A stretch of 64,000 nt of DNA, from positions 17,097,953 to 17,161,952 of the forward strand of contig OZ034978.1 in NCBI GenBank assembly GCA_964030785.1, written 5' to 3'. How positions within the stretch are numbered: the first letter of the stretch is position 1; every line of letters starts with the position of its first letter. Of this stretch, positions 1 through 64,000 are shown one piece after another. Both the position numbers and the translations under genes were made by a program. The notes under the pieces were generated by a model. It saw only the letters and a list, made by a program, of their open reading frames with translations. It had not been told where the DNA came from and did not search any database. Source of the DNA: Siderastrea siderea. Lineage: Eukaryota > Cnidaria > Anthozoa > Scleractinia > Rhizangiidae.

Positions 1-142
1 TCGATGAGGAGTCCCGGAGGTGGGGAATCGTCTCTTTCTGTGTGCCCGGGGGTGGGGAATAGACTGCCAAGTGAGAAAAAAATTGCAAATCCCGGGGGGT
101 AGGCCCGGGGAGGGGGAGGATGGTAACAGGTAGAATTGAACC
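1..142. repeat. End fragment of a MITE-like repeat with G/C homopolymer tracts
   Basis: The stretch rich in CCCGGGG and GTGGGGAAT, ending GGTAACAGGTAGAATTGAAC, is the same repeat seen complete at 27785-28597, where the two ends are inverted. Only one end lies in the window. No coding capacity is visible. It suggests a dispersed non-autonomous element of the host genome. Confidence 0.6.
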
Positions 143-154
143 ATGCATAATATT

Positions 155-527
155 GAGTGATAAACAAAAAAATTCACACATACACATGTAAGCTTAACTT
201 GAGCTTAAGTGAAGCCAAATAAAATTATTGAAATTCAAGCAAACAATTCATAAGTGATAAACAAAATTAATTCACACATAAGCTTAAGTCTTGAGCTTAA
301 GTGAAGCCCAATAAAATTATTGAAATTCAAGCGAACAATTCACAAGTGATAAACAAAATTAATTCACACATAAGCTTAAGTCTTGAGCTTAAGTGAAGCC
401 AAATAAAATTATTGAAATTCAAGAAAACAATTCATAAGTGATAAACAAAATTAATTCACACATAAGCTTAAGTCTTGAGCTTAAGTGAAGCCAAATAAAA
501 TTATTGAAATTCAAGCAAACAATTCAG
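155..527. repeat. Tandem repeat, about 92-bp unit, about four copies
   Basis: A unit beginning AAGTGATAAACAAAATTAAT and containing TAAGCTTAAGTCTTGAGCTT recurs at about 252, 344 and 436, a period of 92 bp. A more diverged first copy starts near 155. The units are directly adjacent with no spacers, so this is a minisatellite-type array and not a CRISPR array. Confidence 0.85.
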
Positions 528-677
528 AAATCAGAATAAGGGTTAAAAAATATTTAAGACCTACTTCAGTAGATACATAAATGAGGATGTGCTTTTTCGT
601 CGATTCGTTACTTGCATGGATTTTGGTAGGGGTTTTGCCGAGGATATTGTAAACAATGACTGGATTCAGAGTTTAAA

Positions 678-1089
678 GGGCTGTTTACATGGAGGGAGGA
701 AGATCCTAGCGCTAGGAAGATCTTAGAAGGCGGATCATCCTAGCGCCATATGTTTTCTGTATTCAGTTTACATGCAAAATATTGTATTTGGCCCTAGCGC
801 TAGGATCTTTCTAGCACTAGGATCTTCCTAGCTAAGAGATAGGAAGATCCTAGCACTAGGAAGATCCTAGCACCATGTAAACTGCCTTCACGCAGAAGAT
901 CTTAGTACTAGGGACAGAAAAACAAATATGGCGGCAGCCGGGCGCTCAGCTGCTAAATACCGACAGTTTTATTTGATTTCAGGGCAACCACCCCGACCTA
1001 AATTTTCCCATGTAAACCAAACGAAAATTTGTTTCGCCTTCTAGGATCTTCCTAGTGCTAGGATCTTCCTCCCTCCATGTAAACAGCCC
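678..1089. repeat. MITE-like foldback element with about 45-bp terminal inverted repeats
   Basis: The left end reads GGCTGTTTACATGGAGGGAG and the right end is its reverse complement, followed inward on both sides by AAGATCCTAGCGCTAGGAAG-type palindromes. The inner part repeats CTAGGATCTTCCTAG several times in both orientations. There is no ORF. Exact ends and target duplication are uncertain, because the flanks share only short A/T runs. Confidence 0.7.
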
Positions 1090-1569
1090 CTAAAAGAACG
1101 AGGCATATATCAATTATGTCCTGTTTTGTTATTCTTTTGTTAGTCAATGAGTTAACATCTTGACGATTCGCGCTGGTACTTGTTTTCGCCTTTTACTTCA
1201 TTGCATGCTTTCATAAGCTGTTTCCTCCTTTGCCTGGCTACACTTTGCTCCGTGAAAACAAAAGACACTGGTATTCTTCAAAGTTGAGAAAAGCGGGTTA
1301 TCGTCGTAAAAGTAAATAACTGGAAATATTATATTTATGACCAAAGCCAAGACAAATTTCTCTTTGTTCGAGATAACGGGGAATTGGAGATAAGCGAGTT
1401 GAGATAGTGGGATCCTTCTAAATAAAAGCGAATTCCCCATACCGTAATATTCTGTGAAATGATTGAAAAATTCCGAGAAACTCACCCGGGAAACTCAGCA
1501 ATCAGATCTTCACGCTGGTTCAATTAAAGCATCGGGCCAAAGCAATCCATATTTCTCCTCAATAAAGAC
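1090..1569. other. Left host flank of the Maverick, no gene recognised
   Basis: AT-rich sequence with only a 95-codon reverse ORF (1198-1485) lacking any recognisable motif. The Maverick target duplication ATTCAT occupies 1570-1575 immediately after it. I see no gene in this stretch. Confidence 0.5.
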
Positions 1570-1575
1570 ATTCAT
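1570..1575. other. Target-site duplication, left copy (ATTCAT)
   Basis: ATTCAT directly precedes the element terminus AGTAGTAATG. The same six bases directly follow the other terminus at 23600-23605. A 6-bp duplication is the hallmark of Maverick/Polinton integration. Confidence 0.93.
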
Positions 1576-1989
1576 AGTAGTAATGTGGGATCACGTGGCA
1601 AGATGAGCCTCGTTTTGATGTAAGGATGACGTCATAACCGGAACCGGAAGTCACGTGTTTTTAAGAGGGGAACCCCGCTGACCAGTAAGGAAAAAAGGGG
1701 ATCGCGGGCTCATGCAACCGGAAGTCACGTGATTTGGAAAGGGAAACCGCTGGCAAGTGTGAAAATAGGATCGTGGGCTCAAGGGGAAGTAAACCCGCTG
1801 AGAAAACGTGGGCGCAAAGTCCAAAGTCCAATGTTGGGAACGGGGGTAACCCAGATATGGATTTGATATGGCACATCAAGCAAAAGGCATTTGGGAAAGA
1901 AAATATTTTAATGTGGCTTGCAGAGGATGAGTGTTCCTTTGAGTTCCTTTTGATAATATGAGTATTCCTTTGAGTTCCTTTTAATAATA
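1576..1989. repeat. Left terminal inverted repeat of the Maverick (414 bp)
   Basis: I compared this by eye with the reverse complement of 23186-23599. They match with no indel and one substitution (position 1814, G versus T equivalent). It contains a palindromic CRE, two ACCGGAAGT ETS-type sites and three CACGTG E-boxes. A roughly 74-bp internal unit (CCGGAAGTCACGTG at 1644 and 1718) is duplicated. A 75-codon ORF occurs in both TIRs, but I do not consider it a gene. Confidence 0.95.
1627..1731. promoter_or_regulatory. CRE / ETS / E-box cluster in the left TIR
   Basis: TGACGTCA (perfect CRE) lies at 1627-1634, ACCGGAAGT at 1643-1651 and 1717-1725, and CACGTG at 1652-1657 and 1726-1731, with a further E-box at 1592-1597. 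The same cluster is present inverted in the right TIR. Adenovirus ITRs and E1A/E4 control regions use ATF and ETS-family sites, so an enhancer role is plausible, but it is inferred from motifs alone. Confidence 0.55.
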
Positions 1990-2250
1990 TGAGTATTCCT
2001 TTGAGTTCCTTTTGATATGAGTGTTCCTTGTGATAATATGAGTTCCTATTTAATGAGTTCCTTTTGATAATATGAGAGTTCCTTTTCCATGACGAGTATT
2101 CCTTTGAGTTCCTTTTGATGAGTGTTCCTATTGAATGATGAGTATTCCTTTTGATAATATGAGTGTTCCTATTCCATGATGAGTATTCCTTTTAAGATGA
2201 GTGTTCCTTTTGATATGGGTTGAGTGTTCCTTTTGATGAGTATTCCTACC
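1930..2250. repeat. Minisatellite of GAGTTCCTTTTGATAATAT type
   Basis: Imperfect tandem copies of GAGTTCCTTT(TGATAATAT) and GAGTATTCCTTT run from the inner edge of the TIR to about 2250. The right end of the element holds only the first copies, so the array has expanded on the left side only. No ORF of interest. Confidence 0.75.
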
Positions 2251-2472
2251 CCACCTAAGCGCAACATCTTTGTAGCTTATTTGATACTTGTTGAAGTGCA
2301 TTACACCTAGCAACGAAGTATGCAAACCACAGTCACAGATGATGATGATACCGATGAACGTGAAGGTGACTTCATGCGCTCTCACCACGACGAAAAACGC
2401 GTCCTATTCCTATTAGTTCCCGATTGAACGTGAAGGTGACTTCATGGGCTCTCACCAAGAGGAGGAGGTGTC

Positions 2473-5400
2473 TCACTGGTATCCATAAGGGTAGGTCTGG
2501 AAGGTGACAGGATCCACGACTCTCTTGTCGTAGACCAATTGGTAACGTTTGTATTCGGGGAAGGTGTACAGTTGGTAGTGTTGGGGATCACGCACAATTT
2601 GGTATGATTTGACCACTTGGGTTTGGCGTGGACGTAGAAGTGGCTTCTGGATTTCGTCCAGGACATTCTGACGCATGATGTTGTAATTCAATTGGGTTTT
2701 GCCTTCGCTGTTAAGGCGGAAACCTCGCACCTTGCACTCGACGTGACCCTTTTGGGTTTGGTACCCATAGTTCTTGGGACCCCCTGACACAAATTCCACA
2801 ATGAAATCGTCAGGGTCCAATTCACTCGTAAACTCGCCGAGGTAATCGCCCAAGACCGGGGTTGCTTGATTCTCGTCTGTCCAGTAGATGACGGAGTCGG
2901 TGTCGTAGTAGAGGACACGTTCCCCCAGCTGTTCCAGGGCTGCATACAGTCGGAGCCGGGCCCAACAGGTAGTGAAACACGCCACAAAGATATTGAGGTT
3001 AGGTGACACGGGGATGTCTTCGTCTTGGTACTGGTAATGCACCTCCACTAAGTTGTCATTGATAACGGATACGTGACGTACCTCCAAAGTACTGGTATCT
3101 AGAAAACGGTGGAAGGCTTGAGGGTCATCAAATGTTTGGACTTGGGTCTTGTTCAGACGTTGTCCAAACTTGCCCCACATGGAATTGAGCATCATTTTAG
3201 CGAGGGTACGCAGCCCCGGATTCTTTTTGATGTTGTCGTACTCCAAATGGATGCCTTCATGTTCGAAGTACTCTCGAAGGTATTGCTGACGTTTGGTTTC
3301 GTCCTCACCGACCCAGGATGGCCACCCACTGGCTTCTTGCTTAATTTTCAACCAGGTGTTGACGTAGTCTTTGAAGAGTCCTTCACACGTCTCGTCAAAA
3401 TGCCAGACCTCATAGATGTACTGGATTTCGTACCCCAAGTCCACCGCTTTAGATAATTCGGGGCTACACCATGTTCCCGTCAAGGTCCGCTGTTCGTCGG
3501 TGTGCACACATTCTGCACATCTCTGTAAGGGTCGTTTGACCATCTCTTGTTCCACACAGGCAGCACAGAGAGGAAAAAGGAGTTTGGATTCATGACGGTA
3601 AGGCAGGACAGGATGGTAGAGATGACGTGGCGGCAGGACTTTGCATTGGACAAGGCCAAAGTACTGACGGATGTCGGTGTCGGCTTGAAGATGAAACGAG
3701 GATGGCCTTTGGGGTAGACACAGGTCTTGTTCACCCATGGGTACAAGGAGGTCACATCGATGTAATGTATTTGTTGATTGGGTGTCACGCGATGGTACAG
3801 TTTCACGGCATTGGTACGACCCCCGCAGAAAGCGTCACGGGGGTTGAGAGGTTCTGTGAAGTCAAGGGTCCCCAGGTACGTTCGGATGTCCAAGGAAGTG
3901 TCTTTGAGACGGGACCAATCACATTCCCACATTTCTATGACATGGTATCCGAGCTCTCTAAATTGTTGGATCCTTTGCTGGGTGGTCTCGTAGACATCTT
4001 GCATGGTTCGATCATAGTGACGTAGATGGCTTTCGTGACGAATGGGGAAACAGCGACGACACCCATGCCAGAAACACCCGTGAAATTCGTAGATGGTGTT
4101 GGTAGTGGCATCGAAACCGTCGACATGGAAGTCAGTGCCAGGGATGCAATACTCGCCGGCATTACGGGCATGTTGAATGGTCTGTTGTTGTTGGGCACAC
4201 CAGGTTAACCATTCCAGGGCCACCTTGGAGTAGTTGATATTGTTCTTCCACCCACGAACGGGTTCACTGGCAATACTGTTGGGGATCATGCGATTCATGC
4301 GTAGATCGCGGTTACAAGCAGAAGCAATGGTGATGTGGTCGAAGGGGTTGAAACCCGTTAGCGTTTCAAACAACCGTTTGAATGTCAAACAACCTTCTTT
4401 CAAGAGACGTACATCGGATTTGCAGTAGGCCACCAGTTCTTTGCGGAAGTCAAAGACCTTGTCGCGTTGGTCTTGATGCCAGGTTTCCAAGGCTTGCTTG
4501 CCTTCGGGGGACATGGTTTCAGGCATGTAGTAATCAAGGGCCGGGATGGGTCCTACGTAGTTTTGATGATCTGGATGATTGAACTTGTGGGGGAAGTACC
4601 CTTTGCAGAGTTCTGTCAATCCAAAGGTTTTGGGAAACGCCGATAGAGGCATCTGGAAGAAACTCAAAGAGTCGATGAAGCGGATACGGTCATGCTTGAT
4701 CTCTAAGAGTTTACACCCGTTCCGGAGCTGGTCGACGATCCTGTTGTCGCCATAATATTGATGAATGATAAAGTAGCCATCGTACCCTTGGAAGTTATGG
4801 GCCAACACATTAACTTGGCGGGTATCATGGAGTGTCAAGGTATCCAGCCATTCCAGGAAATCTCGGACGCAATGGTTGCCAGGGAAACACAGGGGTTGGT
4901 CGTCGTCTTCGGTTTCGGCCACGACGAGATTAGCGATGTGTTGTTCTTGGGGTTGCATGGCTTCAAAATCAAAGAAGACATGAAGGGGTGGTATGCTGTC
5001 CTCCTCATCGTCTTCCTCCTCGGGTGTGGCATCCACACCCACCCTACGTTTGGCGCGGGGACCTCGTTGCCGTTTCCTCTTTCTTTTCTTCTTGTCTTGA
5101 GTGGCTATTTGAATAAAACAACGATGAGTTGCACCGTCCACGTACTCATGACAGCAGGGGCAGTCAATGTAGCCACATTGATGCTTGTCAATGTGGCAAG
5201 CAGGAAGTAGGATTAGACATTTAGCACAGCGACGGCGCCGAAAGCAGACGGAGGAGTCTAGGTTGGTCACGGGTTTGCCGGCGTGGTCCTTGACCAGATG
5301 CATTTGGAAACAGGTGTCTCCAAAAAAGTCCCGATGACATTGTTGACAACGTTGAGTGGCTTTCTGGCCTCGAGGGTACGCCTCCAGGAAATCAGGGCAC

Positions 5401-6611
5401 TCTTTTTGGCAACAGGCCCTGCAATGACGTTTGTTGTTGTTGCATCGATGCTTTCCCTCCTCGTTATAGGGTTTCCAACAATGGGCACAGACGTAACCGA
5501 CCCCGAAAAAGGCTGGCAACTTGGTAATGACATCATAATGGCCTTTCTCGTGCAACAGGATCAATTGTTTGTCTTGAAGGGGACCAAAGGTCGTGATGTG
5601 AAAAGAACGGTCGGCATCCACCAACAGGATCTGGTAACCGGTCAGGGAAGGAGTGGTACTGAATTGGGTCAAGGCATCGTAGCCACAAGGGCCGAAGGGC
5701 ACGTTGGCCTCGTGATGGAGCAAGAGAGCCATTTCTTTTTGCAGTTTAGTTCCTTGGCGAATGCTGCGGTATTTCGGGTGTTGGTCCACTTTGGCTTTGG
5801 CGGTGACGAGGGCTCTGGCACAACAGAGATCGTCGTCATTGCGGATCTGGATAATGGAACGTTTCTTGGGTATTAAATTTCGTAGAGGTTGATGTCCGGG
5901 TTTCTCCTGGCGTCGGCGGCCGGTTCCTTGAGGGGCATGATGGACTTGAGTAATGGAGACTTGAAAGGAGTCGTCCATTTCAAATTGTTCATTGCTGTTG
6001 AGGGCTTGGGCTAAACGTTGGAATAAAGCCTCGACACGGTCGCCGCCTTGGCGCCATTCTCCTGCACGTAATCCCCAGCCCTGAAAATTATTATGGAGTC
6101 TGTTGGAGGCGATGGTAAAGTACAGGCGATCTTGATCGTGGAGGGGAGGTGTGGTGGTGGTCAACACTTGATTCACCGCGCGACGTAACCCCTCTTCTAG
6201 AGCTCGAGTCATGCTCTGATTGGGAATGAAATTCCCCCTTTGACGTAACTGGGTCTTGAAATGACGTTCACGCACTCCCAGACGGTTGCTCAAACGATCG
6301 ACATAGGGTTGGAGTTCAAAGTCAAACGTTCCTGCTCCGATCGAGGTATCCAAACCTCCCCCAGTTTGTTGAAGAAGATGGGTTTGAAACGCACGTTGGC
6401 GTTCGAAGCGATCCAAGGCCTCTTCACAAATCTCATCACTGTCCGGCATGTCTTCGGTACATAACATAGGTCCCACACAGGAAGTTGTTGTTGTCGTCTC
6501 GTCTTCTTCTTCTTTCTCAGAATCGGACATCTCTAGTCCAAGCAAGGACATGATCTCGCGTCTAGCGAGGCCACTGGGCCCCGCTTTCTCCTCATCTTGG
6601 CGAGAGGACAT
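2473..6611 (-). CDS. polB: Protein-primed family B DNA polymerase (pPolB), one frameshift
   Basis: This is the replicative polymerase of the element, expected to copy it by protein priming at the TIRs. The N-terminal frame (3480-6611) starts at the ATG 35 bases below a TATA box. It holds Cys/His zinc-finger motifs (residues about 370-500), Exo I FFDFEAM (about 545), Exo II HNFQGYDGYF (about 605), Exo III YCKSDVRLL (about 730), an EFHGCFWHGC segment typical of Polinton polymerases (about 845) and motif A DVTSLYP (about 950). Motif B (MLNSMWGKFG) and motif C (YYDTDSVIY) lie in the next frame (2473-3738). The frame changes between about 3680 and 3740, downstream of motif A. As assembled, the gene cannot give a full polymerase. 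It may be a real one-base lesion or an assembly error. No obvious slippery heptamer or splice site explains it. Confidence 0.93.
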
Positions 6612-6643
6612 GATCAGATGAACTTACTGGAGATCGGGGCTCT

Positions 6644-6791
6644 GTTTTTATAGAGAACCAAAAGGTCACGTGGGAGGGGAAGGAGCCAATCACTAAACAG
6701 GGTGCCCCCCTGAGAGGGGGTGCCCTAGGGAGGGGTGGGACGAGGTGGGGGGACCCCCCTCCCCCCTCTCTAGTTAGGGTCCATGGTGCAT
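6644..6791. promoter_or_regulatory. Bidirectional promoter block, copy A
   Basis: Reading leftward it has TATAAAAA (6645-6652), then GGTCACGTGG (E-box 6667-6672), CCAAT (6686-6690), a GC-rich core GAGGTGGGGGGACCCCCCTC and CCATGGTGCAT. An inverted, clearly homologous copy is at 22101-22230. The block serves pPolB on the left and, with the TATAAAA at 6812-6818, the coiled-coil gene on the right. Confidence 0.8.
6645..6652 (-). promoter_or_regulatory. TATA box of pPolB
   Basis: TATAAAAA on the minus strand, about 35-40 bases above the polymerase ATG at 6611 and 15-25 bases from the CACGTG box. Confidence 0.7.
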
Positions 6792-6811
6792 CACGGGAAC
6801 GAATGAGAGAC

Positions 6812-6818
6812 TATAAAA
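6812..6818 (+). promoter_or_regulatory. TATA box of the acidic coiled-coil gene
   Basis: TATAAAA on the plus strand, 32 bases before the ATG at 6850. It completes the divergent promoter with the polymerase TATA on the opposite side. Confidence 0.65.
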
Positions 6819-6849
6819 CAGATCGACCCTCGAGGTGAGTCATCTCAAA

Positions 6850-7257
6850 ATGGACGCTGGTCATGAGAAGCTATTGGAAGCCTTTGAAGAATTTGAAGTA
6901 GATTTGGAAGTTGAAGAGATCTTGGAGAAAGTGAAGAGGGAGTTGGAGGAGGAGGAGGAAACCTTTGCTGAGTTTGCTGAACGTTTGAAACAACTGGAAC
7001 CGGAGAAAGTAGAGGCGCAGAAACGCCGAGCAGAAGAGGCCGTTCGTTTGGAGGAATATTGTTACCCTCACATGACCTGTGACTGGTACATCGAGGGGCT
7101 GGATTATTGCTGGACCAACTGGCACCACAAATTTAAGCGGCCAGCCACACCTCCCCGAGCACCGCCACCATCGCCCGATGTCCCGCGTAAGACAGTCCCG
7201 CAGCCGCTGTCACAGACCCCCAGTCAGCTACCATCAAAGCGACGACAACGACGATGA
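6850..7257 (+). CDS. Acidic coiled-coil protein, function unknown
   Basis: This 135-residue product starts at the ATG 32 bases below a TATA box; an in-frame GTG at 6835 is less likely in a eukaryotic setting. Residues 10-70 are strongly acidic and heptad-like (EEFEVDLEVEEILEKVKREL, then EEEEETFAEFAERL), predicting a coiled coil. A middle part with Cys and Trp (EEYCYPHMTCDWYIEG) follows, then a proline-rich tail ending in basic residues. The last 80 bases overlap the next gene in another frame. I do not recognise the family. Its early-type promoter shared with pPolB suggests a regulatory or replication-linked role, which is inference. Confidence 0.7.
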   Translation: MDAGHEKLLEAFEEFEVDLEVEEILEKVKRELEEEEETFAEFAERLKQLEPEKVEAQKRRAEEAVRLEEYCYPHMTCDWYIEGLDYCWTNWHHKFKRPATPPRAPPPSPDVPRKTVPQPLSQTPSQLPSKRRQRR

Positions 7258-7288
7258 CTCCACCAACGACACCGACTATGACCCTCAG

Positions 7289-7324
<36 letters not shown>

Positions 7325-8299
7325 TACGAACTGCCCAACCTTGAGAGAAAACAACTGCAGCAACTGGCCGCTCAAGCGAGGTACCGGGCCAGGCATCCCG
7401 ACCGAGTAGGCGCCACTCAACAACGGTTTCTGGCGAAACGTCAGAGCATGAGCGCCAAATGTAAACGGTATCGGGCCGAACACCCAGAGAAAGTGGCCGC
7501 CTACAAAAAAAAGTACCGAGAAAACAATCGAGAGTTCATCGCGGTGTCCGGCCAGTGTTACCGGGACAAACGTCGTAAACAGGTGGCGACGGCCCGCCAG
7601 CGCTACAAGGCAAGGTATCCAGAGCGCGTGGCTGAGTGTGATAGGCGTTACCGGGAAAGGAATCGAACCAAGCTGGCGGAGGCCCAAAGGCGCTACCGGG
7701 AAAGGAATCGAGCCAAGCTGGCGGAGGCCCAAAGGCGCTACCGAGAAAAGAATCCGAAACAGCGCCTGGGGTATGACCAACAATATCGGGAGACCCATCG
7801 AGCCCAGCTGGCGGAAGCCCAAAGGCGCTACCGGGAAAAGAATCCGCAACAGCGCCGGGGGTATGACCAACAATATCGGGAGACCCATCGAGAGGTGTTG
7901 AGGGAGAAAGAGAGGTGTCGTCGAGCCCACCTGCTGGAGAAAAAGAGAACTCGAGAGAAAATGGAGGCTTTAGGACCTTTGACATTAACCATCCCCCTGA
8001 CGGATTATTTGAAATCCATTCCTGTGACGCAGGAATCTGTGGATACAAACGGACCGCCCACGGACTCTCATACTCTGTTTGATTTGGATTCGGGGGGCGT
8101 GCAAGTTGCGGACTCCCCTGATTGGGAGAATGTTTCGTATTTGCAGGAGTTATTGAAAGACATGTCACCCGATGATTGGCAGCAGGTCATGAACGATGTC
8201 GAGGATTTTGATGTGGAGGCATTGTTGCCCCCTGAAGACCTCGTTCATGACATGTCATCCGACGAGGGCGTGGATTTATTGTTTGATTTAATGTCTTAA
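7178..8299 (+). CDS. Basic tandem-repeat protein with acidic tract and acidic/hydrophobic C-terminus
   Basis: About 373 residues from the first ATG that avoids most of the overlap with the upstream ORF. An upstream in-frame start at 7079 is possible. An Asp-rich run (about residues 22-50) comes first. About eight or more degenerate repeats of the form RRYREKNPxxxxEAQ follow (about 60-265), highly basic and probably helical. The C-terminal 90 residues are acidic with bulky hydrophobics (DFDVEALLPPEDL, DLLFDLMS), resembling transactivation domains. RYxxxPEK-type repeats are common in cnidarian and sponge proteins. A DNA-binding activator is a reasonable guess but unproven. The repeats sit in near-identical DNA copies (for example 7720-7900), a sign of recent internal duplication. 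Confidence 0.75.
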
Positions 8300-8550
8300 C
8301 CCCCTCGTCTCCGTATTTTGGCAGAACATCCGTGTCAGTATTTGTGAGAGAACAAATGAACTTGACAACTCATCAATCAATCAAAATGACACAAGTGACA
8401 TTGTTTTTATTTTATCTGGATTGTCTACATCACAATGGGTTTTGTCTCGCCAATCCTGCTTGAGACTCAACACGAACTACAGAAGACTACCGAACTGCAG
8501 AATAACAATGTGACATTTTCATTTTTTGACTCAACATGTTAATTAAATGT
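8300..8550. other. Convergent intergenic region with poly(A) signals
   Basis: This separates the rightward repeat gene from the leftward structural block. It holds AATAAA on the minus strand at 8406-8411, a likely 3' end for the leftward transcripts. ATTAAA at 8542-8547 on the plus strand could serve the rightward gene. No ORF is visible. Confidence 0.55.
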
Positions 8551-8910
8551 TTACAATTTTAAACGTTTCTTGGCTTGCATGATTTTCTTGACCACCCGTT
8601 CCGTCTTGTTTTTCTTGCCGGGTAATCGATCAATGGCTTGGATCATCTTGGTATCGGCTTTCCATTTATCTTGCAAATTCTTAGCACGGCTGTAATCAAT
8701 GTCGTGTTGCTTAGCAATTTGGTCCAAACGATTGATCCCGGGATCCCCCCGTTTCAGACGTTTAGCCAAATGGGTGCCAGGGCCCATGTACTGATACCCG
8801 GGCCAATGAAATTCCTTCCCCGTTTTCGCAATCCATTTTTGGACATCCAAGGCCCCTCCTCGTTGGGGGCGTTTCCGTTTGATACCCCTTCTCCTCCTCT
8901 GGGTGGGCAT
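8551..8910 (-). CDS. Small capsid-associated protein with parvovirus VP1u-like phospholipase A2 motif
   Basis: 119 residues. The basic N-terminus carries a QRGGA cleavage-type site (about residue 17). Residues 37-80 contain YMGPGT (calcium-loop equivalent of the parvoviral YxGPG motif) and, after a spacer, KQHDIDYSRA, matching the HDxxY catalytic His-Asp dyad of the secreted-PLA2 fold. Parvoviruses use this domain to leave the endosome, and some adintovirus-like elements carry such a protein. The C-terminal 40 residues are lysine-rich. It is the last gene of the leftward block, three bases after the preceding stop codon. Enzymatic activity is inferred from the motif pair only. Confidence 0.83.
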   Translation of the reverse strand: MPTQRRRRGIKRKRPQRGGALDVQKWIAKTGKEFHWPGYQYMGPGTHLAKRLKRGDPGINRLDQIAKQHDIDYSRAKNLQDKWKADTKMIQAIDRLPGKKNKTERVVKKIMQAKKRLKL

Positions 8911-8912
8911 GT

Positions 8913-9584
8913 TTATTCACTGTCGTACTGCAAACGTCTCCGTCGGGGTTGTTTGGTTTTGGTCCAATCTTCCCAACCGGGTAAGGGTTTCAATCGTTGC
9001 ACTTCCCGGGAGACTCCTTTGCCTTTGCCTTTGCCTTTGCCTTTGCCTTTCGCGGCACCACTTTCGGTTAAATGCTTTTCCCAGGCCTTGCGTCGTTCTC
9101 GCACGGCTTCTAAACGCGATCGGATATCCCCTCGACTGGTGGAAGGTCTCTCTTCTGCTCGACTGGTAGAAGGTCTCGGTTCTCTCGCGCCTTCCCTGGT
9201 AGCAGGGGTAATGGTAGGTTTGGGAGCCGACGGACCTCCTTTTATCATGCGCTTCAACCATTGTTCCACGGGTCCCGTCACCAAATCCCCGGTCTCTTCC
9301 TCGCCTTCTTCACCTGGCGGACCACCCGGGGCACCCGGGGCACCAACCCCTACCCCGCCAGGAAATTGACGAATGCGTTTGGTTAACTTGATTAATTCTT
9401 GACTCAACGGTTTGGTTTGAGCATTAACCAGGGCGGGAGGTAATTGAGGGTTGGCTAACAAGACATGTTTTTTGGCGGCGAGCGTTGCGGCTTTGTTCAA
9501 CAAGGCATTTTCGGTGAGTTCTCCTTTGTAATATTGAATGAGTTGTTCCAAGTCCTTTTGGGGAATCATGTACACTTCGTCCAT
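8913..9584 (-). CDS. Conserved-type Maverick protein, function unknown (KG-repeat linker)
   Basis: 223 residues. The N-terminal 60 residues (MDEVYMIPQKDLEQLIQYYK and following) are helical and resemble a segment found in other cnidarian Maverick proteins. The middle is Pro/Gly/Glu-rich and disordered (about 75-100). A WLKRMIKGG segment, a Ser/Arg-rich part with two PSTSR repeats, a GKGKGKGKGKGKG run and a basic tail follow. The KG run is encoded by a CTTTGC microsatellite at about 9018-9050 and could vary in length. It overlaps the upstream gene by 19 bases. A virion-associated role is suggested only by position. Confidence 0.72.
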   Translation of the reverse strand: MDEVYMIPQKDLEQLIQYYKGELTENALLNKAATLAAKKHVLLANPQLPPALVNAQTKPLSQELIKLTKRIRQFPGGVGVGAPGAPGGPPGEEGEEETGDLVTGPVEQWLKRMIKGGPSAPKPTITPATREGAREPRPSTSRAEERPSTSRGDIRSRLEAVRERRKAWEKHLTESGAAKGKGKGKGKGKGVSREVQRLKPLPGWEDWTKTKQPRRRRLQYDSE

Positions 9585-9796
9585 GTTCGTTGACTACAGT
9601 CGGAGCAAAGTTCCCCGTCTTCCTGGTCACGGCAACTCTTACAAAGACGGGCCCTCAAGATGTGTTGGTACTCTCGATACAACAGGTGATATTTATGCTT
9701 CCAATAATGACACTCGTCTTTCCACTTGTCGGTGGCCCGATTGGCCTCTTGTAATAGAGTCATCCACGTAGGGAGGGTTAACGAAGACATTGACAT
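9566..9796 (-). CDS. Small protein with two CxxC motifs, function unknown
   Basis: 76 residues from the ATG at 9796. The open frame extends to a GTG at 9850, but that part overlaps the upstream gene. A helical, aromatic middle (WKHKYHLLYREYQHILRARL) is followed by CKSC and CSDC pairs, which predict a small zinc ribbon. It overlaps its neighbours by about 19 bases at each end, as is usual in this block. I do not recognise the family. Confidence 0.6.
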   Translation of the reverse strand: MSMSSLTLPTWMTLLQEANRATDKWKDECHYWKHKYHLLYREYQHILRARLCKSCRDQEDGELCSDCSQRTWTKCT

Positions 9797-10095
9797 AGCA
9801 CCTCGTGAAGTCCTTGAAACAACCCTTGTCCTTTTTGTTGGACTAACCACTGACGACGTTTTTTGACGGAATGTCGACGACGTCCCAAATCACGGAGTAC
9901 CTTTTTATAGGATTGAAGTTTAGCCAGCATGGGTGGGGTGACGGGAATCTTGTTTTTTAAAAAGTTCAACACCAATTCACTCACAGCATTGATTTGATCG
10001 GCATTGGCATGTTGTAACAATTCTTGACGTTTGGAACCATTGGCTTCTTGTAACATGGACCGTAAAAACGGGAATTGACGTCGAAGACGTTGCAT
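9778..10095 (-). CDS. Maverick small basic protein (conserved family, function unknown)
   Basis: 105 residues. It has the pattern LLQHANADQINAVSELVLNF, then a basic helix LRDLGRRRHSVKKRRQWLVQ. This matches a small protein that recurs in cnidarian and other Mavericks, next to capsid genes (recalled family pattern, not searched). In those proteins the Lys/Arg-rich part is followed by a short hydrophobic end; here the tail is GLFQGLHEVLCQCLR. A nucleic-acid-binding core protein is plausible. The start ATG lies three bases past the upstream stop. Confidence 0.72.
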   Translation of the reverse strand: MQRLRRQFPFLRSMLQEANGSKRQELLQHANADQINAVSELVLNFLKNKIPVTPPMLAKLQSYKKVLRDLGRRRHSVKKRRQWLVQQKGQGLFQGLHEVLCQCLR

Positions 10096-10098
10096 CCT

Positions 10099-10263
10099 TT
10101 ATCGGTGACGACGACGATACCGTTGATTGGCTTTTTGAATCGTGCGTTTTATACGTTTATCCGTTTCCAAGGCCACGGCTTTCCCCAATCCTGCCATGGC
10201 GGGCACCAATAGATTTAAAAAACCGCCTCGTTGACGACGGCGTCGTCTTCTCCTCCTCACCAT
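10099..10263 (-). CDS. Very short basic core-type protein with QRGG site (54 aa)
   Basis: This is an open frame of 54 codons between two clear genes. The N-terminus is MVRRRRRRRRQRGGFLNLLV and the C-terminus is again Arg-rich (YRRRHR). The RQRGG-F-hydrophobic arrangement is like the adenovirus pX/mu precursor, where the protease cuts after a GG. Its ATG overlaps the TGA of the upstream gene (ATGGTGA), and its own stop is three bases before the next ATG. Size, overlap and the shared QRGG signature support it as real. A role in genome condensation is inferred. Confidence 0.72.
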   Translation of the reverse strand: MVRRRRRRRRQRGGFLNLLVPAMAGLGKAVALETDKRIKRTIQKANQRYRRRHR

Positions 10264-10586
10264 GGTCGACCCGTCAATAGACGTTGAAGGGCTTTGTCTT
10301 GTTTGATCACGTCTCGCGTCTCTTTATAGCCTTGACGGGTATTGCGTTTGAAATCTTGCCACCAACCCCCACCTCGTTGTCGTCGGTAATGTTGTACATT
10401 ATCAGTAATGCCTTTCAAGGCTTGACCCCCTAATTTGCCTAAAGCCAGTCCAAACCCAGGCGCTGGGCCTGATAGAAACATACTCATGCCATGGGCAATT
10501 TTATCCACCAAACGGGGTTTGCGACGCATTAAAGCCCCTCCTCGTTGTTTCCTTTTTCTGCGTCGTCGTCGTTGTTGGACGGCCAT
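10257..10586 (-). CDS. Basic minor virion-type protein with two QRGG sites
   Basis: 109 residues. The Arg/Lys-rich N-terminus ends in KQRGGA (about residue 17). A glycine-rich amphipathic segment (SGPAPGFGLALGKLGGQALK, about 39-58) follows, then a second RRQRGGG site (about 69) and a basic helical C-terminus. Two GG sites around an amphipathic part recall adenovirus pVI/pX-type precursors. ATAAAAAG lies 35-40 bases above the start. The first 58 bases overlap the end of the upstream membrane-protein gene. Confidence 0.75.
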   Translation of the reverse strand: MAVQQRRRRRKRKQRGGALMRRKPRLVDKIAHGMSMFLSGPAPGFGLALGKLGGQALKGITDNVQHYRRQRGGGWWQDFKRNTRQGYKETRDVIKQDKALQRLLTGRPW

Positions 10587-11197
10587 GGTTCTAAGAGTGT
10601 GGGACTAGGAGGGAGCGGCTTTTTATGGATCCAATAGTCTTTGGGTCTCAAGGGACGAGGACATCCATCTACATAGCATAGGCCTTCCAAGGGTTGGTAC
10701 ACAAAATGACCATGGTAATCTTGGAGACATCGTTTGGGTAATGGAGGGGTGAAATCCACAATGGTATCATCCAAGGTTTGCATCTTGATTAAAAATCGTT
10801 CCAGATCCTCCAAGGGAATACCCCGCACATGGGTTTTCAATTCGGTCAAGGCTTTGGCATAGGTGGTAAACGCAAATCGACTCATGGTCACTTTAAATCG
10901 GTATTGTTTAAAATCATTCCATCCTTTGACCACGGTGCCCACCGCCGCCAAACAGGCTACCAACGTACTATTTTCCAAAAGGGGGCCCGCAATCATACCA
11001 GCGGCCATCAGGAGTAAGGCCAACCCATTGAACAAGGCATTGACACACCTGTAATGATTCAACATTTTTCGATAACACCACCATTGTTGATGATAAAAGG
11101 CATACAAGGAATCCATGCGTTGTAATAATTCCGGGGGGAAGGGAAGACCATGCTGTTTCGATCCATTCAATAATGACACGACGGTTTTCATCCTCAT
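10529..11197 (-). CDS. Two-TM membrane protein of Mavericks, function unknown
   Basis: 222 residues. The N-terminal 45 residues are soluble with aromatic clusters (YHQQWWCYRKMLNHY). Two hydrophobic helices (about 52-72, ALFNGLALLLMAAGMIAG, and about 78-92) are joined by a short turn. A basic, helical region and a proline-rich cytosol-like tail ending in an acidic stretch follow. A two-TM protein is often present in Mavericks beside the capsid genes; whether it sits in a virion membrane or the host membrane is unknown. The start ATGA overlaps the stop of the upstream Gly-rich gene. Confidence 0.75.
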   Translation of the reverse strand: MRMKTVVSLLNGSKQHGLPFPPELLQRMDSLYAFYHQQWWCYRKMLNHYRCVNALFNGLALLLMAAGMIAGPLLENSTLVACLAAVGTVVKGWNDFKQYRFKVTMSRFAFTTYAKALTELKTHVRGIPLEDLERFLIKMQTLDDTIVDFTPPLPKRCLQDYHGHFVYQPLEGLCYVDGCPRPLRPKDYWIHKKPLPPSPTLLEPWPSNNDDDAEKGNNEEGL

Positions 11198-11553
11198 GGC
11201 GAAACACGGGACGACGAGGTTTGTACGCTCGGTGCTCCTCCTTGTTTATAACTGGTCACAATGCTATTGGTCATGGTGACATTAGCAATTTCACGTCCTT
11301 GGGCCAACTGTTCTTGATCTTGTAACAGCATCCGTAAACGTCGTTGTAAATCTGCTTGACGCAAGGTACGAGGGGGTGGAGTCCGAGATCCTCGAGGAGT
11401 GGAGGGACTGGAGGAAGGTGTCCTAGGTGAACCGGGAAAAAGTCGTCGTCGTCGTCCGCGTCGGCCACCACGACGGCCACCGCCACCACCACCACCTCCA
11501 CCACCACCACCACCTCCTCCACCACCACCACCACCAGCACCACCACCAGCACC

Positions 11554-11584
<31 letters not shown>

Positions 11585-12105
11585 CCTCCACCAGCACCCC
11601 CAGCACCTCCTCCACCACCACCACCAGCACCACCACGTCCGCCACCTCTAGTCCTAGGACCACGACGTCCCCCACGTCCATTTCCACTTCCCCCACGTCC
11701 ATTTCCACTTCCCCCTGCACCCGCTGCTGTTCGACCACTTGGTGCTGTTCGCCAACCAGGTGGACTTCTCGGGGACTCCGGGGTGGTCTGGGGGCTTTGG
11801 AATGGGGGTGAATGGGATGCTCGACTTCCTACCCCAGCAGGGGAAGAAGCCTGGGCAGGGGGTGCACCATCCAGATCGGGCCAGCTCGCGATGACGTCGG
11901 CAGGGGGGATGGATTGCATAAACTCATAGAGGGGATCAGGGTGCATTTCCTCCATGGCGGCGTCGAGAAGGCCTTGGTCTCCCGAGATATACAAATCTTG
12001 CCAGGCCCTTGGGGACATTTGATTGCCGCTGGCCGCCCCCACCCCCGCAGGGGACACGGTATCGTACGATTGCGGAGGTTGACGGTCATCGTCATCATCG
12101 GCCAT
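11194..12105 (-). CDS. Gly-rich structural-type protein with long poly-Gly linker
   Basis: 303 residues. The acidic N-terminus (MADDDDD) is followed by a short ordered part (AWQDLYISGDQGLLDAAMEE) and a Pro/Ser-rich part. Then comes an Arg/Gly region with roughly 70 residues that are almost all Gly with some Ala (about 155-225), and an Arg/Ser/Pro-rich part. The conserved-looking end NVTMTNSIVTSYKQGG resembles the end of other Maverick proteins. The Gly tract is a GGT/CCA-type microsatellite and creates long shadow ORFs on other frames. TATAAA lies at 12144-12149. Function is unknown; a flexible capsid-associated linker is a guess. Confidence 0.72.
11478..11640. repeat. CCA/CAC triplet microsatellite inside the Gly-rich gene
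   Basis: Nearly pure (CCA)n with occasional GCA and CCT interruptions. It encodes the poly-Gly linker on the minus strand. Length polymorphism among copies of this element is expected. Confidence 0.85.
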
Positions 12106-12143
12106 GGTTGCTTTTCTCTTTTTACCTGTTCCAAGGGGGTGCC

Positions 12144-12149
12144 TTTATA
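12144..12149 (-). promoter_or_regulatory. TATA box of the Gly-rich gene
   Basis: TATAAAGGCACC on the minus strand, about 40 bases above the ATG at 12105. It overlaps the last codons of the ATPase gene. Confidence 0.6.
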
Positions 12150-12798
12150 GTCGTTTTTGATAGGTGCGAGTCCATCCTTCGTCTTTTAACAGGTGACTCA
12201 ATACACGTTGTTGATCGGAGGAGGCCGGATGTAAATCCAAGACCAAATACCCATACGGTCGTGTAGTGGCTTGATGAAATGTCTCCAACGTGTCTTTCCA
12301 CGTGGTCGGAAACGATTGAAGCATGACATTGCGTACCCCTAATTGATCTCGGGGGTTCTTGAACGCCACGATGTAATGGGCATTGCGGGATATACTTTTC
12401 GCATAGCGACCCACGGGAAACATGTCTTGGCACAAGTAGAGCACAGTCACCCCTTGATGATGCGAATGTTTGGTGAATAAATCCAACACGCGTTTATCGT
12501 GACTCCCTTCATCCATTAAATCATCCAAGACCAGGACCCCCTGTCCTTCAGGAAACCATTGCACTAAGGCCTCATGATCGGGAATCCCTTCGTGAAACAC
12601 CACCCCTTGATCTTGCATGCCTTGAAATCGATCTTGCCAGGCCCCATAACAATAATGTAGTTGGGTCGGTGGACTTTCAAACAAATCCGGGTTGTCTACC
12701 AAGAGTTTTTCCGTAAACGCGGTTTTACCACATCCCGAAGGACCCACCACCAAGATAGAGGAGGGGGTATGAAAACGAAACGGTTTCCCCGTTTGCAT
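12145..12798 (-). CDS. Genome-packaging ATPase (A32/FtsK-HerA type)
   Basis: 217 residues, a normal size for the Maverick ATPase. Walker A is GPSGCGKT (about residues 19-26). Walker B is GVLVLDDLMDE (about 86-96). A sensor-type LYLCQDMF segment follows at about 119. The family pumps genomes into capsids of double-jelly-roll viruses. The protein starts at the ATG of MQTGKPFRFH, close to the family pattern in which a short strand precedes Walker A. A tRNA-like Pol III unit lies just upstream. Confidence 0.93.
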   Translation of the reverse strand: MQTGKPFRFHTPSSILVVGPSGCGKTAFTEKLLVDNPDLFESPPTQLHYCYGAWQDRFQGMQDQGVVFHEGIPDHEALVQWFPEGQGVLVLDDLMDEGSHDKRVLDLFTKHSHHQGVTVLYLCQDMFPVGRYAKSISRNAHYIVAFKNPRDQLGVRNVMLQSFPTTWKDTLETFHQATTRPYGYLVLDLHPASSDQQRVLSHLLKDEGWTRTYQKRL

Positions 12799-12844
12799 GA
12801 TGATGACGAACTACCCCTTAGAAAAAAAAAGGCACCTTTTTATT

Positions 12845-12928
12845 GGAATCGGTGGGACTCGAACCCACGCACGACCCAATCCCTATCTGAATCAAGGTCC
12901 AAGGCTCTACCCACTGAGCTACGACTCC
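12845..12928 (-). tRNA. tRNA-like Pol III gene inside the Maverick (decoding doubtful)
   Basis: The 84-nt sequence has a fully paired 7-bp acceptor stem (12922-12928 with 12845-12851). It has a 4-bp D stem around an 8-nt loop, and a 5-bp T stem with loop TTCGAGT (12852-12868). The A box TAGCTCAGTGGG and B box GGTTCGAGTCC match consensus. A run of at least nine T, a Pol III stop, lies about 15-25 bases downstream on the minus strand. The middle is poor. The best class II fold gives an anticodon stem with one mismatch and one G-U, base 33 is C rather than T, and the long variable arm does not pair. An intron-containing class I tRNA fits no better. It is either a decayed tRNA or a non-decoding small RNA comparable in type to adenovirus VA RNA. 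It sits in the only large gap of the leftward block. Confidence 0.75.
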
Positions 12929-12951
12929 GACACCAGTTTTTTCCAACAAAT

Positions 12952-12957
12952 TTTATT
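12952..12957 (-). terminator. Poly(A) signal AATAAA at the protease stop codon
   Basis: AATAAA on the minus strand begins inside the TAA stop codon of the protease gene, so capsid/protease mRNAs probably end just beyond, near the tRNA-like gene. Confidence 0.55.
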
Positions 12958-13496
12958 TAAGCATTACATTGATGATACGGATGACAACAAAGTTGATACC
13001 ATCTGGCTTCTTGGCCTACAATCAATTGTTGAAGGCGTTGACCCGCTTGATGGTCATTACTAACATAATCATAATCCGAAAACTCATTTAAAAAGGCTTG
13101 CAAGGTCCGTCCACGGGCTTTGGCTTTCAAGTACAACAAGGCGTAATCACCACAACTCTTGCTTGTAATGGCTTGGAGGGACTTGCCATTGGTCACTACA
13201 TACTTCCAATGTTGGACAATCCAATCTCGTAACGGGGTAGCTTGCACGTACGTGTCCATGGGCAAAGCATAACTGTCCAGGACTTCACACACCTTTCCAT
13301 CCGTCCACACCGCTAACCAATGTTGTCCCGGTTGATCGTGTGGGTCGGTATTCACAATGTACCCTTGGGGTTGGGTCTTGACAGGAGTCTTGGGTAAACG
13401 ATCACAGGCCACGGTTCCGTAAAAGACCGGGTTCAATTGGGGGTCGTCTCGGGCTAAATAATCCAACTGCACATCATTCAAGGCCACATGTTCCAT
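12957..13496 (-). CDS. Adenain-like cysteine protease (virion maturation)
   Basis: 179 residues, close to adenovirus protease (about 200). The catalytic set is visible in order: His in GQHWLAVW (about 80), Asp in VLDSYAL (about 93), Gln in LQAITSKSCG (about 127) and the nucleophile Cys in SKSCGDYAL (about 133). The C-terminus has further Cys/His residues. In adenoviruses the enzyme cuts precursors at (M/L/I)xGG-x or (M/L/I)xGx-G sites. Several small proteins here carry QRGG or MRGG signatures. Its ATG overlaps the capsid stop (TGATG). Confidence 0.93.
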   Translation of the reverse strand: MEHVALNDVQLDYLARDDPQLNPVFYGTVACDRLPKTPVKTQPQGYIVNTDPHDQPGQHWLAVWTDGKVCEVLDSYALPMDTYVQATPLRDWIVQHWKYVVTNGKSLQAITSKSCGDYALLYLKAKARGRTLQAFLNEFSDYDYVSNDHQAGQRLQQLIVGQEARWYQLCCHPYHQCNA

Positions 13497-14896
13497 CAGT
13501 GCTGGTAAATGTTATACAACACGGCGCCGTTCCTGTCAATCTCCAGCAAATTCTCAAATTCTCCATACACGAGTACGGTTATATTGACACCGGGGGCAGC
13601 TCCAAATTCCAACACCAATTGTAAATCTCCCGTTTGCTTGGGGTTGAGGTTTTGACTGTCAGCACATCCATTGGCCACATTGTCAAACATGAACAAGGTA
13701 CAATTTTTCCTGTGGCCCCAATCTTCTAGTTCCACCATATTGCCTTTCTTTTTACACCAGGCACCACTGGCTTGCAGAAAACGGAAGTAGCCTAGATTAT
13801 CTCGGGTGCCATTGTTGTGCACTAACTGGAGGGTTTCATAAGGGTATTCTTCTCCTCTGACAATCTGTTTAATGGAACTCAGACCAAATTTCTGGAAACA
13901 GAAAGGATCTCGGGTCACATCTCCATTGAAGGCACGGCTGTCCAGTAACCCCACAATCAATCGGTCAGGTATTCTGTTTTGAAACAGGTTCGGGATATCA
14001 AAGCGGACCAGGTTGTTTTGCATGCTGAAAGTCCGGATTTCACTGCGGACGGTCGGGTAAGCTGCCACTTGGCCTTCATTGTGTCTTTTTTCAGATATAC
14101 TCTGGTGGATGGCGTCATTCAAACGCAGTTGACAGAGATGAAACCGTAGTTTCACATCCCCTTCGATCAATCGGCCAGCTAGACCCACTCCATTCAAAAA
14201 CAAGCTGGGGCTGTTGAAATGAAATTTCATCTTGATTTCGATGCCAGGCACCAACAGTTTGCCGGTATGAAACACTTCCAAGTGCGGGGTAAACACTAGA
14301 CTGTGGGTGACACCTGCAGCATACTTGGCGGTTTCGGCTACCATGGCGGCCAAGGCTCCTTTGTGATGGGCGGGGAGATCCCGGTAGTCATTATGTGGTG
14401 CTGCACTGTTGGTATTGTTGGCAGTCCATCGGGGTGGGAAATCCACTTGATTGTACCAGCCTTGGGGTCCTAACACGGTCTTGCCATCTTCTCGGTCATA
14501 ATTCAGCAAGGTTTCTAGGTAAGCTTTGTAATGATACGTGTCGGATTGTGGACTGATCAACGTGCCATTCAACTGCAAGTCAATTTGTTTGATGATGGAA
14601 TGGGCCAAATTATTGACGGGCCACAATTTCTCCGCGGCCACCAAGTTCCCGTTATCATCCTTTTTCAAACTCAATTCCATGGTAAAGTAACTGCGTCCCA
14701 AATCCACAAAATCGTCTAACCCTGGAATGATGAATTCCATGGGATTGATACCCGTGGTGGTGGGTTGGATGGTGACCATGCGATAGGCATTGATGCTAAT
14801 GTCGGTCGGTGGCACCTTGAAAATCCGTAAGGCAGGGTTAACGGTCCCTTCGGAACGCTCGTGAGCCGGGGCGGTTTGTGTACTCACGTCAGGCAT
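13496..14896 (-). CDS. Major capsid protein, double jelly-roll
   Basis: 466 residues, the right size for a Polinton/adintovirus major capsid protein. The order of recognisable parts fits the family. First comes an early beta region (IFKVPPTDISINAYRMVTIQ), then the first jelly roll with SYFTMELSLKK and NLAHSIIKQIDLQLNG, a loop with the YLETLLNYDREDGKTVL segment, and LEVFHTGKLLVPGIEIKMKF. The second jelly roll includes the YPYETLQL and TLFMFDN segments. It has no cleavable leader and no QRGG site. TATAAAAA lies about 50 bases upstream. It is followed directly by the protease. Confidence 0.94.
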   Translation of the reverse strand: MPDVSTQTAPAHERSEGTVNPALRIFKVPPTDISINAYRMVTIQPTTTGINPMEFIIPGLDDFVDLGRSYFTMELSLKKDDNGNLVAAEKLWPVNNLAHSIIKQIDLQLNGTLISPQSDTYHYKAYLETLLNYDREDGKTVLGPQGWYNQVDFPPRWTANNTNSAAPHNDYRDLPAHHKGALAAMVAETAKYAAGVTHSLVFTPHLEVFHTGKLLVPGIEIKMKFHFNSPSLFLNGVGLAGRLIEGDVKLRFHLCQLRLNDAIHQSISEKRHNEGQVAAYPTVRSEIRTFSMQNNLVRFDIPNLFQNRIPDRLIVGLLDSRAFNGDVTRDPFCFQKFGLSSIKQIVRGEEYPYETLQLVHNNGTRDNLGYFRFLQASGAWCKKKGNMVELEDWGHRKNCTLFMFDNVANGCADSQNLNPKQTGDLQLVLEFGAAPGVNITVLVYGEFENLLEIDRNGAVLYNIYQH

Positions 14897-14898
14897 GT

Positions 14899-15132
14899 TT
14901 AACGTCGTCGTCGAGTGGTACCCCGTCGTCGTCGTGAGGGGTTTTTATAGCGTCGTCGTCGTCGTGCTAAACGTTGTCTCAAATCAAACCCGGGGACTCT
15001 CATGACCTCGGGACTTAACCATCCACCACGTTGTCGTCGTCGCATGAGTTTCCAAAACGGATACAGTCCACCCCATTGAGACAACCCTCGATTACTACGA
15101 ATCCGTCGAGGTCGTGAATGCACGGGTTCCAT
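14899..15132 (-). CDS. Basic core-type protein with QRGG site
   Basis: 77 residues, about 35 percent Arg/Lys. RRRQRGGWLSPEV (about residues 31-43) carries the putative protease site. The C-terminus is an Arg cluster (RRRRYKNPSRRRRGTTRRRR). It resembles adenovirus pVII/pX in composition, which condense viral DNA. The frame overlaps the upstream stop by one base (TAATG) and ends two bases before the capsid ATG. A TATAAAAA inside this gene serves the capsid gene. Confidence 0.75.
   Translation of the reverse strand: MEPVHSRPRRIRSNRGLSQWGGLYPFWKLMRRRQRGGWLSPEVMRVPGFDLRQRLARRRRRYKNPSRRRRGTTRRRR
14942..14949 (-). promoter_or_regulatory. TATA box of the major capsid gene
   Basis: TATAAAAA on the minus strand, about 50 bases above the capsid ATG, lying inside the preceding core-protein gene. 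Confidence 0.6.
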
Positions 15133-15458
15133 TAGACTCCCAAAATATCACGTGCACGTTTGGTTTGTTTGGGAAATAAGGCAGTGGCTACACGCACGGC
15201 GTCTTTCACGTTCTTATGACTCAACGCTTTCTTGGCTTGTTTGGTGATTTCCTTTTTAAGGACTTGTTCGGCTTTGCGTTTAACACCGCGTGTCAAACCC
15301 GTTTCCAAGCCTCTCTTGATATTACTAGGCAATTTTAAAGGATTTCGCGTCCTTATAAGACCTTGCAACCCCCCACGCATCAGATCCGTCATCACTCCTT
15401 TGCCTTGTTGATCATACCACTCGTCGGTTCGAAATCGTGTCAAACTTCCCCCACGCAT
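15132..15458 (-). CDS. Basic precursor-type protein with two MRGG sites
   Basis: 108 residues. It begins MRGGSLTRF and has a second LMRGGLQGL at about residue 27, both matching the adenain (M/L/I)xGG consensus. The rest is Lys/Arg-rich and helical (VKRKAEQVLKKEITKQAKKA). Adenovirus pVI and pVII precursors also carry such sites near the N-terminus, so this is a likely protease substrate and core or cement protein. TATAAAAA lies at 15515-15522. Confidence 0.75.
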   Translation of the reverse strand: MRGGSLTRFRTDEWYDQQGKGVMTDLMRGGLQGLIRTRNPLKLPSNIKRGLETGLTRGVKRKAEQVLKKEITKQAKKALSHKNVKDAVRVATALFPKQTKRARDILGV

Positions 15459-15514
15459 GGTGCCTTCTTCTTCACCAGGGATAAACGTTTTGTTTGGGCT
15501 TCATGGGACTCCCC

Positions 15515-15522
15515 TTTTTATA
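15515..15522 (-). promoter_or_regulatory. TATA box of the MRGG protein gene
   Basis: TATAAAAAGGGG on the minus strand, about 57-64 bases above the ATG at 15458. Confidence 0.6.
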
Positions 15523-15525
15523 CCG

Positions 15526-15711
15526 TCATCGTCGTTTTTTCCGAAAAGCGGCTTCCAACCCTTTTTTAGCCCCGTAACTCGCGGCACCCCCCGCGGCACC
15601 CAACGCCACAGCTTTTCCTCCAGCGATCAAGGCTGGAATGAGGGCGGCCAGGGGCAAGAGACCCCCTCGTTGCCTTCTTCTTCTTCTTCGACGCACTCTT
15701 GTCTTGGGCAT
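15526..15711 (-). CDS. pX-like small protein: Arg cluster, QRGG, hydrophobic helix
   Basis: 61 residues. RRRRRRRQRGGLLPLAALIP (about residues 7-26) is followed by an Ala/Gly-rich hydrophobic stretch (LIAGGKAVALGAAGGAA) and a basic end. The order Arg-rich, GG site, hydrophobic segment is that of the adenovirus pX C-terminal region. Cleavage after GG would free a basic peptide. CATAAAAAGGGGGTGG lies 30-40 bases upstream. It is close-packed between the MRGG gene and a penton-like gene. Confidence 0.75.
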   Translation of the reverse strand: MPKTRVRRRRRRRQRGGLLPLAALIPALIAGGKAVALGAAGGAASYGAKKGLEAAFRKKRR

Positions 15712-15741
15712 CTTGTGATTGGAACACTCCCTTGGCCACCC

Positions 15742-15751
15742 CCTTTTTATG
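15742..15751 (-). promoter_or_regulatory. TATA-like box of the pX-like gene
   Basis: CATAAAAAGG followed by GGGTGG on the minus strand, close to the adenovirus major late TATA context (TATAAAAGGGGGTGG). It overlaps the last codons of the upstream minor capsid gene. Confidence 0.5.
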
Positions 15752-16781
15752 TCTTTTTGAAGTGTAACGTGACAATGGTATGACCTTCACCAAACTTGAC
15801 CAAGTCTCCTCCGGCACCAATCGTTTCAGCCACTTGAACGTGAATCATTTCCACCACCTCGTTACGAAGAGACATGTAATGAATGTGCAACGGTTCAAAA
15901 TACAGGGTGCCACGTGCTTCTCGCTTGTATTGAATTTCACGTAACAAATCAGTCACGCGATTGCCCACCATCATACTGCCTGCCACGTCGGAGTACACGT
16001 GCAACGATCGTGTGGGTTCCCCCACCACGGCACGAAATGCTACATTCAAGTTGGTGAAACGCCAACCACAACTCATACTCAATTCCATATAGTCTTCCAC
16101 TCGACTGGTGGTCCAAAACACTGGGTTCCCCTCCTTATCGGTGATATCCTTCCAATCGCTGTTGTTGGTGATGTCGGGGACTTGATCCCCCATGAAGTCT
16201 TGCTGTAAGTTCGGCCCCAAAATCCATCCGCTGGTGATTTTACGTAACCATCCCATCTTGGCAGCTAACTTGGTATGAACGGCAAAGGAGGGCGTGCGAA
16301 CGGAACCATCATGAGAGACGTTCGTGTTGTCAATCAGCAGATCCTCCCCTTCCCAACGAAACTTGACGTACGTGTGTTTGCCTTTATCGTCCAAAAAGGT
16401 ACCCCCTTGGATAACCGATTCCCGTCGTTTCTGTTCCACATGAGTAATGGCGGCTTTCATAAAACTCACCCCGTCCACCACCCAATCCCAGTCTTTAATA
16501 TCATCAATTTTGGTCACGGCCGCTCCATATTTGTTATAGGTACCACCGCTTTTACTGGGTGCTTTCAGGTGCCATTTGATACCTAAGACATGTTGTCCTT
16601 TCATCACCAACTGATACAAATTGACGCGAGCATCTGGTAAGGAAATGGCACTCAACCCCACTTGCCAACCACCCCCTGTGAGCTGTAACGGTTGAGGTAA
16701 ACGAATCTTGAAGGAATTGGCTTGGTTGTTGGGAAATTCACGTCGGTTGGCATGACTCGGTAACGTCACGTAGAACGACAT
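15747..16781 (-). CDS. Minor capsid (penton-like) protein, paralogue 1
   Basis: 344 residues from the ATG of MSFYVTLPSHANRREFP; the open frame extends to a GTG at 16799. The N-terminal pattern FYVTLPSHA..EFPNN..(S)FKIRLPQPL...GGGWQVGLSAISLP is typical of cnidarian Maverick minor capsid proteins. The C-terminus carries LHVYSDVAGSMMVGNRVTDL, LRNEVVEMIHVQV and FGEGHTIVTLHFKK. It is clearly paralogous to the next gene. The single jelly-roll penton base at capsid vertices is the expected role. Confidence 0.87.
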   Translation of the reverse strand: MSFYVTLPSHANRREFPNNQANSFKIRLPQPLQLTGGGWQVGLSAISLPDARVNLYQLVMKGQHVLGIKWHLKAPSKSGGTYNKYGAAVTKIDDIKDWDWVVDGVSFMKAAITHVEQKRRESVIQGGTFLDDKGKHTYVKFRWEGEDLLIDNTNVSHDGSVRTPSFAVHTKLAAKMGWLRKITSGWILGPNLQQDFMGDQVPDITNNSDWKDITDKEGNPVFWTTSRVEDYMELSMSCGWRFTNLNVAFRAVVGEPTRSLHVYSDVAGSMMVGNRVTDLLREIQYKREARGTLYFEPLHIHYMSLRNEVVEMIHVQVAETIGAGGDLVKFGEGHTIVTLHFKKT

Positions 16782-16795
16782 GTTGTCTTTGTTCT

Positions 16796-17836
16796 TCACA
16801 CCACCACTTCCCTTTTAAAGTGGAGGGTCAGGAGGGCATGGCCTTCACCAAATTTCACCAGATCCCCATTAGTTTCGGCCATCTGGGTTTCGACGATTTC
16901 CACCACTTCGTTGCGTACTGGGATATATTGAATATGCCGAGGTTCAAAGTGCGTGGTGTTTTGAGGCTGGTACTTGATTTCTCGTAAGAGATCGGTGATG
17001 CGGCCCCCTACCATGCTGCTGGTGCCTACATCACAATACACGTGCAAAGGACGCGTGGAGGGAAATTCCAACGAGGGACGAAAGGTCTGGTTCACATTCA
17101 CAAACCGCCAATTACACGTCATACTCAATTTCAGATAATCCCCCTCCACTTTCCAAAAGATGGGGTTGTTGGCGGCATCGCGGATATCCGTCGGGGTGGG
17201 AATGGAGTCCGAATGAAATTCTTGCAAGAGATTCGGACCCAATCGATACTGGCCGGGGGACACTTGTTCAATCCATCCCATTCTCAGGGCCAAGGTTCGG
17301 CCCCATGACACGTGTGCTACTTGTCGTGTGTAATCCACATTGGTGGTATTCAACAACAAATCCCCTTCGGAGGTCCATTCAAACGTCGGGTATAATTTGA
17401 CGCCATTGTCCTCGGCCCATTTGTTTTTGGGTTCGGTTTGTTTGGCACGGGCTTGCACGTAACGGTACACCAATTGATGAAAAAAGTGCGATCCCGTCGA
17501 CGAGGTCAATTCCTTTCTCATATCTCGCCCGTAGACAGTGAGTTCGCGACGTTGATGCCACCATCGATCGTTGCCTTGATCGTCTTGGGCATACACCCGT
17601 TCGTGCCATCGTACGTACAACAGAGGATGGGAATCACCCACGCCTCCTTCTTCCGCTATCACGGGAATGGTGGGTAAGGATAAACTCACCATACCCACCA
17701 TCCATCCTCGTCCCACAAATCGGATGGGTTTAGGCAATCGGTTTCTGAAATGATGACTCTTGTTCCCAGGAAACTCTTTGGTACTCGCATGACTCATCAA
17801 CGTCACGTAAAACGAAGAGTTGGGCACCAACGTCAT
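16796..17836 (-). CDS. Minor capsid (penton-like) protein, paralogue 2
   Basis: 346 residues. It aligns along its whole length with the previous gene: SSFYVTLMSHASTKEFPGN at the start, then RWHERVYAQD, TSGxxGPNLLQ-like LGPNLLQEFH, SMTCNWRFVNVN, LHVYCDVGTSSMVGGRITDL, VRNEVVEIVETQMAETNGDL and HALLTLHFKR. Identity is moderate, so the duplication is old compared with the insertion. Its stop lies about 15 bases above the paralogue's ATG. Two different pentons, or one penton and one spike-related protein, are possible. Confidence 0.87.
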   Translation of the reverse strand: MTLVPNSSFYVTLMSHASTKEFPGNKSHHFRNRLPKPIRFVGRGWMVGMVSLSLPTIPVIAEEGGVGDSHPLLYVRWHERVYAQDDQGNDRWWHQRRELTVYGRDMRKELTSSTGSHFFHQLVYRYVQARAKQTEPKNKWAEDNGVKLYPTFEWTSEGDLLLNTTNVDYTRQVAHVSWGRTLALRMGWIEQVSPGQYRLGPNLLQEFHSDSIPTPTDIRDAANNPIFWKVEGDYLKLSMTCNWRFVNVNQTFRPSLEFPSTRPLHVYCDVGTSSMVGGRITDLLREIKYQPQNTTHFEPRHIQYIPVRNEVVEIVETQMAETNGDLVKFGEGHALLTLHFKREVVV

Positions 17837-17840
17837 TGTT

Positions 17841-19016
17841 TTAGCGGCGTCGTCGTCGTTTGCGGGGTTGAAGGGATGTCACGTCTCCACGAGCAATCCA
17901 ACTATTGTACTTGTCGGGCCACCCTTTCCACTTGACCAACCAACGACCTTTTTGTCGCTTAAGTACCTTCTCAATCCGAAACACCTCGGACACATGGACT
18001 TTTTGTAAATCCTCTTCATAAAACGTACCTTGGACGGGGGTCTCATCCCATTCGCGAATCTTATACGTGGGGACAGGGCCCGGCACCACACGATGCACCA
18101 CAAACACTTCTTCGGTCCAACCGGGTAAATACCCTTTTTCAAAGGTACGATGAATCGTATTGAGACGGACATGATCCCCCACCTTCAATTGGGGTTTTTT
18201 GTAGCCTTTCAATCGTTTGGCATACAATCGTTTCCACACGGCTTCTTCGTTGTCCCACGTCACGTTTTCGGGGGGCATACCAATACTTCGATGACGGGTG
18301 GCATTATACCCCTGCACCAACTCGGGTAAGACATTGTCAAATTTCAACGTGTTGGCCGCGGTCAAATAACGGTATAACCGTTCTTTCAAGGTGCGGTTAA
18401 ATCGTTCCACCACACTGGCTTTGGCATCCCCTTCGGTCGAAAAATGATTGATGTCTTGCTCGTCGACCCATCGTTGAAAGGTCCGATTATAAAATTCTTT
18501 CCCTCGATCCGTTTGCAATCGATTCGGGTGACGTCCTCCTTGTCTCACAATCTTCTCAAAGGCTTTCACGAGGGCCACCCCGGTTTTGGTTTTCAACGGT
18601 TCGACCCACGCGTACTTGGACAACACATCCACGACGGTCAACAAGTAGCGTATACCCCGATTATGTTTGGCCAAACGTTGTACTTCCACTAAATCCGCGG
18701 CCCATTGATCATCCAACCCCCCTACGATAACGGGTAAGGTAGCAAAACGACGACGTCGAGGTTTATGCAAGGTGTAACCCACATCCTGTTCCAACACCTG
18801 TTGGGCTTTTTTCAAAGGGAGACCCTGGGCTTTAGCAAATCGTTGCACCCCACCTAAACTCCCCGGGGCACCAGGATCATGGTAACGCTTCAACCATTGT
18901 TGCGAGACATTGGCCTTCTTCTTCGTTGACGACACAGGGCGTTTGGTTTTCTTTAACCATGAGGACGACGAACTCCAACGTTGGGTTCTCTTTCGAGGGG
19001 CCATACTTTTTGGCAT
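17841..19016 (-). CDS. int: Retroviral-type DDE integrase with chromodomain
   Basis: 391 residues. The Ser/Lys-rich N-terminus lacks an obvious HHCC finger. The rve-type core has the three acidic residues in QWAADLVEV (about 118), LQTDRGKEF (about 178) and ASVVERFNR (about 212). A beta-rich DNA-binding part (LKVGDHVRLNTI) follows. Then a chromodomain (about 337-377) carries FRIEKVLKRQKGRWLVKWKG and YNSWI. The family inserts Polintons and makes the 6-bp duplication seen here. The chromodomain could direct insertion to modified chromatin. The tail is KRRRRR, a probable nuclear signal. Confidence 0.95.
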   Translation of the reverse strand: MPKSMAPRKRTQRWSSSSSWLKKTKRPVSSTKKKANVSQQWLKRYHDPGAPGSLGGVQRFAKAQGLPLKKAQQVLEQDVGYTLHKPRRRRFATLPVIVGGLDDQWAADLVEVQRLAKHNRGIRYLLTVVDVLSKYAWVEPLKTKTGVALVKAFEKIVRQGGRHPNRLQTDRGKEFYNRTFQRWVDEQDINHFSTEGDAKASVVERFNRTLKERLYRYLTAANTLKFDNVLPELVQGYNATRHRSIGMPPENVTWDNEEAVWKRLYAKRLKGYKKPQLKVGDHVRLNTIHRTFEKGYLPGWTEEVFVVHRVVPGPVPTYKIREWDETPVQGTFYEEDLQKVHVSEVFRIEKVLKRQKGRWLVKWKGWPDKYNSWIARGDVTSLQPRKRRRRR

Positions 19017-19315
19017 TCACCCCATAAGGTCGATATGGTGGGGACCGTGTGGGGATGCGCCTTTTGAATGATTCGATACCATCGCCATGCCTCTGGGTGA
19101 GCTTTTAACCATAAGACAAACACCACCCATCGATATAGGTTGTGGTCCACATGGGTTTCTTCAAAGAGGTGGAGAGGATGCGTGTCCTCAGGACATGGGG
19201 GTATGGGGATTTGAGACCCGGGTTGATGATCATATAAGACTTGGCAAAGGGTTTGATGACATTGCCATTGCCCCAGGGACAAGACAGACTCCCACGCATC
19301 ACACACAGACTCCAT
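18953..19315 (-). CDS. Small Trp-rich protein, function unknown
   Basis: 120 residues from the ATG in CACCATGGAG, a strong Kozak context. An in-frame ATG at 19351 is weaker. It is rich in Trp and His (NLYRWVVFVLWLKAHPEAWR, WRWYRIIQKAHPHTVP) with one marginally hydrophobic helix. It overlaps the integrase start by 64 bases. I do not recognise the family. Confidence 0.6.
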   Translation of the reverse strand: MESVCDAWESVLSLGQWQCHQTLCQVLYDHQPGSQIPIPPCPEDTHPLHLFEETHVDHNLYRWVVFVLWLKAHPEAWRWYRIIQKAHPHTVPTISTLWGECQKVWPLEREPNVGVRRPHG

Positions 19316-19352
19316 GGTGACATTGATAAAAAATTTTATTCGTTCTCTCATT

Positions 19353-20249
19353 TTAAAAGAGACCTAGACGGCCATAACTGACGGTCTCTAGACCTTTCTG
19401 CCAGTTCTCTACACTGTCACTGTACTTAGGGGGTGGTGGTGCCAGGGCTACCATCATTTCTTGACGGTTCTTGAGCTCTTGAATTTCTCGTAACAATTGT
19501 TTCTCATAGTCTGTCAGGGGCCGATCCACGTCCTCTTTCCTTCGGACTGGAGGACCAGGGATGTCATAGCCCCTCTTGGGATATCCTTGAGCATCACGGG
19601 TGGGTGCTTCAGCTTGTTGGTCGGCTTTTTTGGGCGGGTTGTCATGAAACCACGTCCAGTACTTGGAACCCAAGGGTTGATCGGCCCATCGGAAGAAGCC
19701 ACACGTTTTCTTGGAACAAGTCAGAAACAACCGATCGGGGTTCTGGGTCGAATGACTCTGTTGTAGCGTAGCGGGTTCACGGCAAAAGCATTGTAAACCA
19801 CCCCACATGTCCAACACTTCTACATGAGGTTGACTATACACGGCTTTCATATACTCCAGAACTTTATCTTGACCACAAAACAGCAAACACGGTTGCATGG
19901 GACATTTCACATACTTCCATCCCTTTTGAGATTCTCGGGCCTCCAAACGCACCTCATGGTAAGGGCATACCATATAGTCCACCGAACTAGCTAGGGCTCT
20001 GTCGGCTTTCGCTTGAGCATAGTCCTCCGCATTGTCATACACGGTCGTCAAGGTGAATTGAGGTGTTGGGGGTGATTGCTCCACCATGTCATTCAATTCT
20101 TTCATCATATCTTCCACAGCAGCTCGGGTGTCTTCCACCACGTCGCACACCACAGGATCACAGTCCACGGGCGTCATATGTTGAATGCTCTTCTTCTTCT
20201 TCTTCCCCTCTGGGGGATGGGTTGATTTTCTCTTCCGATCGACAGACAT
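19353..20249 (-). CDS. GRF-type zinc-finger protein
   Basis: 298 residues from the first ATG. The frame runs upstream only to a TTG. A Lys-rich nuclear-type signal (EGKKKKKSIQ) lies near the N-terminus. A first finger-like unit at about 93-127 has CPYHEVRL and KYVKCPMQPCLLFCGQD. A second at about 154-190 has CFCREPATLQ, RLFLTCSKKTCGFFRWAD, matching the zf-GRF pattern C-x-C...C...C-x-F-x-W. GRF fingers bind single-stranded DNA in repair proteins, so a replication or recombination accessory role is likely. The C-terminus is a coiled coil plus a Pro-rich part. It is the first gene of the leftward block, below a TATA box. Confidence 0.82.
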   Translation of the reverse strand: MSVDRKRKSTHPPEGKKKKKSIQHMTPVDCDPVVCDVVEDTRAAVEDMMKELNDMVEQSPPTPQFTLTTVYDNAEDYAQAKADRALASSVDYMVCPYHEVRLEARESQKGWKYVKCPMQPCLLFCGQDKVLEYMKAVYSQPHVEVLDMWGGLQCFCREPATLQQSHSTQNPDRLFLTCSKKTCGFFRWADQPLGSKYWTWFHDNPPKKADQQAEAPTRDAQGYPKRGYDIPGPPVRRKEDVDRPLTDYEKQLLREIQELKNRQEMMVALAPPPPKYSDSVENWQKGLETVSYGRLGLF

Positions 20250-20287
20250 CGTACTCAAAGGTTGATGTCACCCCTACCAACCATGCC

Positions 20288-20295
20288 TTTTTATA
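20288..20295 (-). promoter_or_regulatory. TATA box of the GRF protein gene
   Basis: TATAAAAAGGC on the minus strand, about 40 bases above the ATG at 20249. It heads the divergent region shared with the SLOG gene. Confidence 0.65.
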
Positions 20296-20313
20296 CCTTA
20301 GACCCTTGACTGT

Positions 20314-20426
20314 CATTGGTCAGCTTCTCCTACCCATATAAGGACTTGTTATCTTCCCATTGGTCAGCTTGTTCAATCCAAATAAGGTCCTCTTGTCTTC
20401 CTATTGGTCAACTGTCCCTATTTAAG
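20314..20426. promoter_or_regulatory. Triplicated 44-bp CCAAT + CArG array in a divergent promoter
   Basis: CATTGGTCAGCTT-type units start at 20314, 20358 and 20402 (TATTGGTCAACTG). Each is an inverted CCAAT box. Each is followed by a CArG-type box: CCATATAAGG (20334-20343) and CCAAATAAGG (20378-20387) are perfect CC(A/T)6GG. The third, CCTATTTAAG (20417-20426), has one change and probably doubles as the TATA element of the SLOG gene. CArG boxes bind SRF/MEF2-type factors in animals. Activity here is inferred from motif and spacing. Confidence 0.7.
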
Positions 20427-20464
20427 ACGGTCCCTTGGTCACTAGATCTTCATTCTCAAAAGCC

Positions 20465-21160
20465 ATGCCCCCAGACATTGACATGATCGGAGAACAAGAT
20501 CTCGGTGCCTTGGAACTGCAAGTGGGTCATGGCCATGTGGTGTACACCGGGGGAGCCAAAGGTACGGATGCCCTCGTGGAAGAACAGGCCAAACACTTTG
20601 GGATGCAACTAGAAGTCCTGGTCCCCCCGAACCATCCTCGAGCCACTTTCATCACCCCTTCTACGGTGGAAGTCCTGATGCTGGCCAACCCCCATCTTCA
20701 CCAGGCGGCTGAGAAACTAGGCAAAAAAATTCCCAGTCATTTTTACACCCTGCAATTGCTGCAACGCAATTATCAATTGGCCAAAAAAGCCCATACCATC
20801 TATGCCTTTGGCATCTTGGAACCGGATCATAAACGCGTGAAAGGAGGCACTGGTTGGACTGTGCAATTGGCTATGGATCAAGGCAAACCCGTCTACCTGT
20901 TTGATATACCCGGTCAATCATGGTACCGCTCGGACCATTACTACCAAGTCAATGAGAATGCCGCCACCCTGGTCACTGGCAGTCAATTTGTCCCTTGGGG
21001 ACCCAAAAAGCCCACCCTACATCAAAGCAGTGCTATTGTGGGATCCCGGGATGTGGACGAGAAAACCCGAACCGAAATTCAAGCCTTATTCAACCGCACC
21101 TTCTGTCTACCCGAGAACATTGATCAATTACGTATGGAACTGGAAGACTTTCATTTGTAA
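20465..21160 (+). CDS. SLOG-fold (YspA/DprA-like Rossmann) protein
   Basis: 231 residues from the ATG in GCCATGC; the frame runs upstream only to a TTG. The motif HVVYTGGAKGTDALVEEQAK (about 25-44) is the nucleotide-binding GGxxGxD loop of SLOG proteins. LEVLVPPNHPR follows. GGTGWTVQLAMDQGKPVYLF (about 127-146) is the second conserved SLOG segment. SLOG domains bind nucleotides or nucleotide-derived signals such as ADP-ribose derivatives, in bacteria and in TRPM channels. No catalytic domain is fused. A sensor or sponge for a host nucleotide signal, or a role in nucleotide handling, are open possibilities. Transcription is divergent from the leftward block. Confidence 0.8.
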   Translation: MPPDIDMIGEQDLGALELQVGHGHVVYTGGAKGTDALVEEQAKHFGMQLEVLVPPNHPRATFITPSTVEVLMLANPHLHQAAEKLGKKIPSHFYTLQLLQRNYQLAKKAHTIYAFGILEPDHKRVKGGTGWTVQLAMDQGKPVYLFDIPGQSWYRSDHYYQVNENAATLVTGSQFVPWGPKKPTLHQSSAIVGSRDVDEKTRTEIQALFNRTFCLPENIDQLRMELEDFHL

Positions 21161-21461
21161 TTTCTTAGTTTTTACTTTTGGAATTGTACATAGCTTTCTT
21201 TTAGTTTTTATTTTTTTCCAATTGTACATAGCCATTTTCAATTTTTATTTTTTCAAATTGTAGATAGCTTTTTCAATTGTAAATAGGAACGCCCCACCCG
21301 CGTGGCAAAGAAGACCAACCACCCTTTGTAACATCAACTCTTTTTTAATTAAAAAATTTTAAAAACTGACATCACTGGTTTTGCACGTGGATCATAAATA
21401 GTTGGTCTTGACTCACAGTAGCCTTGACTCACAATAATCTCAACAGGAATAAAAAAAATGT
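21161..21461. repeat. AT-rich spacer with direct repeats AATTGTACATAGC
   Basis: Four near-copies of AATTGTACATAGCTTT-type sequence, separated by TTTTTATTTTTT runs, lie between 21165 and about 21285. Downstream are ATTAAA (about 21345) and AATAAA (about 21445), likely 3' signals of the SLOG transcript. No ORF. Confidence 0.6.
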
Positions 21462-22004
21462 TCAAGGAAATAAAATACGTCGCACTTGGTTGAGTCTCAC
21501 TTCCCTCTGCCTCCTCTCCCACTCCTCCCGCCGCCGCTCCTCCCGCTCCCGCTCCATGTCTCCAAAATAAACGCGAATTCGTTGCCATGCGGGGGCCCTA
21601 TGTATCCTAGACAAATAAAGTTCCAGTTCATTATCAATTTCATGGAACTGTTCTAAGGTCATGGGCCAGCGACGTTCAAATCGCGACCGAATGCGGTGCT
21701 GGTCCACCCACGGAATGATCTTGTTCACCAGGGCTCCCAGCAACGCTTCTGTGATCTCGGGATGTGGTCTGCCCTCCCGCTCGCCATTCTCAGTCCACAC
21801 CAAACAGTTTAAAAATAATTCGAAAAACGCAACCACGCGCTGTCTGGTCAAGGGGCGCCAGGTTTCTTGTCGTCTCTCCCGCATACGCCTTGTCTGCCGC
21901 TCCACTCCTGTTCTCTCTGCTGATACCCTCCTTCGCAACACCTCTGGTCCCCCCACGTTCACAGTACTGGCTAAAGAGCCCAAGGGCTTTCTTGTTTCTG
22001 ACAT
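21462..22004 (-). CDS. Unrecognised Arg/Glu-rich helical protein
   Basis: 180 residues. The basic N-terminus (RRMRERRQETWRPLTRQRVV) is followed by a more ordered part (AFFELFLNCLVWTENG, ITEALLGALVNKIIPWVDQH, TLEQFHEIDNELELYLSRIH) and a highly charged helix (EREREERRREEWERRQREVR). It reads toward the SLOG gene and starts about 75-80 bases below TATATAAG (22081-22086), on the far side of promoter copy B. Its place corresponds to the coiled-coil gene at copy A. No family recognised. Confidence 0.65.
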   Translation of the reverse strand: MSETRKPLGSLASTVNVGGPEVLRRRVSAERTGVERQTRRMRERRQETWRPLTRQRVVAFFELFLNCLVWTENGEREGRPHPEITEALLGALVNKIIPWVDQHRIRSRFERRWPMTLEQFHEIDNELELYLSRIHRAPAWQRIRVYFGDMEREREERRREEWERRQREVRLNQVRRILFP

Positions 22005-22100
22005 TTTCTTGGCTCAACAAACATAAGTCACTTAGGACCGGCTCAAAGCTAAGAGTGACGTCCTGTGGTCTCCCTTCACTTATATACCCTGCTTCGCGCA

Positions 22101-22230
22101 ATGCACCATGGTCTATCTAAGGAGGGGGGAGGGGGGTCCCCCCACCTCTTCCCCTCTCAAAGCATGATGGGTCTTTCTCTCATTGGCTCCTTCCCTACCA
22201 CGTGACCCTTTGGTTTCTCTATAAAAAACC
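22101..22230. promoter_or_regulatory. Bidirectional promoter block, copy B (inverted duplicate of copy A)
   Basis: CACGTG at 22199-22204 in CCACGTGACCCTTTGGTTTC, ATTGG (inverted CCAAT) at 22182-22186, a GC-rich core near 22120-22145, CACCATGG at the other end and TATAAAAA at 22220-22227 on the plus strand. The order and most bases match the reverse complement of 6644-6791. It drives the RING cluster rightward and probably the 21462-22004 gene leftward. Confidence 0.8.
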
Positions 22231-22258
22231 CACTGTCCCATTCCATCTTTCACACTCA

Positions 22259-22456
22259 ATGGATGATCCAGTCCTCAGTCCAGAAGCCCAACAAGTGATT
22301 GATCGTCTACGAGCCTTGTTATCTCGACTCGAAAAAGACTTGGAACAGATCCGCTTCAAAGCTTCTTATTTTGAACTGCTCCGACTTCATAGTCAAAAAC
22401 ATCTCAGTCGGAACGAATTGGGTTTATTAACTTTGAAAAACTTCTACCGGTGGTGA
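22259..22456 (+). CDS. Small helical protein, tandem paralogue 1
   Basis: 65 residues from the ATG 30-35 bases below TATAAAAA; the frame runs upstream to 22202 without an ATG. The pattern SPEAQQVIDRLRALLSRLEK, then RFKASYFELLRLHS and NELGLLTLKNF, is shared with the next protein. It predicts two or three helices, the first amphipathic. No known family. It is the first gene of a compact rightward trio. Confidence 0.68.
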   Translation: MDDPVLSPEAQQVIDRLRALLSRLEKDLEQIRFKASYFELLRLHSQKHLSRNELGLLTLKNFYRW

Positions 22457-22705
22457 ATGGGTGACAAACCCGACAAGATCCCTCCTCACAAGATCAGTCC
22501 TGGCAAGGTCAGCCCTCAAGCCCTGCAAATCATTGAACGTTTGGGAGAGATCCGAAAACAAATCAATCACCTGGTTCAACCTTTACGTTACAAGATCACT
22601 TTTCAAGAACTGTGCCGACTCCGAAAAGAAGGGATCATCACCACCGTTGAGTTTCAACTCTTGACCAATCCACTCTTTGATCCTTTCACCGATCCTTTCG
22701 CCTGA
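22457..22705 (+). CDS. Small helical protein, tandem paralogue 2
   Basis: 82 residues. The ATG directly follows the TGA of paralogue 1. After a Pro/Lys-rich N-terminus it repeats the same frame of residues: SPQALQIIERLGEIRKQINH, RYKITFQELCRLRKEG and VEFQLLTNPLF. The two arose by duplication and have diverged a good deal. The spacing suggests polycistronic, reinitiation or spliced expression. Function unknown. Confidence 0.68.
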   Translation: MGDKPDKIPPHKISPGKVSPQALQIIERLGEIRKQINHLVQPLRYKITFQELCRLRKEGIITTVEFQLLTNPLFDPFTDPFA

Positions 22706-23094
22706 TGGCTCAACCCCCACCATGTGTGATTTGTTTGATACCTCTCGCCAATTATACCACGTTGAGGTGCTGTGGTATTCCTTGTCATGTCGCCTGTGCC
22801 AAGCAACAGAATGGTCAGCCCCGCCTATGCTCTACCTGCCACGTTCCTCTTGTCGTCCTTGAAGTCCTCCATGAACACTGGAAAGAAGACCCGGAGTTTG
22901 TCCAGCATGTCAAGGACGATTGGAAAAACAATCCTATCTGGTATGGCATTTGCTATGAGAACGACCACGCCCTCCAAGGATTCTGGGGAGAACTGCGCGA
23001 TCCCTATGAGCCTCACCGCAAAACCCTCTACTTTCTGGGTCACACCAAAAGCCTAGCCATTGGACGCATGAAAACCTGTATCAGCTTCTCGTAA
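22705..23094 (+). CDS. RING-finger-like protein
   Basis: 129 residues. CVICLIPL, then LRCCGIPCHVAC and LCSTC (about residues 7-48) give a C3HC4-like RING pattern with correct spacing, so ubiquitin-ligase activity is likely. The C-terminal 80 residues (HWKEDPEFVQHVKDDWKNNP, then YEPHRKTLYFLGHTKS) are not recognised and may bind substrate. Its ATG overlaps the upstream stop by one base. AATAAA at 23138-23143 ends the unit. Viral RING proteins often act on host defence; that role here is inference. Confidence 0.75.
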   Translation: MAQPPPCVICLIPLANYTTLRCCGIPCHVACAKQQNGQPRLCSTCHVPLVVLEVLHEHWKEDPEFVQHVKDDWKNNPIWYGICYENDHALQGFWGELRDPYEPHRKTLYFLGHTKSLAIGRMKTCISFS

Positions 23095-23137
23095 ATGTTT
23101 GAATTTTTTTTCCTACTTGTTGTCAATACCAAGGATC

Positions 23138-23143
23138 AATAAA
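23138..23143 (+). terminator. Poly(A) signal AATAAA of the RING cluster
   Basis: AATAAA 44 bases after the RING stop codon, just before the right TIR. Confidence 0.55.
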
Positions 23144-23185
23144 AGATGTTGCATGACACTTAGTTGTTGTTGTTGTTGTGATATT

Positions 23186-23599
23186 TATTATTAAAAGGAA
23201 CTCAAAGGAATACTCATATTATCAAAAGGAACTCAAAGGAACACTCATCCTCTGCAAGCCACATTAAAATATTTTCTTTCCCAAATGCCTTTTGCTTGAT
23301 GTGCCATATCAAATCCATATCTGGGTTACCCCCGTTCCCAACATTGGACTTTGGACTTTGAGCCCACGTTTTCTCAGCGGGTTTACTTCCCCTTGAGCCC
23401 ACGATCCTATTTTCACACTTGCCAGCGGTTTCCCTTTCCAAATCACGTGACTTCCGGTTGCATGAGCCCGCGATCCCCTTTTTTCCTTACTGGTCAGCGG
23501 GGTTCCCCTCTTAAAAACACGTGACTTCCGGTTCCGGTTATGACGTCATCCTTACATCAAAACGAGGCTCATCTTGCCACGTGATCCCACATTACTACT
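23186..23599. repeat. Right terminal inverted repeat of the Maverick (414 bp)
   Basis: Reverse complement of 1576-1989 with one visible difference. It ends ...CATTACTACT. The CRE, ETS and E-box motifs are repeated here in inverse order. Tandem copies of the GAGTTCCTTT unit stop at its inner edge. Confidence 0.95.
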
Positions 23600-23605
23600 A
23601 TTCAT
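23600..23605. other. Target-site duplication, right copy (ATTCAT)
   Basis: ATTCAT follows the element end and equals 1570-1575. Confidence 0.93.
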
Positions 23606-24434
23606 ATTCCACTTAACAGGCATTCGGGACCGGCAGTCGAGTTTCTTTAGCCTATCTTTTCATTTCTAACGCTGAAAAGGTATTGTGTTCTCGTTCTCAC
23701 TCAGTCACGCGCGCGGCCATATTGTGAAAATATGTAATATGATACCATCACCTTTGCACTACCCCCTCAAATTGTGTTCCCTTTTTTCGTTTTGTTTTGT
23801 TTTGTTTCTTTTCCTCTTTTTTTCACTTTCTACGAGTAGTATTAAATGACATACCGTAAAAGGTGCGGTTTAAGTTTTGACGAAAAGTTCCCTTTTGTAA
23901 CAGTACATTTTTTCTGTTAAACAAACTTTGCTAAAGCACGGAAATTGATTTTACCTTTTTGAACACCTTGTAACTTCATGCTGTCCTTGGCGTAAATTTC
24001 TTCTCCGTTCTCTCTCTATTACGACTTCTTTCCCCTTGATGATCTGTAGAATAAAAAACAAAAACGTAGACGTAAATTATTCGGTGGTACAAAATTATTT
24101 CCAATCACAAATAGATAAAAATCAAGAAAACTGTACCCGACATGTTTACAGTTCTCTGTCGGCGTCTCTCAGTTTTCCTCTGGCGTTGTTCTTCAGTACC
24201 GTTCCGTCTTATTTCTAGTTGCCTTTATCTCTCTGCTGTACTGTTCCTTCGTCTTTCTCGTTTTCGTTTCCGCTCTGCTTGACCGGGTGCTTGACGCTGT
24301 TCTTCAGTGGCGTTTCTCATCCTTTCCCGTTGTTGATCTCTATCTCCTTCTCTTTTCCTTCGTCTCTGCTCTTCCAGGGAAAATTGCCTCATGTAAGAAT
24401 GTCATGAAATGCGATGTACGTACGTATGTATGTA
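23606..24434. other. Right host flank of the Maverick, no gene recognised
   Basis: AT-rich host DNA with T-rich runs near 23780-23820 and pyrimidine-rich sequence at 24180-24380. Only short ORFs without motifs are open. Confidence 0.5.
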
Positions 24435-27400
24435 GACAGGTCTCAAAAACCGCTGAGCATGCGCGAGCTGTTCCCGCCATCAATGTTAAAAAATGGCGGA
24501 CGACAAATAAGGTTTTGCCACGTAGTTTAGCGGCTCGCCAGTCTGCTCGCGGAGAACTTCTCGTTAAAAGCATGGGCTCAGTGAAACGAACAACTCTTCT
24601 TGTTTGTCTAGGAGTATGTTCAGAGAAATCGGTAGTCATTATCCACATAATAATTCCATTTACCTTGCTCCTTTTGGTGAAAATGTTCGCGACTACTCGA
24701 AGGAGAAGTGGGCTTAGTTTTTCGTGTTGATTAAGGTCACCAGTCGCTGGATAAGCCTGAGATTTAGACCACGTTCTCGTCGTTTCTTCCACGAAGAAAT
24801 GTCAAAAATGACTTTTTTCGTTCGAATGGTCTTGAGAAAATGCTGTAGGAAGGTTTATTATCATTATCGAGCAAAGGAAGCCACACTTGACGCTGTAAGA
24901 GCTGGCGAGCATAAAATAGGACTCCGAAGAGAAACGTGTGAGTACCTTGATTCGTCTTTTTACTCGTTTTCTCGACACGAAATCAAGCTTACCTTGAAAA
25001 TCCTACTTGATCACTTACAAGATTGTTATTTCCAGTAATTTACTTTATATACGACTGTTGTATATAAAGCAGTAATATTGTATGTCTCTTCGTATTAAGT
25101 GCTAAATAAACAGTTTGGTTGTTTTCATAGTTTGAGTTTATTGTACTGTCTTGTAATCGTTCTCACTTCTCGTAGCGCTGCGGCCGAGACCGACAAGGTC
25201 CGCTAAAATTTCCCGCCATTTAAAGTTGCAGCCGACAGCGGCTTGAAAAAATTTACGTGACTTGAAACAAAACGGGGAAAACCCATCTCAAGTTAACACC
25301 ACGTTTCACTTTGTGTGTTCATGACAAAAATGTTATGCGCCAAAGAACGACGGGTGCTCCGAAGCCGGAAAAAAACAAGAATATTTTCCACAATACATGT
25401 GCTGACAAACAAACAGCACTGAGATCAGCGGATTTATAAACGAGCTTCTATTTCAATAGTCGCACCTACCTCGAGGAGTCGTGGTTGTAACTCTGGGAGT
25501 GAAAGGGCTGAAGAAAAGCGAAGTGAACTTAAATTCTGCACCGTTTAATGTAAACCTCGGACAGTTCCCCGCACAGAAAACAAACGACCTCCACATATTG
25601 AAGTTAATTGGCTTTTTCGGTGAAAGAGCTTGAAGACGTTTCCCAATGAATATTTTTAAGTGATAAGATTTCTAATGAATATTTTTCAGAGTGCTTTGTT
25701 AGAACTATTCCATCTCAAATCACTACATTTGAAATCAACCAAACAAAAACGTCTGTTTTTAACACTGATGGCGAAATGTTTTGCTATTTGGCAGTCATGG
25801 GAATTGTGATGGAGCATGAACAAAAAATCTGTCAAACCGAGTTACTGAATACACGAACAATACAAACACCAAAAACACCTAAATGTATTTTATTAATGAA
25901 TAAAACGTGGAAAAATCATGGAAAATGCCTGATTTTAACAGATCTGGAACAGGACAAAATGGTATCTTTCAAACACAAAGTACACCCCCCTTAGCAACAA
26001 AATTGTCAGTGCAGCATAACTTCATTTAAAACACACTCGAAAATGTTAAATTATAATACTAGTATAATAGTAAAGTAAAGTGTATTTCCTTGCCAATACA
26101 AGTGTACTCATTGTTTCTGCAGCCATCTTCTTTAGCTTGTGACAGTATAGAGGTGGATCTTGAAGAACTCTTATTAGTTAAAAATTAATAGAAAATGCAC
26201 ATTTAGGAATGTATCGGGTGAACCCTTCATTAATATTCCAACAGCAGACAGGTGCAATACCTTTTTTTAGAACTAGGCTGACAGTTGTCAGATGAATCAA
26301 AATTCAGCAATTTTAATTTTTTTAGGCTAATTTTAGTCAAGAGTAATTAATGAAAGAAATTGACTGTATTGCAAAAGGGTATTGTTGAGCAGTATATTAA
26401 CCAAATAATCTAAATGATACCACACAGAATTTAACTTTGAATTCAAAAAAATAATTGTATAGAAACACAAAACACTGAGGTAAGTTGCTTCAGAATTAAG
26501 TTCACTGATGAGGAGCATATGCTGCATCAATTAATGTTCAATGCTTCAAACGAGTAGTATCTGAAAAGTGCAGACAGAGCAAAGACTTATAAAAAGGGAC
26601 ATAATCATCATTCATGCCCCTCTCACACAACTGCTTCTAACTTCCTTCTAAAGAAAGGTGGGCTACAAATGTAAGATGGCTTGCAAGATGGGAAAAAGGC
26701 ACAAAGATGCTGGGCTTTATTTCTCAAATCTTTATATACATGCTTTCCACGCTACCTTTCACCAGGAGCATTATAAAGGCGTCTATCTCAAGACAGACCT
26801 CTGGACTGATTCAGTATCAATGAAGAATGTTGTACAGCCAAAGTGTGTAGGGCAAACTAACATTTGAAAAATCAATTAGAATAACAAATATTTGAATTGA
26901 ACACTAGTGACTTTTATGGCTGCCACTCTCTGCTTTCTACCAAGAACTTAACAGGCTGGATAAGAACATATCACTGCAGTCAAAAGCTGTGATAACCTGG
27001 AGAAAAAAATGTAAAACATCAATTTTACTTCATGTACAATTGATTTAAAACTTCTTGGCAAAAAAAGGAATCATAATTCTGGCACTCAACAAATTTAAAC
27101 ATAACATTTCAAAAACATTCTGCAAATAGATTAAATCTATTTTGCCCACATGACCTCGTTTGGTCACACAGGTCTTGAAAGTACAATGTACAGGTGAAAC
27201 CCTGTCTTACCAACCAGTTTTTTACATGCGAACATTTTATGACACTTCTTTTTAAGCCCAGAAATTAACTGATCCAGTTATTTTTCTGATTGAAATACTT
27301 GCTGAATGCAACACAACCATATTGATCAGAGATCATATTAGTGGAGTTCCCCTGTAAACATCAATCAACACTCTATTCCAGCTATTTGCAAAAGGTTTTT

Positions 27401-29421
27401 TGCCCAAAAATTAACTAATACAGTTGTTTCCTATTACTAAAATACCTCCTAAATGCAAAAAACCAGTTGTAGCATAAATATTTTATCCACCATTAGCAAT
27501 CATATTAGGGTTTCACTTTAAAAACTGTGAAGTGGTATACTGGTTCAAGCATACAAATAAATTGCAAAACAAGTAAAATGCTGACAAAGAGATGGTATGG
27601 ATCTTCATGGGAACAAAGTATATGGGTGAAGCTAACAATACACAAATCAATGAGCACAAGCAAAGCTCAACAGGAATTGTCATCATGTATTGATCAACAA
27701 GTGTGTTGATTAAACATGTTAACCAATGAATAAGGCAAATAAACATGTTCAGTGTTGCTGATCTAAATAGACTAAGTAATGCAGGGTTCAATTCTACCTG
27801 TTACCCCCCCCCCCCGGATTTGCAATTTTTTTCTTTCTTGGTGGTCTATTCCCCACCCCCAGGCAGGCAGAAAGAGACAATTCCCCACCCCCGACACTCC
27901 TCATCGACCACAAATACATTGTTTTGTGTTCAAAATATGGGTAACCAATAGCAAAGCAGACGTTCTGACAAGAACTTAAACGCTTTTCTAGAGAATACTG
28001 AACGAAGGATACTACATGAATAGTATTAAAAAACATGAACACTACACTGAAAAAGAAAACTGAAGAAAAAAGTCTATTCCCCGCACTGAATACGGTCAGA
28101 GGTCCGGTGAACAAATTGATGGCAGCATTTTAAAGGAGTTTTTCTTAGCTTGTTTCACAAGAACACTGGACTGAGATCTCCGTTTAATATAATAAGTCAC
28201 CTTATTATATGTATAAATACGCTGATTGAAGAAATATTTCTAGGTTTGTGACGAACGCCATCCATTCGAATACGCATCAAACGCACATTCGTTTAAGAAT
28301 TTATAATAAACGTGCCTTCGAATACAGATTTTAATTTTGAGAGATTATTCTTCTCCAACCAGTCTGCTACAAATTCTAGAGATTTTCCCTGAAAACAGGC
28401 AGTCTTCTCTACGTGGTCCAGCACCATTGTGTCAACTGAGAAGTGAGGTGCTTCACAAGAAAATTTCGATTTGCCCTGCCCCCCTACCCCCGGGACAAGA
28501 CTGCTTCAAACAATTCCCCACCCTCGGGCCCGAAGGGCTGGACTTGTCCCGGGGGTTGCCGGGGGGGGGGGGGGATGGTAACAGGTAGAATTGAACCATG
28601 CATAATTGCAACGAACAAAATTCAAAAATAATTATTTGATTTGCTTTCTTAAGAATTCAACACACGACATAAGGCAGCATTTGTCAGTTAACAAAATCAT
28701 GCATCATACGTGTCACAGTGTTGACTTAAAAGTATCAAAAACACAAAGTACAAAAGGCTTTTATCTGACCTCGAAAATATTAAAAGGGCACTTTTGAAGA
28801 CTGTTATAGCATTATTTGAACATCAGGTAACACTATCTTCCGGCTATTAAAGCACTTGTCAATTGTAAAAGAGTAGCACTCCACGTCAACATACTCGTAC
28901 ATTAAATGTACAAAAACATGATCAGCAAAGGGCTACATAACGACCATTGAGCGCATTCAGTACGTTTCACGATGATCAGTTAAGAAATAGTACATCAATA
29001 AATTACTGACCTGCAACCATGAGATCACCCCTCTTCTGCATGCCTTGTCCACGAAAAAGTATTGACAGAAGATAAAATTTTAAACAACGAAATCGATCAG
29101 AAGATGTAGTTTGATCCAAAATTGGACTGTCGATAAGTATATTCAGTTTCCCCAGTGTACGGAGGCCAAAATGGCTTCTTTGAAAGCCACTGAAGTCAAT
29201 GATCGATTCAAACAGCATTTCCGATTAAAAAACTATCTAACGTAACCTCGATCATCCGTTGAAAGTGAAATAACATTGCAGTTCCCGTGCTAAAATAACA
29301 ACAACTCGTCCGCCATATTGAATTTTTCAAGCGTGAAAAAGCAACACGCATGCTCAGTAGCAATTCTGTGACGCTTTTTACGTAATATCTTTTAACCAAT
29401 CAGCGGTTTTTGAGACCTGTC
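24435..29421. mobile_element. Probable non-autonomous DNA transposon, 5 kb, 21-bp TIR, 9-bp duplication
   Basis: GACAGGTCTCAAAAACCGCT starts at 24435 and its reverse complement ends at 29421. ATGTATGTA lies directly outside both ends (24426-24434 and 29422-29430). The flanking word is low-complexity, which weakens the duplication call. Inside is AT-rich sequence, a 104-codon ORF (24724-25038) without recognised motif, and the nested MITE at 27785-28597. No transposase is visible. A related sequence with the same CATGTATGTA junction occurs at about 34200-34290. Confidence 0.55.
27785..28597. mobile_element. MITE-like element with GGTTCAATTCTACCTGTTAC ends
   Basis: The left end GGTTCAATTCTACCTGTTAC is followed by a C run. 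The right end is its inverse after a G run. Inside, GGGTGGGGAATT-type blocks occur next to each end. The copy at 1-142 is the right end of another member. TGCAT is found at both outer edges and may be part of the repeat. Confidence 0.65.
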
Positions 29422-29533
29422 ATGTATGTAGACAGAGCTGAACAACGTCTGCGCATGTGTGTGACGGGGAGAGGTCTGGGGTCCAGAATGGTTTCAAATT
29501 TTAAGGGGTTTGTAGGGAACCGTCTGGGCATGT

Positions 29534-30742
29534 GAACATTTTCCGCATTTTCAACGTAGTTTCTGCATATTTAAAGCTAACATTCATAACACGTGTAGTT
29601 TTTGCCATGTTTTATGTAATGCTCGTTTCTACCTTCACGATTTCTCTTCTACTTTTTACTATAAACGTTCAAAGTTACTCGTCATGGATTGAAATTGTTC
29701 CATCGATAGAACAGTTTACCGGGCAAGTGGTATGTGAACATTTAGCGGATTTTCAACGTCGTTTCTGAATATTTAAAGCTAACATTCATAACACATGTAG
29801 TTTTTGCCATATTTTATGTAATGCTCGTTTCTACCTTCACGATTTTTCTTCTACTTTTGCTATAAACGTTCAAAGTTGCTCGTGATGGATTGAAATTGTT
29901 CCATCGATAGAACAGTTTACCGGGCAAGTGGTATGTGAACATTTAGCGGATTTTCAACGTCGTTTCTGCATATTTAAAGCTAACATGCATAACACATGTA
30001 GTTTTTGCCATGTTTTATGTAATGCTCGTTTCTACCTTCACGATTTTTCTTCTACTTTTTGCTATAAACGTTCAAAGTTGCTCGTGATGGATTGAAATTG
30101 TTCCATCGATAGAACAGTTTACCGGGCAAGTGGTATGTGAACATTTAGCGGATTTCCAACGTCGTTTCTGCATATTTAAAGCTAACATTCATAACACGTG
30201 TAGTTTTTGCCATGTTTTATGTAATGCTCGTTTCTACCTTCACGATTTTTCTTCTACTTTTTGCTATAAACGTTCAAAGTTGCTCGTGATGGATTGAAAT
30301 TGTTCCATCGATAGAACAGTTTACCGGGCAAGTGGTATGCGAACATTTAGCGGATTTTCAACGTCGTTTCTGCATATTTAAAGCTAACATTCATAACACG
30401 TGTAGTTTTTGCCATATTTTATGTAATGCTCGTTTCTACCTTCACGATTTTTCTTCTACTTTTTGCTATAAACGTTCAAAGTTGCTCGTGATGGATTGAA
30501 ATTGTTCCATCGATAGAACAGTTTACCGGGCAAGTGGTATGTGAACATTTAGCGGATTTTCAACGTCATTTCTGAATATTTAAAGCTAACATTCACAACA
30601 CATGTAGTTCTTGCCATGTTTTATGTAATGCTCGTTTCTACCATGGAGATTTTTCTTCTACTTTTTGCTATAAACATTCAAAGTTGCTCGTAATGGATTG
30701 AAATTGTTCCATCGATAGAACAGTTTACCGCGCAAGTGGAAC
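29534..30742. repeat. Satellite-like tandem array, about 201-bp unit, six copies
   Basis: Copies start near 29534, 29735, 29935, 30137, 30339 and 30541, each with GAACATTTAGCGGATTTTCA, GCTCGTTTCTACCTTCACGA and CCATCGATAGAACAGTTTAC. They are highly similar. An ORF in the first copy (29532-29768) is not maintained and is not a gene. Confidence 0.9.
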
Positions 30743-32660
30743 ATCAAAAACTATAGTCATTTCCTAAGAATCATAAGGGCACAGACAATATCGGCAGTAC
30801 AGGTGAATCTGTACCTGCTTGTTTGGAAGTGGGAGGCTATCTTGAGTATATTACCACCTTAGTTCCTTGTACAGCTGCTGCTTTAAAATTAATTGCAGCC
30901 CTGTATGTTTATTTAGCTGGAATGCCCTACATTTTGCATTTTTGTGTATGATACTCGTGAATGTCTTTAATCTTCAATCATGGTAATTGCCACTAGCATT
31001 ACATGTACAAATAATGCTAATCCGGCAATGGAGCGGCCAGCCGTCGCTCAATTACATGGTATCAGAATAAATGAAAAACAACGATGTAAATTATTGTTAA
31101 ATATTGTTCAAACAAATGTGGAATTTTAAAATAAACATTTTAATAATACCATTTATTGTTTTGATTGATGACTTTGTTTACGGCCCGAGGCTTTCCCTCT
31201 TTTTGGTTAACAGCATTCAGTCCCTTTAAGATATTTTTCGGCAGCAAACAACATGACGGGAGTAGTAGGCAGTAAGAATCAAGATCTCTAATAATCCCCC
31301 ATCTTGAGCTTCAAGCCCCCCTCTCTATTGAGCCCCCTCCCCCCCCCCCATGGCCACAAAATGACAGAAGGTACGGTGTGACATAGGTCGGGTTAGAATT
31401 GCACTATATTCTTGATCTAAACGTTTCCAACTTGCAATTTCATATGGGACAGATTCAGTACTTTTCTATCAAGTTCTGTTTTCAGTATATCAATGATGGT
31501 TTTGCTCATCTAGTCTCTCAAAAAGAGCTTATGTGCGAAGAGACTTGTGTTCATTCAAATTTCAGGATTAGTTCCTGATTTTGGATGCAAAACTCCTGGC
31601 TAATCATGTTATCACTTTTTTGTGGGCTACATTTCAGTAGAACACTTGTATGAGCTTGGATGGGTTTCAGTTTTAAGATTGTGCATTGCAAGTGCATGAA
31701 GACTGTATCGCTATCTATTAAAGCGGGCCAGCACTCCGCAGACAAAAAAAAAGATTGTGTCATCTTTCATTCCTGGAGAGTTTTAAATAAGCCCCCCACT
31801 CTATTAAGTCCCCCTTCTGGTATGCCTGAAAATAAAGAAGCCCCCAGGGGGCTTAACAGAGCATTTACGGTAATCACTGTGGTAAAAGACATTAAAAAAT
31901 GGTTTATCATCAGGGTCCAACAAAGGTTTGGTAACATGCAAACAACCTAACAACAAGATGGCACACTAAGAAATTTCAGAGAATAATGGGAAAGAGTGCT
32001 ACGAAGGGATGTTATATGTGAAAGTTAGGATGTACTCTTTTCCGGTAGGTGGGATGTGGAAAAGTATTGAAATCTTTGTGGCCTCAGAGGGTATAACTTT
32101 GGACCCAACTCCTTCCAATGTGTACATTGCAATGATATTGTATAGCAATAATGGTCTTAGGGGTGTGTACGTGATACTGGTGCAACTGTCATTCTGGTAT
32201 AAGTTCACCAAACTCTCTCTTGTAGCTCTTATTTGTTTACACAGACTAGAATAAGACATACCAGTGCACGTTCACTAAACCAGATCGAGATTTTCACTCT
32301 TGCATCATGTAAACACAGTATCATTCTTATTGTTTCAATAATTTGATTGTAGCACAAAACTCAAACCACCAGAAAACACACTTTATGTTAACACAGTACA
32401 AGTTTTCAGCACGTATCAGAATGAAAGTTGCAGTGATACCTTGTAAACACCCCCTTTGAATCAATTCCTAATTTCACACCATTGCAAGGGACGATGTGTA
32501 TTATAGGGATTCTTGGTCAATAGCATCTGCCAACACTCAGTGGAGCAGAGATTACTTCATCTGATAATAGCTCAAAAAAGGTCAGCTTATCAACTGATTG
32601 TCCCTTAACTATACATGATCACATGCAAGTACAATATTCAAATCCTTGGCTTTGGTATTT
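30743..32660. other. Host intergenic DNA with C-rich repeat remnants
   Basis: At 31290-31350 and 31785-31855, AAGCCCCCC-type blocks (one an inverted AAGCCCCCAGGGGGCTT) mark remnants of a small inverted-repeat element. No gene recognised. Confidence 0.4.
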
Positions 32661-32708
32661 CCTACTTCAACACCATGACAACAACTCGTTCAGCTCGATT
32701 GGCCAAAT

Positions 32709-33083
32709 GTGGAAATGCCAGGAAATTTAAAAACAAGTCTATCCAATGACAAATGTGCCAAGGGAAATAACAAAGAAAATGAGAAAAACAGCAAAGTATC
32801 ATGCAAAGGTGGAAAGCTATATAAGGCACAGGAGAAGTTAGCGAGAGGAGCTGGTGTGAACGTAGGAGAATATCTTTGTATTTCCCACCGTGACGAAGTA
32901 ATGAGGGCAAACAACCACTGCTCTTTTCCTTCACGCAATTCAACCCAACATTCAAGGGCATTGGTGCCAACACCAAGGCATCTCTACAAGCAAATAGATG
33001 AGATAGGTGCGGGAGTTCAGGATTATCAGCCAGGCTGCAAATGGTGCACCAAATGTAAGAAAATGGAAAGAAAGTTAGATTGA
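32709..33083 (+). CDS. Possible host ORF with CxxCxxC end, function unknown
   Basis: An open frame of 124 codons. Lys/Asn-rich (NKENEKNSKVSCKGGKLYKA) then EYLCISHRDEVMRANNHCSF and a C-terminus GCKWCTKCKKMERKLD with closely spaced cysteines. There is no good ATG at its 5' end; a well-placed ATG at 32675 is in another frame, so the ORF may be an exon or be frameshifted. The opposite strand is also open. I do not recognise it. Confidence 0.3.
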   Translation: MEMPGNLKTSLSNDKCAKGNNKENEKNSKVSCKGGKLYKAQEKLARGAGVNVGEYLCISHRDEVMRANNHCSFPSRNSTQHSRALVPTPRHLYKQIDEIGAGVQDYQPGCKWCTKCKKMERKLD

Positions 33084-33182
33084 TACTTTGATCTAAATGA
33101 AAACTGCACTGTGGCAAAGACAAGACTGGTAAGTGTAGCCATGGAAGGCTTTTTAATAATTTTTAAATTTTTCAGACATTTA

Positions 33183-33650
33183 TGCGCCGATCAATTCGAA
33201 ACTTCAACATGCCCCCCCCCCGGGCATACCCCGGGCATTTGACTGTGCATCGTGCCCAGGGAGGGGGGAATTTGAACGTTGCGTTGGAAGGGTGGGGAAT
33301 TTGAACCAGATTTATCTCTTGTTCTGACGTAATACGCCCGTGAGTTTTTTCGGTTTTTGCAGGGTTTGACGGATTTACAAGATAGAATTTCGCCTTTGTT
33401 AATGAATAACTCTTTCAAAAGGGTCTTTAAAAGAAGTTTGAAGGTGTCATTACGGCATATCTCTCTTTGAAAAGTGTGAACAGTGTTGATTGAAAACGAA
33501 ATTTGCCTTTGAGGAGAGGTAGTTCAGTACTAATTGGTGGGCCATTTGAACGACTTTCTTGCCCCTAGGGGAGGGAATTTGAACAAGGCAATCTTGAAAA
33601 GTTCAAATGCCCGGGGGGGGGGATGTTGAACTTTCGAATTGATCGGCGCA
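33183..33650. mobile_element. PIF/Harbinger-like MITE with TTA duplication
   Basis: The left end TGCGCCGATCAATTCGAAAC and the right end (GAATTGATCGGCGCA) are inverted repeats of about 40 bp, running into C/G homopolymers. TTA flanks both sides (33180-33182 and 33651-33653), as expected of the TWA duplications of Harbinger elements. Length 468 bp, no ORF for a transposase. Confidence 0.7.
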
Positions 33651-33653
33651 TTA

Positions 33654-36308
33654 GGATTTGCTTGTGTACCCTCCCCTATGCCCAATTCGTTTAGGTTGAA
33701 TAAGAACAAACGGTTTACCTATGGCTGATAGATACAAATAAAGAGATACATAACTATTGAGAATTATCTACAATTTTATTACTGTTGTCTCAACACATTA
33801 AAATGACTAACATCGTTTTGAAATGTTATGAATACAACACAACTTGTTATCATCATCATTAACATTACAAGTACAAATTGTACTGTTAATACACCTGAAA
33901 TCCAAATTTCTTTCCCACGACAGGTGCAGACTTCAAGACACAATGAAAGTGGATGCTCTGCGAAAAAGAAAGTGCAACATACATTATTTCTCGTTCCTAA
34001 AGCGCGTTAAGAGGTTGACCGTAGGGGAAACGACCGAAAAGCACCGCTATACAGCTTGAAATAAAACCACAATTTCTACTGAATGAAAGCTTTACTTACC
34101 GTAATGATATCGCCAAAGGCATCGAATTCTTCGTTTAACATCTCCCAGTACTAAATCGGCATAAAAACAAAAAAAATCCCACAGCTTGGAACACAAAATC
34201 AGCGAGAAACTGACTCTTCCACCACGAGGAGAGCAGTGACGTAACGAACATGCGCAGTGCGTTATTCAGCTCTGTCATGTATGTATGTATGTACGGCGCA
34301 CGCGCCCGCGAGCCATTCCGCTTGCCATGACCATAAAAAATCACCAGCATACCTCTTAGTATGGGTATGGGGCTCCACTTTTGCGGCCTTCGGCCGCAAA
34401 GGAGTTCCGCTAAAAATATGTTGCGTGAAACGGCTCTGTTCAGAAGATAATCCATCCTGGAAAGTAATTCTACTTTCTTACCTGTGAAATCTTGGAGGCG
34501 CATTACTCTTTCAGCGCCACTATGATGCCTAAACTCTTAGAACTAAACAAGTAATTACCAAAGTTTTATAAAGATGTTACATTTTACTAATAACGATAGA
34601 CAATTTTTCTGTCTATTACCATAATTGGTATAAAGATGCTGTGAAAACTTAAAGTTTATCTTGCCTTGTTGACGATTCTAAAAATCGGTTTCTTTCATTT
34701 GATGCTTTTCTGCAAAGATTTGAAATAAATTACGTCAGCAAAATCAAAGATCGCACCATACAAGATTATCCTGTAATCAAAATCGGAAATCGACTGTTCT
34801 CATCGATCGTGTGTCCTTCACAATCAACACAAGTAAAATCACGTAATATGCTCCTGACAAACACCTATCCAAAGAACACATCGCTATACGCTGTGATCTA
34901 ACGCTTCCTAAAATTTTACCACAACAAATTAAATACTACTGAGCCTGAAATCCCTGATAAACTACGCAAGCTATCACTCTAAACAGCAGGAACTCCAGAC
35001 ATCCTAGTTATCTGATACATCAGCGTCTAAAAACAACGAAAGTGTCTCCGAAATATGCCGATGTTCCTCTCCTGGGAATACCGAAGATCTAGCGAACATC
35101 AGCGAATCTACACGACAGCTCACGAAAATAACCCCAGTAATGTGCTCAGGAATCCGCTCAACTCCACTATGATATCTCGTAGTTGCTATTACAACCACGA
35201 GATAAAAATAATAGAGTGTTTCTATCAGGACTTACTGAGCCTTACCCAGGGTTGGCCAGGGTGGAGTGAGTAGAGTCCTCGCAGCAGGAGTACGTAAGGT
35301 TTCATAACGTTTTTATTTTTTTTACATTTTTAAAATTTGAGAACGCGCACGATGCGTGCAACAAATTAATTTTTGGACGTTTCAACTTAATTTTTTTTAC
35401 CACAAAATTAATATCGTATAAAACGTGTCCTTGCATTCTAAAGTGTGACAAGTACGTATGGTTTTGCTATGCGTTATACTCTACCACGCATGTTATCTGT
35501 CCCGACATAATTGTTTAGTCATGTGGTACGAGGCAACCAATTAAAATATGCGCACGAAAGGTGAATTCAGAATACTACAAAGTAATGTTACGGTCAAAGT
35601 AACATACAACACCACACCTGTTTTCAACAACAGCCAATATAGGTCCATACTTCCCTGCACACTAAATTATCAATACCTCAGGTGTTTTCGTTCTTAAAAT
35701 TCGATATTGGCCTTCCCATGAATGTATCTGCTTGCGCTTTGCTCTGTATATGTATTGTCCGATAAATATTTCGCTACTTTTATCCAAAAATCGTCGCATT
35801 GGGTTCAGGCAAATGTTTGTATGTATGACACTGAAAGCAAACAATACCCAATGCAAAGCACTGTCACTTGTGCAAAGCACTGTCATTTGTTTGTGTTAAA
35901 ACACTTTGCGATGCTCTGCTTTATACGCTTTCTTAGTTGTGGTTCCACAAGTCGCTCACGTGACTCGTATGATCATGTAGAAATGTCAGTGAATGTCACA
36001 ACATCATGATCCGATACCTATTTACTTGTAAGGGTGCGGTTATACGAAAGTCGATTAACCGAGATTAAAGTTTCAGTTTTTACACTTCTTACTTAAAAGT
36101 GTTTTCGATTACTGATGAATTGTTTGACGGCTTTGTGAATAAACCATCGCGCAAAATTGAGCCATGACTGAGCCCCTTTAAGTTTTTCATTTACAGAAAT
36201 AAAAGATGAGGAACACAACACGTTATGTGCAGGCGATAAAATAAAGTCACAGTCAATAGTAATTCAGCGAGATTACGTTTATCCTATTTTGGCCACCTGA
36301 ACAGAGAG
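33654..36308. other. Host intergenic DNA, no gene recognised
   Basis: AT-rich sequence with a repeat at 34200-34290 (CATGTATGTATGTATGTACG, as at the 24435-29421 ends) and a palindrome GCGGCCTTCGGCCGC near 34382. Only short ORFs without motifs. Confidence 0.4.
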
Positions 36309-37145
36309 TCAAATGTCTTCTAAAGCAACGTTTTCCGAACCGCTTGCTCCCTGACGGTTCGATGTCTTCTTTAAGGCGATGAGCTGCTTCCAAGGGACTC
36401 CAAACACGAAGCAGTAACCAACAGCAGTAGATAACGACATCTGAAGAGCGATCACCAGGTTATCAGAGTTGAAGTGCACATACAATGAGCGGGTCGTATT
36501 AACAGCCACGAACGCTGTCAAAAGGACAACAGACAAAAACACCATGGCAACTCTTATCTTGCAAATGGTTTTGGCTTGCTTAGACATAAGCAACGCCGTC
36601 GTGGCTGCATTTAGCAAGACCATGGAAAGCTGGAACGCACCGTAGCCTGCACCCGAGGCCAAGCCAACGTTGAAACCAATCTTATAGCATACCACATCTA
36701 CTGTTTCGTTCTTAACCGCAGCGCTGATACAATCGATGGAATCTCTGGAAAACTTCATGAACGCTTCCACATCCCAAAGCACCGCTTTGAAGCAATCCTG
36801 TGATTTACCCGCGTTCGGCTCGCAGGTGAAGCTAACCTCGATCAGTAGGAACTGGTAAAACAGCACTACTACACCAAAGAACAGGACGAGGAACAAGACG
36901 AAAAAGCTGGTGAATACCTTGGACAAGACCTTCTCCTCGTCCGTGAGATCTATATCTTTGAAAAGCCACCTCGTCTTCCCGTCGTTGTCAGTCTTCTTCG
37001 TGATAACGCGTGAGAATGTGTAGCTGGCGACGAAGCGGCGCAGTCGACGTCCTGAGTAGCCCATGATAACAAGAATGATGATAGGAGCAACGGTTGTAAC
37101 TATGGATGGTATTAACACAATAGTAGGATACCAAACTTCTTTCAT
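36309..37145 (-). CDS. Five-TM membrane protein of an unrecognised tandem family, copy 1
   Basis: 278 residues from MKEVWYPTIV, the start shared by all paralogues; the frame is open 33 codons further up. TM1 is about 5-27. A basic loop with FSRVITKKTDNDGKTRWLFK and DIDLTDEEK follows, then TM2 about 75-103. The outer loop has four Cys (SFTCEPN, SQDCFK, SIDCISAAVKN, VVCYK) and an N-glycosylation NET. TM3 is about 157-187 (GLASGAGYGAFQLSMVLLNA), then TM4, TM5 and a short tail after FGVPWKQLIALKK. N-out/C-in topology is inferred from charge. No known family; single exon. Confidence 0.72.
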   Translation of the reverse strand: MKEVWYPTIVLIPSIVTTVAPIIILVIMGYSGRRLRRFVASYTFSRVITKKTDNDGKTRWLFKDIDLTDEEKVLSKVFTSFFVLFLVLFFGVVVLFYQFLLIEVSFTCEPNAGKSQDCFKAVLWDVEAFMKFSRDSIDCISAAVKNETVDVVCYKIGFNVGLASGAGYGAFQLSMVLLNAATTALLMSKQAKTICKIRVAMVFLSVVLLTAFVAVNTTRSLYVHFNSDNLVIALQMSLSTAVGYCFVFGVPWKQLIALKKTSNRQGASGSENVALEDI

Positions 37146-37263
37146 GATTGGACGATATACAGCAGAATGGGACCAAGATGCAAGAAGGAAAATATTCCCT
37201 AATACAATATTCCGTAAGTGCACTAATTGTGGCTTAATCATCACGAGCCAGAGAGAACAGGAA

Positions 37264-37590
37264 GTTTAAAAATTCGCAAGGTCTGGTTGCTAGGGAGTGA
37301 CGTCATGGGCTTGCAAGTTAGCCGTCACCGTAATTGACTTGCGGTTTCACACCCCCAGGGTTTCTATCGGTTTCTATCGTGAGAATGCGTAGCTGGCGAC
37401 GAAGCGGCGCAGTCGACGTCCTGAGTAGCCCATGATAACAAGAATGATGATAGGAGCAACGGTTGTAACTATGTAAGTTTAAAAATTCGCAAGGTCTGGT
37501 TGCTAGGGAGTGACGTCATGGGCTTGCAAGTTAGCCGTCACCGTAATTGACTTGCGGTTTCACACCCGCAGGGTTTTCTATCGGTTTCTA
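37264..37590. repeat. Tandem microduplication behind copy 1
   Basis: The block TAAAAATTCGCAAGGTCTGG...GGTTTCTATCGTGAGAATG occurs at 37266-37385 and again at about 37477-37596. Between the two lies a 95-base piece of the copy-1 gene start (37379-37473). Confidence 0.8.
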
Positions 37591-37591
37591 T

Positions 37592-37728
37592 CGTGAGAAT
37601 GCGTAGCTGGCGACGAAGCGGCGCAGTCGACGTCCTGAGTAGCCCATGATAACAAGAATGATGATAGGAGCAACGGTTGTAACTATGGATGGTATTAACA
37701 CAATAGTAGGATACCAAACTTCTTTCAT
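37592..37728 (-). pseudogene. Truncated 5' copy of the five-TM gene
   Basis: The sequence from the ATG (37728) through TM1 to FVASYAFSR repeats copy 1 nearly base for base, together with about 90 bases of its upstream region, and then meets the repeated spacer. Only the first 45 codons are present, so it is a duplicate fragment. Confidence 0.75.
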
Positions 37729-37819
37729 GATTGGACGATATACAGCAGAATGGGACCAAGATGCAAGAAGGAAAATATTCCCTAATACAATATTCCGTAA
37801 GTGCACTAATTGTGGCTTA

Positions 37820-40800
37820 AGTCGGTATGCATGTTTGCTCCTCTTTTCAATGAACTGTGACCTTTCGCCGGTGAGGTGCATTTTGAAGAGGTTGATGTTT
37901 ACATCTTTTAACAAGAAGATCACTCCAGTGTACAAAAAATCGTGTTTCGGTTTTGTTGTTGTTATTTTGTATTCGAGGTGTAATTTAAATGAAACATTTT
38001 ATGAGTACAAATTTGGTTTTCGCTCCCTTGAATCTATCTGCGTGCCTGTTTTCAATGGACTGTAACATTTTACGAATAGAGAAAATTGTAATAACTTTGT
38101 TGTTTGCATCTTATTATTTGAAATTCGCAGAGCCCAATAAACAAACACCATCGTGGCTAGAGAGATCTAATGTCATTCTTCAGAGGCGTGGACTATTGGT
38201 CTTTCAGTGAAACGGAAGCGTCCGCCACGTATATATCTGTGCCTTGAGCCCCGTTGAACTGTGACATTTCACCGTAGGGCATATTTTGTCGACGATTTGT
38301 TTACATCTTGTCAAAAAAAATTCGCCCCATTGATAGTGAAACATTGTTGTTGGAAAGGTTTTTACCTCTCGCCAAAGATATAACTTGATATTCTGTCAAT
38401 GCCTTTATTTATCTTTCTGGATGCCTTTTTTTAGTGATGCATGACTATTTGCCTGTAGGGTTAAAAGGCTGCTGTTTACGTCAGTTGCAACTAAGACGTT
38501 TTCTCGATAAAGAATAATATACCTAGAAACATACCTGGAAAACTTCTATCGTCAGTTTGTTGGAGGATGGTCCAAATCTCATTTCATTTTTTTAGGCTTG
38601 CCCTTTTTTTAATTGCCAGTCTAGTGATAAGTGTAAAAGGTAGGGAAGCTTTAAACATTTATCCCTTCATTTTTGACTTTGTCCGTCCCTTACGAGTCTG
38701 GCAATGCCCCGTGTTCTGCTTGTTCCTCAATCCTTACTTTCTTGTGATCACCCTCAACCCCAACTCGCCCGCGATAGGTGTTCAATGAGAAATCGGAAGT
38801 ACAATAAACAATAAATAGAGTGCAGGGTGGACAACAGATTGGGTTTCTACAACAGTTAATAAAACCATATTGTTTTTCTCTTGTTTATTTGAGCTTAATA
38901 TGTTTCAGTTTAGGCCTCGACCAAAAGGGTTTACACTCAAATTAAGAAAACCGTGAACACTGAAAATATTCCTGGAATGTGTGTTTTGACCAATCACATG
39001 CGAGACCTTGTAACCGCAGAAAACGAATGGGTTCTCAGTCACGGAATCGAGTTGTTTCGAAAGACGACAAGGTTTAATCTTCACTAGTTTATCTTACAGA
39101 AATTGGAAGTGCTATTCCTTTCTATCTGAGAGCCCCACGCACTACGCAAGCGAAAATAGGTTTGAGCGCTTTTGCCTTATAAAATTTTTCGACAAACCGA
39201 CGCAACGATCAGTGTTTCCGACATTTCAAATAAAACCAACTCAAGCGGCAGTTTAATATTTCACCTTGAAGTAAAAACTGCAATATTCTCTCTCCAAATT
39301 CGCCCATTGACAGCACAGCTGACTCGATTTATTTAGGCCGAATCATCCGTGCCTTCGAGCCGGGCTTGCATCATATTTTATAACGTGTAGTTGCACATTT
39401 TGAAAATGACATATTTTCTAATTTAGCAACGGTACACCAGGCTGTTGAAGAATAACGAACGCCGCTTTTGACAGTCCGTGGTCGTTGCTACAATGCAGCC
39501 GCAACAAGCCAAAGACCACTCACACATTTTTCGCTCCCGTAGCGCATGTGGCTCTCAGATAAAAAGAAATAACAATTTAAATTCTTGTAAGTTAAGATGA
39601 AGGTCTTTCAAAACAAATGGAGAACCAACTCGATTCCGTGACTGAGAAACCCACTTGTTTTCTGCGGTTACAAGGTCTCGCATGTGATTGGTCAAAACAC
39701 AATAAACATTCCAGAAATATTTTCAGTGTTCACGGTTTTCTTCGTTTGAGTGTAACATTCCATTCAATACCGTTCAACATTGTTCTATTCAACTTGTTAA
39801 TCGCGTTTAGCCATCCTGTTAATTGATGTCGATTCACGTTTTCTTGAATTCTCAGGTGTGGACAATGTTAAATTGGTTTGGCCGCATCTCGTTTGGCCAT
39901 CGCGTTCAAATTCGTGCAACAATCTTGTGTTCAACAGCATTGAATGATGGTGAATCCTCTTTACCGAAGTCTTACAAACTTTTATTATTCCACTGTTGCG
40001 TCATTCTACCGTATAAGGGCAAGAGAACGCGCAAAATATGCCAGCGCGTTACACTGTACAATCCCGGTTTGACTGGTTTTTTGCTGAAGGAGGACGAAGC
40101 AAATACAAAATGCAGTGGAACTGCAGCGCTCAGAAACATACTACACAACTCGTAAAATATCCGCGCGTATTATCTACCAAACACCGAATAAGGTGTATTT
40201 ATTTCATCTTAAGTTCACCTGAGCTCTTGATGTTTCAGGGAAACCTGCTGATCAAGTACACAAACGACTGACATGATAACTTAAACGTTGCATCTTTCTC
40301 GCGTTTTAGCGACAAAAAACTTAAATTTCCTCATACATTAATCTATTTGGTTTTAATATTTGCCAGCCTGATTCTAACAAATAAAAGAGCCAGAATAAAC
40401 TCATTTTCTAAACAGGTAATACATCGACGGTTCGCGTGATTGTATAAAGAACTAAACTTCATTGCTTCAAACGCACTACATTGTGCTTTTCAATTATATG
40501 ATTTTTCCTCTATCCACAGTCTGAAAAAAGACTTCGGATTACACTCCTCAAACATGTGCGCTTTATAATAGCCTAGAGTAGATAAGGCTGAGCGCTGTAC
40601 CAAAATTGTACAAAGTAAATATGTATGCACCTTTATAAAGAAATCGACTTTGTTTAACGCATGGATGCTACTTAACAGAAGACCCTTGCAGCAAGGGAGA
40701 ATCAACAAACTCAACCAATCCACAGTTGACTTTGAACCCGGGCCACACTGCATGATGGAAGACGAGTGCTCTCACCCTTTGTCATCTCTCCCACGTAAGC

Positions 40801-41211
40801 CCTTATATACAGCTTGAACTATCAAAGTCAGTGAACTGTGCGAAACAAATCTACCTCAACGTTTATTAAAAATATTAGACAAATCACTGAATTATGCCTG
40901 CAGGAACGAATATATTTATAGGCAACGCAAAATATCACGGATATGTGCCGAATGTTTCAGTTTAAATCTGGCTAACTGGAAATTCGTTCTGAAACGGCAC
41001 CTAGTAAATTTTGAAAAACTGAGTCTGACATAATTTGGTCAACTGCCTTCTTTCTAAACCTCAGTTTCAATTTTTAAGACTTGCAAGCGGGAAATAACCT
41101 GGTACACTTCAAGTCAACAAATGGTGAGTCGCTCCACGAAACCGCTGCGAATGTAACATGCAATTAACTATTTCTTCTGCTTTACTGGTGACTGCGAAAA
41201 AGGCTTTTTCT
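37820..41211. other. Host intergenic DNA with a foldback element
   Basis: Apart from the foldback element at 38929-39756 no gene is recognised. Short ORFs have no motifs. The flanks are AT-rich. Confidence 0.4.
38929..39756. mobile_element. Foldback element with about 215-bp inverted arms
   Basis: The left arm (38929-39140) contains ACCGTGAACACTGAAAATAT, GACCAATCACATGCGAGACC and TTCTCAGTCACGGAATCGAG. The right arm (about 39537-39756) carries the same in inverse order with a number of substitutions and small indels. The 400-bp centre has no coding capacity. Confidence 0.8.
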
Positions 41212-42177
41212 CTAAAGGGAGGATGTTGTATTTCTCTCTCCTTGAATGTCTTGCTCTTCCTTTTGAGGTTCAGGCAGTGAATTGGTAAACACTGCAGTAT
41301 TCTCACCAGCAGTGGTTTGAACATCCACTGCAATATTCTCGACACCAATCGCTCGCCCACCGACAGCGTTATTTTCCAATTCAGTATCTTTCTGTGCTTT
41401 CTTCAATCTAATTAGCTTTTTCCAGGGGACTGCAAACATGAAGCAATTACCGACAACCACAGACACCGTCAACTGAAAGCCAACAACCATGTTATCGGCG
41501 AAGAGTAGATGTCGCAATTCGGAGACTTGAACGCCGATGAATACCACTAGGAAGACCATAGACATAAAAAACGTGAGAAGTTTCAGCCTGAAAATAGTTT
41601 TGGTTTTACACATCAGCAGACCACTCGTAGCCAAGTTTAAAAAAACCATGCAAATTTGATATCCACCATAGCCGGCCCCCAAAGCGAAGCCAAGGTTGAA
41701 AGTAAACTTGTAACAGACCACATCAACGGATCCTTCTTTCACCGCAGTGCTGTTGCAATCGACTGGCTCCCTTGAAAATTCTTTGATGGTTTTCCACTTT
41801 GCCAAATCAGTCATGCTGTACTTGAAGCAATCTTGTGAGATCACATCAGGCTCACAGCGGAAGCGAACCTCCAGCAGCAGAAGATGATAGAACATGCCAT
41901 TAACTCCACCGAAAAGGATGAGGAACAGGAAGAAAAAGCTGGACACGACCCTCTTTAAGATCTTTTCTTCGTTTGTAAGATCTACGTCTTTCAACCTCCA
42001 TCTCATTACTCCATTGTTGTCCTTTTTCTTCTTGATGGTGTGGTAAAATGCGTAGGTGGTGACCAAGCGGTAGAGACGGCGGCCCTTGTAACCCATCTTA
42101 ATCAAGATGAAGATAGGACCGTACGCAGTCACCAGGGCGAGCAAGAGGACTATAGTTGAGTACACACCTTCCCTCAT
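41212..42177 (-). CDS. Five-TM family protein, copy 2 (long C-terminal tail)
   Basis: 321 residues starting MREGVYSTIV. The same layout as copy 1: TM1; basic loop with YHTIKKKKDNNGVMRWRLK and DVDLTNEEK; TM2. The Cys loop (RFRCEPD, SQDCFK, PVDCNSTAVKEGS, VVCYK) has one NST sequon, then TM3-TM5. After PWKKLIRLKKAQ a 60-residue tail repeats GVENIAVDV-like units and ends in acidic, Ser/Thr-rich sequence. The tail is longer than in other copies. Intact. Confidence 0.75.
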   Translation of the reverse strand: MREGVYSTIVLLLALVTAYGPIFILIKMGYKGRRLYRLVTTYAFYHTIKKKKDNNGVMRWRLKDVDLTNEEKILKRVVSSFFFLFLILFGGVNGMFYHLLLLEVRFRCEPDVISQDCFKYSMTDLAKWKTIKEFSREPVDCNSTAVKEGSVDVVCYKFTFNLGFALGAGYGGYQICMVFLNLATSGLLMCKTKTIFRLKLLTFFMSMVFLVVFIGVQVSELRHLLFADNMVVGFQLTVSVVVGNCFMFAVPWKKLIRLKKAQKDTELENNAVGGRAIGVENIAVDVQTTAGENTAVFTNSLPEPQKEEQDIQGERNTTSSL

Positions 42178-45100
42178 GGTTAGACGAGCAGAGGACCAAA
42201 ATGCACAACCTTCGTCGTCTGAAGCGAATTAAGTATTTTGTGCTATTTATCTGCCTCTTTTCCACTAGACCGTAGCTTACGGCCGCCCGTAGGGTAATCT
42301 TGCTGAAGCCACTGTTCGTATTGATATTGCAATTGATAATAGAACTGAGAGTAACAAATTAAAAAATTTGAAAGAGAAAGACGTAGTTATCTTGCTAATC
42401 TTCAAAGAAAAACAAAAGCATACATTCTAACCTGAGTTGCAACAATCAAAGTAGCTGACACATTCAAAGTATTCTACAAAAGAGTATTCTTCACTGGAAA
42501 CCCGTACGTTACGTTCATTACCTAGCATAAAAAGGTCCAAGCGGCCCCTGTAAAATTGAACACACGTAATCGTTTGTACAACATTTTGTAACAGGATACG
42601 TGCAAAACGGATTTAGAAGTATTCTGATATCTGAATATTAAGAAAAGGTCCCCCCCTTACAGCTGCCCGGGGGGGGTGGGGGCTGCTCACTATAATGGGC
42701 TATACGAGGTGGTTCCGACCGAGTAGCGAAAGTTGTTAGTATCCGTAAGCCTCCAAGTAAGTAACTTTATTGACCCCCCCCCCCCAAATCCGGGCTCCAT
42801 CACAGCGATTAATTGGTCGTTACCCCGGCTTGGTAGAAGACAGAAATAAGTGCTCTCCCAGTATAACACACGAATTTTCTACAGTCATGTGGCCTATTGC
42901 CATTCAACGGTTATGTGGTCGTTTGTCTTCAGTAAAATTGGCGCTTTTGAAACCAAATTATCCGGTCATAAATAGCTTCTACACGCTTCATCATATCCAT
43001 TTTGTTTGTCAGGTTGAACTTTTGTGAGTTCTGCTAATTAAGTCGAAATCTTGTAAACACTGAAGGGTCTTGTTGTTCCTATAGAGCTGAAACGAGGTCA
43101 AACGGCGACCTGATTGAATTGTCTTGTAGTTATTTTTAGTTCTTAGTGAGGTTTCCTTAGCCTCTGTTCCAAGCGTTAAGATAAAGTGCAGAGCTAAGAA
43201 ACAACCTACAGTGCTGTCATTTCTTTTGAGCTCACAACATTTTTTTCTCGCGTACCATTTTCAACCCTCTTCCTGAAATCTAAATTCCTGAAGCAGGTTA
43301 AAGTTCCAGCTTCTTTGTCGACAAGTGTGATACCCTCGTGATAAACCGCAAACAGTGCTATAATGATAACTTCAAAAGCTTTCTAAACTTTAGAAAATTT
43401 GAGGTTTTATTCCAACTAAGACAGTTCTCTAATTCCGCGTCACTGGGGAAGAAGAATTAGCAATTTTAATTTTCAAGATTTGTAGGATTGTACTTAATCT
43501 ACATAGAACGAATACTACTTCACAATGCATGCGGTTTAGTCAGAGCCTTTTGATAAAGTCGCTCACTAAAAGTTCAACGCCAACATCCTAGCTTAGATAA
43601 ATTACAGAGTTACAGATGTCATTATATCACTCTAGCCTCCAGCTAGTCAGTCTTGGACTTGACTGTTGCAATTTACAAACGAGTCACACACAATGATTTT
43701 CAGCTCACGGGAGCTAATCTGAATTCGCCGCTAATGAGAGACAGCTATTTTTGCATGCAGACTCTTTGTTCCTCTTTCTAATTAGCCTAATGAGCTGTCG
43801 GCACAATTCACATGATAGCCAAGTTCCCGTTCAGAGTTACTGTTCCGGAACCATGCTCAGGCATGTCACCGCATTAATGTAAACAGAACGTTTTGACCGG
43901 AGCTTGGGTAACGAGGCGTATTGCATTTTGGTACCTTTCCTAGGGAAGGGGTGAAGACGAAGTGTTGTATGATTACCAAAAATTGGATTTGTCAACTGGG
44001 TTGATAACGTAAATTGGCCACCGCAAAGAAATTCAAAAGCTGACTTTTCGAGCGTTAGCCCTTCGTCAGAGCAAATGAATAAGGGCTAACCCGTTGAAAG
44101 ACAGCCAATTTACCTTCTCAATTTAGTTAATAAATCACCGTCTTTCGTTTACTTCAGGACTTAATTTTCTTGCAATCTGATAGCGTCAAATTGATCACGT
44201 GACATGGCAGTGTTTAGGCTTGTTGAGTTAATTATATTTTGGTTTCTATCCCAAGTAAACAGTCAACTTACTGAGCTCTACAATGAAGTAGCCAGCGAGA
44301 ATACAGCCGCGTATCATCACAAACGGCTGCTAACAACGTTCGTGTTTGCCCTTTCCTTTTTTACATAAATACCATATACTACTTGACAGCAAACTTTGTT
44401 AAAACGATGTATACTCGATGTATAACATTAGTTAGGCCGGTAAACGCAGAATGTAAAGGAGGCCATAAACAACACAACGCTCAGTTTTATATATCCAGCT
44501 TCAAGTTGTACTACTAAAGTTAACGAAGCAAAGTGCACAACGAGCCTGATATATTCCGGCCCGTTGGAATGTATATACACGTGTATATGTGGAAAGGCCC
44601 CAAACGACACAATCCGCAGTTTTATATCCCTTACAGGTGACCTTAACAAATTAACAAACAAAGTAAAGCACATTCAGTCCATAAAATAAACATATTTAGT
44701 CCCGGTAGAATGAAGATCGTGCATGATATAAGACCTTAAACGACATGACATGTGCTTTTATATACACAACTCGTACTATCAAGTTTACCAGGCAAAGCAA
44801 AGTACATTAAAGTAGAAAACCTTTTCTTTTTCTTCCACTACAAAACACAATATAGTTAGCCCTGTGGGATGAATACAGTGGACAGAGCCTAAACGGCAAC
44901 AGCGGAGGGTATGTCAATGACGGAAGTACATGTATTTGTCCACTTTTGTCAAGCCATTTTTGTGCGGACGCAGTACGGGCCTATGCGTCTCCATATTGTC
45001 CTCGTCTTTCAGACTCTGTTTATTTGAGTTTGGTACGGGGTCCTAAGTCAAGAGTAACTCGGGGCAGCGGTTTTTTCTTGGGGGTGGGGAGGTTTATTCA

Positions 45101-48100
45101 GGGGGAGGTGTAAAGAAGGGTGTGGTTTGCAGAAACCTCGGGCTGTTTGGTCAGCTGTCTAGTGTCTGGCAACCAAACCGCTGATCAAAGAATTCTTGAA
45201 AGCTGGGGGGGGGGGGGGGGGGACGGTTCCGTTTCTCTTTATTCCTGAAAATGCTGACGCAATCTACTGACACAAGCTAAGGAGCTTACGTAGTGTGAGT
45301 ACGATATTGCGTTCGCCTGTTTTTGCTTCATGTTTACTATAAATGTTAATAATAAATAAATGAAATAATGACTTGACTTGATCCTCTTAGCCCCTCGAGA
45401 GGCATAGGGCTTCCACCATAGCTTTCCACCGAATTTTGTTGTTTGCTGGCAACTTGGCCTCGCCCCATGTCCTCCCGATGTTCTCCAGTTCCGTAGACAC
45501 CGTGCGCCTCCACGACTGCTTCGGTCTGCCTCTACTTCTCCTTCCCTGGGGGTTCTACTCCCTGGCCATACGTGTGGTGTTGTTTGGCGCCTTCCTCAGA
45601 GTATGACCAATCCATTTCCACTTCCTGCGCTTTATTGTGGTTTCTACATCCTCTTGCCCTGTACGTGCCCACAACTCTTCGTTCGTGATGACATTTGGCC
45701 AGAAGATACCGATTATTTGCCTGAGCCTCTTATTCAGAAAGGACTTACCTTGGAAAGCAAAGCTTTGGTTAATCGCCAAGTTTCCGATCCATATAGTAAT
45801 ACTGACTTGATGTTAGAGTTAAATATCCTCAGTTTAGTAAATGAAATAATGGTTTTCTTATTTTATTTTTGTTTGCTCAGTATTTTGGTTTGATTTCCGA
45901 GATATTCACAAATCAGCGTTGGGGGATATTACTACCGACTTATTAGGTACTTCACTTGTGCACATGTGTTTTTTTTTTGTTTGTTTGTTTGTTTGATTTT
46001 AAAACTGCTGGTCAACTTGGCTGTGTGAGCGTAAGATTGCGTGCTCTTTGTTTAATAATACGAGTGTATCGTCCTAAGTTTTGATTATGACACGTTTCAC
46101 TCGTTGTTGATGCGACTGTATCGGCCCATGTTAAAGTTTCAAAAACTTTGTATGGCACGTTTCATGTTCATTATAATTTGGAAAGGGGCTTAATTTCCGA
46201 AAGCACCAAATAATTCACCAACCAAGATGAAATAAAAGTAGCTTTGATTTTTGGTAAGAGCAATAAACTCATTTACTTTTTCATATCGGAAAATTAGGAT
46301 ATTGAACTTAATGCGAACATAAATGTCAAGATTGGCATAATGCCATTATCAGATTATGTCGTGATGATTCGTGCTCTTCGTGAGGGACTTCGGTTTTCCG
46401 CTTACGTTCAGTTAATCCGACAAAAGTTAATTAATGAAGAAACAAAAATATGCTGTTTGGGAGCTCAACATTTTAACTAGCGACGAAAAATCAAAAATGA
46501 ATTACCTACAGCACGTTCGCGTGAATAAAATCACGCAATCATTTTGACAGTGTCACCTTTCAGCACTTATGTGACTCCAGCCAAGAGTCACACAAAGCGT
46601 TGACTTGGTGCAGTGGTTTCCTTTCCGTTTAGTGTGGTCAGAATTTATTAACCGGCCGTCGCCATGATGGCGACCGCCGGTTTATAAAATGGACACGGTT
46701 TTTCCTGAAAGCAAGTTGGCTTAACATACGAAGAAAGTGCTGTAAAGCTTGTGGTACGGGTACTCAAGAGCGGTACTGTCTTATATAAGACGCATGCGCA
46801 TATGTCTTCTGAATGTTACCTTCCTGTGTTTTTGTCTTTTAATTTACAGTATTTAAGATATGAACGGCGAAGGGTTGTTAAGTTTGGGGTTTTTTGTATT
46901 TGTCTTGTATAACGCATGCGCAATTGAGTAAAGGAGCTAATAGGATTGAATGCGAAATTGGCTGTGTTGTCTGATCTAGTTAGTGGCTATGGTGAAAATT
47001 TTTTTAGCGCAGGAGTTTTTTTATTGGGATTGGCATTTTGAGGGGTGTAAAAATGTGGGTGTCAGAAGGATTTGTGATTGTCGGGAGCATATCACGCTTC
47101 TGTGAATGTGATTTGCTTTGAAAGTTGCGTTTTGTATAGGAGCGGTGTAATATTGTGCTGCGTGAGAGGCGGTTTCCCTTGGCGTTTTATGGGGGGGGGA
47201 GGGGTTTGCGAAGTGGATTGTAAGGTTTCTGATTGGCTAACTTGTATTTCGCAACAGACAAAAAGGACAGTTGCGTTTTGCCGGCGTGGGCTAGGAAGAG
47301 AAGGAATTGGTACTAGTATGATGATGCAATATTAGTTGATTGCACCATCAGTACATGTTAGTTCTTGTGAACGGAGAGAGATGAGTGTTTATTTGAGGCG
47401 AGAAGTTGATACGAAGGAATCGTCATTAATAAGGAGTTCAATTAATAAGGCAGGTGTTACGAGTCTTTTTGCATTGAAAGAACGAAAATATCTGAATATT
47501 ATCGACGGATTTGTGTAGTTTGCGTGTGGTGTTGCAGTCTCTCTTTCTGTTCAGAGATAGTGAAGGAAAAGAAAAACAAGCGAGTGAGCGCAAATCGATT
47601 GCGGCTCGACAGGCGCTTTAGCTTTCAAAGACGTGGGCGACTTTCGTCCCCGCTCGCTTGTTTACTTTTGCAAGGGGATTCCCGGGTTAGCAAACCGGAT
47701 TTAAACATCACGTCATGAGATATGCCTTGACGTACCCCATACTCTGACGATCTGCTCGAGCTCGTGTTTATCAAACGTTATATTTTGATTCTACTGCTAT
47801 GTTCACTGTTTGTATTTAAGGTCTAGGCACAACAGTAAATACTTCGTCGTCCCGGTGTGAGCATTCTCAGTTGTGGGCGAATTCATATCGACATTCAACG
47901 TTTGAGTGAATTTGCGTTTTCAGCACAAATAAAAGCGATAAGAAAGATAAGCTGAGTCATCAGAGTTTAAACATTACGTCATCCAGTAACGTTATAGTCA
48001 AAAATATTGTGTCACACAATCACACTTTTCGTCACGCCGGTTCCTATAAATAGAGGATCGCGCTAACATTTGTGAAACCTAGGGGTGGGGAGGGTCAGAA

Positions 48101-48458
48101 TGGCCGGTTAAAATACCCAATGGGCTTTCTTGTTTCATTTCAAATTTGCTTCCTTAATTTTTTACATGGGTAACTCATTTGGAACTTAATCTTTTATTAG
48201 GTAATACGTTTTTTAACTAACTTAAATTATTTTAAAAGCGAGTTTCACTTTCCATTGCTCGATCACTGAGTTGAATCATGATAAGCAATTCGGGTTTTAA
48301 AAACACTCATGTGCACATTGCAGTAACAGTCGGCTAAACACCGATTCGAAACATTTATTTATCACTGAGTTTCCGACGTCCGCACATGCCCGCAATGCGC
48401 GGGCCGTTTATTCCATTTGTCATTTCATCCTCCTGGAGTACACAGAGCACAGGCAGTC
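42178..48458. other. Host intergenic DNA between copies 2 and 3
   Basis: The stretch at 43270-43860 resembles the 5' flanks of other copies (52800-53400), and 44200-44960 resembles 50500-51260 (the 3' flank of copy 4). So a paralogue may have been lost here. A LINE remnant is at 45370-45785, an inverted palindrome around 46653-46684, and C/G homopolymer repeats near 42650-42790. No intact gene seen. Confidence 0.45.
45370..45785 (-). mobile_element. Non-LTR retrotransposon 3' fragment
   Basis: On the minus strand 45555-45779 encodes NKRLRQIIGIFWPNVITNEE then KRRKWKWIGHTLRKAPNN, the end-domain pattern of many animal LINE reverse transcriptase ORFs. Beyond it (45380-45550) the frame RSRGRPKQSWRR continues in another register. 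The fragment is truncated at the 5' side. Confidence 0.7.
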
Positions 48459-49215
48459 AAGTGGCGTCCACTCCGATATTCTCGACACCATCGACAGATT
48501 CGTTTTGTGTCTTCTTTAACACGATAAGATCTTCTCAAGGAACAGCCCATAGGAACCAAATTCCAGTGAACAGAAAGGCAATTATTTGAAGGCCGTCAGA
48601 CACAGACAAACTGTGTGATAAAGAAGGGATTTGGTCACGCACGGTCGTTACCAGACTTGCCAGACTAGCAGCCAACAAAAATATCGTGATCATAGATCTC
48701 AGCTTTTTGATAGTATGGCTTCTTTAATAATAAGCAAACCACTCGTGGCCATGTTTAAAACGAAAAGCGAAAACTGGAATGTACCGTAACTACCACCCAA
48801 GGCCAATCCAAAGATGAAGACAAGCTTGTAACATACCACTTCTACTGCCTCTACTGTTCCGTTCCGGCTGAATTGCCGTGCTGTTGCAATCAGTGGGATC
48901 CTGCCACAGATTTTGCGTACTTCCGTGAATACAAAGCAGTCATTTGTTTTATCGTTCAGTTTGCAACTGTAGCTAACATTGAGCAATAAAATGTGGAAGA
49001 AAAGCAACAATACAAAGGCTAACAGTGAAAAGAACAACACGAAAAGGCCCAAGGAAACCCTGGACAATATTTTTTTCTTATTTTAAAGATCTATAACTTT
49101 GAACAGCCAACTTGTCGTCCCCCTGTTGTCGGTCTTCTTCGTTATGATGCGTGAAAATGCGTAGCTGGCGACGAACAGCGTTGTATTCTGTTCGTTACAT
49201 ATCTTCTTAAAAGCT
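48459..49215 (-). pseudogene. Five-TM family pseudogene, copy 3
   Basis: Homologous to copy 4 over nearly the whole length (TM2, Cys loop CKLNDKTNDCF, VVCYKLVFIFGLALGGSYGT, TM3, end region). Breaks include an in-frame TAA in the loop before TM2 (near 49080) and indels in the 3' part near 48530 and 48700. The TM1 part near 49190 is degenerate. Not translatable in one frame. Confidence 0.75.
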
Positions 49216-51301
49216 ACTGACGTAGGTTACAAAAGTTGTCAGCACCGCTGGTAACGTAACAGTTAGACTGTAAGACATAAGATTCATGACTTCGAGTAGA
49301 AATACTGCAGGAAGGTACAAGGGGGTTCTAACGCATATGAAGCAAAATTAAATATCCCATAGTTGCATCCTTTTTGCTGTCAACACTATAATTATGGAGT
49401 CTTGTCACTACTCGCTGAAATGATTGGCATGAATTAAATTGTCATATGTAGTTAAACCTCTTCCACGAAAAGTGACACGTCGTCCTAAACACAAAAACAA
49501 AGTTTTGCAAACAATATCGAAGAATAACTAACAAGAGTTAATAGCGTTTCCACCACTGAACCGAGACAAAAAGGCAGACTGTTATAGCTGTTCCCTTTTT
49601 TCCAGGAAAAACCGCGATTACTTGTCGCAAGAGTGCACCCACATGTGACTTTCACTGGCTGCTGTTTATTATGCTGAACAATGCAGTTTTACCTTTTTAG
49701 TTTGTACTAACCGAGAAGAAAAACATTGCGAGTGCTTATTCCCTCTTCTATTTTTCTTCTCACAATCACGTGAAATCCTTCATTTGCTCCTCACAATCTG
49801 AACGCCTGTAGCAGGGTGCAGTTGCAACCTTTTCTTGGACAAGTGAAGTAATCATAACTCCCATTTTATACGTTTTCTAATAGATATAAAAAAATTTAAT
49901 TTTTTAAAACTTAAAAGTTTTGTGCCAATTGAGACATATTTTCTACTTCCGCTCCAGTGAATGAGAAGAACCAGTAAGTTTAATTGTCGAAGTTTCCAGA
50001 ACTGTTATTAATCTACATAAAACGAATGCTTCTTGTGACTGCGTGTGGTTGAATTAATTTTTATTGAGTCACTGTCCACAATTTCAGTGGAACATCCTAC
50101 CCTTTATACATTCTCAAGTTACAAATATCATTATATCGCTAGTTTCTAGCTAGTCAGAAACTTAAAAAAGTAAACTGACTTCTTTTATGCAATTGAGATT
50201 AGTTCACAAAACCAATAGCTAAGACACATTCATATTCCACATTCTAAGGACTCCTCCTTTGCCTTGTCCCTTATAAGTTCCGAAAAGGAATGAAATTCGA
50301 CTGCACCATGCGCTTTCCCTTAAGTTCAGGCTCGTTATACTTCAACCTATATAGTATAGATTGTACACAACTGTTAAAAGTCGAAGTGATTATATCGTGT
50401 GATAAACAATAAAAAAGCTTGTGCCCTGTAAAAACCTGTCTATACAAATCAAAGCACGCTACATGCATACAGAGCGAACTTAAGCCATTAACATAATTTA
50501 GGCTTGTTGGGTTATTATAGTTTGTTTTTTTTTATATATACATTTTGGTTTTTATCCTAAATAGTCAACTTACTGAGCTCTACAATGAAGTAGCCAGCGA
50601 GAATTCAGCCGTCTTTCATCACATACGGCTGCTAGCAACGTTCACGTTCGTGCATTCCCTTATTGCATAAATAGTATATGCTACTAGTACTAGACAGAAA
50701 ACTTTGTTAAACCTATGTATACTCGATGGATAACATTAGTCAGGCCGGTGAACGCGGATTGTGTAGGAGGCCCTAAACAACAGAACGCTTGGTTTTATAT
50801 ATACAGCTTTGTACTACTAAAATTAACGAAACCAAGTAAAGCACATTAAGTGCATAACAAGCCTGATATATTTCGAATATATTTACGTGTTTATACGTGG
50901 AAAGGCCCCAAACGACACAATCCACAGTTTTATATACGTTACAGGTACCTTATCAAGTTAACAAACAAACCAAAGCACATTCAGTGCATGAAAAAAACAT
51001 ATTCAGGCCCGTAGAATGAAGATCATGCATGATATAAGACCCTAAACGACATGAAACGTGTTTTTATATACATATCTCATTCTAACAAGTTTACCAGGCA
51101 AAGCAAAGTACATTAAGTACAAAAGGTTTTTTTTTTCTTCCACTACAAAACACAACTAGCCAGGCCTGTGGGATGAAAACAGTGGACAGCACCTAAACGG
51201 CAACAGCGGAGAGTATGTCAATGACGGAAGTACATGTATATGTCTACTTTTGTCAAGCCATTTTTCCATTTGTCCTTTCTATCCTCTTGGAGTGCAGGCA
51301 G
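49216..51301. other. Host intergenic DNA duplicated from an earlier unit
   Basis: 49800-50200 matches the 5' flank type of other copies; 50500-51260 matches 44200-44960. No gene recognised. Confidence 0.45.
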
Positions 51302-52120
51302 TCAAGTGGCGTCCACTCCGATATTCTCGACACCAACGGTTCCAGATTCGTTTTGTGCTTTCTTTAACGCGATGAGATCTTTCCAAGGAATGACATATAC
51401 GAAACAAATTCCAATCCCCAAAAATACAGTTATTTGAAGGGCGTCAGGCAAGGACAAACTCCGCGATAAAGAAGAAGCTTGGACACGTAGGATCGCTACC
51501 AGACTAGCAGCCAACAGAAATATCGTTATTGTTCTCAGCTTATGGATAGTATTTGCTTGTTTAACAATAAGCAAACCACTCGTGGCCATGTTTAAAACAA
51601 AAAGCGAGAACTGGAATGTACCGTAACTAGCACCCAAGGCTAAGCCAAAGTTGAAGACAAGCTTGTAACATACCACTTCCATTGTTCCATTCTGTATTGC
51701 TGTGCTGTTGCAATCAATGGGCTCATGATCCTGCCACGACAATTTTTCCGTACTTCCAAGCTTGAATTCGAAACAGTCCTTTGTTGTATCATTCGGATCG
51801 CAACTATAGGTGACATCGAGGAACAAAATGTGGAAGAAACGCGACAATACACCGGCTAACAGAGCAAAGAACAACAAAAAAAGGCCCCAGGAAACCTTGA
51901 ACAAAATTTTTTTCTCATTTGTAAGATCAATGTCTTTGAAAAGCCAACTTGTCGTCCCCCTGTTGTCGGTCTTCTTCGTTATGATGCGTGAAAACGCGTA
52001 GCTTGCGGCCAAGAGCAACACTCTTTGTCTGTTCAGAATCATCAGCAAGACTAGGACAGGTAAGTAAGATGTCAGCACCGCTGGTAGCGCAACAATTAGA
52101 TTGTAATACGTTAGATTCAT
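51302..52120 (-). CDS. Five-TM family protein, copy 4
   Basis: 272 residues, MNLTYYNLIVALPAVLTSYL at the start. TM1, basic loop (FSRIITKKTDNRGTTSWLFK, DIDLTNEKK), TM2 (LFLLFFALLAGVLSRFFHIL), Cys loop (VTYSCDPNDTTKDCFEFK, PIDCNSTAIQNGT, VVCYK) with NDT/NST/NGT sequons. TM3 (GLALGASYGTFQFSLFVLNM), TM4, TM5 (QITVFLGIGICFVYVIPW) and a short GVENIGVDAT tail follow. Intact single exon. Nearly identical to copy 8, so duplication is recent. Confidence 0.77.
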   Translation of the reverse strand: MNLTYYNLIVALPAVLTSYLPVLVLLMILNRQRVLLLAASYAFSRIITKKTDNRGTTSWLFKDIDLTNEKKILFKVSWGLFLLFFALLAGVLSRFFHILFLDVTYSCDPNDTTKDCFEFKLGSTEKLSWQDHEPIDCNSTAIQNGTMEVVCYKLVFNFGLALGASYGTFQFSLFVLNMATSGLLIVKQANTIHKLRTITIFLLAASLVAILRVQASSLSRSLSLPDALQITVFLGIGICFVYVIPWKDLIALKKAQNESGTVGVENIGVDAT

Positions 52121-53589
52121 GTCTGCGAGAAGAAATACTGCAGAAACCAGCTAAACTGTACAAAAAACGTTTTAATGCGTATGAGGCACAATTAATTAAG
52201 GCATTTGTTGCCTGTTTCCCTTTTAAATGGGGCGTATCTTACCTGTTGTCAATATTATAATTATGCAGAGTCTTGCTACTACTCGCTGAAATGATTGACA
52301 TAAATTAAATTGTCATATGTAGTTGAAGCTTCTTCCTTCCTGACATACATCATTCTTTGGGCGGTTGCTAGCTTGTTCTGCAATGGCCACTCATATTTCA
52401 AAAGTTCAGGGTCTCAGTCATTACGAAGACATCGTCCGTGAACAGTGACACGTCGTCCTAAACTCAAGAGCAAAGTTTCCTAAACAATAACTAACAAGAA
52501 GTTATGATCAAATAAAGTTTACTTCACTGAACCGAGACAAAAATGCAGACTATAAGCTGTTCCTTTCTTTCCAGGAAAAACCGCGATTACCTCACACAAG
52601 AGTGGACCTAAGAGTGCGTTTCATCGAGCGCTCTTTATTATGCTGAACAAAGCAGATTCACCTTTTTACTTTGTGGGTAAAATGCTAAAACGTGGCCATT
52701 CAAAAGAAGGCAATTGGACAGTACTAACCGAGAAGAAAAAATATTGCGCGTGCTTATTCCCTTTTTCTCTCTTTTTCTTACAATCGCGTGCCATCCCTCA
52801 TTGGCACCTCACAAACTGGACGCCTGTAGGACTGTAGCAGAGTAGAGTTGCAGCCTTTTCATGGACAAATGAAATATTGTCAGTCCTTTACATGATCATA
52901 ATTCCCACTGATTTTATAAGTTTCCTAGTCTTAATATTTTAAAGTTTGGTACCAACTGAGACATTTTTTATACTTCCGCCTCAGTGAGTGAGAAGAATTA
53001 GCAAGTTAATTGTCGAGGTTTCCAGAACTGTTCTTAATCTACATAAAATGAATACGTGGTTAAATCAAGCATTATGTCATCAAAAGTTCAACGCAATGTA
53101 CTACCTTTCATACATTTCTGAGTTATAAATATCATTACATTACTGGTTTCTCGATAGTCAGCAATTTAAGCTTTCAAACAACCCACGTACTATAACTTAC
53201 CTCTCACTAGCCTGCGTGCAGACGTCTCCCATTTCCTTTGGTTCACGCAGGCTATCATCTCACGGGAGCTAGTGTAAATTCACCACTAATAAGAGACATC
53301 CGGCTATATTCGCAGACCTTTTGTTCCTCTTTGCAATTAGCCTGTCGTAGCTGGCGGTACTGGCAACTCAAGTTTCCGTTTAATCTTAGTGTTCCAGGAC
53401 GATTCTCGAGCCCCCCCCCCCCCAAACCGGGGGTAGTACTCCCTCTATTTCAGACCCATATGTATTTTTTCTTACCCATTTCAGACCTGACCCAAAATTC
53501 GATACCCCATTTCAACCCTACCGAGGAACTGCTTCGGTTTGCGTCAACATATGAAAAGGACTTCTCCATATAAATCAAAGCGCACTTCT
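52121..53589. other. 5' flank of copy 4, duplicated at 62445-63914
   Basis: High similarity to the region above copy 8 through the whole stretch, including a small hairpin repeat CCTGCGTGCAGACG...CACGCAGG near 53212-53255 and a C run near 53410. No gene. Confidence 0.55.
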
Positions 53590-54300
53590 CAAGAGATGGT
53601 AATAGGAAAAAGTAGCTTCTTTTAAAAAGCTTGAATGTAAAGTAGTCCTTTGTTTTATCATTTGGATTGCAACTGTAGGTAACATCGAGCAACAAATGTG
53701 GAAGAAAAGCGACAATACACAATCATTAATTGTCAGCAAAAGTTTAGCATGAACATGAAACACGGGAATGCCCGTAGCTGACACTCAAAGTTAATTCGGG
53801 TCTGAAGACAAACTTGTAACATACCACATAGTCAATTCCATTCCGCATTGCAGTGTTCTTACAGTCAATTAGTGGGTTCTTCATGAATATTTTCTTAGGC
53901 CATTACAAGTTTCTTGTATACAAAATCTTTGTTTCCTCATTCTGATCGCAGCTCGTGATAGCTAATGTGAAGTAACACCGAGGAAATGATAGAACACTAG
54001 CAATACACCACAGAACAGTACAACGAACAGACCATGTACCTAATAAAAACCGCAGATTTTAGCCGGTTTGGCTTCATCCGTAAAATCTACTTTTCTTAGC
54101 AGCCATCTAGTGTTGTCTGTTTTCTCGATGATGCCGGAAAATGTGTGGCGATCAAGCGGCACAGACGGATTCCTTCATAGCCTAGAACTCTCAAGACTAC
54201 GAGTACTACGACTGAAGGAGTAGTCGTCGCTAACTTGGAGGCCAGTAGCAACAGAATCAAAAAGTAGGAAACCTTCGGGAGCATAATCTGATGAAAGAAT
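53590..54300 (-). pseudogene. Five-TM family pseudogene, copy 5
   Basis: Pieces remain: near 53590-53700 a VTYSCNPNDKTKD loop, at 53765-53900 a second loop part with the VCYKFVF-like end, at 54000-54100 TM2, and at 54110-54290 TM1 with ATTTPSVVVLVVLRVLGYEG. They are in different frames with stops and gaps, and the first piece seems a nested partial duplicate. Clearly decayed. Confidence 0.65.
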
Positions 54301-55959
54301 GAGGAAAACAGACCAAAATCTGCAAACGTTTTTGCACGCTCGTTAACCATTCAAACCAACTCTGACTTCAGTAGACCGGGAATGGAATGTCTGGGTTTTC
54401 AAAGGCTGAGGAGGTTAAAGAAAACAGGTAAAAGCAATCGTCTATGTTTGTTTCTCTCAAATTTAATACGATTTTCAAACTTTTCCTCTAACCTCATAAC
54501 TTTAAAACACAACTTAAACTTAAAAATATTTGGTATTTTCGGCAAAACCTTCTTCGGGACAAAACCTAAAAATGCCAAACATCCTTTAATTTTGAAAGAC
54601 ATTACATAGTTTGGTAGCTAAGACTGTCTAATTACCTCGATGTGTAACAAATAAAAATAACATATAAAGAAGTACTACAATCTCAGAGTGGCAGAAAAAC
54701 GATCAGTATTTCAACGGCTCTACTTAAACTTTTTCCTAGAACCAGGTAGCATTACAATGAGCGTCTTACTAAAACCGATCAATCGTCTGTTCGCTTTTAT
54801 TTACATGGCTTGTACTACTAAAGTTAGTCCTGCAAAGTAAACCACACTTTATGCGTTGCTTGAAGCTTGTTTAAGTGATCAATCACACGGACTTATCTGC
54901 ACTTGCTCGAGGGCTCCCGAAAATAGTGAGGACATTTGAGACCGAGAACAGGTAATCAAACGAAAAACACAGTGAATATTTTAAATGACATCAACAGCAA
55001 TAATCAAACAAGATTTAGGCGAGTAATCACGCATGGTCATGCAGGGAGGAAACTTTCCTACCCACAGATGGCTAAAAACAACTGCGTACTTAACTGACCC
55101 TGTTTTACAATCAATTCAGTTTCGAGTTTCATCGACAAACCAGCAGAGTGAAGGAAATGAGCCTACTTAAAGTACTCCCTGCACATTTAATTTTTTACGA
55201 ACATAATATGAAGAAATGCTCGAAGTCGCCGATGCAATTTTCCCTTTCGTAAACGGTCGTTGCCATTTTTAAGACACTTAGAAAATTTTTGAACTATTAT
55301 TGAAAGTTTTTCTACTGAAAAGGAAGACATTCAGAACCCAGATTCGAACCCCGGTCCTTTCATGTGCTAATCTCTCTCCCTTACCACTACACTACCACGC
55401 CAATCCGCCACAATTCCGAAAAATTAAAGTATATATTATAATTAACTGTCTTTCATAACTGGTACCGGCTATAATAGGTGACCCTAGTCCTTTCCAAAAC
55501 TTTTAACGTAAATTCAACTTGGGCTTAAACTTTATTCTTTCTAAGAATATTTAAAAATGTATTTGTTACCTTATTGTGACTTAATCCAGAGCATATATTA
55601 CATCTACCACGACAATAGGCTTGGTTACCAATGATGGCATCGACCGTCAAAAATGGCAACGACCGTTTACGAAAGGGAAATAGGCGTCGCCGATAATCGT
55701 ACAGATACTCGAAGCTAATTGATTGGACTACGTAAAAGGAGACTACTGTGAAGAAATAGTCGAGCAAGACTGATGGAGCAATACTGAGCTTTACATGCTA
55801 ACTCCGCGCCATTTGTCTATTTCCCGCTGTTTGTAATCCTAACACAGTGTAACTAAAACGTTTGTAGGTTTCCTAAGAATTTATGCTTAGTTTGCTGCAT
55901 GTTGTTCCAGAAGAGGCGGCTATAAATTTGTTGAATGTCCCGCTCATGATCCGTTTGAG
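54301..55959. other. Host intergenic DNA, no gene
   Basis: AT-rich. A tRNA-derived sequence lies at 55330-55405. No other support for genes. Confidence 0.4.
55330..55405 (-). repeat. tRNA-derived remnant (SINE-like)
   Basis: On the minus strand GTGGTAGTGTAGTGGTAAGG resembles an A box region and GGGGTTCGAATCTGG a B box. The T stem is imperfect and no clean acceptor stem forms, so I take it as a decayed tRNA or tRNA-derived SINE head. Confidence 0.5.
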
Positions 55960-56815
55960 CGAGGTGAGATAAGTCAAACTGCGCCCATAACAATCAGGGG
56001 GTTGAGCGCGGCTTTGTGCATTTTTTAGTTCGATGAGCTCCTTCCAGGGGACAAAAACAAAGTACATCCAATAGATGCCAGAGCAAGTGTTTGAACGATA
56101 AATGTCAGGAGATCGGACACGAGGAAAACACACACTGAGTCTGGTGGATCGAACGGCTGAGAACGCTGCTATTACACCCAAGGCCAGTATGAAGGCGGCA
56201 ATCCTGATCTTTTTTGTCTTCTCGGCTTGTTTTATCATTAGCATGGCTGCGGCTGCAAGGTTTACCAAGACCATAGTAAACTTGAATGTACCGTAGCTGA
56301 CACCTATGACCAGGCCAGCGTTGAAAACAATCTTCTAGCACACCACATCCACACTTCCATTTGAACTGCAGCACTGGAACAATTAATAGGCTCGATCGAG
56401 TACAGTTCGAGTCCTGTATTCTCTGACTCGACATTAAAGCACTCCTTAGTTTTATCGTCCTGGTCGCATGTGTAGCTGACATCGAGCAACAGCAGATGAT
56501 AGAACATAAAAAATACACTAAGGAAGAGTGTATTGAATACACTGTATTCACTGAGCAAACAGGCCAAAAGAAAAAAAACGGTTTTGCGTAAGACTTCGTC
56601 CTCGTCCCCATTTCCGAGGAATACCTTTTTAAACAGCCATCCCTTTGCGGCTGCACTGCCGTTGGTTTTCGCTTTAAGGATGTTGGAAAACGCAAATAAG
56701 GCAATAAAGCGACGAATACGCTCTCCTTTCCAGGACAGTATTAAGTACCCTATGAGTCAAGGGACCGTCAGCAGGGTTGGTACTGCCGAAATTAATTTGT
56801 AATAACCTAGCTCCA
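55960..56815 (-). pseudogene. Five-TM family pseudogene, copy 6
   Basis: Begins MELGYYKLISAVPTLLTVP then stops early. The loop, TM2 (MFYHLLLLDVSYTCDQDDKT), Cys loop (KECFN, PINCSSAAVQ, reading into a stop where VVCYK is expected) and TM3-TM5 pieces are spread over three frames. It is closest in its start to copy 7. The 3' part ends VPWKELIELKNAQ. Confidence 0.75.
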
Positions 56816-59156
56816 TGACTAGATGCCAGCGAATGAAACAAAACTATTAAAGCTGATTAGCTATGCTTAGAGAACGCGAAATGCGATGCTTAGCTGAACT
56901 TTTGGCCTCTGGGCATGTAGCTACGTAGTCACGGTATCTTTTCAGTTGACATAACCCACTACAATAGCCAGTTCCAAGCTTGAATGCGAAAATGAAACGT
57001 GCCCTAGCTCCTCCCAGCCCCCACGCATTTTATTTCCGCGTTCTCTTTCTACATTTCGCTGCCGTTCCCACCATACTGGATACTGGATTTCACAGGTTGA
57101 CAAGCGTATAGCAAAACGCAATTTTGCCAAGTACTTTTTCGGATAGTTTGTAAGAGTGACTACTAGATCTGGGAAAGCTTTTTGCGATAGTACGATAAAT
57201 AAACAAACAAACAAACAAACAAACACGACCATTTAAAAAGTACTGTTTTTCTTCGTTATCGTCGTGTAATCCTTTCTGGGTACTTGTAAAGCACTAAAAT
57301 TCAATACGGGATTTTGGGGGGTTTTATTTCGTTAAACATTTAAGGATAAAAATAGCGAGAAAAGTTTAACACAACGTTTCGATGTCTCCATGACATCATT
57401 TTCAAGTGAGAAAAATAAAATATAGATGAGTGAATTTATACAAGGTGAGGTGTTAAACTTTTCTCGCTAATTTTTATCCTTAAATGTTAATTTCGTTCCA
57501 AGGGGTTTTGGGGGTTTCGCTTCAAGCCCGAGGGATTTTGGGGGGTTTCAATTTATATCCCCATTCGCACCTCCCAGATAATTGAACTCCAGAGTACTCC
57601 CCCCCCCCCCCCCCAGGGAGTAGCAACAGCATCAGAGAGTACGAATACCTCCTGCAGCATGAGTGGGCGAGGGATTCATATAAACAGACAAAATGTATAA
57701 GCTTAAACATTTATGAATATGACATTAACTATTCAATCCAACCGAACTTCAGTTTCCTTTCAGAAGACCGTAACTGTATCTCCCTCTCCTATTCGAGAAG
57801 ACAGTAAAAAAGAAAACCATCTTAATATGGCTGCATGTGTAGCTCGACAAATTTAGACTCCTGGTATCACTGTCCCCTTCCTGCTCGAAAACTGTAAGAA
57901 AAATTAAAGGAGCATGGACAAAGATAGTCGGTAAGAGCTCTTGTTTATTTTTTTCTTTCAACTGTTACATGTTTTACAAACTTTAACTTCAACATCAAAA
58001 TAGTTTTAAAATATTTGGAGTTTTAGGAATACCTTCTTCGGGACAAAACCCAAAGAAACGAAACATCCTTCAAGATTAAAAGTCAACATAGATCAGTGCG
58101 CTAGCTAAGAACTATTTACACTCGATGTGTAACAAATCAAACCAACATTAAAGAACAACAATAACAAAGGGAAAGGAAGCATGACATACAACCAATAACC
58201 AATACACTACAGCACACAGCAATTTCTCTTGACTAATGGCTACGTTTACTCGATAATTAAAACGTTTTGGTTTGGTTAATGTCTCCAGATTCATCAAATC
58301 AGAGTGGTTGAATTTGGGACTGTTTACATTACAAAGGTTTTGGTACATTACAAGACTCATTACAAGACTACACTCAGTCAGCGACTGCGACTGTTTACAT
58401 ATCCCAAGAAAAAAAGATCGCTATTTTTGTCACACTTGTTTAACTAGATTCAGAAGACACTACGATAAAAATATTACAATGTAAAGTTCCAATAAAATTG
58501 TCTATTCCTGTTTATTTACAAGGTGTGCACAACTTAAATGTGCAAGGTAAAACACACTCTGTGTGCATGAGTTGCTTTAAGTTCAATATGAATCAGCCAC
58601 AATCACAAACAAGTTCAGTGAAACAGAATAGGCGAGCAACCATACGTAGTCCTTTTCAAGGGAAAATGGGTCAACATATGGCTGAAATACCTGCATGCTT
58701 GACTTGTCTTATCTGACACTGACATTTTACAATCGATTCACTCTCCATTTTCAATGACTGCCCAGCGTAGTGCAAGCGAAGCTCTCTTAAAGGAATTACC
58801 TTTAATTTGTTCGCTCAAAGGTTTCAGACGAATGCAACTAAAGAACACAGAGAAGTCGCAGATAATCGAAAAGTCCGGAAATTCATTTAGTACGTAATGA
58901 GATGGACCTATGAGAAGCAATGGCGCGGAAAGGAACAATTAAGTTGTACTACTGACTTCACATGCAGGCTCGGTGGTCTGACGCCGCCATTTGTATTTTG
59001 TCTATTTCGCTATTGTTTGTATACTAACACAGGGTCCCTAAACTGTGGAGGGTGCATAAGAATATGTATAGTGTGTTAACCAAGAATATGCTGTTACAGC
59101 TGTGTCACACTGCTATAGCATGTCCTGCTCGCCCTGTTTTGGTGAGGTATGATTCG
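56816..59156. other. Host intergenic DNA with inverted repeat
   Basis: An inverted repeat at 57337-57489 is noted below. Stretches of G/T-rich and C-run sequence near 57490-57620 mark another MITE-like piece. No gene recognised. Confidence 0.4.
57337..57489. repeat. Small inverted repeat, about 38-bp arms
   Basis: AACATTTAAGGATAAAAATA and AGCGAGAAAAGTTTAACAC at 57337-57375 return inverted at about 57450-57489 with a one-base difference, around a 75-bp centre. MITE-like. Confidence 0.7.
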
Positions 59157-59966
59157 TCAAACTGGGTCCGTGGCGGTGTTGTCGACACCAGTAGCTTCTG
59201 GCTCGTTTTGAGCATTCTTTAAAGTAATGAGCTCTTTCCAAGGGATATAAAATAGGAAAGACCATCCAATAAACAGTGTATAAAGTATTTGAAACATAGT
59301 TGCCAGGGTTTCGGACACAAAGTGAACACGCAATGTGGTAAATTGAACGGCTATCAGCGCTGCGAAGACAACTAGGCACAGAAATCCGACGGCTATTTTC
59401 AACACCTTTATATGCTTGGCTTGTTTTACCATCAGCAAACCTGTTGCCGCCAGGTTTATTAAGACCATAGAAAACTTGAATGTACCGTAGCTGGCACCCA
59501 TGGCCAAGCCAGCATTGAAGACAATCTTGTAGCACACCACTTGGACAGATCCATTCTGAACTGCAGCGCTCGAACAATTAACTGGATCTTTCGAGAACCT
59601 CTTTGTATTCCATGACTCGTATTTAAAGCAATCCTTAGTTTTATCGTCCTCATCGCAATCATAGCTCACATCGAGCAACAGCAGTTGAAAGAACATCACA
59701 AATAGACCCATGAAGAGCGTACACAACACCCCAAAAAGGCCAGAAAAAACCTTGTCGGACAAGTCGTCATTTCCAATAACCACCTTTTTAAACAGCCATC
59801 CCTCCGACGCTACACTGTTGTCGCTTTTCTCTGTAAGGAAACTGGAAAATGCAGAAAGGACGATTTTTTTTCGTTTACCGTACCGTATACAAAGTACTAT
59901 AAGGAAAACAAATGATACCAAAGCGGTTGGCAATCCCGAAATTAAACCGTAATAACCTTCCTTCAT
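59157..59966 (-). CDS. Five-TM family protein, copy 7
   Basis: 269 residues starting MKEGYYGLISGLPTALVSFV. The basic loop has KSDNSVASEGWLFKK and VVIGNDDLSDK, shorter than in copy 4. The Cys loop is DVSYDCDEDDKTKDCFKYES, PVNCSSAAVQNGS, VVCYK. TM3 is LAMGASYGTFKFSMVLINLA, and TM5 ends FYIPWKELITLKNAQ. The tail is GVDNTATDPV. Intact single exon. It and pseudogene copy 6 form a subfamily distinct from copies 3-5 and 8. Confidence 0.77.
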   Translation of the reverse strand: MKEGYYGLISGLPTALVSFVFLIVLCIRYGKRKKIVLSAFSSFLTEKSDNSVASEGWLFKKVVIGNDDLSDKVFSGLFGVLCTLFMGLFVMFFQLLLLDVSYDCDEDDKTKDCFKYESWNTKRFSKDPVNCSSAAVQNGSVQVVCYKIVFNAGLAMGASYGTFKFSMVLINLAATGLLMVKQAKHIKVLKIAVGFLCLVVFAALIAVQFTTLRVHFVSETLATMFQILYTLFIGWSFLFYIPWKELITLKNAQNEPEATGVDNTATDPV

Positions 59967-61626
59967 GATTAGATTTCAGCAGATGAAAACACTGGCGGGC
60001 CTAGTACAGACTAATATATGCACTAATCGTTTCGTATTCCACGCTGTGCATAATGATAAGAGGGAACTTAAGAAAACACGACGGCGACGGCTGACGAGAA
60101 CGTCACAAAACAAAAGGTTTAATTAGCAAAACAATGACTCTGCACGTGCGATACAGATTTTTGTACATTTCTTTGCCGTCCTCTGCAAAACAACAACGTG
60201 AAATGACCAAATTCAAAGCTTTATGTAGAACGTGAACACACGATAGTGAATTTTCTTTTTTCTACCTGAACTGTAACGCAGTCCTTATGGAGTCAGCTCC
60301 CGGATTATTCGGGTACGTTAGACAGATTGAACGAGTTGAAACTATCGCGAAAAAGTTTGAAATATTTGGAAGTCATTTTTAAAGTGACGTTTTCCTTGGC
60401 GTTGCCGTCGTGGTTGCTTAAGTTCCCTATTATCACATTTCGTGGAAATGCGTGGGTTCGTAAAAAATCTGCTTTATGTGCTAGTAATATTTAAAACATG
60501 CAGAACAAAAAACGATTAGCGTTATTTCTGTGCTATTTGTGTTGATAATTATGAGCCTTTTGGGCTGTTTTGAAGCGTTTTAAATGAGATACCGTTCTCA
60601 AGTTTACTCTCCACTAAGCCAGAAGAATTAATTACAGTCAATCTTCGTCACTCGTGTCCAGTATTTTGAACATTTGAATTGAGTCTCAATTATTATCCGT
60701 TAGTTTCCATAAAGAACTACGCCTTACACAGCTACCTTTAATTCTTTTAATGTTCGATTTGAACTGGAGAAACTTTGATTGGAATTCGAAATTTCGCAGC
60801 CTATTTTAAATTCTTCTTTGCAATTTTGAATTCTTCATTCCTACTTTACACGTACACTTGGAGACTAGCGTGACGTGGACTGACCGTAATTACAGGCTGA
60901 CGCTGCCATTGATTCTGAGTCCAGTCATCCGTACTCTAAGCACGAAAATTCCATAAAAGCAGTACAAATTATCCGAAACCGCCTTCATCGGATCTGCTGA
61001 CGATTCAAGTTATTTTCAGTTGCTTTTATAGTTCGCTCGAGTACGACCACTTGGCGTACAAGGCGGTTCCTCCTCAACCGAGGGTAGGGAAAGTACCATG
61101 CAAGGCGTAAGGTAGGAAGGGTCGTGGATCTATTTGATCAAAAATGGAGGACAACTTGACAGAGTGCATGCGAAGAGCAATGTGGAAACTGTGGGTGGAT
61201 TCATTTGATTTTTTGATTTATTTGCAGCATACGCATAACGTTGTGATGTGCTTGGGGTTTTGTCCCCATTACCAACAAATCTATAGAGAGAATGAGATGG
61301 GCTGCCATTTGCGCATTGGCCTAATGAGCCATACCCAGCGCTGCTCTAGCCTGTGGACAGGCGCCTTAGAAAGTAATAGGGCGCAAGAAAAATCGCGAGT
61401 GCAAACTGCCTTATCTTCTCGCAATGTATTCTCCTCTAAGGAGCCTGTTCACAAGCTAGTCTGCTCAGCCGCACTTTATTAGTCAGTGGTTATTTTCTGG
61501 ATTTTTTGGACAGAGCCTAAACGGCAACAGCGGAGAGTATGTCAATGACGGCAGTACATGTATATGTCCAATTTTTGTCAAACCATTTTTCCATTTGTCC
61601 TTTCTATACTCTTGGAGTACAGGCAG
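59967..61626. other. Host intergenic DNA, no gene
   Basis: AT-rich DNA with an ORF at 61144-61482 lacking motifs. From about 61507 it is homologous to 51184 onward, which marks one edge of the segmental duplication. Confidence 0.45.
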
Positions 61627-62444
61627 TCAAGTGGCGTCCACTCCGATATTCTCGACACCAACGGTTCCAGATTCGTTTTGTGCTTTGTTTAACGCGATGA
61701 GATCTTTCCAAGGAATGACATATACGAAACAAATTCCAATCCCCAAAAATACAGTTATTTGAAGGGCGTCAGGCAAGGACAAACTCCGCGATAAAGAAGA
61801 ACCTTGGACACGTAGGATCGTTACCAGACTAGCAGCCAACAGAAATATCGTGATTGTTCTCAGCTTATGGATAGTATTGGCTTGTTTAACAATAAGCAAA
61901 CCACTCGTGGCCATGTTTAAAACAAAAAGCGAGAACTGGAATGTACCGTAACTAGCACCCAAGGCTAAGCCAAAGTTGAAGACAAGCTTGTAACATACCA
62001 CTTCCATTGTTCCATTCTGTATTGCTGTGCTGTTGCAATCAATGGGCTCAAGATCCTGCCACGACAATTTTTCCGTACTTCCAAGCTTGAATTCGAAACA
62101 GTCCTTTGTTGTATCATTCGGATCGCAACTATAGGTGACATCGAGGAACAAAATGTGGAAGAAAAGCGACAATACACCGGCTAACAGAGCAAAGAACAAC
62201 AAAAAAGGCCCAAGGAAACCTTGAACAAAATTTTTTTCTCATTTGTAAGATCAATGTCTTTGAACAGCCAACTTGTCGTCCCCCTGTTATCGGTCTTCTT
62301 CGTCATGATGCGTGAAAACGCGTAGTTGGCGACCAAGAGCAACACTCTTTGTCTGTTCAGAATCATCAGCAAGACTAGGACAGGTAAGTAAGATGTCAGC
62401 ACCGCTGGTAGCGCAACAATTAGATTGTAATATCTTAGATTCAT
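61627..62444 (-). pseudogene. Five-TM family gene copy 8, broken by one frameshift
   Basis: Nearly identical to copy 4 from MNLRYYNLIV to the GVENIGVDAT end. A short A run near 62200-62206 is one base shorter than at 51877-51883, which shifts the frame in TM2, so the reading frame from the ATG ends after 87 codons. Since this is a homopolymer, an assembly error is possible and the gene could be intact in reality. Confidence 0.72.
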
Positions 62445-63914
62445 GACTGCGAAAAGAAATACTGCAGAAACCAGCTAAACTGTACAAAAAACGTTTTAAT
62501 GCGTATGAGGCACAATTAATCATTGCATTTGTTGCCTGTTTCCCTTTTAAATGGGGGCGTAACTTACAGGTTGTCAATGTTATAATTATGCGGAGTCTTG
62601 CTACTACTCGCTGAAATGATTGGCATAAATTAAATTGTCATATGTAGTTGAAGCTTCTTTCTTCCTGACATACATCATTCTTTGGGCGGTTGCTAGTTTG
62701 TTCTGCAATGGCCACTCATATTTCAAAAGTTCAGGGTCTCAGTCATTACGAAGACATCGTCCGTGAACGGTGACACGTCGTCCTAAACTCAAGAGCAAAG
62801 TTTCGTAAACAATAACTAACAAGAAGTTATGATCTAATAAAGTTTACTTCACTGAACCGAGACAAAAATGCAGACTATAAGCTGTTCCTTTCTTTCCAGG
62901 AAAAACTGCAATTACCTCACACAAGAGTGGACCTAAGAGTGCATTTCGTCGAACGCTATTTATTATGCTGAACAAAGCAGAATCACCTCTTTACTGTGTG
63001 GGTAAAATGCTAAAACGTGGCCATTCAAATGATCGAAGGCAATTGGACAGTACTAACCGAGAAGAAAAAATATTGCGAGTGCTTATTCTCTTTTCCTCTC
63101 TTTTTCTTACAATCGCGTGCCATCCTTCATTCGCACCTCACAATCTGAACGCCTGTAGGACTGTAGCAGAGTAGAGTTGCAGCCTTTTCATGGACAAATG
63201 AAATATTGTCAGTCCTTTCCATGATCATAATTCCCATTTTATAAGATTCCTAGTCTTAATATTTTAAAGTTTGGTCCCAATTGAGACATTTTTTTATACT
63301 TCCGCCTCAGTGAGTGAGAAGAATTAGCAAGTTAATTGTCCAGGTTTCCAGAACTGTTCTTAATCTACATAAAATGAATACGTGGTTAAATCAAGCATTA
63401 TGTCATTAAAAGTTCAATGCAATGTACTACCTTTCATACATTTCGGAGTTATAAATATCATTACATCACTGGTTTCTAGATAGTCAGTCTTGCAATTTAA
63501 ACTTTCAAACAACCAACGTACTATAACTTACATCTCACTAGCCTGCATGCAGACGTCTCCCATTTCCTTTGCTTCACGCAGGCCATCATCTCACGGGAGC
63601 TAGTCTAAATTCACCACTAATAAGAGACATCCGGCTATATTCGCAGACCTTTTGTTCCTCTTTGCAATTAGCCTGTCGTAGCTGGCGGTACTGGCAACTC
63701 AAGTTTCCGTTTAATCTTAGTGTTCCAGGACGATGCTCCAGCCCCCCCCCCCCCCCCCTCAAACTGGGGGTAGTACTCCCTCTATTTCAGACCCATATGT
63801 ATTTTTTCTTACCCCATTTCAGACCTGACCCAAAATTCGATACCCCATTTCAACCCTACCGAGGAACTGCTTCGGTTTGCGTCAACATATGAGAAGGACT
63901 TCTCCGTATAAATC
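62445..63914. other. 5' flank of copy 8, duplicate of 52121-53589
   Basis: Same order of short ORFs, hairpin and C run as 52121-53589. No gene. Confidence 0.55.
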
Positions 63915-64000
63915 AAAACGCACTTCTCAAGAGATGGTAATAGGAAAAAGTAGCTTCTTTTAAAAAGCTTGAATGTATAGCAGTCCTTTGTTTTATCATT
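63915..64000 (-). pseudogene. Edge fragment of a further five-TM copy
   Basis: Matches the start of the copy-5 pseudogene region (53590-53670), with the NDKTKD loop at the window edge. It continues outside the window. Confidence 0.55.

Follow-up and report, generated by a model that had tools for sequence, protein, structure and literature searches.

The Maverick element and its tRNA-like gene

The window (the whole stretch of 64,000 nucleotides analysed here) contains a 22-kb Maverick/Polinton element on the minus strand (1576-23599). Long terminal inverted repeats (TIRs; 1576-1989 and 23186-23599), which start with AGTAGT and show 100% complementarity across 400 bp and more, are flanked by a 6-bp target-site duplication, ATTCAT (1570-1575 on the left and 23600-23605 on the right); the arms delimited by the TIR tool, 1574-1989 and 23186-23601, take in two bases of this duplication. 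All identified genes lie on the minus strand. Besides the TIRs and the duplication, membership in the Maverick/Polinton group is indicated by DNA polymerase B and an rve integrase, both matched in Pfam above the cut-offs, whereas an A32-like ATPase, an adenain-like protease and a chromodomain were all matched below them; capsid genes were not identified in the element. Among the protein matches listed, the only named relative was the stony coral Oculina patagonica, which makes a cnidarian host likely. The polymerase B matches of the window copy fall in two overlapping frames (2473-3738 and 3480-6611, minus strand). A 222-aa frame at 10529-11197 (minus strand) shows a weak match (E 5e-5, below the gathering score) to SLATT_1, a two-helix membrane domain whose name comes from bacterial defence systems.

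A single tRNA gene was predicted by ARAGORN in the 64-kb window, at 12844-12928 on the minus strand (a body of 85 nt), and the Rfam scan of the window returned one family at cut-off, tRNA (RF00005), with 49.9 bits against a gathering cut-off of 29 (E 1.1e-7). Together with this covariance score, the presence of an acceptor stem, a D arm and a T arm places the gene structurally in the tRNA family. A preliminary description of this DNA, made from the letters alone, had proposed a tRNA-like gene inside a Maverick, and both parts of the proposal are confirmed, the former by the two programs and the latter by the TIRs, the duplication and the gene content. The gene lies within the 158 nt that separate the stop codon of the protease gene from the start of the ATPase gene, on the same strand as both. 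Its upstream neighbour is the adenain-like protease gene (12957-13496, minus strand; Peptidase_C5, E 0.0015, below the gathering score), which in the window carries its own AATAAA overlapping the stop codon; its downstream neighbour is the Pox_A32/AAA-like ATPase gene (12145-12798, minus strand; below the gathering score), whose start codon lies 45 nt away from the tRNA-like gene.

Read along the minus strand, the gene opens with the 5' strand of the acceptor stem, GGAGTCG (12922-12928), followed by TA, GCTC, the D loop AGTGGGTA and GAGC, and the A box, TAGCTCAGTGGG, occupies 12921-12910. An anticodon-arm region of 35 nt (12869-12903; class I of the variable segments described below) precedes the T arm, GTGGG-TTCGAGT-CCCAC (12852-12868), which contains the B box, GGTTCGAGTCC (12865-12855); for both boxes, the assignment follows the consensus. 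The 3' strand of the acceptor stem, CGATTCC (12845-12851), is followed by the discriminator A (12844), CCA not being encoded, and by the trailer ATAAAAAGGTGCC; discriminator and trailer together (AATAAAAAGGTGCC, 12831-12844) contain AATAAA. Nine T (12822-12830), a putative Pol III-type terminator, begin 13 bases past the discriminator base and represent one of three runs of at least eight T on the gene's strand of the element. The stems (7 bp in the acceptor, 4 bp in the D stem and 5 bp in the T stem), the two boxes and the long downstream T-run had all been listed in the preliminary description and are all present, one of the seven acceptor pairs being G-U.

Conservation of the shell

A DNA search of the host genome with the gap between the two genes yielded 40 scored copies, the best 40 of 1201 candidates, at 96-100% identity. 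As selection by the tRNA-like gene itself was to be avoided, copies were also collected by protease similarity, using the window's protease and a 58%-identical homologue as queries (best 150 of 2808 and best 150 of 2812 candidates scored, respectively). From these, 120 places were fetched, the window's own included; the search with the window's protease contributed 50 of them and that with the homologue 70. Since rows were ranked by similarity to the query, sampling of the family was not random. The tRNA-like gene was present in 120 of these 120 places, adjoining the protease gene as part of the Maverick. Combining both searches gave 160 loci, corresponding to 155 distinct places (five pairs shared the same place by coordinates). 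The family is very large and young: in none of the best 150 of 2808 candidates scored with the window's protease did the match contain an internal stop.

Across the 155 places, the acceptor stem, D arm and T arm (hereafter the shell) are nearly invariant. All seven acceptor pairs form in 155/155 places, and the D stem GCTC/GAGC is likewise found in 155/155; the T stem retains its five pairs in 153 places, as many as have the T loop TTCGAGT. The changes observed mostly keep the structure: the commonest one in the acceptor stem turns G-U into G-C, and the D loop is AGTGGGTA, AGTCGGTA, AGTTGGTTA or AGTCGGTTA, all of which we take to be ordinary tRNA D loops, in 152/155 places, AGTTGGGTA (two places) and AGTGGCTA (one place) being the unusual ones. 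Downstream, discriminator and trailer are identical in 154/155 places, and the T-run comprises at least seven T in 154 and at least eight in 153, at the same distance from the discriminator in 153/155. The features of a Pol III type 2 gene (A box, B box and T-run) are thus kept across copies, as far as can be read from sequence.

Changes were counted on a tree of protease and ATPase combined, whose 60 protease-selected copies comprise the window's and 59 others. The shell, D loop excluded, underwent six changes over 41 sites (0.146 per site), against 507 changes over 165 four-fold sites of the flanking genes (3.07 per site) and 1.32 and 1.64 changes per site in the spacer upstream of the gene and in the one that follows the T-run, respectively. 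It is therefore changed about 20 times less than four-fold sites and about 10 times less than the adjacent spacers, and is more conserved even than codon positions 1 and 2 of the neighbouring genes (0.302 and 0.254 changes per site). None of 20 000 draws of 41 four-fold sites was as low as the shell, and the 14 trailer positions showed zero changes on the same tree. Because copies recombine, the tree overcounts changes, at all sites alike. Nucleotide diversity ranks the site classes in the same order: 0.005 in the 5' strand of the acceptor stem, 0.004 in the T arm and 0.012 in the 3' acceptor strand. Four-fold sites of the two genes reach 0.112 and 0.139, and the spacers 0.065 and 0.039, the lower of these spacer values including the trailer; the value obtained for the D stem is an alignment artefact caused by a D-loop indel. 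By these counts, the shell is under strong purifying selection.

Among the same 60 copies (the window and L042-L100), haplotypes of protease segments were distributed nearly at random on the ATPase tree, and reciprocally. Copies of this Maverick therefore seem to recombine freely within about 1 kb.

The variable anticodon region

Conservation within the unit is lowest in the anticodon region. Between the D and T stems, 39 distinct sequences were found over the 155 places, distributed in classes I (70 places), II (51), IV (19) and III (6), with nine others. By eye, class I resembles class III and class II resembles class IV, with no confident alignment between the two pairs, and the nucleotide diversity of the segment (0.263) depends on the alignment. 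Across the larger classes, the flanking genes are on average about 96-97% identical, and at most 99%. Differences in length are located in runs of C, A and T, as expected of slippage.

Of the 120 protease-selected copies, 46 received a three-base anticodon from ARAGORN, namely Lys(UUU) in 36, Gly(CCC) in six, Gln(UUG) in three and stop in one, while the loops of the remaining 74 had 8 nt (41 copies) or 6 nt (33 copies). The window's loop in this parse is CCTTGAT, and the C at position 33 noticed in the preliminary description is right under it; this C33 is shared by the window's class. The 7-nt loop, U33 and constant anticodon of a decoding tRNA are accordingly not found together across copies. 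An intron at position 37/38 was considered and rejected, as allowing introns changed only 7 of the 120 ARAGORN calls and placed the introns at 33 or 36.

The anticodon region had also been described as folding poorly. This holds in the sense that no sound anticodon arm is formed; however, with the cloverleaf enforced, the lowest-energy form in 148/155 places consists of four to five unpaired bases and then a longer hairpin (a count judged from the opening eight characters of each form, ten forms being seen in full). In the forms shown in full, this hairpin opens with GAYC/GRTC. Its outer pairs, GAY/RTC, are complementary in 155/155 places, the third pair being C-G in 76, T-G in 55 and T-A in 24. 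Mean pairing energies over the 39 distinct segments favour native halves (-10.55 kcal/mol) over halves exchanged between classes (-8.62 kcal/mol), but the corresponding permutation was not significant: 4 of 24 arrangements of the four main classes, and 6168 of 40 320 for eight representatives, were at least as stable as the native one. The mean fold z of the segments was only -1.5 (33 segments). Although the outer pairs hold everywhere, a long apical hairpin proved by covariation was hence rejected on this halves-swap control, and we do not claim a covarying hairpin, since pairing across classes is not reliably worse. An anticodon-type stem, TTTGG/YYRRR, can alternatively be drawn with five of five pairs in 126/155 places, above loops of 9 nt (42 places), 8 nt (40), 5 nt (19), 6 nt (19) or 7 nt (6); the other 29 places have a shorter T run at the start and were scored on four pairs. 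As the pattern is permissive, it constitutes weak evidence.

Without constraint, the minimum-energy fold is a cloverleaf in 31/155 places and another fold in 124/155, rod-like in most of the forms shown. The rod was rejected as the selected form because the D-loop changes GTCGG and GTTGG break it while keeping usual tRNA D loops, and such rod-breaking loops (AGTCGG or AGTTGG) occur in 33/155 places.

On the combined gene tree, 23 changes of hairpin class were counted, where shuffled labels gave 28.5 on average; the corresponding values were 27 versus 28.3 on the protease tree and 23 versus 28.4 on the ATPase tree, where 0 of 200 shuffles were as low. The idea that hairpin class behaves as an exchanging cassette was not supported, its shuffling on the gene trees being no stronger than that of ordinary coding windows.

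Diverged copies and distant relatives

Twelve further places were chosen from 147 rows for their different-looking frames and read partly by eye. Both acceptor strands are present in 9 of these 12 diverged copies, the other three (L162-L164) lacking six bases of the 5' strand. The T-run has at least eight T in ten of them, six in L169 and is lost in L168; L165 has one T-stem mismatch and L169 an unrelated middle segment. In L167 and L168, both among the nine, only 11 nt separate the D and T stems, so that no anticodon arm is left, yet the shell is kept beside an ATPase match without stops. An anticodon arm which varies throughout, and which two diverged copies do without, appears dispensable, whereas the shell, in the main family, does not. 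Related elements without the stems and boxes at this place had been named in advance as evidence against the tRNA-like unit; in the copies read in the host genome this was not the case, apart from the partial acceptor loss of L162-L164.

For more distant elements, the same gap could be judged through the N-terminal extensions of ATPase homologues, some of which start upstream of the true start in databases and hence translate the gap. A T-arm signature was recognized in 4 of the 34 homologues with an extension of at least 14 residues (P0123, P0125, P0126 and P0179), to which P0128 was added by eye, but 30 of the 34 had no such signature, although short extensions would not reach it. When the extensions were turned back into codons by eye, the shell was recognized in P0125, P0126 and P0128 (e.g. 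GVVAQSVEP, VGSSPTDSNKK and WVRVPPIPIKR), and its end in P0123. In P0179, whose ATPase is 69% identical to the window's, RGSIPRG would read as the T arm of a different tRNA, possibly followed by a T-run, and this sequence perhaps reflects an independent uptake of a tRNA at the same place.

A viral contig collection, from which records near the window's genome may be absent, gave no relative by ATPase, by DNA pattern or by alignment of the protease (20 sequences) or the ATPase (23 sequences). In a genome contig collection, one distant protease fragment was found, in a metagenome-assembled genome (MAG), with no tRNA by ARAGORN. This contig (L161), from a MAG of Candidatus Poribacteria, carries a Maverick-like fragment with a protease relative at 44% and is probably animal DNA binned with a bacterium.

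Origin of the shell

To trace the shell, it was compared by its end bases with 24 host tRNA-like sequences from 22 loci, out of 56 matches (best 63 of 70 218 candidates scored). Among the sequences compared, the nearest was L194 (41 of 50 bases), ordinary host tRNA-Thr genes being only one base behind (40 of 50), so that either may be the nearest host relative. L189, L192, L193 and L194 have a tRNA-Thr/Arg-like head and, by eye, common flanks of 30 nt, and L194 occurs at 40 places or more at 96-100% identity. These shared flanks and numerous places indicate that the four sequences represent heads of one repeat family scattered through the genome, which may be a SINE. It is plausible, judging from this resemblance, that the shell was captured either from a host tRNA or from the head of such a repeat.

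Possible roles of the RNA

Taken together, neither decay nor decoding seems to account for the locus, and its pattern of conservation points to a selected, non-decoding tRNA-like RNA, probably made by Pol III. We hold with moderate confidence that the Maverick gene yields a structured, non-decoding tRNA-like RNA acting in trans. Pol III would transcribe the gene via the A and B boxes and stop at the T-run, and the product, an RNA of about 100 nt, would resemble a tRNA precursor to La, RNase P, RNase Z and the CCA enzyme. This RNA may then engage the tRNA or small-RNA machinery of the host in trans, as herpesviral vtRNAs do and, more loosely, adenoviral VA RNAs. A role in trans is proposed because the selected part is the one that tRNA-handling proteins see, while the decoding part is not kept. 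The acceptor strands, which a Pol III promoter alone does not require, are conserved too, and the T-run is not needed for cleavage within a Pol II transcript; both features favour a free tRNA-like RNA and, through it, a trans-acting RNA over punctuation or a boundary in cis, a variable payload, a working tRNA or decay.

Several observations nevertheless speak against a trans-acting RNA. The most strictly kept sequence, the trailer, holds AATAAA ahead of a T-rich stretch, an arrangement also suited to polyadenylation of a Pol II transcript, and the AATAAA may have this use in addition. A role in cis, whether RNA cleavage between genes, boundary or promoter, would conserve much the same bases. 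Finally, the unconstrained minimum is not a cloverleaf in 124/155 places, the hairpin is unproved, L162-L164 have lost part of the acceptor stem and L168 the T-run, and the D loops AGTTGGGTA and AGTGGCTA are unusual.

The strongest competing explanation, which we consider unlikely though worthy of attention, is such a role in cis: RNase P and RNase Z would excise the fold from a Pol II transcript running from protease to ATPase, or the A and B boxes would recruit TFIIIC as a boundary or as a promoter of the ATPase gene, the anticodon arm being free to drift. The gene's orientation, shared with both neighbours, and its location in the 158-nt gap that separates them fit this explanation, as does a shell that is kept where the arm is not, down to the two arm-less copies. 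Yet cleavage by these RNases would leave at least seven T in 154/155 places without use, the protease in the window already has an AATAAA over its stop codon, and the acceptor stem is superfluous for a pure promoter or boundary.

Two further explanations place the function in the variable segment. In the first, rather doubtful in our opinion, the shell would be a selected Pol III scaffold displaying a fast-changing hairpin, whose versions circulate by recombination as counter-defence or competition RNAs against the host or other copies, so that the tip must keep changing. In the second, still more doubtful, the shell would be a Pol III vehicle and the hairpin the working part (a guide, a decoy or an escape variant exchanged between copies). 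Four main classes, with flanking genes that are about 96-97% identical on average (99% at most) across the larger ones, would fit such a payload, and the complementary outer pairs with their changing third pair, as well as the better average pairing of native halves, agree with it. Against a payload, a representative of each main class (four of the 39 segments in all) was compared with the rest of the element in sense and antisense, and none had a match beyond shuffles; moreover, the halves-swap permutation was not significant, the length changes look like slippage, the classes shuffle no more than coding windows and two copies have no arm at all.

That the gene supplies a functional tRNA (Lys, Gln or suppressor) with which the element translates its own proteins is very improbable: the anticodons called by ARAGORN in 46 copies, and the tRNAs of polinton-like viruses, explained by codon compensation in the part of PMC12220804 used here, would speak for it, but the loops of 6 or 8 nt in 74/120 copies, the C33 of the window's class and the low conservation of the anticodon region do not. 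Least credible of all is simple decay along with the element, whether of a captured host tRNA, the alternative offered by the preliminary description, or of a repeat with a tRNA head, as the likeness of host sequences to the shell (41/50 end bases for the repeat head, 40/50 for tRNA-Thr) and the six acceptor bases missing from L162-L164 are outweighed by a shell present in 120/120 protease-selected copies and changing about 20 times less than four-fold sites and about 10 times less than spacers; by sequence conservation, decay is refuted for the main family unless the tree counts are an artefact, and drift is confined to the anticodon arm.

Comparison with known systems

A trans-acting, non-decoding RNA would have parallels in viruses. 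The vtRNAs, or TMERs, of murine gammaherpesvirus 68 (MHV-68) have no known decoding role, and these resemble the Maverick gene in being virus-borne tRNA-like RNAs with A and B boxes. They differ in carrying pre-miRNA hairpins 3' of the tRNA, whereas in the Maverick gene only 13 nt separate the tRNA end from the T-run and it is the anticodon arm that varies. According to the cited portions of two studies, the tRNA-like vtRNAs of herpesviruses are made by Pol III and their tRNA portion can be important without the rest (PMC6315926, PMC2888160), and the stem-loops of vtRNA4, rather than miRNAs, are needed for TMER4 activity (PMC6315926).

The preliminary description had suggested a non-decoding tRNA-like RNA, possibly an analogue of adenoviral VA RNA. 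The first half of this suggestion stands in so far as the unit is fixed, selected and mostly without an ordinary anticodon arm; by family, however, it is not a VA RNA. VA RNA, like the Maverick gene, is a small RNA of Pol III type with A and B boxes, and the Maverick shares with adenoviruses an adenain-like protease (a weak match here). Rfam contains a VA RNA family, and the window matched none but tRNA at cut-off, its 85-nt body having a full acceptor stem together with D and T arms; VA RNA genes also occupy a different place in their genome. A VA-like role in counter-defence is possible by analogy.

Genes of the tRNA family exist in relatives of Mavericks as well, the polinton-like viruses and virophages, a collection of which contains 558 tRNAs according to the cited part of PMC12220804. 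There, they are discussed as decoding, through codon compensation, whereas the anticodon arm of the Maverick gene is not kept. Thus, tRNA genes in polinton-like viruses and herpesviral vtRNAs are already known. Our literature search combining Maverick, Polinton or adintovirus with tRNA or RNA polymerase III returned no title or abstract opening on a non-decoding tRNA-like RNA of animal Mavericks, and a term search found no mention of tRNA in the main text of a vertebrate Maverick survey (PMC8097293) and of a protist survey (PMC10120064).

The tRNA genes of DNA viruses are usually read as help in decoding. A shell kept more strictly than the proteins of its element, next to an anticodon arm that has been let go, amounts to a natural experiment in which the two functions come apart, and it points away from decoding. 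If this is confirmed, Mavericks would join herpesviruses and adenoviruses as elements exploiting Pol III non-coding RNA, and comparing their many young, recombining copies would offer a test of the function. In three coral species, Mavericks are the most abundant classifiable repeat category according to the cited part of PMC11370458.

Lastly, tRNA-derived SINEs also have a tRNA-like head with A and B boxes, and, of the host sequences compared by end bases, a dispersed-repeat head comes closest to the shell, with tRNA-Thr one base behind. The Maverick gene differs from them in two respects: in the copies read it occupies one fixed place inside the element, and its T-run follows right after the head.
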